A stretch of DNA of 41,187 nucleotides from Bacteroidales bacterium (lineage in GTDB: Bacteria > Bacteroidota > Bacteroidia > Bacteroidales > Muribaculaceae), in assembly GCA_014800385.1 (NCBI GenBank), contig JAAVGE010000025.1:1-41187 (forward strand), given 5' to 3'. Within the stretch, counting starts at the first letter, position 1, and each line of letters begins with the position of its first letter. The notes beneath the pieces were generated by a model that worked only from the letters and a program-made list of their open reading frames with translations, had not been told where the DNA came from and searched no databases. Of this stretch, positions 1 through 41,187 are shown one piece after another. The position numbers and the translations under genes were made by a program.

Positions 1-118
1 AAGCGACGCTAAAAATCCGTGTGTTTAATTTCTTTCAAAATCAATTTATATATTTTATCCCGGGGTGATTCACTCGGCGTTCCTATTCGGCACGCCCTAT
101 TGGTGGGCACGCTTTCCC

Positions 119-309
119 GGGCTGTGTCAAAATTGATGCAGCCCTGTTTTTTTATGTGTTATACGTTCATGGACAGTGATGTATATTCGGCGGATGCTCC
201 AGGGAGCATCCCTACACTCTTGATAATCAACCGGTTATCTCCGTAGGGCTGCTCCATGGAGCAGCCTCATAACCCTGTATACGGCGAGGATGCGCCTATT
301 TTGACACCC
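119..309 (+). repeat. ~190 bp MITE-like intergenic repeat, copy 1
   Basis: Begins gggctgtgtcaaaattgatgcagcc and ends gaggatgcgcctattttgacaccc (imperfect inverted ends). Internal palindromes ggatgctccagggagcatcc (192-211) and ggctgctccatggagcagcc (247-266). Four similar copies elsewhere in the window. Confidence 0.9.
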
Positions 310-648
310 TCTTTTTTATTTTGAAAAATTAAAGGAATAATCACTTCCTTTGTACTATGATATTAGCAGTATTATGCATATAGACAGCAATATTAACAAC
401 ATATTAGCATTATTAGAGAACTTCACACTTGACAAAATCTGTTTGGAACTCCCAAATTCAATACCATGGAAGAACTTGACCTTATCCGTCGGAAAAGTAA
501 TGATAAAAGAGCCTATGGCAAATCAAGGAAAGATAAAAAGAACTGAGAAAATAACTTCCTTCCACTGCCATTCCCTCATTATGCACGACAAATAGGCTTA
601 TTTCAGCCATATTTCCACTTCTTACTTCCTTATTTAATATTTTTTTAG

Positions 649-656
649 TATTTTTG
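649..656 (+). promoter_or_regulatory. Bacteroidetes-type -7 element (TANNTTTG) upstream of the TonB-dependent receptor
   Basis: TATTTTTG followed by C, ~97 bp before the start codon. The -33 element is weak. Confidence 0.45.
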
Positions 657-752
657 CACAAGATTAGCAGAGGCCAATCAATCCTATAAATATCCCATCT
701 GAATAATTACGCACATTTCACAAATCAATTATATTAACTAAACCAACTATTT

Positions 753-3479
753 ATGATGAAGAGACTTCTTCTCATTACCGGCGCACTAATGCTCGTTTGC
801 CTTAGTTCACTGGCTGCCGGTAACATTAATTGCGTGGGAACAGTTGTCGATGATCAGGAAGAACCTATCATCGGTGCAACAGTTTCTGTTCCGGGTACAT
901 CAATAGGTGTGTCAACCGACATCGACGGACGCTTCTCCATCAGCGCTCCCGAAGGTTCCGACATTCAGGTAGTTTACATCGGCTACAAAACCGTTAAACT
1001 ACCCGCCCGCAAAGAAATGGGTATAATCAAGATGGAAATCGAGGCGGAAATGCTTCAGGACGTTGTGGTGACACAGTCTGTGGCTAAAACCCGTCTTACT
1101 CCCGTGGCACAGTCTGTTGTCAACTACGAAACCATTGACATCAAACTGGGTAACCAGGAACTCCCCGAAGTGCTCAAAACCACTCCCGGCGTATGGACCA
1201 CTCGTGACGGCGGCGGCTTCGGCGATGCAAAAACCAACATGCGAGGCTTCAAAAGCCCCAACGTTGCCGTAATGATCAACGGCATACCCATCAACGATAT
1301 GGAATGGGGTGGCGTTTACTGGAGCAACTGGGCCGGTCTGGGTGATGTTGCCTCTAACATCCAGACTCAGCGCGGACTCGGTGCCACTATCGTTTCAACA
1401 CCCTCTGTCGGCGGTACAATCAACATCACCACCCGCACACTCGACGTTGAAAAAGGTGGTTCCGTATGGTACGGCATGGGCAACGACGGCATGAACAACT
1501 ACGGTCTGAAAGTGTCGACCGGTCTGATGAAAAACGGCTGGGCCGTAACAGTTCTCGGCTCACGCAAATGGGGCGACGGATATGTTCAGGGTACACCCTT
1601 CAACTCCTACAACTACTTCGTCAACGTTTCAAAACGTATCAACGACCAGCATCAGATTGCCTTCACCGCTTTCGGCGCACCCCAGACCCACTACCAGCGT
1701 AACTCCGCCAACGGTCTGTCAATCGAAGGATGGCAGGAAGTGAAAAACTACATGAACGGCGAATCACAGTATCGCTTCAACCCCACCTTCGGTTATGACA
1801 AGGACGGTCAGTGGCGCAACTCCAACAAAAACTTCTACCACAAACCCCAGATCATGCTCAAGCATGTATGGCAGATCGACGCTACTCAGTCACTCTCAAC
1901 CGGCGTTTATGCCTCATTCGCTTCAGGTGGCGGTAACTCAGGTCAGGGTTCAGGTCGAAACGGCTACTCCTATTCCGACTGGTACGGTGCTAACAACGGC
2001 GTTCTCTCAACCAAGTTCCGCCGTGCCGACGGCACCTTCGACTATGCCGCCATCCAGGCCATCAACGCCGCTTCTGAAACCGGTTCCGAACTTATCATGA
2101 CCAAATCAAACAACTCTCACAAATGGGTAGGTCTGGTATCATCCTACAAAAAGGAAATCAAGCAGAAAAACGGCAACGTGCTGGGTATCATCGGTGGTAT
2201 TGACCTCCGTTACTACGTTGGCGAACACAACAACGAAATCACCGACCTCTATGACGGCGAATACTTCATCGATAACAAATATCGCGCTGCCATGGATCCC
2301 AAATACAACTCCCGCGTCAACGACCCCTCATGGGTTTACAAAAAATTAGGTGTGGGCGACGTGATGTATCGCGACTATAATGGCTACACTCTTCAGGAAG
2401 GTATCTACGGACAGGGTGAATACACCATGCTCGACGGTGCCCTCAACCTCGTGCTGTCAGGTGCATTGAACAACACCGCCTACTGGCGCCGTGACTTCTA
2501 CTACTACGACAAGGAGCACGAAAAATCAGAAACCGTCAATTTCTGGGGCGGTACAATCAAAGGTGGTGCCAACTACAACTTCGACAAACACAACAACGCG
2601 TTCTTCAACGCCGGCTTCATCAGCCGTGCACCCTTCTTCTCGGGCGGTGCGTTCCTCAACTCAACCAACTCAAACGCCACCAACAAAAACGCCGTTAACG
2701 AAAAGGTTATGTCGTTCGAACTCGGCTACGGCTACAACTCACGCCCCTTCGCCCTGACCGTCAACGCCTACTACACCCGCTGGATGGACCGCACCACAAC
2801 CCGTGGCGGTGACATCACCAAAGGTGAACTCGCCGGTCAGCGCTTCTACTTCAACATGGAGGGTGTGGACGCACGCCACATGGGTATCGAAGTCAACGCA
2901 AACTGGATTCCCACCCGCTGGCTCAGCATCGATGCCATGGCATCACTGGGTGACTGGCAGTGGGACAGCGATGCAAGCGGTTACTTCTACTCACAGATGG
3001 GTGTGCCCTTGACCGCCTCAATGACTCCCGCACAGGGAATCGGCGCCCCTGACCACCTCCGCGCAACCCTTCTTCAGAAAGGTGTGAAAGTGGGTGGCTC
3101 TGCTCAGACAACAGGAGCCCTCTCGGCAACATTCCTCCCCTTCAAGGGTATGCGTATCGGTGCAGACTGGACCGTCAGCGCAAACAACTACTCCGACTAT
3201 CAGGTGTCATCAAGCGCCTACGAAAACGGCGGTGACATCACCGTGGCCAAACCCTGGAGAATTCCCTGGGGACAGCAACTGGACCTCAACGCAAGTTACC
3301 GCTTCAAAATCGGCGGTGTACGCGCCACTCTCTACGGTAACATCTACAACCTCTTCAACTACAACTACGTTATGGATGCCTACACCTCAACCGACACCCG
3401 CGGCACCTGGCAGAACGCTTACCGTGTGTTCTACTCCTTCGGTCGCACCTACTCCATCCGTATGCGTATTAACTTCTAA
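753..3479 (+). CDS. TonB-dependent outer-membrane receptor with N-terminal carboxypeptidase-regulatory-like domain
   Basis: 908 aa; signal peptide; GTVVDDQEEPIIGATVSVPGTSIGVSTDIDGRFSI; plug-like region (LPEVLKTTPGVWTTRDGGGFGDAKTNMRGF); C-terminal aromatic beta-strand ending RINF. Confidence 0.9.
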   Translation: MMKRLLLITGALMLVCLSSLAAGNINCVGTVVDDQEEPIIGATVSVPGTSIGVSTDIDGRFSISAPEGSDIQVVYIGYKTVKLPARKEMGIIKMEIEAEMLQDVVVTQSVAKTRLTPVAQSVVNYETIDIKLGNQELPEVLKTTPGVWTTRDGGGFGDAKTNMRGFKSPNVAVMINGIPINDMEWGGVYWSNWAGLGDVASNIQTQRGLGATIVSTPSVGGTINITTRTLDVEKGGSVWYGMGNDGMNNYGLKVSTGLMKNGWAVTVLGSRKWGDGYVQGTPFNSYNYFVNVSKRINDQHQIAFTAFGAPQTHYQRNSANGLSIEGWQEVKNYMNGESQYRFNPTFGYDKDGQWRNSNKNFYHKPQIMLKHVWQIDATQSLSTGVYASFASGGGNSGQGSGRNGYSYSDWYGANNGVLSTKFRRADGTFDYAAIQAINAASETGSELIMTKSNNSHKWVGLVSSYKKEIKQKNGNVLGIIGGIDLRYYVGEHNNEITDLYDGEYFIDNKYRAAMDPKYNSRVNDPSWVYKKLGVGDVMYRDYNGYTLQEGIYGQGEYTMLDGALNLVLSGALNNTAYWRRDFYYYDKEHEKSETVNFWGGTIKGGANYNFDKHNNAFFNAGFISRAPFFSGGAFLNSTNSNATNKNAVNEKVMSFELGYGYNSRPFALTVNAYYTRWMDRTTTRGGDITKGELAGQRFYFNMEGVDARHMGIEVNANWIPTRWLSIDAMASLGDWQWDSDASGYFYSQMGVPLTASMTPAQGIGAPDHLRATLLQKGVKVGGSAQTTGALSATFLPFKGMRIGADWTVSANNYSDYQVSSSAYENGGDITVAKPWRIPWGQQLDLNASYRFKIGGVRATLYGNIYNLFNYNYVMDAYTSTDTRGTWQNAYRVFYSFGRTYSIRMRINF

Positions 3480-3492
3480 TCTGATTTAAAAA

Positions 3493-5634
3493 ATGAAAAA
3501 TATATTCAAATCGCTTATGATTGGTGTCTGCGCTACTGCGGCTCTCACCGCCTGCGACGAGAACTCCTGGAACAACGACTACCTCGACGGCTTCGAAGAA
3601 CCGGAAATCTCTAACGTGCAGACCATCACCAAGGACCTTACGGCTGCTGACTACACCGCCATTGCCAAACTTAAAGCCAACATCGCCATCGCACAGAAAC
3701 TCGATGCCGAAAACGGTGGCGGTGACAAATATCTCAACGCCCTGGCCGCTGTGAAAAACGGCTATTTCTCCGATCTGGCAACAGCCAAGGATTACCTCCC
3801 CGCTTTCCTTGACTCTCTCCAGACCAACAACAATGCCGGTCTGATCGGTCTGAGCAACGGCTCACGTATGAAAGTGAACTATGCAACCACCGCCAACCTC
3901 CCCGAAGTAGTTGCCGGTATTGCTGGCGCTGTTGAATACACCTTCACCGAGGATGACTACTCCGAATATATCTGGGAAGGTGAGGACGACTGGGTTGACG
4001 CTGTTACCCCCTCCCACCCTGTCAACAAATATATCACACGCATCCTCAGCGATGCCATTGGAAAAACCGAGGGTCAGTATGCCATCGTGACCTACAACGT
4101 GGCACAGCAGGATCCCAACTTCGGCGGCTCCACCACTCCCGAACCGCAGCCCTTCACCATGAGTTCAGTTCTCGGCTCTGCCAAGGCCGGCGACATGATT
4201 GATGTGGCAGGTGTGATCATGGCTGTCGGCAACCAGGGCTTCTTTGTAAAGGATGCCACCGGCGAGATGGCTGTCTACATCGGCACCTCATTCCAATATA
4301 AATCTTACAACGTAGGCGACCAGGTGAAGTTCTCAGCCAATGTGGCTTACCGCTCATCCAACAGTTACAACCAGTTGACTCTGGTTTCAGGAACTGAAAT
4401 TGAAGTTGCAGGTCATCAGGATGTCACCTACCCCGCTCCCCTGGCAATTTCCGGTGCCGACCTCGACGCACGCATAGCGCAGATGGTTACCGCGGACTAC
4501 GTGACCGAACCTGTCTATGCCACTATCACCGGCACACTCAACGCTGCACTGGCTTCATCAGGCACCTACTACAACCTCAACATCAACGTTCCCGGTGCTA
4601 CCACCGCCGTTGGTTCAATCCTCTGGGGTTCAACCGAACTGACCGAGAAACTCCTCCCCTTCAACGGCAAGGAAATCACCATCACCGGCTACTTAGTGTC
4701 AAAATCAAGCACCAAGTATGTCAACTTCATCATCACCGAACTGAACGGCTCAACCATCACTCCCGCTTCAGCCAAAGTTGACTCACGCGCCGGCAGCATC
4801 TCCTTCGCATCAGAACCCGTGACAAAAGTCTACACCTACTCAGGCGGCGCTTGGGTGGTTCCCTCAAACGTCACCATGCTCACCGATGCCGACTATGCCC
4901 TGATGGGTGTCTCTGACCTCAACGCCACCAACATCAACTTCTACCTCCCCATCTACCTGAACGCCACCTTCCCCTACGCTCAGGCCGACGATGTTGAATA
5001 CGTGGTTTACCGATTCTATGACAGCGTTAACAAGAAAACCATCTACAACTGCTCGGAATGTACATTCAACGGTTCAGAATGGCTTTTCTCCGCTTACCAC
5101 ACCGAATCCGGTCAGTTCATCCTCAACAACTACAAATGGGTGTATGACCCCAGCGTCACCATCGACCTGCCCGCCGGACGTAACCTCGAACCCTCGATGA
5201 GTTTCTTCCAGGCCTGCGTTGACTATGTTTACGAAACCGTCGACGTTCCTCAGTTCGGTGCCACAAGCATCACTTCAGGCGTAGGCTACGTGACATCCTA
5301 CGGTACCAACGAATACTATGCCGGAACTTCAGCCTACCAGGGCAACGTTGACCTCCGCGCAGCATCAGCACGCAAGCAGTGCCCCACCGGATGGGACGGT
5401 TACACCGACGATGAAATCGTTGCCACAATGAAGCATCGTTTCGAATCGGAAGTATGCCCCGCAGCGCTCTCAAAACTCTATCCCGACGCAGCGCCCATTG
5501 CCGGAATCGAACTGTTCTACACCGTCAACTTCGCCGCTTACACCGGCTCAACCTCATACTATTCCGCAATCTACAAGGTTACCGGCAAAGCACAGTTTGA
5601 GTTTGTAAGTTGCACCTGGAACTCCGCCGAATAA
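3493..5634 (+). CDS. Large surface lipoprotein with an OB-fold-like segment, partner of the upstream receptor
   Basis: 713 aa; lipobox LTAC at the N-terminus; segment MSSVLGSAKAGDMIDVAGVIMAVGNQGFFVKDATGEMAVYIG resembles OB-fold domains; starts 13 bp after the receptor stop. Confidence 0.75.
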   Translation: MKNIFKSLMIGVCATAALTACDENSWNNDYLDGFEEPEISNVQTITKDLTAADYTAIAKLKANIAIAQKLDAENGGGDKYLNALAAVKNGYFSDLATAKDYLPAFLDSLQTNNNAGLIGLSNGSRMKVNYATTANLPEVVAGIAGAVEYTFTEDDYSEYIWEGEDDWVDAVTPSHPVNKYITRILSDAIGKTEGQYAIVTYNVAQQDPNFGGSTTPEPQPFTMSSVLGSAKAGDMIDVAGVIMAVGNQGFFVKDATGEMAVYIGTSFQYKSYNVGDQVKFSANVAYRSSNSYNQLTLVSGTEIEVAGHQDVTYPAPLAISGADLDARIAQMVTADYVTEPVYATITGTLNAALASSGTYYNLNINVPGATTAVGSILWGSTELTEKLLPFNGKEITITGYLVSKSSTKYVNFIITELNGSTITPASAKVDSRAGSISFASEPVTKVYTYSGGAWVVPSNVTMLTDADYALMGVSDLNATNINFYLPIYLNATFPYAQADDVEYVVYRFYDSVNKKTIYNCSECTFNGSEWLFSAYHTESGQFILNNYKWVYDPSVTIDLPAGRNLEPSMSFFQACVDYVYETVDVPQFGATSITSGVGYVTSYGTNEYYAGTSAYQGNVDLRAASARKQCPTGWDGYTDDEIVATMKHRFESEVCPAALSKLYPDAAPIAGIELFYTVNFAAYTGSTSYYSAIYKVTGKAQFEFVSCTWNSAE

Positions 5635-5666
5635 TCCACGTCGTCCGACGTCAATAATCATCCTCC

Positions 5667-5704
5667 AAGAGGTTGCGCCAAAAATCGGTGCAACCTCTTT
5701 TTTT
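5667..5704 (+). terminator. Intrinsic terminator of the receptor/lipoprotein operon
   Basis: aagaggttgc...gcaacctctt 10-bp perfect stem, extendable inward, followed by a T run. Confidence 0.85.
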
Positions 5705-5718
5705 CCTCAGGGTAAATA

Positions 5719-5758
5719 TTATAAATCTTATAAATCTTATAAGTCTTATAAGTTTTAT
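5719..5758 (+). repeat. 9-bp tandem repeat array A (TTATAARTC units)
   Basis: ttataaatc|ttataaatc|ttataagtc|ttataagtt|ttat read directly. Confidence 0.85.
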
Positions 5759-5785
5759 GGGACTGCTCCATGGAGCAGCCGCATT
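5759..5785. repeat. Solo palindrome related to the second palindrome of the ~190 bp repeat
   Basis: gggactgctccatggagcagccgcat; one mismatch from ggctgctccatggagcagccgcat in the full copies, without the rest of the element. Confidence 0.75.
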
Positions 5786-5858
5786 TACCCACAATAGCGA
5801 AAAAAGCACCACCCCAAGTGAAGGGCAGTGCTCTGAATATCTTAAGGTTGGAAACAGA

Positions 5859-6839
5859 TCAGATTGAGAGTCGGCGGAGTGTGTCGAGCAGTGTTCGGTT
5901 GATCGGTTTGTCGTTTTTAATGGCTTTGGTGAACGGCACATAAACGATTTCATCGTTCTTGATTCCGATCATCACGTTGCGCTGATCATCAAGCAGGGCA
6001 TCGATGGCCGCGGCACCCATGCGTGAAGCAAGGATACGGTCAAAGGCTGTGGGAGAACCGCCTCGCTGCAGGTGTCCGAGGATTGACACACGCACATCGT
6101 AGCCGGGATATTCATTTTTCACACGTTCAGCCAGTCCGGTAGCGCCTCCGGTAACGGGGCTTTCCGCCACAAGAACGATCGATGAGTTCTTACTCTTTCG
6201 GAAACCGTTCTGGATAAGTTCGGCCAACTGGTCGACCTCGGTGTATATTTCAGGGATAATGGCAGCCTCGGCTCCTGAGGCTATGGCTCCGTTGAGCGCA
6301 AGGAAACCGGCATCGCGCCCCATGACCTCGATGAAGAACAGACGCTCGTGGCTGGTAGCGGTGTCACGGATTTTGTCCACACACTGCATGATGGTATTAA
6401 GTGCGGTGTCATAACCGATGGTTGAATCCGTGCCGTAAAGGTCGTTATCGATTGTTCCGGGCAGACCGATGATGGGGAAATTGAATTCGTTGGCGAAGAT
6501 ACGCGCACCGCTCAGTGAACCGTCACCACCGATCACCACCAGAGCGTCGATTTCCTGACGGCGGAGAACATCGTAAGCCAACTGGCGCCCTTCCGGAGTA
6601 CGGAACTCCTGGCAGCGTGCAGTTTTCAGAATTGTACCACCCATCTGGATGATATTTGACACGTTCTGTGTTTTGAATTCCACAATCTCGTCGGTTATCA
6701 GGCCACGGTAGCCGCGATATATACCTTTCACTTTGAAACCGCTGTAGATTGCCGAACGGGTCACGGCACGTATTGCAGCATTCATTCCGGGAGCGTCACC
6801 TCCGGAGGTAAGGATACCTATTGTTTTAATATCTGCCAT
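5859..6839 (-). CDS. pfkA: ATP-dependent 6-phosphofructokinase
   Basis: 326 aa; [59 protein letters not shown] are typical PfkA motifs. Confidence 0.97.
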
Positions 6840-6887
6840 AATATAAGTTTTTGTGATGTTGCAGGTTATGTAAGTTGATATATTTTG

Positions 6888-7568
6888 CTACTCATCGATG
6901 GAGTAGTTGATGAAATCGTTCAGAGGTTTGAGAATCAGGAACATCTCGGCGGTGCGTTCAACCCAGTTCTTGCGACAGAAGAATTTTTCGTCGAGATAAT
7001 GGGCCTTGGCAATATCTTTCAGTTTCAGCAGGTCGGCCTGCGGGTGATCCTTGGGCCATCCTTTAGGGATTGTTTTGAGACTGCTCCCCGCCCATCCGGG
7101 AAATTCGCGCTGCATGGCCGGAGCATCGTTGATGGCGGTGAACTCCTCGATGTTGTCAACAATGGCATGGCGCAGTTTGCGCAACGTGGCCGAATCAGGC
7201 CACCATATTCCGCCGTATACCCCCGACTGAATGTCGCGATCCGGACGGTTCAACCCCATCTGGAGGTAATAACATGCGCGCATATCCTTCTTTCCGTAGG
7301 GGGTGATGATGGCCGAGAAAAAGGTTTTATAGGGTGATTTATCCTGCGAGAAGCGGGTGTCACGGTAGAATCGGTAGGCAGCCTGCTTGGCCGTACATCC
7401 GCGAAGCGACGGATCACCCTGCGCCATCAGGTCAATCAGACGCTGCAGGTCATCGAGCCACAGGGCGCGCAAACGGTCATACTCCTGCTTGTGGTCCTGA
7501 AACCACTCGCGGTTGTTGTTGCGCTCAACCTGCTCTAAAAAACGGTATAGTTCGGGAATGTAGTTCAT
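6888..7568 (-). CDS. DUF2461 family protein
   Basis: 226 aa; NNREWFQDHKQEYDRLR and RFYRDTRFSQDKSPYKTFFSAIITPYGKK are typical of the DUF2461 family. Confidence 0.85.
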   Translation of the reverse strand: MNYIPELYRFLEQVERNNNREWFQDHKQEYDRLRALWLDDLQRLIDLMAQGDPSLRGCTAKQAAYRFYRDTRFSQDKSPYKTFFSAIITPYGKKDMRACYYLQMGLNRPDRDIQSGVYGGIWWPDSATLRKLRHAIVDNIEEFTAINDAPAMQREFPGWAGSSLKTIPKGWPKDHPQADLLKLKDIAKAHYLDEKFFCRKNWVERTAEMFLILKPLNDFINYSIDE

Positions 7569-7903
7569 GGCAAATCCTCAAATTCAACATCCGTAATCTG
7601 TTGTTCAACCTTGAATTTCACCGATGCGGTATCGCTGTTGACACGCTCCGATGCTTCAACGCGTATTTCCTCAAACTCGACGTATTCACCCACCGACCCG
7701 TCAATCTTCTTCTTTCTGACCGCAGGTTCGGGGGCATTACGCTGCCTCCGGCTTTTTTTACCCGCATCTGACGACCCGGGCATCTCACCGTTCATCATAC
7801 GGTTGAACTGGCGATACTGACGGCGTATTTTCAGTGCCACTTTCAGCACCGGCCACACTATCACCAGACCCAATATAAATAATATTAAAAAGAATATCCA
7901 CAT
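7565..7903 (-). CDS. DUF4834-like small membrane-anchored protein
   Basis: 112 aa; N-terminal TM helix, charged C-terminal region ending EYVEFEEIRVEASE...DVEFEDLP; overlaps the DUF2461 gene by 4 bp. Confidence 0.65.
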   Translation of the reverse strand: MWIFFLILFILGLVIVWPVLKVALKIRRQYRQFNRMMNGEMPGSSDAGKKSRRQRNAPEPAVRKKKIDGSVGEYVEFEEIRVEASERVNSDTASVKFKVEQQITDVEFEDLP

Positions 7904-7951
7904 ATTTTTCTCTGTAACAAAGATGAAAACAACTTCATGACAGGTTTTGTT

Positions 7952-8668
7952 TTATGCCACCGAGGGACGGAACAGCGAGCCTGACGACAGCAGGATGTAA
8001 AGCAGGATGGTCCACATCAGTCCGGTAACACCAAAAATCGCCACAAGCGCAACGGTAGCAGCAATGATGAGAAACCGGAGCCAGTTGTCACGCAGCGAGA
8101 AGTTCTTGAATTTCAATGAGAACATGCGCATGTTAACAACCATCATCAGCGACACCGCAACAATGATGGCCACACTGACCCACACGGGAAACTTCACCCC
8201 GTCGGCAGCAATCATATTGACATATCCAATCCAGAAAATAGCGTTGGCAGGGATAGGCAGACCGGAAAATGTAGTCTTCTGCGTCTCGTCGATATTGAAC
8301 TTAGCCAGACGCAGCGCACCCATCACAGGGATGAACAAGGCCGCGTAACTGAGCCAGCATCCACCGGTGCTCAGGAGCAGCGCATTAAGCATCAGCATGG
8401 CAGGAGCCACTCCGAAACTCACCAGATCGGAAAGCGAATCAAGTTCCTTTCCCAAAGCGGAATAGGCATGAAGCAATCGGGCAGAAGCGCCATCGCAGAA
8501 ATCAAACAGCGCCGAAGCCGCAATGCAAATAAATGACCACTGAAACCCTTTCAGGCCCCAGCATATATCCTCATTGAAGTGAAATGCAAAAATTATAGCC
8601 ACCACCCCGGAAAGCAGATTCATGGAGGTGATAGTGTTAGGTATGGAGTTCTTTATTGTCTTAAACAT
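7952..8668 (-). CDS. pssA: CDP-diacylglycerol--serine O-phosphatidyltransferase
   Basis: 238 aa; CDP-alcohol phosphatidyltransferase signature DFCDGASARLLHAYSALGKELDSLSD; multiple TM helices. Confidence 0.93.
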   Translation of the reverse strand: MFKTIKNSIPNTITSMNLLSGVVAIIFAFHFNEDICWGLKGFQWSFICIAASALFDFCDGASARLLHAYSALGKELDSLSDLVSFGVAPAMLMLNALLLSTGGCWLSYAALFIPVMGALRLAKFNIDETQKTTFSGLPIPANAIFWIGYVNMIAADGVKFPVWVSVAIIVAVSLMMVVNMRMFSLKFKNFSLRDNWLRFLIIAATVALVAIFGVTGLMWTILLYILLSSGSLFRPSVA

Positions 8669-8901
8669 TGTCCTGTGATTCTAAAATTTCTAATTCTTTA
8701 CGGGAAAGCACTTCTTCCCCTATTGCAAAGTTATAAAAATTTTACAAAACATCATCCATAACCCCTAATCTTTTTCTTTGAAGTCGTCTAAACTTTTTTC
8801 AGGGTAAAGATTCTTTACGGTTTTGAGCAGATTTCAATACATGAAGAGGTAGCGATGCGGGCATCGTGACCGATGAAAGGATTGATATTTCGGTTAAAAT
8901 T

Positions 8902-9444
8902 TCACCATTCTGGAGGAGGGAGTATATCTCTCCATTCATCATCAGGGTCTGATAGCCAGTACATAAGATACCATAATTTCCAGAATTTATCATTAAATTT
9001 TTTGCTGTTTTTACCCTTGAAGGAAATCGCGTTATTTAGTTCGAATTCCTTTGAACCATTGGATGAGACGAAGATTAAATTCCTATATCCAAACCAGTAT
9101 TTTTTTCTATACTCCGGAGTCATTTTTTTTGATTCAGAGCACAATGAGTCAAATCCCCACTCTAAAATTGATGATATTGTGTCAGTAGAAATTATGTCGT
9201 ATGTTTTATTCATGTTATTACCCTGCATAATTTTGTATCCACACTCATCTTTTACTATTATGGACCATATCTTTCCGTTAACTCCTACTCCGTTATAGTA
9301 CTGCAGATTAGCCTTATCGTGTATAAAACTATCCCTGAGTTGGTCTATCTCATCATAGTGTCTTATTGCTTTATTTTCGCGAGACTCTGCATGAGTTAAA
9401 GGAATAAACAACAACGAAATGGTAAATAAAATTACTCTATACAT
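8902..9444 (-). CDS. Hypothetical secreted protein, AT-rich
   Basis: 180 aa; signal peptide MYRVILFTISLLFIPLTHAES; visibly more AT-rich than flanking genes; no family recognised. Confidence 0.65.
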   Translation of the reverse strand: MYRVILFTISLLFIPLTHAESRENKAIRHYDEIDQLRDSFIHDKANLQYYNGVGVNGKIWSIIVKDECGYKIMQGNNMNKTYDIISTDTISSILEWGFDSLCSESKKMTPEYRKKYWFGYRNLIFVSSNGSKEFELNNAISFKGKNSKKFNDKFWKLWYLMYWLSDPDDEWRDILPPPEW

Positions 9445-9670
9445 AAATTCATAAAAATGCGAGTTACCTAAATATCGGCAGTTTCGATGGATTAGATAAA
9501 ACCAGTTTTCTCATAATTTTTCAAATCGATATGTTCTACCATCCCCATCATTAATTTGATGTCATACATTTGATCTGACGCTTGTAAGGGGACAACTCGG
9601 AAGGATTAATCCGCCGAGAGTCAGCAACAAAACAGCAGGAGTGTGGGGAGAGCGATCGGTTTCATGATGG

Positions 9671-9703
9671 GCAAAGATAGGATATATATTTATGATGTGC
9701 AAA
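9671..9703 (-). promoter_or_regulatory. Bacteroidetes-type promoter for the AT-rich hypothetical gene
   Basis: On the - strand: TTTG-N20-TATCTTTGC, an exact match to the TTTG/TANNTTTG consensus. Confidence 0.75.
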
Positions 9704-9757
9704 TTTTGTTAAATAATTTGCTCTGAGCGCATTGCACTGCGCCCTTTGATTCAATCT

Positions 9758-10666
9758 TTACTCCCGGGAGAGATGTTTCATCAGCAGGTCAAGACCCTCG
9801 GTGGTGGGTGGAATCCATATCACGGAGGGGTCGCGCCGGAGCCATGTCAACTGTTTTTTGGCGTAGACGCGGGTGTTTTTACCTATTCGCAATATCGCTT
9901 CTTCGCGGGTCATGGTGCCGTCCATCATGGCAAATAGTTCTTTGTAGCCTACGGTGTTGAGCGAGTTCAGATGTCGTTTGTGAGCCACTGCGGTCACTTC
10001 CTGCTCTAATCCGGAGGCTATCATCTGATCTACACGGCGGTTGATGCGGTCAAAGAGTTCTTCACGGGGAAGGTCAAGGGCGAATTTCAGTATTCGGAAG
10101 GGACGCTGTTTACGCTCTCCGCTGCGTAGGCGTGAATAGGGTTGTCCGCTCTGATAGATTATTTCTATGGCGTGGACAAGGCGACGATGGTTGTTCAGGT
10201 CAACCTGACGGTAGTATATTGGGTCGAGTTCAAGCAGTTCCAGTCGCAAGCCCTGCAGCCCCTTTTCTTCATAAAGTAGCATGGCCCGGCGGCGGTTTTC
10301 TTCCGACACGGTGGGGATGTCGTCAATGCCGTTGACCACGGCATCAATATACATCATTGAGCCTCCGGCCATGACTACATAGTCGTTTGTCTGCCACAAC
10401 CGGGGGAGCAGTTGCATGACGTCGGTCTCGAACATCGCCGCACTATAGTAATCGTCAAGCGACAGGGTGCCTACAAAATAATGGGGCACCCCGGCCATCT
10501 CCTCTACGGAGGGGGCCGCGGTGCCTATGGGTATTTCCCGGAATAACTGGCGTGAGTCAGCGGATATTACCGCACACCCCAGCCTGCGTGCCACCTCAAT
10601 GGCCAGGGATGTTTTCCCCGAGGCGGTGGCTCCGGTTATTACTATCAGTGTTTTTTGACTGCTCAC
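9758..10666 (-). CDS. miaA: tRNA dimethylallyltransferase
   Basis: 302 aa; [45 protein letters not shown]...[10 protein letters not shown]. Confidence 0.96.
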
Positions 10667-11886
10667 TGTTTTTCTGCAACCAGACGTGCTATCTCGACAA
10701 TGACCTGTGTGGCTTTCTCCATTGAGGGGATGGGCACGAACTCATAGCGTCCGTGGAAGTTGAGTCCACCGGCGAAGATGTTGGGGCATGGCAGTCCTTT
10801 GAACGAGAGTTGCGCACCGTCTGTGCCTCCGCGGATGGGTACCACTTTGGGCACGATATCGGAGCGTTTCATCGCTTCGATGGCGATGTCGATGATGTGC
10901 ATGACAGGCTCGATTTTCTCGCGCATGTTGTAGTACTGGTCCTTGATTTCAAGTGACGCCACATCGGGGAACTCATGGTTGATTTTGCGGGTCAGGTGCT
11001 CGAACTCTTTTTTGCGGCGTTCGAAACGGTCGCGGTCATGGTCACGGATGATGTAGGTGAGGACAGTTTTTTCTACCGTTCCTTCGATTGACACCAGGTG
11101 ATAGAACCCTTCGTAACCTTCTGTATGTTCGGGAGTTTCCCAACGGGGAAGCATTATGGCGAACTGAGTTGCGATACGCAGTGAGTTGATCATCTTGTGT
11201 TTGGCATATCCGGGGTGAACGTTACGTCCGTTGAAGGTGATGCGGGCTACGGCGGCGTTGAAGTTTTCATATTCCAGTTCACCGATCTCACCGCCGTCCA
11301 TGGTGTAGGCCCAGTCGGCGCCGAACTGCTCAACATCGAACTTATGCGCACCCTGACCAATCTCTTCATCGGGGTTGAACGCGATGCGAATGTCGCCATG
11401 CTTTATTTCGGGGTGCTTCATCAGATAGTCGACAGCGGTGATAATTTCAGCAATGCCGGCTTTGTCGTCCGCACCGAGCAAGGTGGTGCCGTCGGTAACG
11501 ATCAGATCCTGACCTTTATAATGAAGGAGTTCGGGGAATTCTGCGGGCGAAAGGAGAACATTCTGCTCAGCGTTGAGCGTTATGTCGCCGCCGTCATATT
11601 CCTTGACAATACGAGGTTTAACGTGGCGTCCGCTCATGTCAGGCGATGTGTCAACGTGGGCTATGAACCCCACAGTAGGCACCTTCTCGGAACAGTTTCC
11701 GGGGAGGGTGGCCATGAGGTAGCCGTTATCGTCGAGGGTGATGTTTTTCAGACCCATCTTTTCGAGTTCCTCTTTCAGATAGCGCACAAACACCATCTGT
11801 CCGGGAGTCGAAGGGGTCATATTGGTCAGTTCGTCACTCTGGGTGTCGAACTTGACATATTCCAAAAAGCGGTCAACAACATTCAT
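10663..11886 (-). CDS. pepT: Peptidase T (tripeptide aminopeptidase)
   Basis: 407 aa; [71 protein letters not shown]. Confidence 0.96.
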
Positions 11887-12001
11887 ATCTTTTCTAAGTG
11901 TTTCATGTCGGGGTTGTATATTCCCTGCAAAGATATGAATTTTTTGCTAACCGTTTGTTATCCACAGGGGCATATTTTTCCCGTTAACCCCCAAATGTCG
12001 A

Positions 12002-12595
12002 TTATTTGCGTATTCTGACTATGTAGTATGCGGAGTTATCCTCGGTGTAATCGGCCTGAAGTCCGTAGTTTTCCATCTCCTCAAGTAGGTCGGCTACAGG
12101 AAACAGACGGTCGCACTGCCCCAGATGACTTTCGCCGTTATGTTTGTTGACATGCTCACGGCCGTAGGGGTGCGCTATCAGGAGCGTACCGCCGGGACGG
12201 AGGTTTTCGCGAACCAGTTTCTGGAGTGTCGGCATCGGATGGCGGAGGTTGGGGTAAACGCAGTAAAGAATGATTCGGTCATACTGACGGTTGAACTCAT
12301 CCAGTTCGGCATCGGCCTGACTGAGAGTGACATGCTTCACTGCTCCGAACTTCTTGCGTGCCTCATCGAGCATACCTTCGGAAATGTCCACTCCGTCGAT
12401 ATTCCCTTTCGACCCGATTCGTTTCAGCAGATAAGGGATAAGTACACCGGTGCCAGTGCCCACGTCAAGAACACGGTCGCCGGAGTTCAGATCCGACACG
12501 TCGAGGATATGTTCGATTTTACCGGGGTTGACTATACTGATTGAATCCCATACGGATGCTTTCTCGTTGAAATATTTTGCTTGTGCATTCATCAT
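12002..12595 (-). CDS. Class I SAM-dependent methyltransferase
   Basis: 197 aa; SAM-binding motif VLDVGTGTGVLIPYLLKR and downstream Rossmann-like pattern. Confidence 0.88.
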   Translation of the reverse strand: MMNAQAKYFNEKASVWDSISIVNPGKIEHILDVSDLNSGDRVLDVGTGTGVLIPYLLKRIGSKGNIDGVDISEGMLDEARKKFGAVKHVTLSQADAELDEFNRQYDRIILYCVYPNLRHPMPTLQKLVRENLRPGGTLLIAHPYGREHVNKHNGESHLGQCDRLFPVADLLEEMENYGLQADYTEDNSAYYIVRIRK

Positions 12596-12790
12596 TGTAG
12601 TTGTTTTGTCATAATGTGTGTTTCATCTTCTAAACGCTGAAAAGAGGCGGAATGTTCAAATCATCGCGGTTATAGTCACACTCTCATCCCAAAAAGTGTT
12701 AATAACCTTTAATTATATATCACCCGTTTTCTCAGATATAAAATAAAATGCTAACTTTACAAATTGAATAACTGAACCGTTCGGCGACAT

Positions 12791-12819
12791 AACGTGTTAT
12801 CTAATAAAAATAACATGTT
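12791..12819 (+). promoter_or_regulatory. Leader hairpin upstream of the small membrane protein gene
   Basis: aacgtgttat-ctaataaaa-ataacatgtt: 10-bp stem with one G-U, ~21 nt before ATG 12841; a TAACTTTA -7-like box lies at 12752-12759. Confidence 0.5.
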
Positions 12820-12840
12820 CAACTATAAAAACTTACTACG

Positions 12841-13071
12841 ATGCCAAACAATACAGAAAATATGCGTAAGACCCCTAAGACAATGTTGATAATCTTCGGA
12901 ATCATCATGATTGTGATTTATGTAGGGATGGGTTGCCTGTTGCTGTTCACCCAGTTCTTCGCCAATGTCATCACCATCGACTGGATACGTTACGTTCTTG
13001 GTGGAGCATTTATCCTTTACGGTATCTGGAGGGCTGTCCGACAGTTCCGGTTTAACAATGACTTGAATTAA
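12841..13071 (+). CDS. Small two-TM membrane protein
   Basis: 76 aa; two hydrophobic helices; starts an apparent operon with the next gene (8 bp gap). Confidence 0.7.
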   Translation: MPNNTENMRKTPKTMLIIFGIIMIVIYVGMGCLLLFTQFFANVITIDWIRYVLGGAFILYGIWRAVRQFRFNNDLN

Positions 13072-13079
13072 ACATTGCC

Positions 13080-14069
13080 ATGCAGATGAAACACCTTGCC
13101 TTGAAACTGTTTGCCGCTGCAGCACTGCTGACTTCGGCCACCGCATGTCAGAAATATTCCGAACAGCGTGAAGGTAACACCTCCACCAGCGGTCTGACTA
13201 CCGTGATGTGTGACAATTCGTTTGAAAATATCATTCAGCAGGAGATTGACGTCTATGAATATTGCTATCCCAAAGCAAGCGTCATCCCCTACTATATCCC
13301 TGAAAATGCAGCTATCGACTCGCTGCTTCAACTGAAAACCCGTCTTGCGGTGATTACCCGCGAACTGACTAAGGACGAGATGGATTTCCTCAAGGGGAAA
13401 AAACGCAACCCGCGTTGCCAGCGTATTGCCGTCGATGCCATCGCGCTGATTGTCAATCCGGCCAACCCCATCGAGAAAATCACCCGTAAGGAGATTGCCG
13501 AGATTCTGTCGGGCGAAGTTACCGACTGGAATGATCTGGAACCTAACAAAACGGGTAAGATTTCCGTACTGTTCGACGACTCCGGCAGCAGCACAGTGGC
13601 CTACATGCGCGACTCGCTGCTGATGGGTAAGAAATTCGGCGAAAATGTCTTTGCTCAGGGCTCAAACAAGGCGGTGTTTGAAGGTGTGAAAAACCACAAG
13701 GGCGCCATCGGTGTGATTGGCGTAAGTTGGGTTGCCTCCGACCTCAAATCACCCTCACTCTCCATTGAGGAACGTGTCAACTCCTCTCAGAACTCCGACA
13801 CCACCGCTCTTGACTTCAATCAGGACATCAAGGTGCTGAAAGTTCAGAAAAACCCCGAATCAGTGGAGTTCTTCAAACCCTATCAGGCATACATCTACAG
13901 CGGTGAATATCCCCTTTACCGCTCAATATACATGGTCTGCGCCTCAGTGCCGGGTACCACAGCCCACGGATTCTTCTCATTCGTGACCGGCTACCAGGGT
14001 CAGAAAATCATCCAGATGACAGGAGTGCTCCCCGCACTGGTTCATCCACGTCTGGTTGAAGTGAACTAA
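13080..14069 (+). CDS. PstS-like (phosphate-binding superfamily) lipoprotein
   Basis: 329 aa; lipobox TATAC; LAVITRELTKDEMDFLK, VDAIALIVNPANPIEKITRKEIAEILSGEVTDWNDL, and GFFSFVTGYQGQKIIQMTGVLPA resemble PstS-like proteins. Confidence 0.85.
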   Translation: MQMKHLALKLFAAAALLTSATACQKYSEQREGNTSTSGLTTVMCDNSFENIIQQEIDVYEYCYPKASVIPYYIPENAAIDSLLQLKTRLAVITRELTKDEMDFLKGKKRNPRCQRIAVDAIALIVNPANPIEKITRKEIAEILSGEVTDWNDLEPNKTGKISVLFDDSGSSTVAYMRDSLLMGKKFGENVFAQGSNKAVFEGVKNHKGAIGVIGVSWVASDLKSPSLSIEERVNSSQNSDTTALDFNQDIKVLKVQKNPESVEFFKPYQAYIYSGEYPLYRSIYMVCASVPGTTAHGFFSFVTGYQGQKIIQMTGVLPALVHPRLVEVN

Positions 14070-14113
14070 CCGTCGAACCAATCATCTAAAAGAAACATAA
14101 ACATTATAAAATC

Positions 14114-15736
14114 ATGAAATTCAAACTTCTTTTCTCATTTCTCTTAGGCTCTGCTTTCTGCCTTTCGGCACAGCAAGGCTACAAGGATGGTATCGAATAC
14201 TTCCGCGCCGACCAGCCGGAAGAGGCTGAAATCATCCTTCAGCGCACCATCAACGACCCCGCTACCGACAAAGCGGAGGCCAACTACTACCTCGGTCTGA
14301 TTGAACTTCAGAAAGGTAACGCAGCACAGGCCAAGACCTACTTTGACAATGGTGTGGCTGCAAACCCGGCTAACCCCTTTAACCTTATTGGTCTGGGTGC
14401 CGTAGAACTCAAAAACGGTAATAAGTCAGCCGCTGAAGCACAGTTCAAGGCTGCCCGCCAAATCGACAAAAACAACGCCCGTATCCTGGTGGATATCGCT
14501 CGCGCATACTACAACGCCGACCCCGTGGCTTACGCTAAGGATATTGAAAAAACTCTCGTAGACGCACGTAAAGCGGCTAAGAAAACTCCCGAACCTGCAA
14601 TCTACATCCTTGAAGGTGACATGCTCGCTCCTACCAACGTAGGTGACGCAGCAGGCTACTATGAAATGGCTCAGCAGGCCGACCCCAACACCAACTATCC
14701 CGAGGCTTACGTGAAATATGCCCGCACCTACTTCGTGGTTAACCCCAAATTCTCCATCGACAAACTCAATGACCTGCTTGCAAAACAGCCCAACTCTGCA
14801 CTGGCTCAGCGCGAACTGGCTGAAAAATACTATGAAAGCGACCGCCTTACTCTGGCCGCCGAACAGTATGGTAAGTACATGGAGAACCCCAACCACTTCA
14901 AGAAGGATGAGATCCGCTACGTAGCCCTTCTTCACTTCGGTAAGAAATATCAGGATTCATACGATCTGGCCGGCAAAATCCTCGGCGAAGACCCCGAAAA
15001 CATCTACATGCAGCGCATGCAGTTCCTCAACCTTGAGAAACTTGGCAAACACCCTGAAGCAATCGCTGCCGCTCAGAAATTCCTTAACAACCCCGCTGCT
15101 AAAGGTAAGATCGTTCCTAACGACTACACTACCTTAGGCGATGTTTACACCGCATTAGGCCAGGACACACTGGCTGCACAGCAGTTTGAAAATGCCGTTG
15201 CAGTGGCTCCCGACCGCAAGGAACTCCTCAAAGACCTGTCAGGTGCATACACCAAAGCCAAAATGTATCGCGAGGCTGCCGATGCAATGCAGCGTTTCGT
15301 TGACGAAGGCGATGCTTCCACAAACGACCGCTTCATGCTGGCCCGTCGCTACCAGAACATGGCTGCTACCGAAACCGATTCTGTGGCACGTATAGCCACA
15401 ATCAACAAGGCGCTCAAACTGGTTGACGAAGTACTTGAAAAAGTTCCCGACAACCCCACCATTGTAATCACCAAAGCACGTATGCTCTTCGTGAAAAACA
15501 ACAACGAGGCTGACCAGGCTACCGTTGATACCTTCCTCGAAGGTGTCGCTCTGATGGACAAAGATCCCGAAAACCTTCAGAAACGCAAACCTGATTATGT
15601 CACCGCCTACAACCAGATCGGTAACTTCTACCTCAAACAGGGTGACACTGAAAATGCCAAAATTTACTTCGGCAAACTGCTCGAACTCAACCCCGAGAAT
15701 GAGCAACTCCGTGCCTTTGTTGAATCTTTGAAATAA
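14114..15736 (+). CDS. Tetratricopeptide-repeat protein, secreted or periplasmic
   Basis: 540 aa; signal peptide; repeated TPR motifs (AEANYYLGLIELQKGNAAQAKTYFDNGVAANPANPF; TYTALGQDTLAAQQFENAVAVAPD-like). Confidence 0.9.
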   Translation: MKFKLLFSFLLGSAFCLSAQQGYKDGIEYFRADQPEEAEIILQRTINDPATDKAEANYYLGLIELQKGNAAQAKTYFDNGVAANPANPFNLIGLGAVELKNGNKSAAEAQFKAARQIDKNNARILVDIARAYYNADPVAYAKDIEKTLVDARKAAKKTPEPAIYILEGDMLAPTNVGDAAGYYEMAQQADPNTNYPEAYVKYARTYFVVNPKFSIDKLNDLLAKQPNSALAQRELAEKYYESDRLTLAAEQYGKYMENPNHFKKDEIRYVALLHFGKKYQDSYDLAGKILGEDPENIYMQRMQFLNLEKLGKHPEAIAAAQKFLNNPAAKGKIVPNDYTTLGDVYTALGQDTLAAQQFENAVAVAPDRKELLKDLSGAYTKAKMYREAADAMQRFVDEGDASTNDRFMLARRYQNMAATETDSVARIATINKALKLVDEVLEKVPDNPTIVITKARMLFVKNNNEADQATVDTFLEGVALMDKDPENLQKRKPDYVTAYNQIGNFYLKQGDTENAKIYFGKLLELNPENEQLRAFVESLK

Positions 15737-15756
15737 GATTTAGCCTCTACTTTATA

Positions 15757-15788
15757 AAGGATGTCCTCACCCGGGCATCCTTTTTTTT
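15757..15788 (+). terminator. Intrinsic terminator after the TPR gene
   Basis: aaggatgtcc-tcaccc-gggcatcctt stem (one G-U) followed by TTTTTTTT. Confidence 0.85.
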
Positions 15789-15821
15789 GTGTGCTCTAAT
15801 TTTTCCGGCTGCTGATTATGC

Positions 15822-15881
15822 TATAAGTTTTATAAATCTTATAAATCTTATAAGTCTTATAAGTCATATAAGTCTTATAAC
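15822..15881 (+). repeat. 9-bp tandem repeat array B (TATAARTCT units)
   Basis: tataagttt|tataaatct|tataaatct|tataagtct|tataagtca|tataagtct|tataac. Confidence 0.9.
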
Positions 15882-15938
15882 GCAGGCTTACGTCTTGCCA
15901 ATCAATTACATCATCTACAAACCCATTCTACAAGCCCG

Positions 15939-16133
15939 GGGCCTGTGTCAAAAATTGATGCTGTCTGATTGTTTTATGTGTTGTCCGTTCATGGACCGTG
16001 ATGTATATTCGGCGGATGCTCCAGGGAGCATCCCTACCCTCTTGACACTCAGCCTATTAACTCTGTAGGGCTGCTCCATGGAGCAGCCGCGCAATCCTGT
16101 ATACGGCGAGGCTGCGCGTATTTGGGCACACCC
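15939..16133 (+). repeat. ~190 bp MITE-like intergenic repeat, copy 2
   Basis: ggcctgtgtcaaaaattgatg ... ggatgctccagggagcatcc ... ggctgctccatggagcagcc ... gaggctgcgcgtatttgggcacaccc. Confidence 0.9.
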
Positions 16134-16258
16134 TTCTTAACACACCCTATCTCCTGCTCTCCAATCCCCAAGAAACATCAATCCTCCCGTTTCTCCTGTT
16201 TCTCCTGTCCATAAAACCGTCAAGTCAACTATTCGCCTGTCCAAGGACCCGTCAGGAC

Positions 16259-16285
16259 ACAAAAAAGGCGGCTTACAGCCGCCTT
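16259..16285 (-). terminator. Intrinsic terminator after psd
   Basis: - strand: aaggcggc-tgtaa-gccgcctt followed by a T run. Confidence 0.85.
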
Positions 16286-16307
16286 AAATATCGTTATTTG
16301 AATTTGA

Positions 16308-16997
16308 TTATTCCTCGGTCTTTTCGGGGTGGAGACGAGCCACGGTTGTGATACCGCCGGTTGTTTTGTCACCTATCTTCACGAAAACCTCTGTTCCCAA
16401 GGGGAGGAAGATGTCAACTCGTGAGCCGAACTTGATGAAACCGAAGTGATCCTCAATCGATGCGGTTTCTCCAACGGTAGCGTATGTGACAATACGTCGT
16501 GCTATCGCTCCCGCTATCTGACGCACCAGAATCTGCTGTCCTTCGGGGGTTTCGATAACCACTGTTGAGCGTTCGTTTTCGGTGCTTGATTTGGGGAGAT
16601 AGGCAGAGAGGAAACGACCGCTGTGGTGAGCGGTATAGATTACCTTACCATTGACAGGATACCAGTTGGCATGAACATTCAGGACGGTCATGAAAACCGA
16701 CAACTGAATAACCTTTTTGTGAAGGAATTCCTTTTCGTAAACCTCCTCCAGAGCAACCACCTCACCGTCTACAGATGAAACCACCACATTTTTCTGATCA
16801 CCCTCATAAATTCGGTGCGGTGAACGGAAAAAGTTAGTAGCGAGACAGTAAAAAATCACAGAGAGCACGGTGATTGTGATGGGAATAGCCATAAAATGAG
16901 CATGCAGGAAGTACCATGCCGGCAGGTTAATTGCCAGCAGAATAACAAAAAGTGTTATAAGGATGTTGGTACCTTCGTGGTGTAGTCTTACACTCAT
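16308..16997 (-). CDS. psd: Phosphatidylserine decarboxylase (PSD-A-like short form)
   Basis: 229 aa; two N-terminal TM helices; FFRSPHR, SSVDGEVV, IQLSVFMTVLNVHANWYPVNGKV, and FGSRVDIFLPLG with the Gly-Ser processing site. Confidence 0.95.
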   Translation of the reverse strand: MSVRLHHEGTNILITLFVILLAINLPAWYFLHAHFMAIPITITVLSVIFYCLATNFFRSPHRIYEGDQKNVVVSSVDGEVVALEEVYEKEFLHKKVIQLSVFMTVLNVHANWYPVNGKVIYTAHHSGRFLSAYLPKSSTENERSTVVIETPEGQQILVRQIAGAIARRIVTYATVGETASIEDHFGFIKFGSRVDIFLPLGTEVFVKIGDKTTGGITTVARLHPEKTEE

Positions 16998-17153
16998 TTT
17001 CTTTTAAGGTTATTATAGGGCTAATTCCGATTATTATGGCAAAGTTAACTTAAATAATTCACATATCAAAGCAATATGTGTATTTTTTTTGCATGCCACT
17101 GCGGTCAGAGAGGTTAGATAGGTATATCAGTGTTTATGTTTGAAAAAACGGAA

Positions 17154-17348
17154 GGCTGTGTCAAAAATTAATGCAGCATGTATTTTATTTATGTGTTGTA
17201 CGTTCATGGACAGTGATGTATATTCGGCGGATGCTCCAGGGAGCATCCCTACTTTCTTGATAATCAGTACATTAGTCCTGTAGGGCTGCTCCATGGAGCA
17301 GCCGAATAATACTGTATTTTGCGAGGCTACGCTCATTTTGACACACCC
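17154..17348 (+). repeat. ~190 bp MITE-like intergenic repeat, copy 3
   Basis: ggctgtgtcaaaaattaatgcagc ... both palindromes ... gcgaggctacgctcattttgacacaccc. Confidence 0.9.
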
Positions 17349-17359
17349 TCGTAGGATTG

Positions 17360-17393
17360 AAAAAAAGAGCGACCCTACAATAGAGCCGCTCTT
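17360..17393 (-). terminator. Intrinsic terminator of SusC/SusD operon 1
   Basis: - strand: aagagcg...cgctctttttttc. Confidence 0.8.
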
Positions 17394-17415
17394 ATATTTA
17401 TGAATGAATCAGATA

Positions 17416-19494
17416 TTATCTAAGACCTGCTTCATATTCAGCGTCAGAAGCGCAGTCCCACCATACGGGAATTGACCAGAGGTAGGGTTCGTAAGCGTGA
17501 ACGTTAGACGCTTTCAGGTTGTCCTCGTTGAAGTTAAGTTCCTGAGAACCTTGACGCCAGCGACGGATCCAGTAGTTAACATCTGTTGGGTTTGCACCGG
17601 GAGTAACAGAACCACCGGTGAAGAGTTTGGTACGGCCGTAACCGGGGTAAACAACACCGAATGAACCGATGTTACCGGCAGAATAGTTGAAACGACGCAT
17701 GTCAACCCAGTTTTCAAGGCTGAAGCCCATTGCGATGTATTTCTGGAGCATGATATCGCTCATCTTAAGGTCACCTGCAGACTGAGCAACAGCAGCAGAG
17801 TTCAGGTAAGCCTCGATAGCAGCATCATCCATTGGTTGCATGCTGATGTTTTCGTAACCTGCAGCAGCCCATTGTTTGAGTTTAGTCTGCATGCGATCCA
17901 TGTGAGCGCGGATACCGGCTTTGTAAGCCTGGAGAGCACCGTTGGCATCACCTTTACGCATGAGGACCTCTGCTTTGATGAAGCACATTTCGTAGTAAGT
18001 AACCAAGTCGAAGTCAGACTGAGCGTAGGTCTGGAATGCACCTGTACCTGATACAGCACCTGCATTTGCAGCAGCAGCGTCATTTGAGTGGTAGTAAGTG
18101 TCAAGAGCAGGCATACCCCAAGTACCGTTATTGGTGTTCTGAGAACCGGCGTTCAAGTTTACATAAGCAGTATCACCGGCCTGGATGTAGTTGGAAGAGT
18201 TAACATACCATGCACCTGCGGGATAAGCGATAGCAACATATTTAGAATCCTTATAAGAGTATTCGAAATATTCGCGTTCAAGCATACCTGAAATTTTGCC
18301 ATCACCGTCAACAGCAGCAGATGTTGAAGCCTTGTAGTTGTTAGCCTTGAAACCGTTGATGAAAGTAGCACGTTTTGCATCATCAGCGATTTCGTAACTG
18401 ATTTCTTTCTTGGCAGTTGCGAAAGTCTGAACAGCGATAGAAGTTGCGCCACCGGCAACAAGGCGTTCAGCATCACCAAAGAGGTCAACACCTACGGCGC
18501 GACGCCACTGGTAAGATCTAACGCGACCATCTTCACCAAGAGTGATGTTAGTCATTGAAGAGGGAACCAGGCGGTCAACACGGGGGTCTTCTACGCCTGC
18601 GCCACGCATGTTGGTAAGCAGGTCGATGAAGAATTTAGAAGCCCACTGAGTTTTACCGTATGCTGCGGTGTCCCAGTTACCACTTGTCTGAATGGGGTCA
18701 CCGAGAAGGAAGTCGGTTTTGTCACCTTTAACATCAAAACAAGCCTGGTAAGAGTTATCATCGTTGCTCTGGGGAGCGTTAGCAAGAGCGGCGAGGATAG
18801 CCTCGGGATCGTAGTATTCAGAGTTTTTGGTAACACGGAGCAACCAGCGTGCTTTCAGACCGTAGCAAAGTTTGATCCATTTGTTAACGTCACCACCGTT
18901 CCAGATGTCACCTTCTGCCAGAGAAGGAGCATTAGCAGCCTGGGGAGTGTTGAACAGTTCGATAGCATGGTCGATTTTTGCAAGACAGCCTTCCCAAACG
19001 GTTTTACCGTTATCATAGGGAGGAACGGGGTTTGCACCGATAGCATCAGTATAAGGAATTTCACCGTAGAGGTCAGTGAGCATGATGAAGCCCATAGCAT
19101 GCAGAACTTCAGCAGCAGCCATATAGTATGTTGCGCCCTGAGCCTCAGCCTTTTCATAAAGGTAAGGAATGTTGTTTGCAGCACCTACGAAGAAAGTCTG
19201 GTAGGGAGTGGTTGTAAGACCATTAGCGCAGTTCCAGGTAACTGAAGCGGCATTCATGTTGGCATTAGTAGAATAGAAACCGCCGCAAGTTGCGAAAGTA
19301 CGAACGTTAGCACATCCTGCAGGATAAGTGTACTGCTTTTCAATCCAGGGGAGACGGTTCTGGATGGTGATTGATTCAGCAGTAGGCTGATCGGGGTCAA
19401 CGTTAACATCCAACCAGTCGTTGCATGAGGTAAGGCCAAGAGCCATTACGCTGCTTAGCGCGATATATTTAACAAATTTCATGGTTTGAATCAT
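17416..19494 (-). CDS. SusD/RagB-like (SusD-like family 2) lipoprotein
   Basis: 692 aa; lipobox LTSC; CNDWLDVNVDPDQPT; paired with SusC. True start may be the internal Met at 19482 (MKFVKYIALSS). Confidence 0.9.
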   Translation of the reverse strand: MIQTMKFVKYIALSSVMALGLTSCNDWLDVNVDPDQPTAESITIQNRLPWIEKQYTYPAGCANVRTFATCGGFYSTNANMNAASVTWNCANGLTTTPYQTFFVGAANNIPYLYEKAEAQGATYYMAAAEVLHAMGFIMLTDLYGEIPYTDAIGANPVPPYDNGKTVWEGCLAKIDHAIELFNTPQAANAPSLAEGDIWNGGDVNKWIKLCYGLKARWLLRVTKNSEYYDPEAILAALANAPQSNDDNSYQACFDVKGDKTDFLLGDPIQTSGNWDTAAYGKTQWASKFFIDLLTNMRGAGVEDPRVDRLVPSSMTNITLGEDGRVRSYQWRRAVGVDLFGDAERLVAGGATSIAVQTFATAKKEISYEIADDAKRATFINGFKANNYKASTSAAVDGDGKISGMLEREYFEYSYKDSKYVAIAYPAGAWYVNSSNYIQAGDTAYVNLNAGSQNTNNGTWGMPALDTYYHSNDAAAANAGAVSGTGAFQTYAQSDFDLVTYYEMCFIKAEVLMRKGDANGALQAYKAGIRAHMDRMQTKLKQWAAAGYENISMQPMDDAAIEAYLNSAAVAQSAGDLKMSDIMLQKYIAMGFSLENWVDMRRFNYSAGNIGSFGVVYPGYGRTKLFTGGSVTPGANPTDVNYWIRRWRQGSQELNFNEDNLKASNVHAYEPYLWSIPVWWDCASDAEYEAGLR

Positions 19495-19495
19495 T

Positions 19496-22400
19496 TTAGA
19501 AAGTGATGTTTACACCAAAAGTAAAACTTGAGGTAGCAGGTACAGAACAGTAGTCGATACCGGTTGAACCAGAACCACCTGTACCACCGGCGGTAGAAAC
19601 TTCAGGATCCATACCTTTGTAGTTGGTAACGGTCAAGAGGTTGCTGCCGGTAATGTTTGCTGAGAGACCTTTGATAGTTTTTTTGCTCTTCAACAGACGA
19701 GTGAAGTCGTAAGAAAGGCTAACGTAACGGAGTTTCATCCAGTTAACATCAGTCAGGAAGTGGTGAGAGTTAGAAGCGTAGTTGCTCCAGTATTTCTGGA
19801 TCATTGCTTCACCTGAGTAAGTAGTACCACCGATTTCGTATGTTTTACCTGCTTCGTAAGTCTGGGTGAAGGGTTCACCGGTCTTGTAGTCGATACCGTC
19901 AACAGAAACTGACTGACGATCGTTAGCAAGAGTCATGGGGTGCATACCGAGGGTAGTCATGTAGTAAGCAGTACCGTTGTAAACTGCACCACCAAAGCGG
20001 AAGTCGAGGAGGAATGAAAGGTTGAAGCCTTTGTAAGAGAATGAGTTGGTAAGACCGGCCATCAGTTTGGGCTCACGGTTGCCGACAATGTTGTTTTCAG
20101 TGTTTACGCGGTAGAGACCGGTTGCGGGGTCGATCTGATATTTACCGGTTGCTTCGTCAACATAGTATTCGTAACCTGTCAAACCAAGGAAGTAGTTCTG
20201 AGTTGCTGACTCAGCCTTGGGAACAGAAGCAGATTTAACTGTACCGAACTGAGCGTCGGTGGGGTAGAAGAATGACACACCATTGATGAAGTCACCCAGA
20301 CGACCCTTGTTGTAAGAGAGGTTCAGGCTGAGGTCCCAAGAGAACTCTTTGTTCTGAACGGGAATTGCAGTGATAGCAACTTCCATACCGTCGTTGATAA
20401 CAGAACCTGAGTTGATAGAAGCGAAGATGTAACCGTTAGCCTGTGACAGACGGGGAGAAGCAATCTGGTTTTTGGTTTCGCTGTGGTAGTAAGTGTAGTC
20501 CAAACCTAAGCGACCGTTGAAGAATTTCAACTCAGCACCAACTTCCCAAGAATCCTGGATTTCAGGTTTGAGGAAGCGGTTACCTGCACCCCAAGAGTTT
20601 GCGATAGCAACGAAACCGTTGTAGTTATAGGGATCCCAAACAGTGGTGTTAGTTGCATAGGGGCTTGCATCTTTACCTACACGAGCCCAAGATCCGCGAA
20701 CTTTACCGAATGTGAGGATGTCGCTGCCGAGGATTTCGTTATCCTGGAGGAACTGGGTGAACACGATAGAACCGTTCACAGAGGGATAGAAGTAAGAGCG
20801 GTTTTCTTTGGGGAGAGTAGAAGACCAGTCGTTACGTCCTGTTACGCTCAAGAACACAGTGTTTTTCCAGTCACCGCGGATTTCACCGTAAACACCAACG
20901 AGACGTTTGCGTGAGGTGTTTTCGCTGAAGAATTTGGTTTCCTGAGGAATGTTACCAAAACTGATTGTACCTTCGGTGATGAAGTCATAACCGTAGTGAG
21001 TCTGGTTAACACGTTTAGTGTATTCAGTTGTTGTACCGATCAAACCGCCAATGGTGTAGTCACCGATGGTTTTGTTGATGCTGGTCATCAAGTTGGTTGT
21101 TGAGTAAGCATAGCGGTAATCGCTCTTGCTGAGACGACCGTTCTGGTATTTGGGGCTAACAACAGATCCGGGAGCGATGTAACTGTAACCGTCAGTTGTG
21201 TAGTCATCATAACCAACACGAGCAACGATGTTCCACCAGTCGGTGATTTCGTAAGAAAGGTTAAGTGATCCGGTGAAACGTTTGGTTTCGTCGTTGATCT
21301 TATCTTTGTTTACGATCCAGTAGGGGTTTTCTTTGTCATCTTCCAGAGACCAGATACCTTCAAACAGACGATATTTCTGACCATCTTCAGTGAGATAGTG
21401 GCTCATATCTTCAGTGCGGGGCCAACTGTAAAGACCGGTCATTGCACCGCCACCACCACCACCGTAGAGACCGCCTGAAGTAAGGGTCTTGTTGGTTTTG
21501 GCTACTGAATAAGCAACGTTAGCGCCGAGGGTGAATTTCCAGATTTTCTGTTCGCCGTTGAAACGGAAAGTAGTTTTGTCGTAACCGGTTTCGGGAACGA
21601 TACCACCCTGGTTGTAGTTAGATGCAGAAAGGAAGAAAGTTGTGTTCTTGCTACCACCTGAAACGCTTACTGTGTTATCAAAGATAACGCCGGTTTCGAA
21701 GAAGTCGCCGATGTTGTCATAAACTTTCTCGTCAGTGATTTTCTTACCCCAAGACTGATAAGTCTGGTCGTTGTAAACGCCGTTGTTTTCATAGTAACCG
21801 CGTCCGAAAGATGACTGTGCTTCGGGAAGTTTGTTAGCCCAAGAAGCAGTAAGTTTACTTGAAACGTTAACTTTAACAGTTCCTTCAGAACCTTTTTTAG
21901 TGGTGATGATCACAACACCGTCAGCAGCGCGAGAACCGTAAAGAGCGGCAGCGGCTGCACCCTTGAGGACTGACATTGATTCGATATCCTCGGGGTTGAT
22001 ATCCATTACACGGTTAGAGTAAGTGGTGTTAGAACGGGTCATACCGTCAGTACCAGAGTTACCGATAACCTGAGTAGAGTTGTCATAGATGATACCGTCC
22101 ACTACGAACAGAGGTTCGTTGGTACGGCCTTCAGAGGTTGAGTTACCACCACGGAGGGTGATGTTAGCACCGGCACCTGCAGCACCTGAATACTGAGTAA
22201 CGGTCACACCGGGGATTTTACCGGCGAGAGCGTTAACAACGTTCGGGCTCTTGTTTTCAAGGATCTCATCTGATTTCATTTCAGAAACAGAGTAACCGAG
22301 TGCTTTACGGTCTTTCTTAATACCGAGCGCTGTTACAACAACTTCGTCGAGGTTGGTTGCGCTGGGCTGCATGGTAATGTTAAGGGGTTGACCTGTGTAC

Positions 22401-22684
22401 TTTACTTCAACGGGGGTATATCCCACGTAAGAGAGTAATATTGTCTGTCCGGGGTTTGCGGCGATTGAGAACTTACCGTCGATGTCAGTGTTCACACCAC
22501 CTGCTTTGCCTTTGACAATCACAGAAACGCCGACCATAGGCTCACCGGTTTCGTCAACAACGACACCTGAAGCCTTGCCGGACTGTGCAACGGCTGAGAA
22601 ACCGTAGAAGGAAGCACCGTTATATGCAACGGGTGTTCCACATGCGATTGCTAAAGCCGCTAACATTGCAAGTTGCTTTTTCAT
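19496..22684 (-). CDS. SusC/RagA-like TonB-linked outer-membrane protein
   Basis: 1062 aa; GVVVDETGEPMVGVSVIVKGKAGGVNTDIDGKFSI, LDEVVVTALGIKKDRKALGYSV, ESMSVLKGAAAAALYGSRAADGVVIITTKKG. Confidence 0.97.
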   Translation of the reverse strand: MKKQLAMLAALAIACGTPVAYNGASFYGFSAVAQSGKASGVVVDETGEPMVGVSVIVKGKAGGVNTDIDGKFSIAANPGQTILLSYVGYTPVEVKYTGQPLNITMQPSATNLDEVVVTALGIKKDRKALGYSVSEMKSDEILENKSPNVVNALAGKIPGVTVTQYSGAAGAGANITLRGGNSTSEGRTNEPLFVVDGIIYDNSTQVIGNSGTDGMTRSNTTYSNRVMDINPEDIESMSVLKGAAAAALYGSRAADGVVIITTKKGSEGTVKVNVSSKLTASWANKLPEAQSSFGRGYYENNGVYNDQTYQSWGKKITDEKVYDNIGDFFETGVIFDNTVSVSGGSKNTTFFLSASNYNQGGIVPETGYDKTTFRFNGEQKIWKFTLGANVAYSVAKTNKTLTSGGLYGGGGGGAMTGLYSWPRTEDMSHYLTEDGQKYRLFEGIWSLEDDKENPYWIVNKDKINDETKRFTGSLNLSYEITDWWNIVARVGYDDYTTDGYSYIAPGSVVSPKYQNGRLSKSDYRYAYSTTNLMTSINKTIGDYTIGGLIGTTTEYTKRVNQTHYGYDFITEGTISFGNIPQETKFFSENTSRKRLVGVYGEIRGDWKNTVFLSVTGRNDWSSTLPKENRSYFYPSVNGSIVFTQFLQDNEILGSDILTFGKVRGSWARVGKDASPYATNTTVWDPYNYNGFVAIANSWGAGNRFLKPEIQDSWEVGAELKFFNGRLGLDYTYYHSETKNQIASPRLSQANGYIFASINSGSVINDGMEVAITAIPVQNKEFSWDLSLNLSYNKGRLGDFINGVSFFYPTDAQFGTVKSASVPKAESATQNYFLGLTGYEYYVDEATGKYQIDPATGLYRVNTENNIVGNREPKLMAGLTNSFSYKGFNLSFLLDFRFGGAVYNGTAYYMTTLGMHPMTLANDRQSVSVDGIDYKTGEPFTQTYEAGKTYEIGGTTYSGEAMIQKYWSNYASNSHHFLTDVNWMKLRYVSLSYDFTRLLKSKKTIKGLSANITGSNLLTVTNYKGMDPEVSTAGGTGGSGSTGIDYCSVPATSSFTFGVNITF

Positions 22685-22778
22685 ACAATAAACGTGAAGG
22701 TTAATATTTGGTTGTTTTAGAATAGTTTATTCATGGATTTTTACCCGCAGAGAGAGAGTCCACGGATATTTGCAGGGG

Positions 22779-22809
22779 CAAATTTATATATAATTTTGAT
22801 TTATCACAA
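22779..22809 (-). promoter_or_regulatory. Bacteroidetes-type promoter for SusC/SusD operon 1
   Basis: - strand TTG-N20-TAAATTTGC; ~95 bp upstream of the ATG at 22684. Confidence 0.7.
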
Positions 22810-22930
22810 CTTTTAAGCATTTTTTTTCTAAAAAAAAGCAAATTGGGCTTATCAGTCGGTCAAAAATATGTTTAAGAACATGTTTTTGGGTTGTTTTTCA
22901 GTGATTTGGATTAGTTGGAGCGTTAAGAGT

Positions 22931-23065
22931 TTTAAATCTTATATGACTTACAAAATTTATAAGAGTTATATGATTTATATGATTTATATGACTTATAAGA
23001 CTTATAAGACGTATAAGACTTATAAGATTTATAAAATTTATAAGATTTATAGAACTTATTTGACT
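22931..23065 (-). repeat. 9-bp tandem repeat array C, about 15 degenerate units
   Basis: Units such as tatatgact|tataagact|tataagacg|tataagact|tataagatt; this is the reverse complement of the TATAARTCT unit in arrays A and B. Confidence 0.9.
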
Positions 23066-23085
23066 CTTTATCCGCGAGCCCGCGC

Positions 23086-23952
23086 TTACAGAATCTTTAT
23101 CCCCCCGACTTCGGTAGAGGCTTCGCCCAACGGACCGCAGTTCTGGAGAACGGATGATGTTATCCTTATATAATTAAATGTGTTGATGGTGACGGAGCGA
23201 CCTTCCTCATCCACGGCATTGGCCGGATCAAGGATGGAGCGGTCGTCGGAGTTGGGATAGCAATCGGCATAGCCGGTCAGGGGGGTTAGGGTCCACTGGA
23301 GTGTGGCGGTGCTATAGGTGCCGTTGTCGGGGAGACGCAGTGCGGTGAATGTCATGGTGGCATCGCTCACCCAGTCGGGGAAATAGTTCTGGGGGTGGAA
23401 CTCGGGGATACGTGAGAGGTATCCGGAGTCTCCGCCGGTGGTTCTCCATTGTATATATTCTGCATCTGTGGCATCCGCGGCGGGACGACTGTAGGTCACG
23501 GTTGTCAGTTTGGCGCGACTGAAATTTTCACCGCGGAGAGTGTACCATGTTTTTCCATCGGTAGAGATAGCGACCATTCCGGGTTCACCCTGTGTTGGAA
23601 TGGCGTTGCCGAGCACCTGGAATCTCCCTTTTATGGGGGTATCGGTTTTCACTGTTACCGACCCTCCGAACGAGCCGAGAGTCACGACACGGGCATCTTC
23701 GTTGCCGTTGAAAACAGCCTCAACCTTTGCCACTACATCCTGATAGGATTCTCCTGCACTGCATTTGGGAAGTTCATTGACAAACTGTCCGGGTGCGGGA
23801 GAATAGTCGATGACCTTTACTTTGACACGCGTGAGTTCGGGTTTCATCGGGGGGTCGATTGTCGGTTCATCGTTGTCCGAGTCGGTGTTGTCACATGCGG
23901 TCAATGTCATTAATATTAATGAGGATGCGAATATGGTTTTGAGGTGTTTCAT
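23086..23952 (-). CDS. Surface lipoprotein of a Bacteroidales 'cell surface protein' type
   Basis: 288 aa; lipobox LTAC; APGQFVNELPKCSAGESYQDVVAKVEAVF, LGSFGGSVTV, FQVLGNAIPTQGEPGMVAIS, VLQNCGPLGEASTEVGGIKIL. Confidence 0.75.
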   Translation of the reverse strand: MKHLKTIFASSLILMTLTACDNTDSDNDEPTIDPPMKPELTRVKVKVIDYSPAPGQFVNELPKCSAGESYQDVVAKVEAVFNGNEDARVVTLGSFGGSVTVKTDTPIKGRFQVLGNAIPTQGEPGMVAISTDGKTWYTLRGENFSRAKLTTVTYSRPAADATDAEYIQWRTTGGDSGYLSRIPEFHPQNYFPDWVSDATMTFTALRLPDNGTYSTATLQWTLTPLTGYADCYPNSDDRSILDPANAVDEEGRSVTINTFNYIRITSSVLQNCGPLGEASTEVGGIKIL

Positions 23953-23984
23953 TGTTATAAGTAGTTGTTACGTGGGGCAAAGGT

Positions 23985-24028
23985 ACAAAAAAATCGGAGG
24001 AGAGTCCTATTCTCCTCCGATTTTTTTT
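23985..24028 (-). terminator. Strong (possibly bidirectional) terminator between SusD 2 and the surface lipoprotein gene
   Basis: aatcggaggaga-gtcctat-tctcctccgatt perfect stem, flanked by A and T runs. Confidence 0.85.
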
Positions 24029-24043
24029 ATGACAGCGGGATGA

Positions 24044-25678
24044 TTATTCCCAAACTTTGTTGGCGGGTTCTTCAGCCGAAACCAAGGGGTTGTTATCGGT
24101 TTCCTGAATGGGGTAAGAGTAGGTCCAGTTGTATTTATCTTGGGGACCGTAGTTACCGCCTGAAGTACCAGTTCCGCAGAATTCGGGTGCGAAGTTACCA
24201 CCATCTTCCCAAGTCAGGCGGGTGTGGTAGTTGCCCCAGCGTTTCTGGTCATACCAAGAGAAACCTTCACCCCAGAGGTCGAAACGACGGTAGAGTTTAA
24301 CTTCTTCGAGCAGGGCATCGCCGGTTTTGGTACATTTGTAGTTGCTCTGGTAGGGAGCGACAGCCTCTTCGAGGAGTTTCTGCACTTCGGTGTCCTTGCC
24401 TCCCATGTGGCATGCAGCCTCAGCCTGGGTGTAGTACATTTCGGCAGCGCGGAAAAGGCTGATGCAACCGTCGGAGTGACCGGATGCGGCGCGGAACTTG
24501 AAACTCATGTAGGCGTAGATTACAGTAGAGGTACCGTTGAGATAAGCGCTGTAATCAGCACGTGCACGCACCTGGAGGGCGCCTTTGCTTACTGCCGAGC
24601 CGGAGTCAGTGGTTTTATATGAACCTTTCTCTGATTCCAGAGGAACGAGATAACACCAGCGGCGGGCGTCGTCTGCGGGAATCTGGTCGATGAGCGTCTT
24701 GGAGATTGAGGGGACATATTTGTAACCTGCCGAGGTGTCGGTGTTGGAGCCGTTGTAAGAGAAGAAACCGTAGTGGTGAACGGTCTGACCTGCATCGTTA
24801 TATGCTTCCCAGATCCATTCGCTTGTGGGTGCGTTGAAACCGGCTTTATAATCTTCGGCCGACATCAGTTTGTAGCCTTTGCGTGCAAGTTGAGCCTGCT
24901 GATAGGCTGTTGCCCAGTCCTCGCGGTTCAGGGCGTAGCGGGCGTAAACGGCATGGGCCACATCCTCATTGGGTGACCACAGGTCCCCTTTGGGGCGGTT
25001 CAGACCGGAACTCTGATAAAGGGCGATAGCGTCGTCGAGATCCTGGTAGATCTGTGCATATACAGCCTTGAGCGATGACGCCTCCATAGGATCGTTGTCG
25101 GGTGTGAGGCGAAGCACAACGCCACGGCTCAGACCATTGGCGTCGGACCAGCGGCGTGAGTAGTATTTCACGAGCGCACCATAGAAGTAGGCGCGGAAAG
25201 TGAGAGCCTGTGCTTTGATGAAGTCGCGTTCCGACTGAGGACCTTCAGCACCATCGATGTTCGCAAGGATGTTGTTGGCGTTAGAGATCTGCTTGTACAG
25301 ATAGTGCCAGGGATACTTGGTGTAGGTGTTCTTGCCGTTGCTGATGTTGTTGCAGTTGCAAACGTTCTGCCAGCCAGTGAGATTGGATTTCTGGTAATCC
25401 ACGCCGGTGTATTCGTTGAACCATGTCATGAGCGTGCCTTCACCGTTCATACCCTGTGTACCGGATGATTCGGTTGTACCCACGCCATACTGCTGTATCA
25501 TAGCGAGGCAGATGCCGTTGACGGCCATGGCAGCGTTTTCGGTGGTGGCGAAGATTGTTTCAGAACCGGGTTTATTCTGAGGTGCTGTGTCGAGATAGTC
25601 AGATGAGCATGCGGTTACTGAGGTGAGCATTGCCACACCTGCCACAGCGGTCATAAATTTTGATATCTGGATTTTCAT
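24044..25678 (-). CDS. SusD/RagB-like nutrient-binding lipoprotein
   Basis: 544 aa; lipobox VTAC, SSDYLDTAPQNKPGSETIFATTENAAMAVNGI, C-terminal YPIQETDNNPLV. Confidence 0.95.
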   Translation of the reverse strand: MKIQISKFMTAVAGVAMLTSVTACSSDYLDTAPQNKPGSETIFATTENAAMAVNGICLAMIQQYGVGTTESSGTQGMNGEGTLMTWFNEYTGVDYQKSNLTGWQNVCNCNNISNGKNTYTKYPWHYLYKQISNANNILANIDGAEGPQSERDFIKAQALTFRAYFYGALVKYYSRRWSDANGLSRGVVLRLTPDNDPMEASSLKAVYAQIYQDLDDAIALYQSSGLNRPKGDLWSPNEDVAHAVYARYALNREDWATAYQQAQLARKGYKLMSAEDYKAGFNAPTSEWIWEAYNDAGQTVHHYGFFSYNGSNTDTSAGYKYVPSISKTLIDQIPADDARRWCYLVPLESEKGSYKTTDSGSAVSKGALQVRARADYSAYLNGTSTVIYAYMSFKFRAASGHSDGCISLFRAAEMYYTQAEAACHMGGKDTEVQKLLEEAVAPYQSNYKCTKTGDALLEEVKLYRRFDLWGEGFSWYDQKRWGNYHTRLTWEDGGNFAPEFCGTGTSGGNYGPQDKYNWTYSYPIQETDNNPLVSAEEPANKVWE

Positions 25679-25689
25679 TGTGATCTGGA

Positions 25690-28600
25690 TTAAAGATTAA
25701 CTGTGAGACCGAAAGTGAACACTCGGGCAGCAGCAACATAGTTGTACTGACCACCGTCGATTGACATTGAGGGGTCGAGACCTTTGCGTTTTGCGTGAGT
25801 GAAGAGGTTTTCACCTGAGAAGGAAACCTGAACGCCCTGAAGGTCAATCTTGTTAACCCATGCCTTGGGAAGGGAGTAACTGAGGTTGAGATTCTTGAAG
25901 CAGAAGTAGTTACGGCTGATGAGCCAGCGGTCGGAAGCGGCGTTGTTGTCGCTTGATGTGCTCTGCTCGATGATGGGGTTGACAGCGTAGGTCAGACGGT
26001 TAGCCGAGTTTTCAGTCATACCTTCGGGAACACCGGTCCATGAATTGAGAATGTCAGTATGATAGTTTGAAGCATTTGATGACACGCTCATGAGGCTTGC
26101 ATAGGTTGAGTCGTAGATTTTACCACCCAGAGAGTAGGTGAACATTGCAGAGAGGTTTACGTTTTTCCAACGGAAGTTGCCGGTGAAAGAGCCATACACG
26201 GTGGGGAGGGCACCGCCACGGAATGCGCGCTGCGCATAGTTGGTTTTGTCGGTGTATGCCTTACCGTTGATGAAGAAGAGGTTTTCAGCGGGGATTTCGG
26301 TTGCTTCACTGTTAGTGTTGTCTGACACCTTCACACCGTCAACAAAGTAGTAGTGGTCGGTGATGTCTGCGTCGTACATTGATTTACCGGTCATCTGGTC
26401 AACACCTGCATAGTGATAGGTGTACCATTCGTAGCGGCTGCGACCTTCGACAATACACTGGCTGCCGGTTACGATCTGCTTGTTGTTGTCGGGCAGTTTG
26501 ATAACCTTGTTTTTGAGGGTGGTGAGGTTGGCTGCGATGTTTACAGTCCAGTCTTTGTTGGTGAACACGTCAACATCGGTGTTGATTTCAATACCTGAGT
26601 TACGGATGCTACCCATGTTCTGGTTCAGGATTGACTGAGCCTGTTTGAACTCGGTTGAACCTGCGGAGTTGGGCGCATACACCTCGAAGAGGAGGTCTTT
26701 GGTGGTACGGCTGTAGTATTCCAGTTCCACGTTCCAGCGGTTGAACAGACGTGCTTCCAGACCGATGCCCCATGATTCGCTGGTTTCCCATGAAAGGTTA
26801 CCGTTGTAGTTCTGGTCGATCCAGTATGCGGCAGAACCGGCATTGGTACCTGACGAACTTGAGCCATAGAGAGCCATATAACCGTAGTAAGAGTCGAGGT
26901 CATCATTACCTACCTGACCCCAGCCACCGCGGAGTTTACCTGAGTTCAACCATGTGAAGTCCTTCATGAATTCTTCGTTTGAGAACACCCAGTTTGCGCC
27001 GACAGAGCCGAATGTGCCCCAACGGTGGTTACGGTCGAAGCGTGAAGAACCGTCGCGACGCACAGAACCTTCAATGTTGTAGCGGTCATCGAAGTTGTAC
27101 TGCACGCGACCGAGGTATGATTCAGTGCGGAGATAGTTGCGGTAACCTGCGTTAGAAGAAATGGTTGCGTAGTTGGAGATTGCTGGGATATTGGCGAATT
27201 TCTCGTTTTCTTTGCGCAGGTATGTGTAGTCGTAGTGGTAGGAGTAGTTCTCATGACCGAGCAGGATGTTCACATTGTGCTTGCGGTTGAAGGTGTACAC
27301 CCAGCGGAGTTGCTGCTGGAAGGTCCAGTTTTTGTAGTTGTAGACGGTCTTTGAGATAGAACCTGTTCCTTTTGAGTCACCGATGAGTTTTGATTTCATT
27401 TCGGTGTTTTCGCTGTTGCGGGTGTTAAGGTTACCCTTGATAGAGGCGGTGATGCCGTAGGGGAGCATGATGTCGGCATAAGCGATGCCGTTCATGGTGT
27501 TACGGATGGTGTTGTTTGAGTTCAGCGAAGTTTCATAGATGATGTGGCGGTCGGCGTTCTGGTTGCGTGTGGTCAGAGGTTCGCCGTCGACAGTGTTGTT
27601 TGCGATATCGTAGATGCGGTTGCCGCTTTCATCAAGGAGGTATGCACCGGTTGCAGGGTCATGCAGATGCACGGGGTAGATGGGCGACATGTAACGGCAG
27701 AAGTAGAAGGGGTTGATGTAACTGCTGTTGTCATCGCCCACACCTTTGGAATTCTGCAGTTTCTGGTGAGTGGCATTGAGGTTCAAGCCTGTCTTGAGCC
27801 ATTTCACAGGCTTGATGTTGACAGACGCACGACCTGAGAAACGGTTGAAACCTGAGTTTTCGAGGTAGCCGTTTTCATCGAGGTAGTTGACTGAGAAGTA
27901 GTAGTCGGAACGTTCTGTCGCACCGCTTCCAGAGAATACATATTCAGCGCGGTAGCCGTTTTTGATAGCCTGGTCATACCAGTCGAGGTCTTCGCCGTAA
28001 GTGCCTTTGATCATTGCATCGTCGCGGAGGACACCGTTAACGAAAAGTTCGGTATCTTTCTGATTGTAGATGTTGGTGAAGAGACGTGAACTGATGAGGT
28101 TCTCGCTGGCATACTGGCGTGCGGCGGTGATATTTTCAGCCGAGCGGTCAAGACCTTTTGTCATGAGGTAGTTGTTGACCATGTTGGTGTACTCAACATT
28201 CATGAACTGACGGTCGTTTACACGGTCGTATTCCGAGATACCACGCTGGTAAACACCCTGGTTGGTCTTGAATGTGAATGAGATACGGTCTTGTTTAGCC
28301 TTTTTGGTGGTGATAAGGATTACACCGTTACCCGCGCGGCTACCGTAGAGAGCCACAGAGGAGGCATCCTTCAGCACTGACATTGATTCGATATCATCGG
28401 GGCTGAGGTCGGAGATGTTACCACCGAAAGGAACGCCATCGATAACATAAAGGGGCTCGGTTCCGTTGTTAACAGAGCCGATACCGCGGATACGGATTGT
28501 GGGTGATTCACCGGGGGCACCATACGCGCCAGATACGGTGATACCGGAGGTGGTACCTTCCAGAGCGGATGCTACGGATGAAACGGGACGCATTTCAATT

Positions 28601-28977
28601 TCCGCGCTGCTCACCTGCGAGATGGCACCTGTCACGGATGATTTTTTCTGTGTGCCGTAAGCCACAACCACAACTTCATCGAGGTTGGAGGCCTGCGATT
28701 CCAGACGGATTGTCATATTGTCGGCGATGGCTACCTCCTGGGGTACCATACCGATGTAGGTGACTGAGAGAGTTTTGGCATTGTCAGGGACATTGAGCGA
28801 GAAGTTACCGTCAATGTCGGTTGACGCGCCCACTTGTGTGCCTTTTACAAAAACTGATGCTCCGACAATCGGTTCGTCGGTAGCCGCTTCAATCACAGTA
28901 CCTTTTACGGTACGTGCGTATGCTGAGCCTGCAAACAGACCTATGCATACCAAAAAGAATAGAATTCTTTGCTTCAT
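25690..28977 (-). CDS. SusC/RagA-like TonB-linked outer-membrane protein
   Basis: 1095 aa; GTVIEAATDEPIVGASVFVKGTQVGASTDIDGNFSL, LDEVVVVAYGTQKKSSVTGAIS, ESMSVLKDASSVALYGSRAGNGVILITTKK. Confidence 0.97.
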   Translation of the reverse strand: MKQRILFFLVCIGLFAGSAYARTVKGTVIEAATDEPIVGASVFVKGTQVGASTDIDGNFSLNVPDNAKTLSVTYIGMVPQEVAIADNMTIRLESQASNLDEVVVVAYGTQKKSSVTGAISQVSSAEIEMRPVSSVASALEGTTSGITVSGAYGAPGESPTIRIRGIGSVNNGTEPLYVIDGVPFGGNISDLSPDDIESMSVLKDASSVALYGSRAGNGVILITTKKAKQDRISFTFKTNQGVYQRGISEYDRVNDRQFMNVEYTNMVNNYLMTKGLDRSAENITAARQYASENLISSRLFTNIYNQKDTELFVNGVLRDDAMIKGTYGEDLDWYDQAIKNGYRAEYVFSGSGATERSDYYFSVNYLDENGYLENSGFNRFSGRASVNIKPVKWLKTGLNLNATHQKLQNSKGVGDDNSSYINPFYFCRYMSPIYPVHLHDPATGAYLLDESGNRIYDIANNTVDGEPLTTRNQNADRHIIYETSLNSNNTIRNTMNGIAYADIMLPYGITASIKGNLNTRNSENTEMKSKLIGDSKGTGSISKTVYNYKNWTFQQQLRWVYTFNRKHNVNILLGHENYSYHYDYTYLRKENEKFANIPAISNYATISSNAGYRNYLRTESYLGRVQYNFDDRYNIEGSVRRDGSSRFDRNHRWGTFGSVGANWVFSNEEFMKDFTWLNSGKLRGGWGQVGNDDLDSYYGYMALYGSSSSGTNAGSAAYWIDQNYNGNLSWETSESWGIGLEARLFNRWNVELEYYSRTTKDLLFEVYAPNSAGSTEFKQAQSILNQNMGSIRNSGIEINTDVDVFTNKDWTVNIAANLTTLKNKVIKLPDNNKQIVTGSQCIVEGRSRYEWYTYHYAGVDQMTGKSMYDADITDHYYFVDGVKVSDNTNSEATEIPAENLFFINGKAYTDKTNYAQRAFRGGALPTVYGSFTGNFRWKNVNLSAMFTYSLGGKIYDSTYASLMSVSSNASNYHTDILNSWTGVPEGMTENSANRLTYAVNPIIEQSTSSDNNAASDRWLISRNYFCFKNLNLSYSLPKAWVNKIDLQGVQVSFSGENLFTHAKRKGLDPSMSIDGGQYNYVAAARVFTFGLTVNL

Positions 28978-29067
28978 GTGATTCTGATTGATGAGTTAAT
29001 GATTGATTTCTTTTTTGTTTTCATGGCGCCGTATTATATACGGACATATCTAAGGTGAATTATGGTT

Positions 29068-30369
29068 TTACTGGTCAAACCTTGTGGAGAAGGAGTTTAG
29101 TTTGTCAGTGTAGTATTTTCGGAAATCGGTCCAACGATAGTATTTGCCCTCCACGGGGGTGAGGGGAAGGGTTGCCTCCGCTTCATTGAGAAGGACCTTC
29201 ACCAGAACATCGTCGGGATTGTTGCCGGTACGGTTTTTAGGACGGTAGAACACTATCTGGATGTTCGATGCCATGGGGAAAATGTCGAAGTTTCGCCAGT
29301 TATCGCCCAGAGTGTCGATGTTGTCGGTGTCGTAGGCTGAGTCATTGAGTTCAAGGAGTACGGTCAGAGGGAGTACGATTGACTCATGACCGAAGCGGAG
29401 ATTCACACTCTGAAGGGGTGAAACCATTGCGGTGTCGGCTGACTCGATAATGTTCTGCAACAGTACACGCTGATTCCAGTGGGAACGGTGGTTGTTCTGA
29501 GGTGAGTTGCCAGAGTAGGCATACCACCATGCGTTCTTTATGAGCCACTGGTTGTAGAGTTCTTCCTCGGTAAAAAGGTCGTAGAGCGAGGGCTGATTGT
29601 CGTGGCTCTGCACATTCACGGCAATGTCGAACACACCCTCGAAAATATCCCCGTCATCGACAGAGTCAGTTACATATTTCTGATCATTGAACACCTTTGA
29701 GAGGAACGCGGAGTGGTCGCTGTGGCGTTCGTTGAACTCTTTGTTCATTTTCGTAGCCGCCTTGGAAAAGTTCTTTGCCACGGTGTCGGTGCTGTTATAT
29801 GCCAGGATGGGCTGATAAGCGCGAGTGGCATCGCAGGTGACATTCATTCCGGGCACCATACGCTGCATTTCGGCAATTTCGTTTGCCATTGAAAGGATAC
29901 AGCGTATCACAACGGTTGATTTGGCGTCGATATTAGTGCCGGTGGTGAACAACTGGGGGAAATTGTTGACCATGCGGTGTGCGATTTCGCGGTGCTGACG
30001 GTGACCTAAGGGGGTCAGTTCGCCCAGACGGTTGTGTGAAGCCTCGTTGATGACGCGAAGTTGACCGAGCAGTTCCTTACCGCGGGGAGTAAGTTTACCC
30101 AACGAATCAGCCTTGGCAAGGATGTCAACCGGTTTCTGGTAATCCTTTTCACTGAGGAGCCATCGTGAGCCGTGACGACCGTAGTGCTCCATGTGGAAAG
30201 GTACATACCCTTTGGGGGCATCGCTAAGTTCGGGCACACCGTAGGCCGGTACAGGATATGCCATTTGCTGTGAACCCACCTGATTCAGGTCGGGTCTACC
30301 TTTAACTACGCCACTGACAGAGAAAATAGTCAGCAGGGCACATACTAATATGATACACTGTTTTTTCAT
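29068..30369 (-). CDS. Histidine-type acid phosphatase (MINPP/phytase-like), secreted
   Basis: YGRHGSRW catalytic-type motif and downstream FGHES. Start placed at MKKQCIILVCALLTIFSVSG (signal peptide); the longest ORF starts at 30450, very close to the predicted promoter. Confidence 0.82.
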   Translation of the reverse strand: MKKQCIILVCALLTIFSVSGVVKGRPDLNQVGSQQMAYPVPAYGVPELSDAPKGYVPFHMEHYGRHGSRWLLSEKDYQKPVDILAKADSLGKLTPRGKELLGQLRVINEASHNRLGELTPLGHRQHREIAHRMVNNFPQLFTTGTNIDAKSTVVIRCILSMANEIAEMQRMVPGMNVTCDATRAYQPILAYNSTDTVAKNFSKAATKMNKEFNERHSDHSAFLSKVFNDQKYVTDSVDDGDIFEGVFDIAVNVQSHDNQPSLYDLFTEEELYNQWLIKNAWWYAYSGNSPQNNHRSHWNQRVLLQNIIESADTAMVSPLQSVNLRFGHESIVLPLTVLLELNDSAYDTDNIDTLGDNWRNFDIFPMASNIQIVFYRPKNRTGNNPDDVLVKVLLNEAEATLPLTPVEGKYYRWTDFRKYYTDKLNSFSTRFDQ

Positions 30370-30467
30370 TGCAAGAGTGATGTTTATGTGATTCATGGTT
30401 CGGGAGTGTAGTGGCTTTTTATACCATCTGCTAATTATAAAACCACTCACACGATTAAAATTGAGGA

Positions 30468-30499
30468 CAAAAATAAATTAACTTTTTTTATAATCCAAA
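30468..30499 (-). promoter_or_regulatory. Bacteroidetes-type promoter for the histidine phosphatase
   Basis: - strand TTTG-N20-TATTTTTG, exact consensus. Confidence 0.75.
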
Positions 30500-30706
30500 T
30501 AATTGAAGATAATTTTGTGTAAAATTTTTGTGTAATATGGAAATTTACTCATAAAATGAGGGGTTAACCGATGTTTTCGGGCACCTTTTATAAATTTAAC
30601 AATGAATTTTATGAATTAATCAAACATTTTGACAGAAAATTTCACGAATATTAATTTAATAATGTGTAAATTTGTAATCTGAAAACTCAAACACTCTCAT
30701 AAATAG

Positions 30707-32134
30707 ATGGAACAGGTCATCACCGCCGTGAGCGGAATCTTAACAGACTACATATTGGTGGTTGTGCTGCTGGTTGCAGCCGTGTATTTCACAATCCGCA
30801 CCGGTGGAGTGCAGTTCCGGATGGCGGGCGAGATGATCCGCCTGCTGCTTCACTCAGGGAAACGTGATGAGGACAGCCACGGCGTTCCGGCCAAAGATAC
30901 CGTCAGTTCGTTTCAGGCTTTCTCCCTCTCCATAGCCTCACGCGTGGGAACAGGCAACATGGCGGGTGTGGCCACGGCAATAGCCATGGGTGGACCCGGG
31001 GCAGTGTTCTGGATGTGGATGATAGCCCTGTTAGGTGCCGCAACGGCATTCGTGGAGTCTACCCTCGCCCAACTCTTCAAGGTCAAGGGGGAGAAATCGT
31101 TTATGGGAGGTCCGGCCTACTATATCCAGAAAGGATTGGGCAACCGTCCGTGGGCCGTCTGTTTCGCCGTGCTGATTACCGTCACCTTCGGTTTCGCATT
31201 CAATTCCGTGCAGGCCAACACCATAGCCTCAGCCTTCAATGAATCGTTCGGGGTGTCACCCCTGCTGACAGGGTCGGTGCTTACGGTTGCCACGTTCATC
31301 ATCATCATGGGTGGTATACAGCGAGTGTCACGATTCTCGGAGTTGGTCGTGCCGGTGATGGCGATAGCCTACCTTATCCTGGCCATTGTAATCGTCACGC
31401 TCAATATAGGACGTATAGGCGAGATTCTGACAATGATTTTCGCAGACGCATTCTCGATGGATTCCGCCCTGGGAGGCACCGTGGGAATGGGAATGATTAT
31501 GGGTATCAAACGCGGACTATTCAGCAACGAAGCCGGTGAGGGCTCAACTCCCAATGCTGCCGCCACCGCCACGGTGTCGCATCCTGTCAAACAGGGGCTT
31601 ATCCAGGCGCTGGGCGTATACACCGACACCCTCATCGTGTGCTCCTGCACCGCATTCATCATCCTCTGCTCCGGCATCTTCACCGAGGGACATGACGGCA
31701 TAGTCCTGACACAGAAAGCGATTGACGCCGACCTTGGAGCGGGCCACAACTACGGCTCCATTTTCGTCAGCATAGCCATTCTATTCTTCGCCTTCACCAG
31801 TATTGTCGCCAACTACTACTATGGCGAAACCAACCTGCTGTTCATACGCAACAGCAAACGGATGATAACGATCTACCGTCTGCTGGTATGCGCGATAGTG
31901 CTTGTCGGATCATTGACCACGCTCACCATAGTGTGGGGGTTCGCTGACATCACCATGTCACTGATGACACTGTGTAACCTCGCGGCCATTTTCCTCCTCG
32001 GCAAATATGCCTTTACCCTCCTCAAAGACTACCGCCGACAGCGCCGCGAAGGGAAAAACCCCGTCTACACCTCACGCACCATCCCACAGATAAGCCATCT
32101 TACCGAATGTTGGGATGAGCAGGAGAAGAAATAA
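30707..32134 (+). CDS. Alanine/glycine:cation symporter (AGCS family)
   Basis: 475 aa; SIASRVGTGNMAGVATAIAMGGPGAVFWMWMIALLGAATAFVESTLAQLFK, SNEAGEGSTPNAAATATVSHPVKQGLIQALGVYTDT. Confidence 0.96.
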   Translation: MEQVITAVSGILTDYILVVVLLVAAVYFTIRTGGVQFRMAGEMIRLLLHSGKRDEDSHGVPAKDTVSSFQAFSLSIASRVGTGNMAGVATAIAMGGPGAVFWMWMIALLGAATAFVESTLAQLFKVKGEKSFMGGPAYYIQKGLGNRPWAVCFAVLITVTFGFAFNSVQANTIASAFNESFGVSPLLTGSVLTVATFIIIMGGIQRVSRFSELVVPVMAIAYLILAIVIVTLNIGRIGEILTMIFADAFSMDSALGGTVGMGMIMGIKRGLFSNEAGEGSTPNAAATATVSHPVKQGLIQALGVYTDTLIVCSCTAFIILCSGIFTEGHDGIVLTQKAIDADLGAGHNYGSIFVSIAILFFAFTSIVANYYYGETNLLFIRNSKRMITIYRLLVCAIVLVGSLTTLTIVWGFADITMSLMTLCNLAAIFLLGKYAFTLLKDYRRQRREGKNPVYTSRTIPQISHLTECWDEQEKK

Positions 32135-32230
32135 ACTTCGCTTCTTTACAAAAGTTTGGTCACACGCTTTTGAATTTATAAGAATGAAAAAGTCATCTCG
32201 ACTTTTTTCAGGGTTAAAAATTTTGAACAA

Positions 32231-32418
32231 GGGCTGTATCAAAAATTGCAGCCTGTATTTTTATGTGTTGTACGTTCATGGACAGTGTTGTAAATTCGGC
32301 GGATGCTCCATGGAGCATCCCTACACTCTTGATAATCAATGTGTTATCCTTGTAGGGCTGCTCCATGGAGCAGCCGCATAATCCTGTATACAGCGAGGAT
32401 GCGCCTATTTTGACACAC
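32231..32418 (+). repeat. ~190 bp MITE-like intergenic repeat, copy 4
   Basis: gggctgtatcaaaaattgcagcc ... ggatgctccatggagcatcc ... ggctgctccatggagcagcc ... gaggatgcgcctattttgacacac. Confidence 0.9.
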
Positions 32419-32427
32419 TATCATAAT

Positions 32428-32465
32428 ATTCCGAAAAAATGTCATTTGTGACACTTTTTCGGAAT
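32428..32465. other. 17-bp-stem hairpin adjacent to repeat copy 4
   Basis: attccgaaaaaatgtca-ttt(g)-tgacactttttcggaat; one internal mismatch. Confidence 0.7.
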
Positions 32466-32740
32466 GGGAGGTTAATTAAAAATTTTATTCATATCAAACA
32501 TTGGGTGATTTTTCGCATTAAAAAGTAGATCTGATTTTGCTATTTAGATGTTGAAATTAGTTACTACGGCTACAAAATGATTGACAACGCCGTCCCTGTA
32601 ATACTGGCTTATCATCTTGCTAAAAGTATAAAAAATACTCTTCAGCAAACAGTATGCAATCAAAAATAGTGGAAATATCACTGAAAATAAGTAACTTTGC
32701 ACTCTGATTCATTAACACATTCTTACACACATAGATATAT

Positions 32741-33844
32741 ATGGCACTTCAATGCGGTATAGTGGGACTTCCTAACGTGGGAAAATCCACTCTTTTCAAC
32801 TGTCTGTCAAACGCTAAGGCTCAGTCAGCCAACTTCCCTTTCTGCACCATCGAACCTAACGTCGGGGTTATCACCGTTCCCGATGACCGCCTGACAAAAC
32901 TGGTGGAGATGTGCAACCCCAAAAGTATTGTCCCCGCCACGGTGGAGATTGTCGACATCGCCGGTCTGGTGAAGGGCGCAAGCAAAGGGGAAGGTCTCGG
33001 AAACAAGTTCCTTGCAAACATTCGTGAAACAGACGCCATTCTCCATGTGCTCCGCTGCTTCGATGATGACAATATCACCCACGTTGACGGATCGGTAGAC
33101 CCTGTCCGCGACAAGGAAATCATTGACTATGAACTCCAACTCAAGGACCTGGAGACCGTGGAAAGCCGCATAGCCAAAACCCAGAAAGCGGCACAGACCG
33201 GGGGCGACAAGGTGGCAAAACTTCAATATGAGGTACTCAAGAAGTTCCACGACGCCCTGATGGAGGGTAAACCGGCCCGTTCGGTGCAGTTTGAAACTGT
33301 CGACGAACAGAAATATGCCAAGGAACTTTTCCTGCTCACAAACAAGCCGGTTCTGTATGTGTGCAACGTTGACGATGCTTCGGCCGTAAACGGCAATAAG
33401 TATGTTGAAGCAGTGCGCGAAGCCATTAAGGATGAGAATGCCGAACTCCTTATCGTGGCCGCTCAGACCGAAAGTGACATAGCCGAACTCGACACCTGGG
33501 AAGAACGCCAGGAATTCCTCGCCGAGATAGGACTGGAGGAATCAGGCGTCAGCCGTCTTATCCGTGCGGCCTACGCTCTGCTTAACCTCAAGACATACTT
33601 CACCGCGGGTGCCGACGAGGTGCGTGCATGGACCTTCCTCGACGGAATGAAGGCTCCGCAGTGTGCAGGCATTATCCACACCGACTTTGAGAAAGGTTTC
33701 ATCCGTGCCGAAGTAATCAAATATGACGATTATGTTGCGCTCGGAGGTGAAAACGGCGTGAAAGAAGCCGGCAAACTCTCCGTGGAGGGTAAGGAATATG
33801 TAGTGCAGGACGGCGACATCATGCACTTCCGCTTTAACGTTTAA
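32741..33844 (+). CDS. ychF: Redox-regulated ATPase / GTP-binding protein YchF
   Basis: 367 aa; [41 protein letters not shown]-terminal [29 protein letters not shown] box lies at 32692-32699. Confidence 0.98.
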
Positions 33845-33865
33845 CCCCAACACACTCTCCTTGCC

Positions 33866-34705
33866 ATGCGACACCTGAAACTATTTCTGTTTTTCTGCCT
33901 CGTGGCGGTATTTTCCGCTCATGGACAGATAGTGGTGAATCCGGAGTCCCCGAGACTCAACACCGATTCACTCCGCACGGAATTTGATAAACTGCCCCTT
34001 ATATCAATGTATAAGGACAACTACTTTATCTTCGGCGGTCCAACCAACCATCGTCCTGACAGGGAGAACACCAACGTGAAATTCCAGATTTCACTGCAAT
34101 GTAAACTGACCAAAAGTACCCTACCCCTGAACACCTATCTGTTTCTCTACTACACACAGAAGGTGTTCTGGAACGTACTGGAGAACTCCATGCCTATGAC
34201 AGACCTCAACTTCAACCCGGGTATAGGTCTGGCCAAGCCGTTGTTTTACAACAACCGCTACATCGGTAAAGTTAGTTTGATGATCGAACATGAAAGTAAC
34301 GGACGTGACTCCATTCAGTCGCGTTCCTGGAACCGTGTGGCGCTCGGCGCAAGCATCGCCCTTGACCAGAATCTGATTATCCACGGTAAGGCATGGATAC
34401 CTATTGTCGATGGTGAAAACAACCGCGATCTACTCGATTATTACGGCATCTATCAGGCCGGTATGCAGGTAATGACCAACGACCGCCGCTGGAAATTCAG
34501 CGAGATTCTGGTGAAACGCCGCGGATGGAAACTTAACTACAATTCCATCACCGAGGTCAGTTTCCGCTTTCTGCGCAATGCCGACTGGAGCCTGTTTTTC
34601 CAGTATTACAACGGCTACGGCGAAGGACTGTTAGACTATAACAAGTTTCATTCACAGGCTCGAATAGGCATAGTATTCCGACCCGATTATTTCAGCGATT
34701 ATTGA
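33866..34705 (+). CDS. pldA: Outer-membrane phospholipase A (PldA-like)
   Basis: 279 aa; signal peptide; MIEHESNGRDSIQSRSWNR matches the HxSNG catalytic region; FSDY C-terminus. Confidence 0.85.
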   Translation: MRHLKLFLFFCLVAVFSAHGQIVVNPESPRLNTDSLRTEFDKLPLISMYKDNYFIFGGPTNHRPDRENTNVKFQISLQCKLTKSTLPLNTYLFLYYTQKVFWNVLENSMPMTDLNFNPGIGLAKPLFYNNRYIGKVSLMIEHESNGRDSIQSRSWNRVALGASIALDQNLIIHGKAWIPIVDGENNRDLLDYYGIYQAGMQVMTNDRRWKFSEILVKRRGWKLNYNSITEVSFRFLRNADWSLFFQYYNGYGEGLLDYNKFHSQARIGIVFRPDYFSDY

Positions 34706-34753
34706 TTTTGAATAAGCAGAGTTAATATTCTTCTGCTTACCGCCCCACCCTCA

Positions 34754-36784
34754 TCAGTTGCCGGATTTAGGATGCACATCCGAAGGATACGCTATGCGCA
34801 CATGATACATGGTGCGTAGGCGTGAGATGAATGCCTCCTTGATAACCTTGATGTCGTTGAATGAGATGGGCGACTGTGCGTGAAGTCCCTGTTGCACCTG
34901 TCCGTCAATGATTTTGTTCACCAATGAGGTTATCGCCTCCATGGTGTGTTCAGGAAGGGAACGTGAGGCAGCCTCGACACTGTCGGCCATCATCAATAAT
35001 GATGCCTCCTTGGTGGTCGGGTTGGGTCCGGGATAGGTGAACGGTTCGGGATCGATCTCCTCGCCCGGGTGACGGCGCTGCTCCATGGTGTAGAAATATT
35101 TCACAAGACCTTTGCCATGATGCTGCGAAATCATATCCTTGATTATCTGCGACAATTTGTTTTTCTCAGCCATCTTCAGCCCCTCGGTGACATGACCGAT
35201 GATTATTCCAGCACTCTGCTGCGGGGTAAGTGCGTCGTGCGGATTCACCCCATGCTGATTCTCGGTGAAAAAGGCGGGGTTGGAAAGTTTACCTATGTCA
35301 TGATACAGCGCTCCGGCACGCACAATCAGCGGGTTAGCCCCGATTTTTCGGGCAGCATCACTGGCAAGTGAACTCACCGACATGGAGTGCTGGAATGTTC
35401 CGGGACACTGTTCGGAAAGGTCACGCAGAATCGGGTGGTTGATGTCGGACATCTCGACCAGAGTCACCATGGAGGTGAGGGAGAAGAGTTTTTCAAATAC
35501 AAAAATGAGGATATAGGCAAATGAGATCAGCACTGCATTGATGGCGAAGAATCCCATCAGTTTGCCTGTGGTGGAGGATATTGTCCCTGACTGCAGCAGT
35601 TCCATTGCCACGTAACTGACAGCGTATGTCAGAAACACCAACAGAGCCGTGCGGAGCAGTTGTGAGCGGCGGGTCAGTTCTCGGAGGGAGAAGATGGCTG
35701 CCAGTCCGGCAAGAATCTGGATGGTAATAAACTCTATCGGGAAAAGGGAGAGCGGCGCACACAGCAGAATCTCCACCACCAGACATGAGAAAGCGGTGCG
35801 GGAATCGAAGAACACCACGGTCATCACCGGAAGAATGGCAAACGGAATGAGATATATTCCCGAATTGATATGCGGCGCTACGATTGTAGCCACGATATAC
35901 AGCAACGTTATAGCAAACAATATGGCACTCAACCGCCTGAGCGACATGAAATCTTTACGGCGGTAAATCCAGAGATACAGCAGTAGCGCACCCAGCAGCA
36001 GGACAGTGAAGAGCAATTGCCCCAGACCCACATAGAGCGTCTCGCTTGCCGAAGCCTCGGAGCGCGACTCCAGCATTGACTCGTAGGTTGACAGGATGGC
36101 ATAAAGTTGCGGAGTCACGATATCGCCGCGGTCTACGATACGCTCACCCTGCTGCACCACACCGATGGCGGCTTCAATGGGGCGGATTCGGTCCTCATAT
36201 AGTCGTTCTGTCGCAACAGTGTCAATCAGAATGTTGGGCAGAATCATCGTGGCGAGTTGAAACTCGGTTATGGCAGTGCGTGACTGAGGGGTATTGAACA
36301 TGGAGTCAATGACAGCGTAAGCCTGACGGGGTGTACGGAGTGTTCCTGCCTTATGCTTCACAACCGTATTGTTTTCCACAAAACCCACTTCGGTTGTTCC
36401 ACGGGCTCGAATATAGTCATTGTAGAACTCCGGTGAGACAATACCGTCGGTGTAGATTCGGCCTACGGTTTCGCGCAGGCGTGTGCGTTCATCAGGGTGA
36501 ATACCCGGAATCGAGAGCAGACGGTTCAACACCGCTTTGCGGGGAGTGTTGTCAACCTTCATTATCGGGGTGAAGGAATGATTGAGCGAGTCACGCATCT
36601 GGCGTACCGTGATGGAGTCGCGGAACACCGGAATATCAAAGGGAGCCGTAAGCAGCGAATGGGTCCAGGGGCGGTTCATCTCGAATTGGAAATGACGGCT
36701 GTCGCTCCTTGGGAAAAAGAGCAGTATCAGCGAGGTCGCCGCCAGGATGACCAGCGCACGGAGTATGTTTTCTTTATTGAACAT
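34754..36784 (-). CDS. 7TM-HD family membrane phosphohydrolase (PgpH-like)
   Basis: 676 aa; extracellular domain after one TM, multiple TM helices, HD domain with CPGTFQHSMSVSSLASDAARKIGANPLIVRAGALYHDIGKLSNPAFFTENQ. Confidence 0.92.
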   Translation of the reverse strand: MFNKENILRALVILAATSLILLFFPRSDSRHFQFEMNRPWTHSLLTAPFDIPVFRDSITVRQMRDSLNHSFTPIMKVDNTPRKAVLNRLLSIPGIHPDERTRLRETVGRIYTDGIVSPEFYNDYIRARGTTEVGFVENNTVVKHKAGTLRTPRQAYAVIDSMFNTPQSRTAITEFQLATMILPNILIDTVATERLYEDRIRPIEAAIGVVQQGERIVDRGDIVTPQLYAILSTYESMLESRSEASASETLYVGLGQLLFTVLLLGALLLYLWIYRRKDFMSLRRLSAILFAITLLYIVATIVAPHINSGIYLIPFAILPVMTVVFFDSRTAFSCLVVEILLCAPLSLFPIEFITIQILAGLAAIFSLRELTRRSQLLRTALLVFLTYAVSYVAMELLQSGTISSTTGKLMGFFAINAVLISFAYILIFVFEKLFSLTSMVTLVEMSDINHPILRDLSEQCPGTFQHSMSVSSLASDAARKIGANPLIVRAGALYHDIGKLSNPAFFTENQHGVNPHDALTPQQSAGIIIGHVTEGLKMAEKNKLSQIIKDMISQHHGKGLVKYFYTMEQRRHPGEEIDPEPFTYPGPNPTTKEASLLMMADSVEAASRSLPEHTMEAITSLVNKIIDGQVQQGLHAQSPISFNDIKVIKEAFISRLRTMYHVRIAYPSDVHPKSGN

Positions 36785-36799
36785 GTCTCTTAAATATTA

Positions 36800-39025
36800 T
36801 TAAAGCACACGCGCCACCTGCTTTACGCCGTTGACTTCCGCCACTTTGGCACAAAGGTCACGCACCACATCATTGTCGGCCACCTTAATCCACAGGTCGC
36901 AGTGGAACACCTCTTTCTCAGCCTCGATGTTCATTTTGCGTATGTCAATCGCAAGATGTGATGAAATCATCTGGGTCAGTTCCTGAAGTATTCCGAAACG
37001 GTCTATCCCCTCGATATGTATCTGAGCAGGGAACGACTGCTTCTGCACATCCCACTTCACCTGCAGCAGACGGGGTCCGAAACTGGCTTTCAGAGCCTGT
37101 GCGCGGGGACAGTCCATGGAGTGTACCTCAACCTCATTATTATCATTGATGAAGCCCAGCACATTGTCGCCGGGGATGGGGTTGCAACATGGAGCGAACA
37201 CGAAGTTGGCACCATTCTCGTCGCTATGCAGGGTGTAGGTTTGCTTACGGTTGATATTATCCTTGCGCTCGGTTTCGGCATGTTCGTCAGCAGCCTTCTT
37301 TGAGCGGCGGAAAATGAGACGAGACAGGAGCGACTCATTCTGTTTTTTCATCATCCGCACCACGTAGTCGCCCAAAGTGACCTCACCGCTCCCTATACGC
37401 ATGTAAAGTTCGTCGCGGTTACTTACCTTGCAGATGCCGAGCAGTTTGGTGAAACTCTCGTTTGTCTCCTTGATGTCGTTGTTGCGGAGGAACTGTTCGT
37501 AAATCTCTTTTCCCGTTTCTATGGCAGGACGCTGAGCCTGTTTCAAAGCCTGACGCAGCCGTGTCTTTGCTTTTGCCGAAGCGAGGAACGACATCCATTC
37601 TTCCTTGGGCTTCTGCGATTTAGAGGTCAGCACCTCCACCTGGTCACCACTCTTGAGTTTCTGACTCAGCGGCACCAGTTTATGATTCACCTTGCCGGCG
37701 ATGCAATGGAAGCCGAGTTGAGTGTGGAGGTTAAATGCCACGTCAAGCACGGTTGAACCGGCAGGAAGCGTTATCAGTTCGCCGCTGGGGGTGAATACAA
37801 CAATCTCGGTTGCGAACAGATTCAGTTTAACCGTGTCGAGGAAGTCGATGGCATTGGGGTCGGGGTTATCCAGAATCTCCTTGATGGTCTGCAGCCATGC
37901 GTTGAGTTCACTCTCCTCGTCACCTTCGCCGATTTTATATTTCCAGTGGGCGGCAAAACCTTTTTCGGCTATCTCGTCCATGCGGCGTGAACGTATCTGT
38001 ATCTCTACCCAGTTTCCGTCGGGCCCCATAACCGTCAGATGCAGAGCCTGATAGCCATTGGCCTTGGGTATTGAGAGCCAGTCGCGCGTACGCTCGGGAT
38101 GGAGTCGGTAGAGTTCGGTGATGGCGGTGTAGATGCTCCAGCATATAGCCTTTTCCTTAGCGGGGTCGTCACACTCGAAGATGATTCGCATGGCATAAAG
38201 GTCGTAAACCTCCTCGAAGGGGATATGTTTTGACTCCATCTTGTTCCAGATGGAATAGACCGACTTCATGCGTGCCTTCGCATCGAATTGCAATCCGAGC
38301 GATTTGAGTTTCTCAATGATGGGTGTTGCAAAGTCGGTGTAAACCTCATTGCGTCGCGCCTCGGTGGCCTTAATCTTGTCGCTTATCTCCTGATATGCAG
38401 CAGGATGCTCATATTTGAAACTGAGGTCTTCAAGTTCGGTTTTAATGGCGAAGAGCCCCAGGCGGTGGGCCAGCGGGGCGTAGATGTAGAGTGTTTCACC
38501 GGCAATTTTATACTGCTTGGCGGGTGCCATAGAGCCCAGGGTGCGCATGTTGTGGAGGCGGTCAGCCATCTTGATGAGCACCACACGAATATCCTCGCTC
38601 ATGGTCAGAAGCAGTTTGCGGAAATTCTCGGCCTGCGCCGATGCTTTCGCTCCGAAGATACCTCCGGATATTTTGGTCAGACCCGACACAAGTTGGGCTA
38701 TTTTCTTTCCGAAGTGCTGTTCAATATCCTCAACGGTAAATTCCGTATCCTCAACCACATCATGGAGCAGCGCGGCACAGATGGAGGTTGATCCCAACCC
38801 TATCTCCTGACTGGCGATTTTCGCCACGGCAATGGGGTGCAGTATATAAGGCTCACCAGAGCGACGGCGTATTCCTTTGTGGGCTTCCTTGGCAAATTCA
38901 AAAGCCCTTACGATAATCTCCACCTTCTTGCGGTGGTTACTTGCGAGGTATCCGTTTAGAAGGTCGTTGAACGCCTCCTGGATCATCGCATCCTCTTCCT
39001 GTGGGGTTTTGTTGTATTCAGCCAT
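36800..39025 (-). CDS. rel: RelA/SpoT-family bifunctional (p)ppGpp synthetase/hydrolase
   Basis: 741 aa; HD hydrolase motif LLHDVVEDTEFT, ADRLHNMRTLG; synthetase PKANGYQALHLTVMGPDGNWVEIQIRSRRMDEIAEKGFAAHWKYK; TGS and ACT regions. Confidence 0.96.
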   Translation of the reverse strand: MAEYNKTPQEEDAMIQEAFNDLLNGYLASNHRKKVEIIVRAFEFAKEAHKGIRRRSGEPYILHPIAVAKIASQEIGLGSTSICAALLHDVVEDTEFTVEDIEQHFGKKIAQLVSGLTKISGGIFGAKASAQAENFRKLLLTMSEDIRVVLIKMADRLHNMRTLGSMAPAKQYKIAGETLYIYAPLAHRLGLFAIKTELEDLSFKYEHPAAYQEISDKIKATEARRNEVYTDFATPIIEKLKSLGLQFDAKARMKSVYSIWNKMESKHIPFEEVYDLYAMRIIFECDDPAKEKAICWSIYTAITELYRLHPERTRDWLSIPKANGYQALHLTVMGPDGNWVEIQIRSRRMDEIAEKGFAAHWKYKIGEGDEESELNAWLQTIKEILDNPDPNAIDFLDTVKLNLFATEIVVFTPSGELITLPAGSTVLDVAFNLHTQLGFHCIAGKVNHKLVPLSQKLKSGDQVEVLTSKSQKPKEEWMSFLASAKAKTRLRQALKQAQRPAIETGKEIYEQFLRNNDIKETNESFTKLLGICKVSNRDELYMRIGSGEVTLGDYVVRMMKKQNESLLSRLIFRRSKKAADEHAETERKDNINRKQTYTLHSDENGANFVFAPCCNPIPGDNVLGFINDNNEVEVHSMDCPRAQALKASFGPRLLQVKWDVQKQSFPAQIHIEGIDRFGILQELTQMISSHLAIDIRKMNIEAEKEVFHCDLWIKVADNDVVRDLCAKVAEVNGVKQVARVL

Positions 39026-39048
39026 AATTATTTACCGGTGTGAAGTCA

Positions 39049-39056
39049 CAAATTTA
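39049..39056 (-). promoter_or_regulatory. -7 element upstream of rel
   Basis: - strand TAAATTTG with TTTC at -33 position (3/4). Confidence 0.5.
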
Positions 39057-39245
39057 ATGATAATTGTTGGAAAAATGAAATAATTGTCAAAAAATATGTT
39101 TGGCGACATCCAAGAAACTGTTTTAACCTCTTTTTGCCCCCATTGTCAGCACTAATAAATTACCATAATTCACACAACAACTACCGAATTTTATTACCCT
39201 CCATCAATAAAATTAAATATTTTCCAATTTTTTATTCAATTTCTC

Positions 39246-39276
39246 TTGCATATTAAAATTAAATATTATACCTTTG
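39246..39276 (+). promoter_or_regulatory. Bacteroidetes-type promoter of candidate ncRNA
   Basis: TTG (39246-39248)-N20-TACCTTTG (39269-39276); no + strand CDS follows. Confidence 0.7.
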
Positions 39277-39281
39277 TCCCA

Positions 39282-39511
39282 TCCTTAGGTACGAACATAC
39301 TAAGTGATACGGAAATCCTCTCTGAGTTGATATTTCTTTTTGATTTCCGACTACTATTCTTTTCATGAGAAATAGTTTTTTTCACGGCATCCATGGTAAG
39401 TGATTTATATAGGATGCAGGTTATTAGGATTGGTTTAGTAAGGTTTCATACACAAACCGGTGTATGAAGAAAATGGAAAAGGGTGCATGCGTATCCTTTT
39501 TTATTTTTTTT
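39282..39511 (+). ncRNA. Candidate structured ncRNA, ~230 nt
   Basis: Promoter at 39246-39276; hairpins cggaaatc/gatttccg (39310-39317 with 39342-39349), gcatcc/ggatgc (39387-39392 with 39412-39417), ttcatacac/gtgtatgaa (39445-39468); terminator at the 3' end. Confidence 0.6.
39477..39511 (+). terminator. Intrinsic terminator of candidate ncRNA
   Basis: aaaagggtgc-atgc-gtatcctttt (10-bp stem including G-U pairs) followed by ttattttttt. Confidence 0.7.
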
Positions 39512-39544
39512 ACGATATCACCAATGCAGAGATAACAAAACAGT

Positions 39545-39735
39545 GGGCTGTGTCAAAAATTGAAGCCTGTATTTTATATGTGTTGTACGTTCATGGACAG
39601 TGATGTATATTCGGCGGATGCTCCATGGAGCATCCCTACACTCTTGACAATCAATACATTAACCCCGTAGGGCTGCTCCATGGAGCAGCCGCATCATCCT
39701 TTATACGGCGAGGCTGCGCCTATTATGACACAGCC
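39545..39735 (+). repeat. ~190 bp MITE-like intergenic repeat, copy 5
   Basis: ggctgtgtca ... tgacacagcc is a perfect 10-bp terminal inverted repeat; both internal 20-bp palindromes are present. Confidence 0.92.
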
Positions 39736-39764
39736 TCCTGAGATTATATTGTGTTATTTCAGTT

Positions 39765-40538
39765 CTATTTGAATCGCCAGGTTATGGTTCCCGTCTGGTT
39801 CTTGTCGGAATTTGCCAAGGGGGAGAATTTTGTTTCCAGTGTGGCCTTGATTGTTTTGTTACGCATGGCGTTGTCACCTGCTGCCGCGCCTTCGCCTCCG
39901 GCATAATCGGCACGGATTACCTTCCCTTCAGGATTAACGGTCACGCTTACGCGTATGGTCCCCGACTTACGGCTCGAGTTAGCACCCCACCGCAGGATGG
40001 TACGACCGGCAAGGTCATGACCCTGCTCGCCGGTAGGTTGACCGGATACATTGTCGCCCTCACCTTTGCCGCTTATACCTTCACCTTTTCCGGTACCGGA
40101 AAATTTCATCTGCGACGCGATTTTATTACGGGTATTCTGCTCCTGACGTATCCGCTCCTGCTCAGCCAGCTCCTCCTTTGTAGGACCTGTTTTCTCAGGC
40201 TTTTCCTTAGGGGTAACTTTCATGGGCGACTCCTGCTGCGAAGCCACTTCTGGGGGAGTCACTCCTGCCGGGCCACTGTTGTCCATGTCATGTCCGTCCT
40301 GAAGTGTCTCACCCGGTTGCGGGTCGGCCAGCGGTGCGTCGGAGGGGGTGACATCGCGGAGCATATCGCCCAGATTGATGTAATCGCTCACCAGCAGAAT
40401 CTCGGTGCTGTCAACAGGCACACGACTATCCTCCGGATCCTCGGGAGGCCAGCGCAGGTAGGTGGTTGTGAGCACAAGCAGCAACAGCAGGTGCACCCCA
40501 ACGGCTATGACGGCGGATATGACTTTATCACGTTTCAT
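39765..40538 (-). CDS. tonB: TonB-family energy transducer
   Basis: 257 aa; N-terminal TM, Pro/Lys/Glu-rich linker, C-terminal GTIRVSVTVNPEGKVIRADYAGGE...TKFSPLANSDKNQTGTITWRFK. Confidence 0.85.
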   Translation of the reverse strand: MKRDKVISAVIAVGVHLLLLLVLTTTYLRWPPEDPEDSRVPVDSTEILLVSDYINLGDMLRDVTPSDAPLADPQPGETLQDGHDMDNSGPAGVTPPEVASQQESPMKVTPKEKPEKTGPTKEELAEQERIRQEQNTRNKIASQMKFSGTGKGEGISGKGEGDNVSGQPTGEQGHDLAGRTILRWGANSSRKSGTIRVSVTVNPEGKVIRADYAGGEGAAAGDNAMRNKTIKATLETKFSPLANSDKNQTGTITWRFK

Positions 40539-40963
40539 TGCGGACGTGCTGATTTGGGGGCAGGCTTGGTGGCAAGAACCATCTTGAGGTTACCTTCAGC
40601 ACCAATGTTCAGTATCTCCACTATCTTTCCGTAGGGCACCTCTTCATCGGCGTAGAGTGCAATGAACCCTTCCGGATCGTTTTCATGCGCCAGACGCAGG
40701 AAGGTGACAAGCGTTTCGGGTGTCATCGGCTGAGGTTCCTCACCCTGATAAGAGGCGAAGAGGTTGCTGTTCATGTCAAGATAGACGGTCGTACCGGGTT
40801 TGATTGCCCGTTGCTCCGAACTCTCGGGGAGATTGACCTCCAGAGCCGTAGGCATGACGAAGGTTGACGTAACCATGAAGAATATCAGCAACAGGAAAAT
40901 GACGTCGGTCATTGACGCCATGGAGAATGTCGCCTCCATTCGGTGTTGTGACTTGATTGCCAT
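40535..40963 (-). CDS. exbD: ExbD/TolR-family biopolymer transporter
   Basis: 142 aa; SMASMTDVIFLLLIFFMVTSTFVMPTALEVNLPES; 4-bp overlap with tonB. Confidence 0.93.
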   Translation of the reverse strand: MAIKSQHRMEATFSMASMTDVIFLLLIFFMVTSTFVMPTALEVNLPESSEQRAIKPGTTVYLDMNSNLFASYQGEEPQPMTPETLVTFLRLAHENDPEGFIALYADEEVPYGKIVEILNIGAEGNLKMVLATKPAPKSARPQ

Positions 40964-40980
40964 GATGCTTTATATTATTG

Positions 40981-41168
40981 TTAAGTAGATGTTGAAAATT
41001 AGTTTATACTTAGTTCGTTTCTATTTTCGAGTGATATTTTGTTTTTGAAGAAGGAGTGTAGTGAACTACACGACTGATGAAAAAACGAAATAGTGCCGAA
41101 AAGAGAAATGAAATAAGTAGAAACAACATCTGCTTGATGATATAAAATAATTTTCAACTTCTACTTAT
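40981..41168. repeat. ~185 bp imperfect inverted repeat (long hairpin) between a probable exbB end and exbD
   Basis: Outer arms taagtagatgttgaaaatta / taattttcaacttctactta (19/20), inner arms complementary over much of ~60 bp, centre gtgtag-tgaa-ctacac; one arm carries an extra ~23 nt. Confidence 0.8.
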
Positions 41169-41187
41169 CAGGCCGGTTCGTTAAGCA
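41168..41187 (-). CDS. Probable 3' end of an ExbB/TolQ-like gene (truncated by the window)
   Basis: - strand reads ...L N E P A stop just upstream of exbD; assignment rests mainly on gene order. Confidence 0.35.

Follow-up and report, generated by a model that had tools for sequence, protein, structure and literature searches.

Between rel and the tonB/exbD-like genes, all on the minus strand, the window (the whole stretch of DNA analyzed, 41,187 nt) holds a promoter that is followed on the plus strand by a series of predicted hairpins and a terminator-like hairpin. The first-pass annotation had described this arrangement as a unit at 39246-39511, and every feature it listed is present there. 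A conserved structured RNA gene very likely exists at 39279-39508 and, judged from sequence, very probably represents a previously unlisted, lineage-specific small-RNA gene of about 230 nt in an uncultured, Muribaculaceae-like gut bacterium of the Bacteroidales. The features below refer in part to two homologues, one in a genome of the same genus (G003) and one in an uncultured 'Porphyromonadaceae' MAG (L046, CAMWNP010000008.1); two-sided changes are changes at both partners of a pair.

36800-39025, minus strand: rel (named by reading of the translation)
39246-39276, plus strand: promoter TTG - N20 - TACCTTTG of the Bacteroidetes primary sigma type (from sequence; spacing kept in the homologues)
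39279-39508, plus strand: candidate small RNA gene, ~230 nt (promoter and U-tract taken to mark its start and end; based on homologues, fold z of -4.25 and covariation)
39281-39308, plus strand: hairpin 1, at the 5' end (5/8 pairs with two-sided changes, 87.5% of cells paired; weak in G003)
39310-39349, plus strand: hairpin 2 (4/8 pairs with two-sided changes)
39353-39376, plus strand: hairpin 3 (83% of cells paired; found in the window and L046 and, in shorter form, in G003)
39387-39417, plus strand: hairpin 4, with conserved tip GUAA-(n)UGA(n)-UUAU (lower stem, 5/6 pairs with two-sided changes)
39423-39440, plus strand: invariant stretch AUUAGGAUUGGUUUAGUA, mostly unpaired, the proposed seed (18/18 identical in three genomes)
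39445-39468, plus strand: hairpin 5, 9-bp stem with loop AAACCG (5/9 pairs with two-sided changes)
39471-39508, plus strand: terminator-like hairpin and U-tract, AAAUGGAAAAGGGUGC-AUGC-GUAUCCUUUUUUAUUU (15/16 pairs invariant in three genomes)
39765-40963, minus strand: tonB/exbD-like genes (named by reading of the translations)

The unit has a promoter of its own and shows no coding capacity. TTG at 39246-39248 and TACCTTTG at 39269-39276 form an exact TTG-N20-TAccTTTG, the consensus TTTG / TAnnTTTG being taken from published work (PMC7366714). Taken alone this match is weak, since TTG-N19-21-TAnnTTTG occurs six times in the 41 kb window when both strands are counted. Its conservation, unlike the bare match, is not weak, as the promoter is kept as TAATTTTG in L046 and as TAAATTTG in G003 with an identical N20, so that the TTG-N20-TAnnTTTG promoter expected of an intergenic sRNA is found in 3/3 members. 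No ORF of note lies behind the promoter, as had been remarked on first reading, and none is common to the three members; a tRNA search of the unit found no tRNA. That the unit is instead a short mRNA encoding a small protein, or the leader of a downstream gene, is highly improbable: individual members do contain short ORFs (12-26 codons), but no ORF is common to all three, the invariant stretch shows no change at any codon position, and the next gene, tonB, is encoded on the opposite strand with a terminator in between.

The predicted transcript (39280-39508) is considerably more stable than expected by chance. Its minimum free energy is -63.4 kcal/mol compared to -46.1 +/- 4.1 kcal/mol in shuffled sequences (z = -4.25), and 0/200 shuffles were equally stable. 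The hairpins that had been proposed at 39310-39349, 39354-39375, 39387-39417 and 39445-39468 were reproduced, the second as 39353-39376, as was the terminator, and the hairpin at 39281-39308 comes in addition to them. At the 3' end, the terminator arms (39471-39486 and 39491-39506) lead into a U-tract and are nearly identical in the three members, as expected for the intrinsic terminator of an sRNA. This terminator has no entry in the output of a simple terminator scanner, presumably because its stem continues into the U-tract. Hairpins of this A-tract/GC/U-tract type turned up repeatedly among the matches throughout Bacteroidales.

Homologues of the unit are few, and their E-values place it beyond chance. 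A blastn search of 99 genomes found one related stretch in G003 (E = 6.7e-16), and an exact-pattern scan of GTDB contigs returned the G003 copy and L046 as a third member. A covariance model built from the window sequence alone matched both L046 (E = 4e-26) and the G003 copy (E = 2.4e-12). The blastn, pattern and covariance model searches gave the following homologues.

L046 1472-1711, minus strand: homologue
L002 1500-1710, minus strand: homologue

Beyond G003, blastn against the 99 genomes, phages and plasmids yielded only one promoter match. Covariance models R1 and R3, run on up to 397 genomes of the family and 394 of the order, recovered only the window's genome and G003, and the other matches inspected were terminator-like hairpins only. 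The RNA is thus known from three species, namely 2/8 genus genomes examined plus L046, with one copy per genome, and was seen in none of about 395 further genomes of the family and about 390 further ones of the order. Some of the genomes are incomplete, that of the window being 76% complete, so not every single absence is proven. Muribaculaceae is a dominant family of the mammalian gut. To our knowledge, small RNAs have hardly been studied in it, and what is known of Bacteroidales sRNAs comes mostly from one Bacteroides species. The present unit offers a clean candidate with a defined start, end and structure and a probable seed.

Comparison of the three members reveals conserved sequence embedded in freely changing stems. 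The two most conserved elements are the 18-nt stretch and the tip GUAAnUGAnUUAU of hairpin 4; ATTAGGATTGGTTTAGTA is likewise identical in the window, L046 and G003. Identity in a gapped alignment is 81% in the 3' half of the RNA versus 52% in the flank from the RNA to tonB, which is not meaningfully alignable and not conserved. The flank towards rel scores 79%, partly because its first ~80 bases, the rel leader, are conserved and partly because gapped alignment inflates identity.

The absence of stem conservation in relatives had been named as one part of what would overturn the proposal, and the local hairpins are in fact kept. In a three-sequence alignment (A10), 94.6% of cells are paired compared to 79.5% in shuffles, and 21/57 pairs show two-sided changes compared to 7.4 +/- 2.1 in shuffles. 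When partners were slid by one column, pairs with two-sided changes dropped to 0-1. The 21/57 pairs indicate a conserved structure with compensatory changes, as expected of an sRNA. The alignment comprises three sequences and was built to fit a single member's structure, and it therefore favors the model structure. RNAalifold on a plain MAFFT alignment, in which stems are misaligned, proposed different consensus pairs, and the covariation result is therefore alignment-dependent. The strongest single case is hairpin 4, where invariant sequence anchors both sides of a changing lower stem: all cells of the lower stem are paired and the four tip pairs, in the inner stem GUAA/UUAU at 39396-39408, are invariant. 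Maintained constraint and compensatory changes also speak against the unit being what remains of a mobile element or phage, degenerate or not expressed. Such a remnant could account for the narrow distribution and for two different genomic places among close relatives, but the RNA has no match in phage or plasmid collections, is present once per genome and has no adjoining mobile-element genes in G003, and we consider this origin very unlikely.

The RNA is a unit of its own and occurs independently of rel. The first-pass annotation had considered a link with rel and the stringent response and had suggested looking for conservation upstream of rel in relatives. This conservation holds for L046, where the gene order exbD-tonB-RNA-rel is that of the window and the Rel proteins are 97% identical. 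The G003 copy is found at an unrelated locus, behind a gene for a metallo-beta-lactamase-fold protein and an araC-type regulator gene, and rel in that genome has a different neighbor, by reading of its sequence a sodium/amino-acid symporter-like gene. Because the RNA is apart from rel in G003, the proposed link is not borne out. In two further genomes of the genus (G002 and G007; L012, L014), a different small gene with its own TAnnTTTG-like promoter is divergent from rel, which makes the position beside rel a variable one within the genus.

Rfam scans gave no family match, in agreement with the earlier statement that no family could be assigned. The region had no match at E up to 5, including the 6S families RF00013, RF01685 and RF01693, and the homologues had none at E up to 1. 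The scans returned nothing beyond chance matches to miRNA families, one of which stems from a palindrome at 39614-39692. A search for 6S-Flavo gave no match in the control genomes either and is hence uninformative. A suggested 6S family that does occur is encoded elsewhere: RF01693 (Bacteroidales-1), described in Rfam as 'Bacteroidales-1 6S-Bacteroidales RNA suggested', is located on contig C36 of the same genome and is also present in 7/7 other genomes of the genus, its standing as a true 6S RNA resting on this Rfam remark. Bacteroidales-1 resembles the present RNA in being a stand-alone Bacteroidales RNA of ~180-200 nt and differs from it in sequence and fold, and the two are found at different places of the same genome.

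A 6S-like RNA that binds RNA polymerase, as first suggested, would have a similar length, and the window sequence allows the 5' region to be drawn in long-range pairing with the conserved stretch. The long rod with a central bubble is, however, not backed by covariation: it has zero pairs with two-sided changes, parts of it are disrupted or cannot be aligned in the homologues, and it is the local hairpins that covary instead. With no Rfam match to any 6S family, a separate RF01693 RNA and a rod devoid of covariation, the 6S reading is unsupported and appears barely credible. A pairing of the 5' end with the seed, also considered, fits two members, fails in the third and shows no covariation. 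What stands of the earlier proposal is the stand-alone, unannotated ncRNA of ~230 nt, through its conservation and covariation, and the 6S and stringent-response idea is corrected by the occurrence of the RNA independently of rel.

By analogy with known systems, we consider the RNA to be probably a free-standing, trans-acting base-pairing sRNA that uses the conserved stretch as its seed. RNA polymerase with the primary Bacteroidetes sigma factor would start near 39277-39280 and stop at the terminator near 39508, giving a transcript of ~230 nt predicted to consist of five local hairpins and the terminator hairpin. The functional site would be AUUAGGAUUGGUUUAGUA, the invariant and largely unpaired stretch that separates hairpins 4 and 5. 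Most likely it pairs with the leader of at least one mRNA transcribed from another locus and would thereby change translation. Sequence comparison shows where the unit begins and ends, its structure, the conserved stretch and its independence from rel; transcription, this pairing mechanism and the targets are inferred.

A seed for mRNA pairing is the best reading of the invariant unpaired stretch because of the analogy with GibS and FopS of Bacteroides thetaiotaomicron, which act via unpaired seeds at translation starts (PMC7366714, PMC11697453). GibS is an intergenic sRNA of 145 nt (PMC7366714), and the FopS family comprises RbpB-bound RNAs of 65-70 nt with 14 copies per genome in Bacteroidaceae (PMC11697453); the predicted ~230 nt lies outside both lengths. 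The likeness to GibS is one of kind, drawn by description and not by sequence homology: both are intergenic and AT-rich, have their own promoter and terminator and possess a conserved unpaired stretch as (proposed) seed. In contrast to GibS, the RNA of the window is highly structured, carries its proposed seed in the 3' half instead of at the 5' end and has a sigma-ABfr-type promoter instead of PM2. It shares with FopS a canonical sigma-ABfr promoter and a possible pairing with leaders of glycan-use loci, and differs in its single copy, its length and its distribution in three Muribaculaceae-like species, its target being predicted only.

The main rival to mRNA pairing is a protein-binding role, in which the stretch and the hairpin-4 tip would bind, for example, an RbpB-like RRM protein and the RNA would titrate or guide that protein. 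The (nearly) invariant GUAAnUGAnUUAU tip and 18-nt stretch among freely varying stems are compatible with such a role, as are the lack of target enrichment and the binding of single-stranded stretches of sRNAs by Bacteroides RbpB (PMC11697453). Each RNA, however, has a single copy of the stretch, unlike sponges with their repeated sites. We regard protein binding as a possible though rather unlikely explanation.

The best-scoring predicted target of the proposed base-pairing sRNA lies in a probable glycan-use locus on the same contig. When 277 translation starts were sampled from the window's genome, the seed formed its best predicted duplex (-17.9 kcal/mol, site -48 to -32) with a GH16 lipoprotein leader; this gene is the first of a GH16-susC-susD locus lying about 10 kb from the RNA. 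The third-best duplex (-16.7 kcal/mol) is with the DUF6377 gene just before it. Shuffled seeds, however, yield comparable numbers of strong duplexes in these 277 starts, and no such site is found at the GH16 gene of G003, located about 17 kb away from the RNA in that genome. In G003, 11/12 matches to the seed are present in the leaders of a few other genes for secreted proteins. As a predicted target, the GH16-susC-susD leader would thus be a lead and not evidence, being neither significant nor conserved. That the RNA represents a new, highly structured sRNA family of Muribaculaceae-like bacteria controlling the GH16-susCD locus and DUF6377, 8-10 kb away on the same contig, via the 18-nt seed is unlikely. 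The order of genes at L049 8943-16972 (G000:C25), 8-17 kb beyond the RNA, is DUF6377, a BACON-GH16 lipoprotein gene, susC and susD, probably a beta-glucan utilization locus. Within the window itself, the translations at 17416-28977 read as two pairs of susC/susD-like genes (1062/692 aa and 1095/544 aa), indicating further glycan-use loci.

Two repeat structures are located near the unit. A long imperfect AT-rich inverted repeat at 41002-41125, upstream of the exbD-like gene, accounts for chance miRNA matches in the Rfam scan. Between the RNA and tonB, a block at 39541-39740 is bounded by imperfect inverted repeats (GGCTGTGTCA / TGACACAGCC) and contains the palindrome CTCCATGGAGCA. The block does not align at the corresponding place in L046 and, because a similar stretch is present in L075 (contig C33), looks like a dispersed MITE-like repeat.
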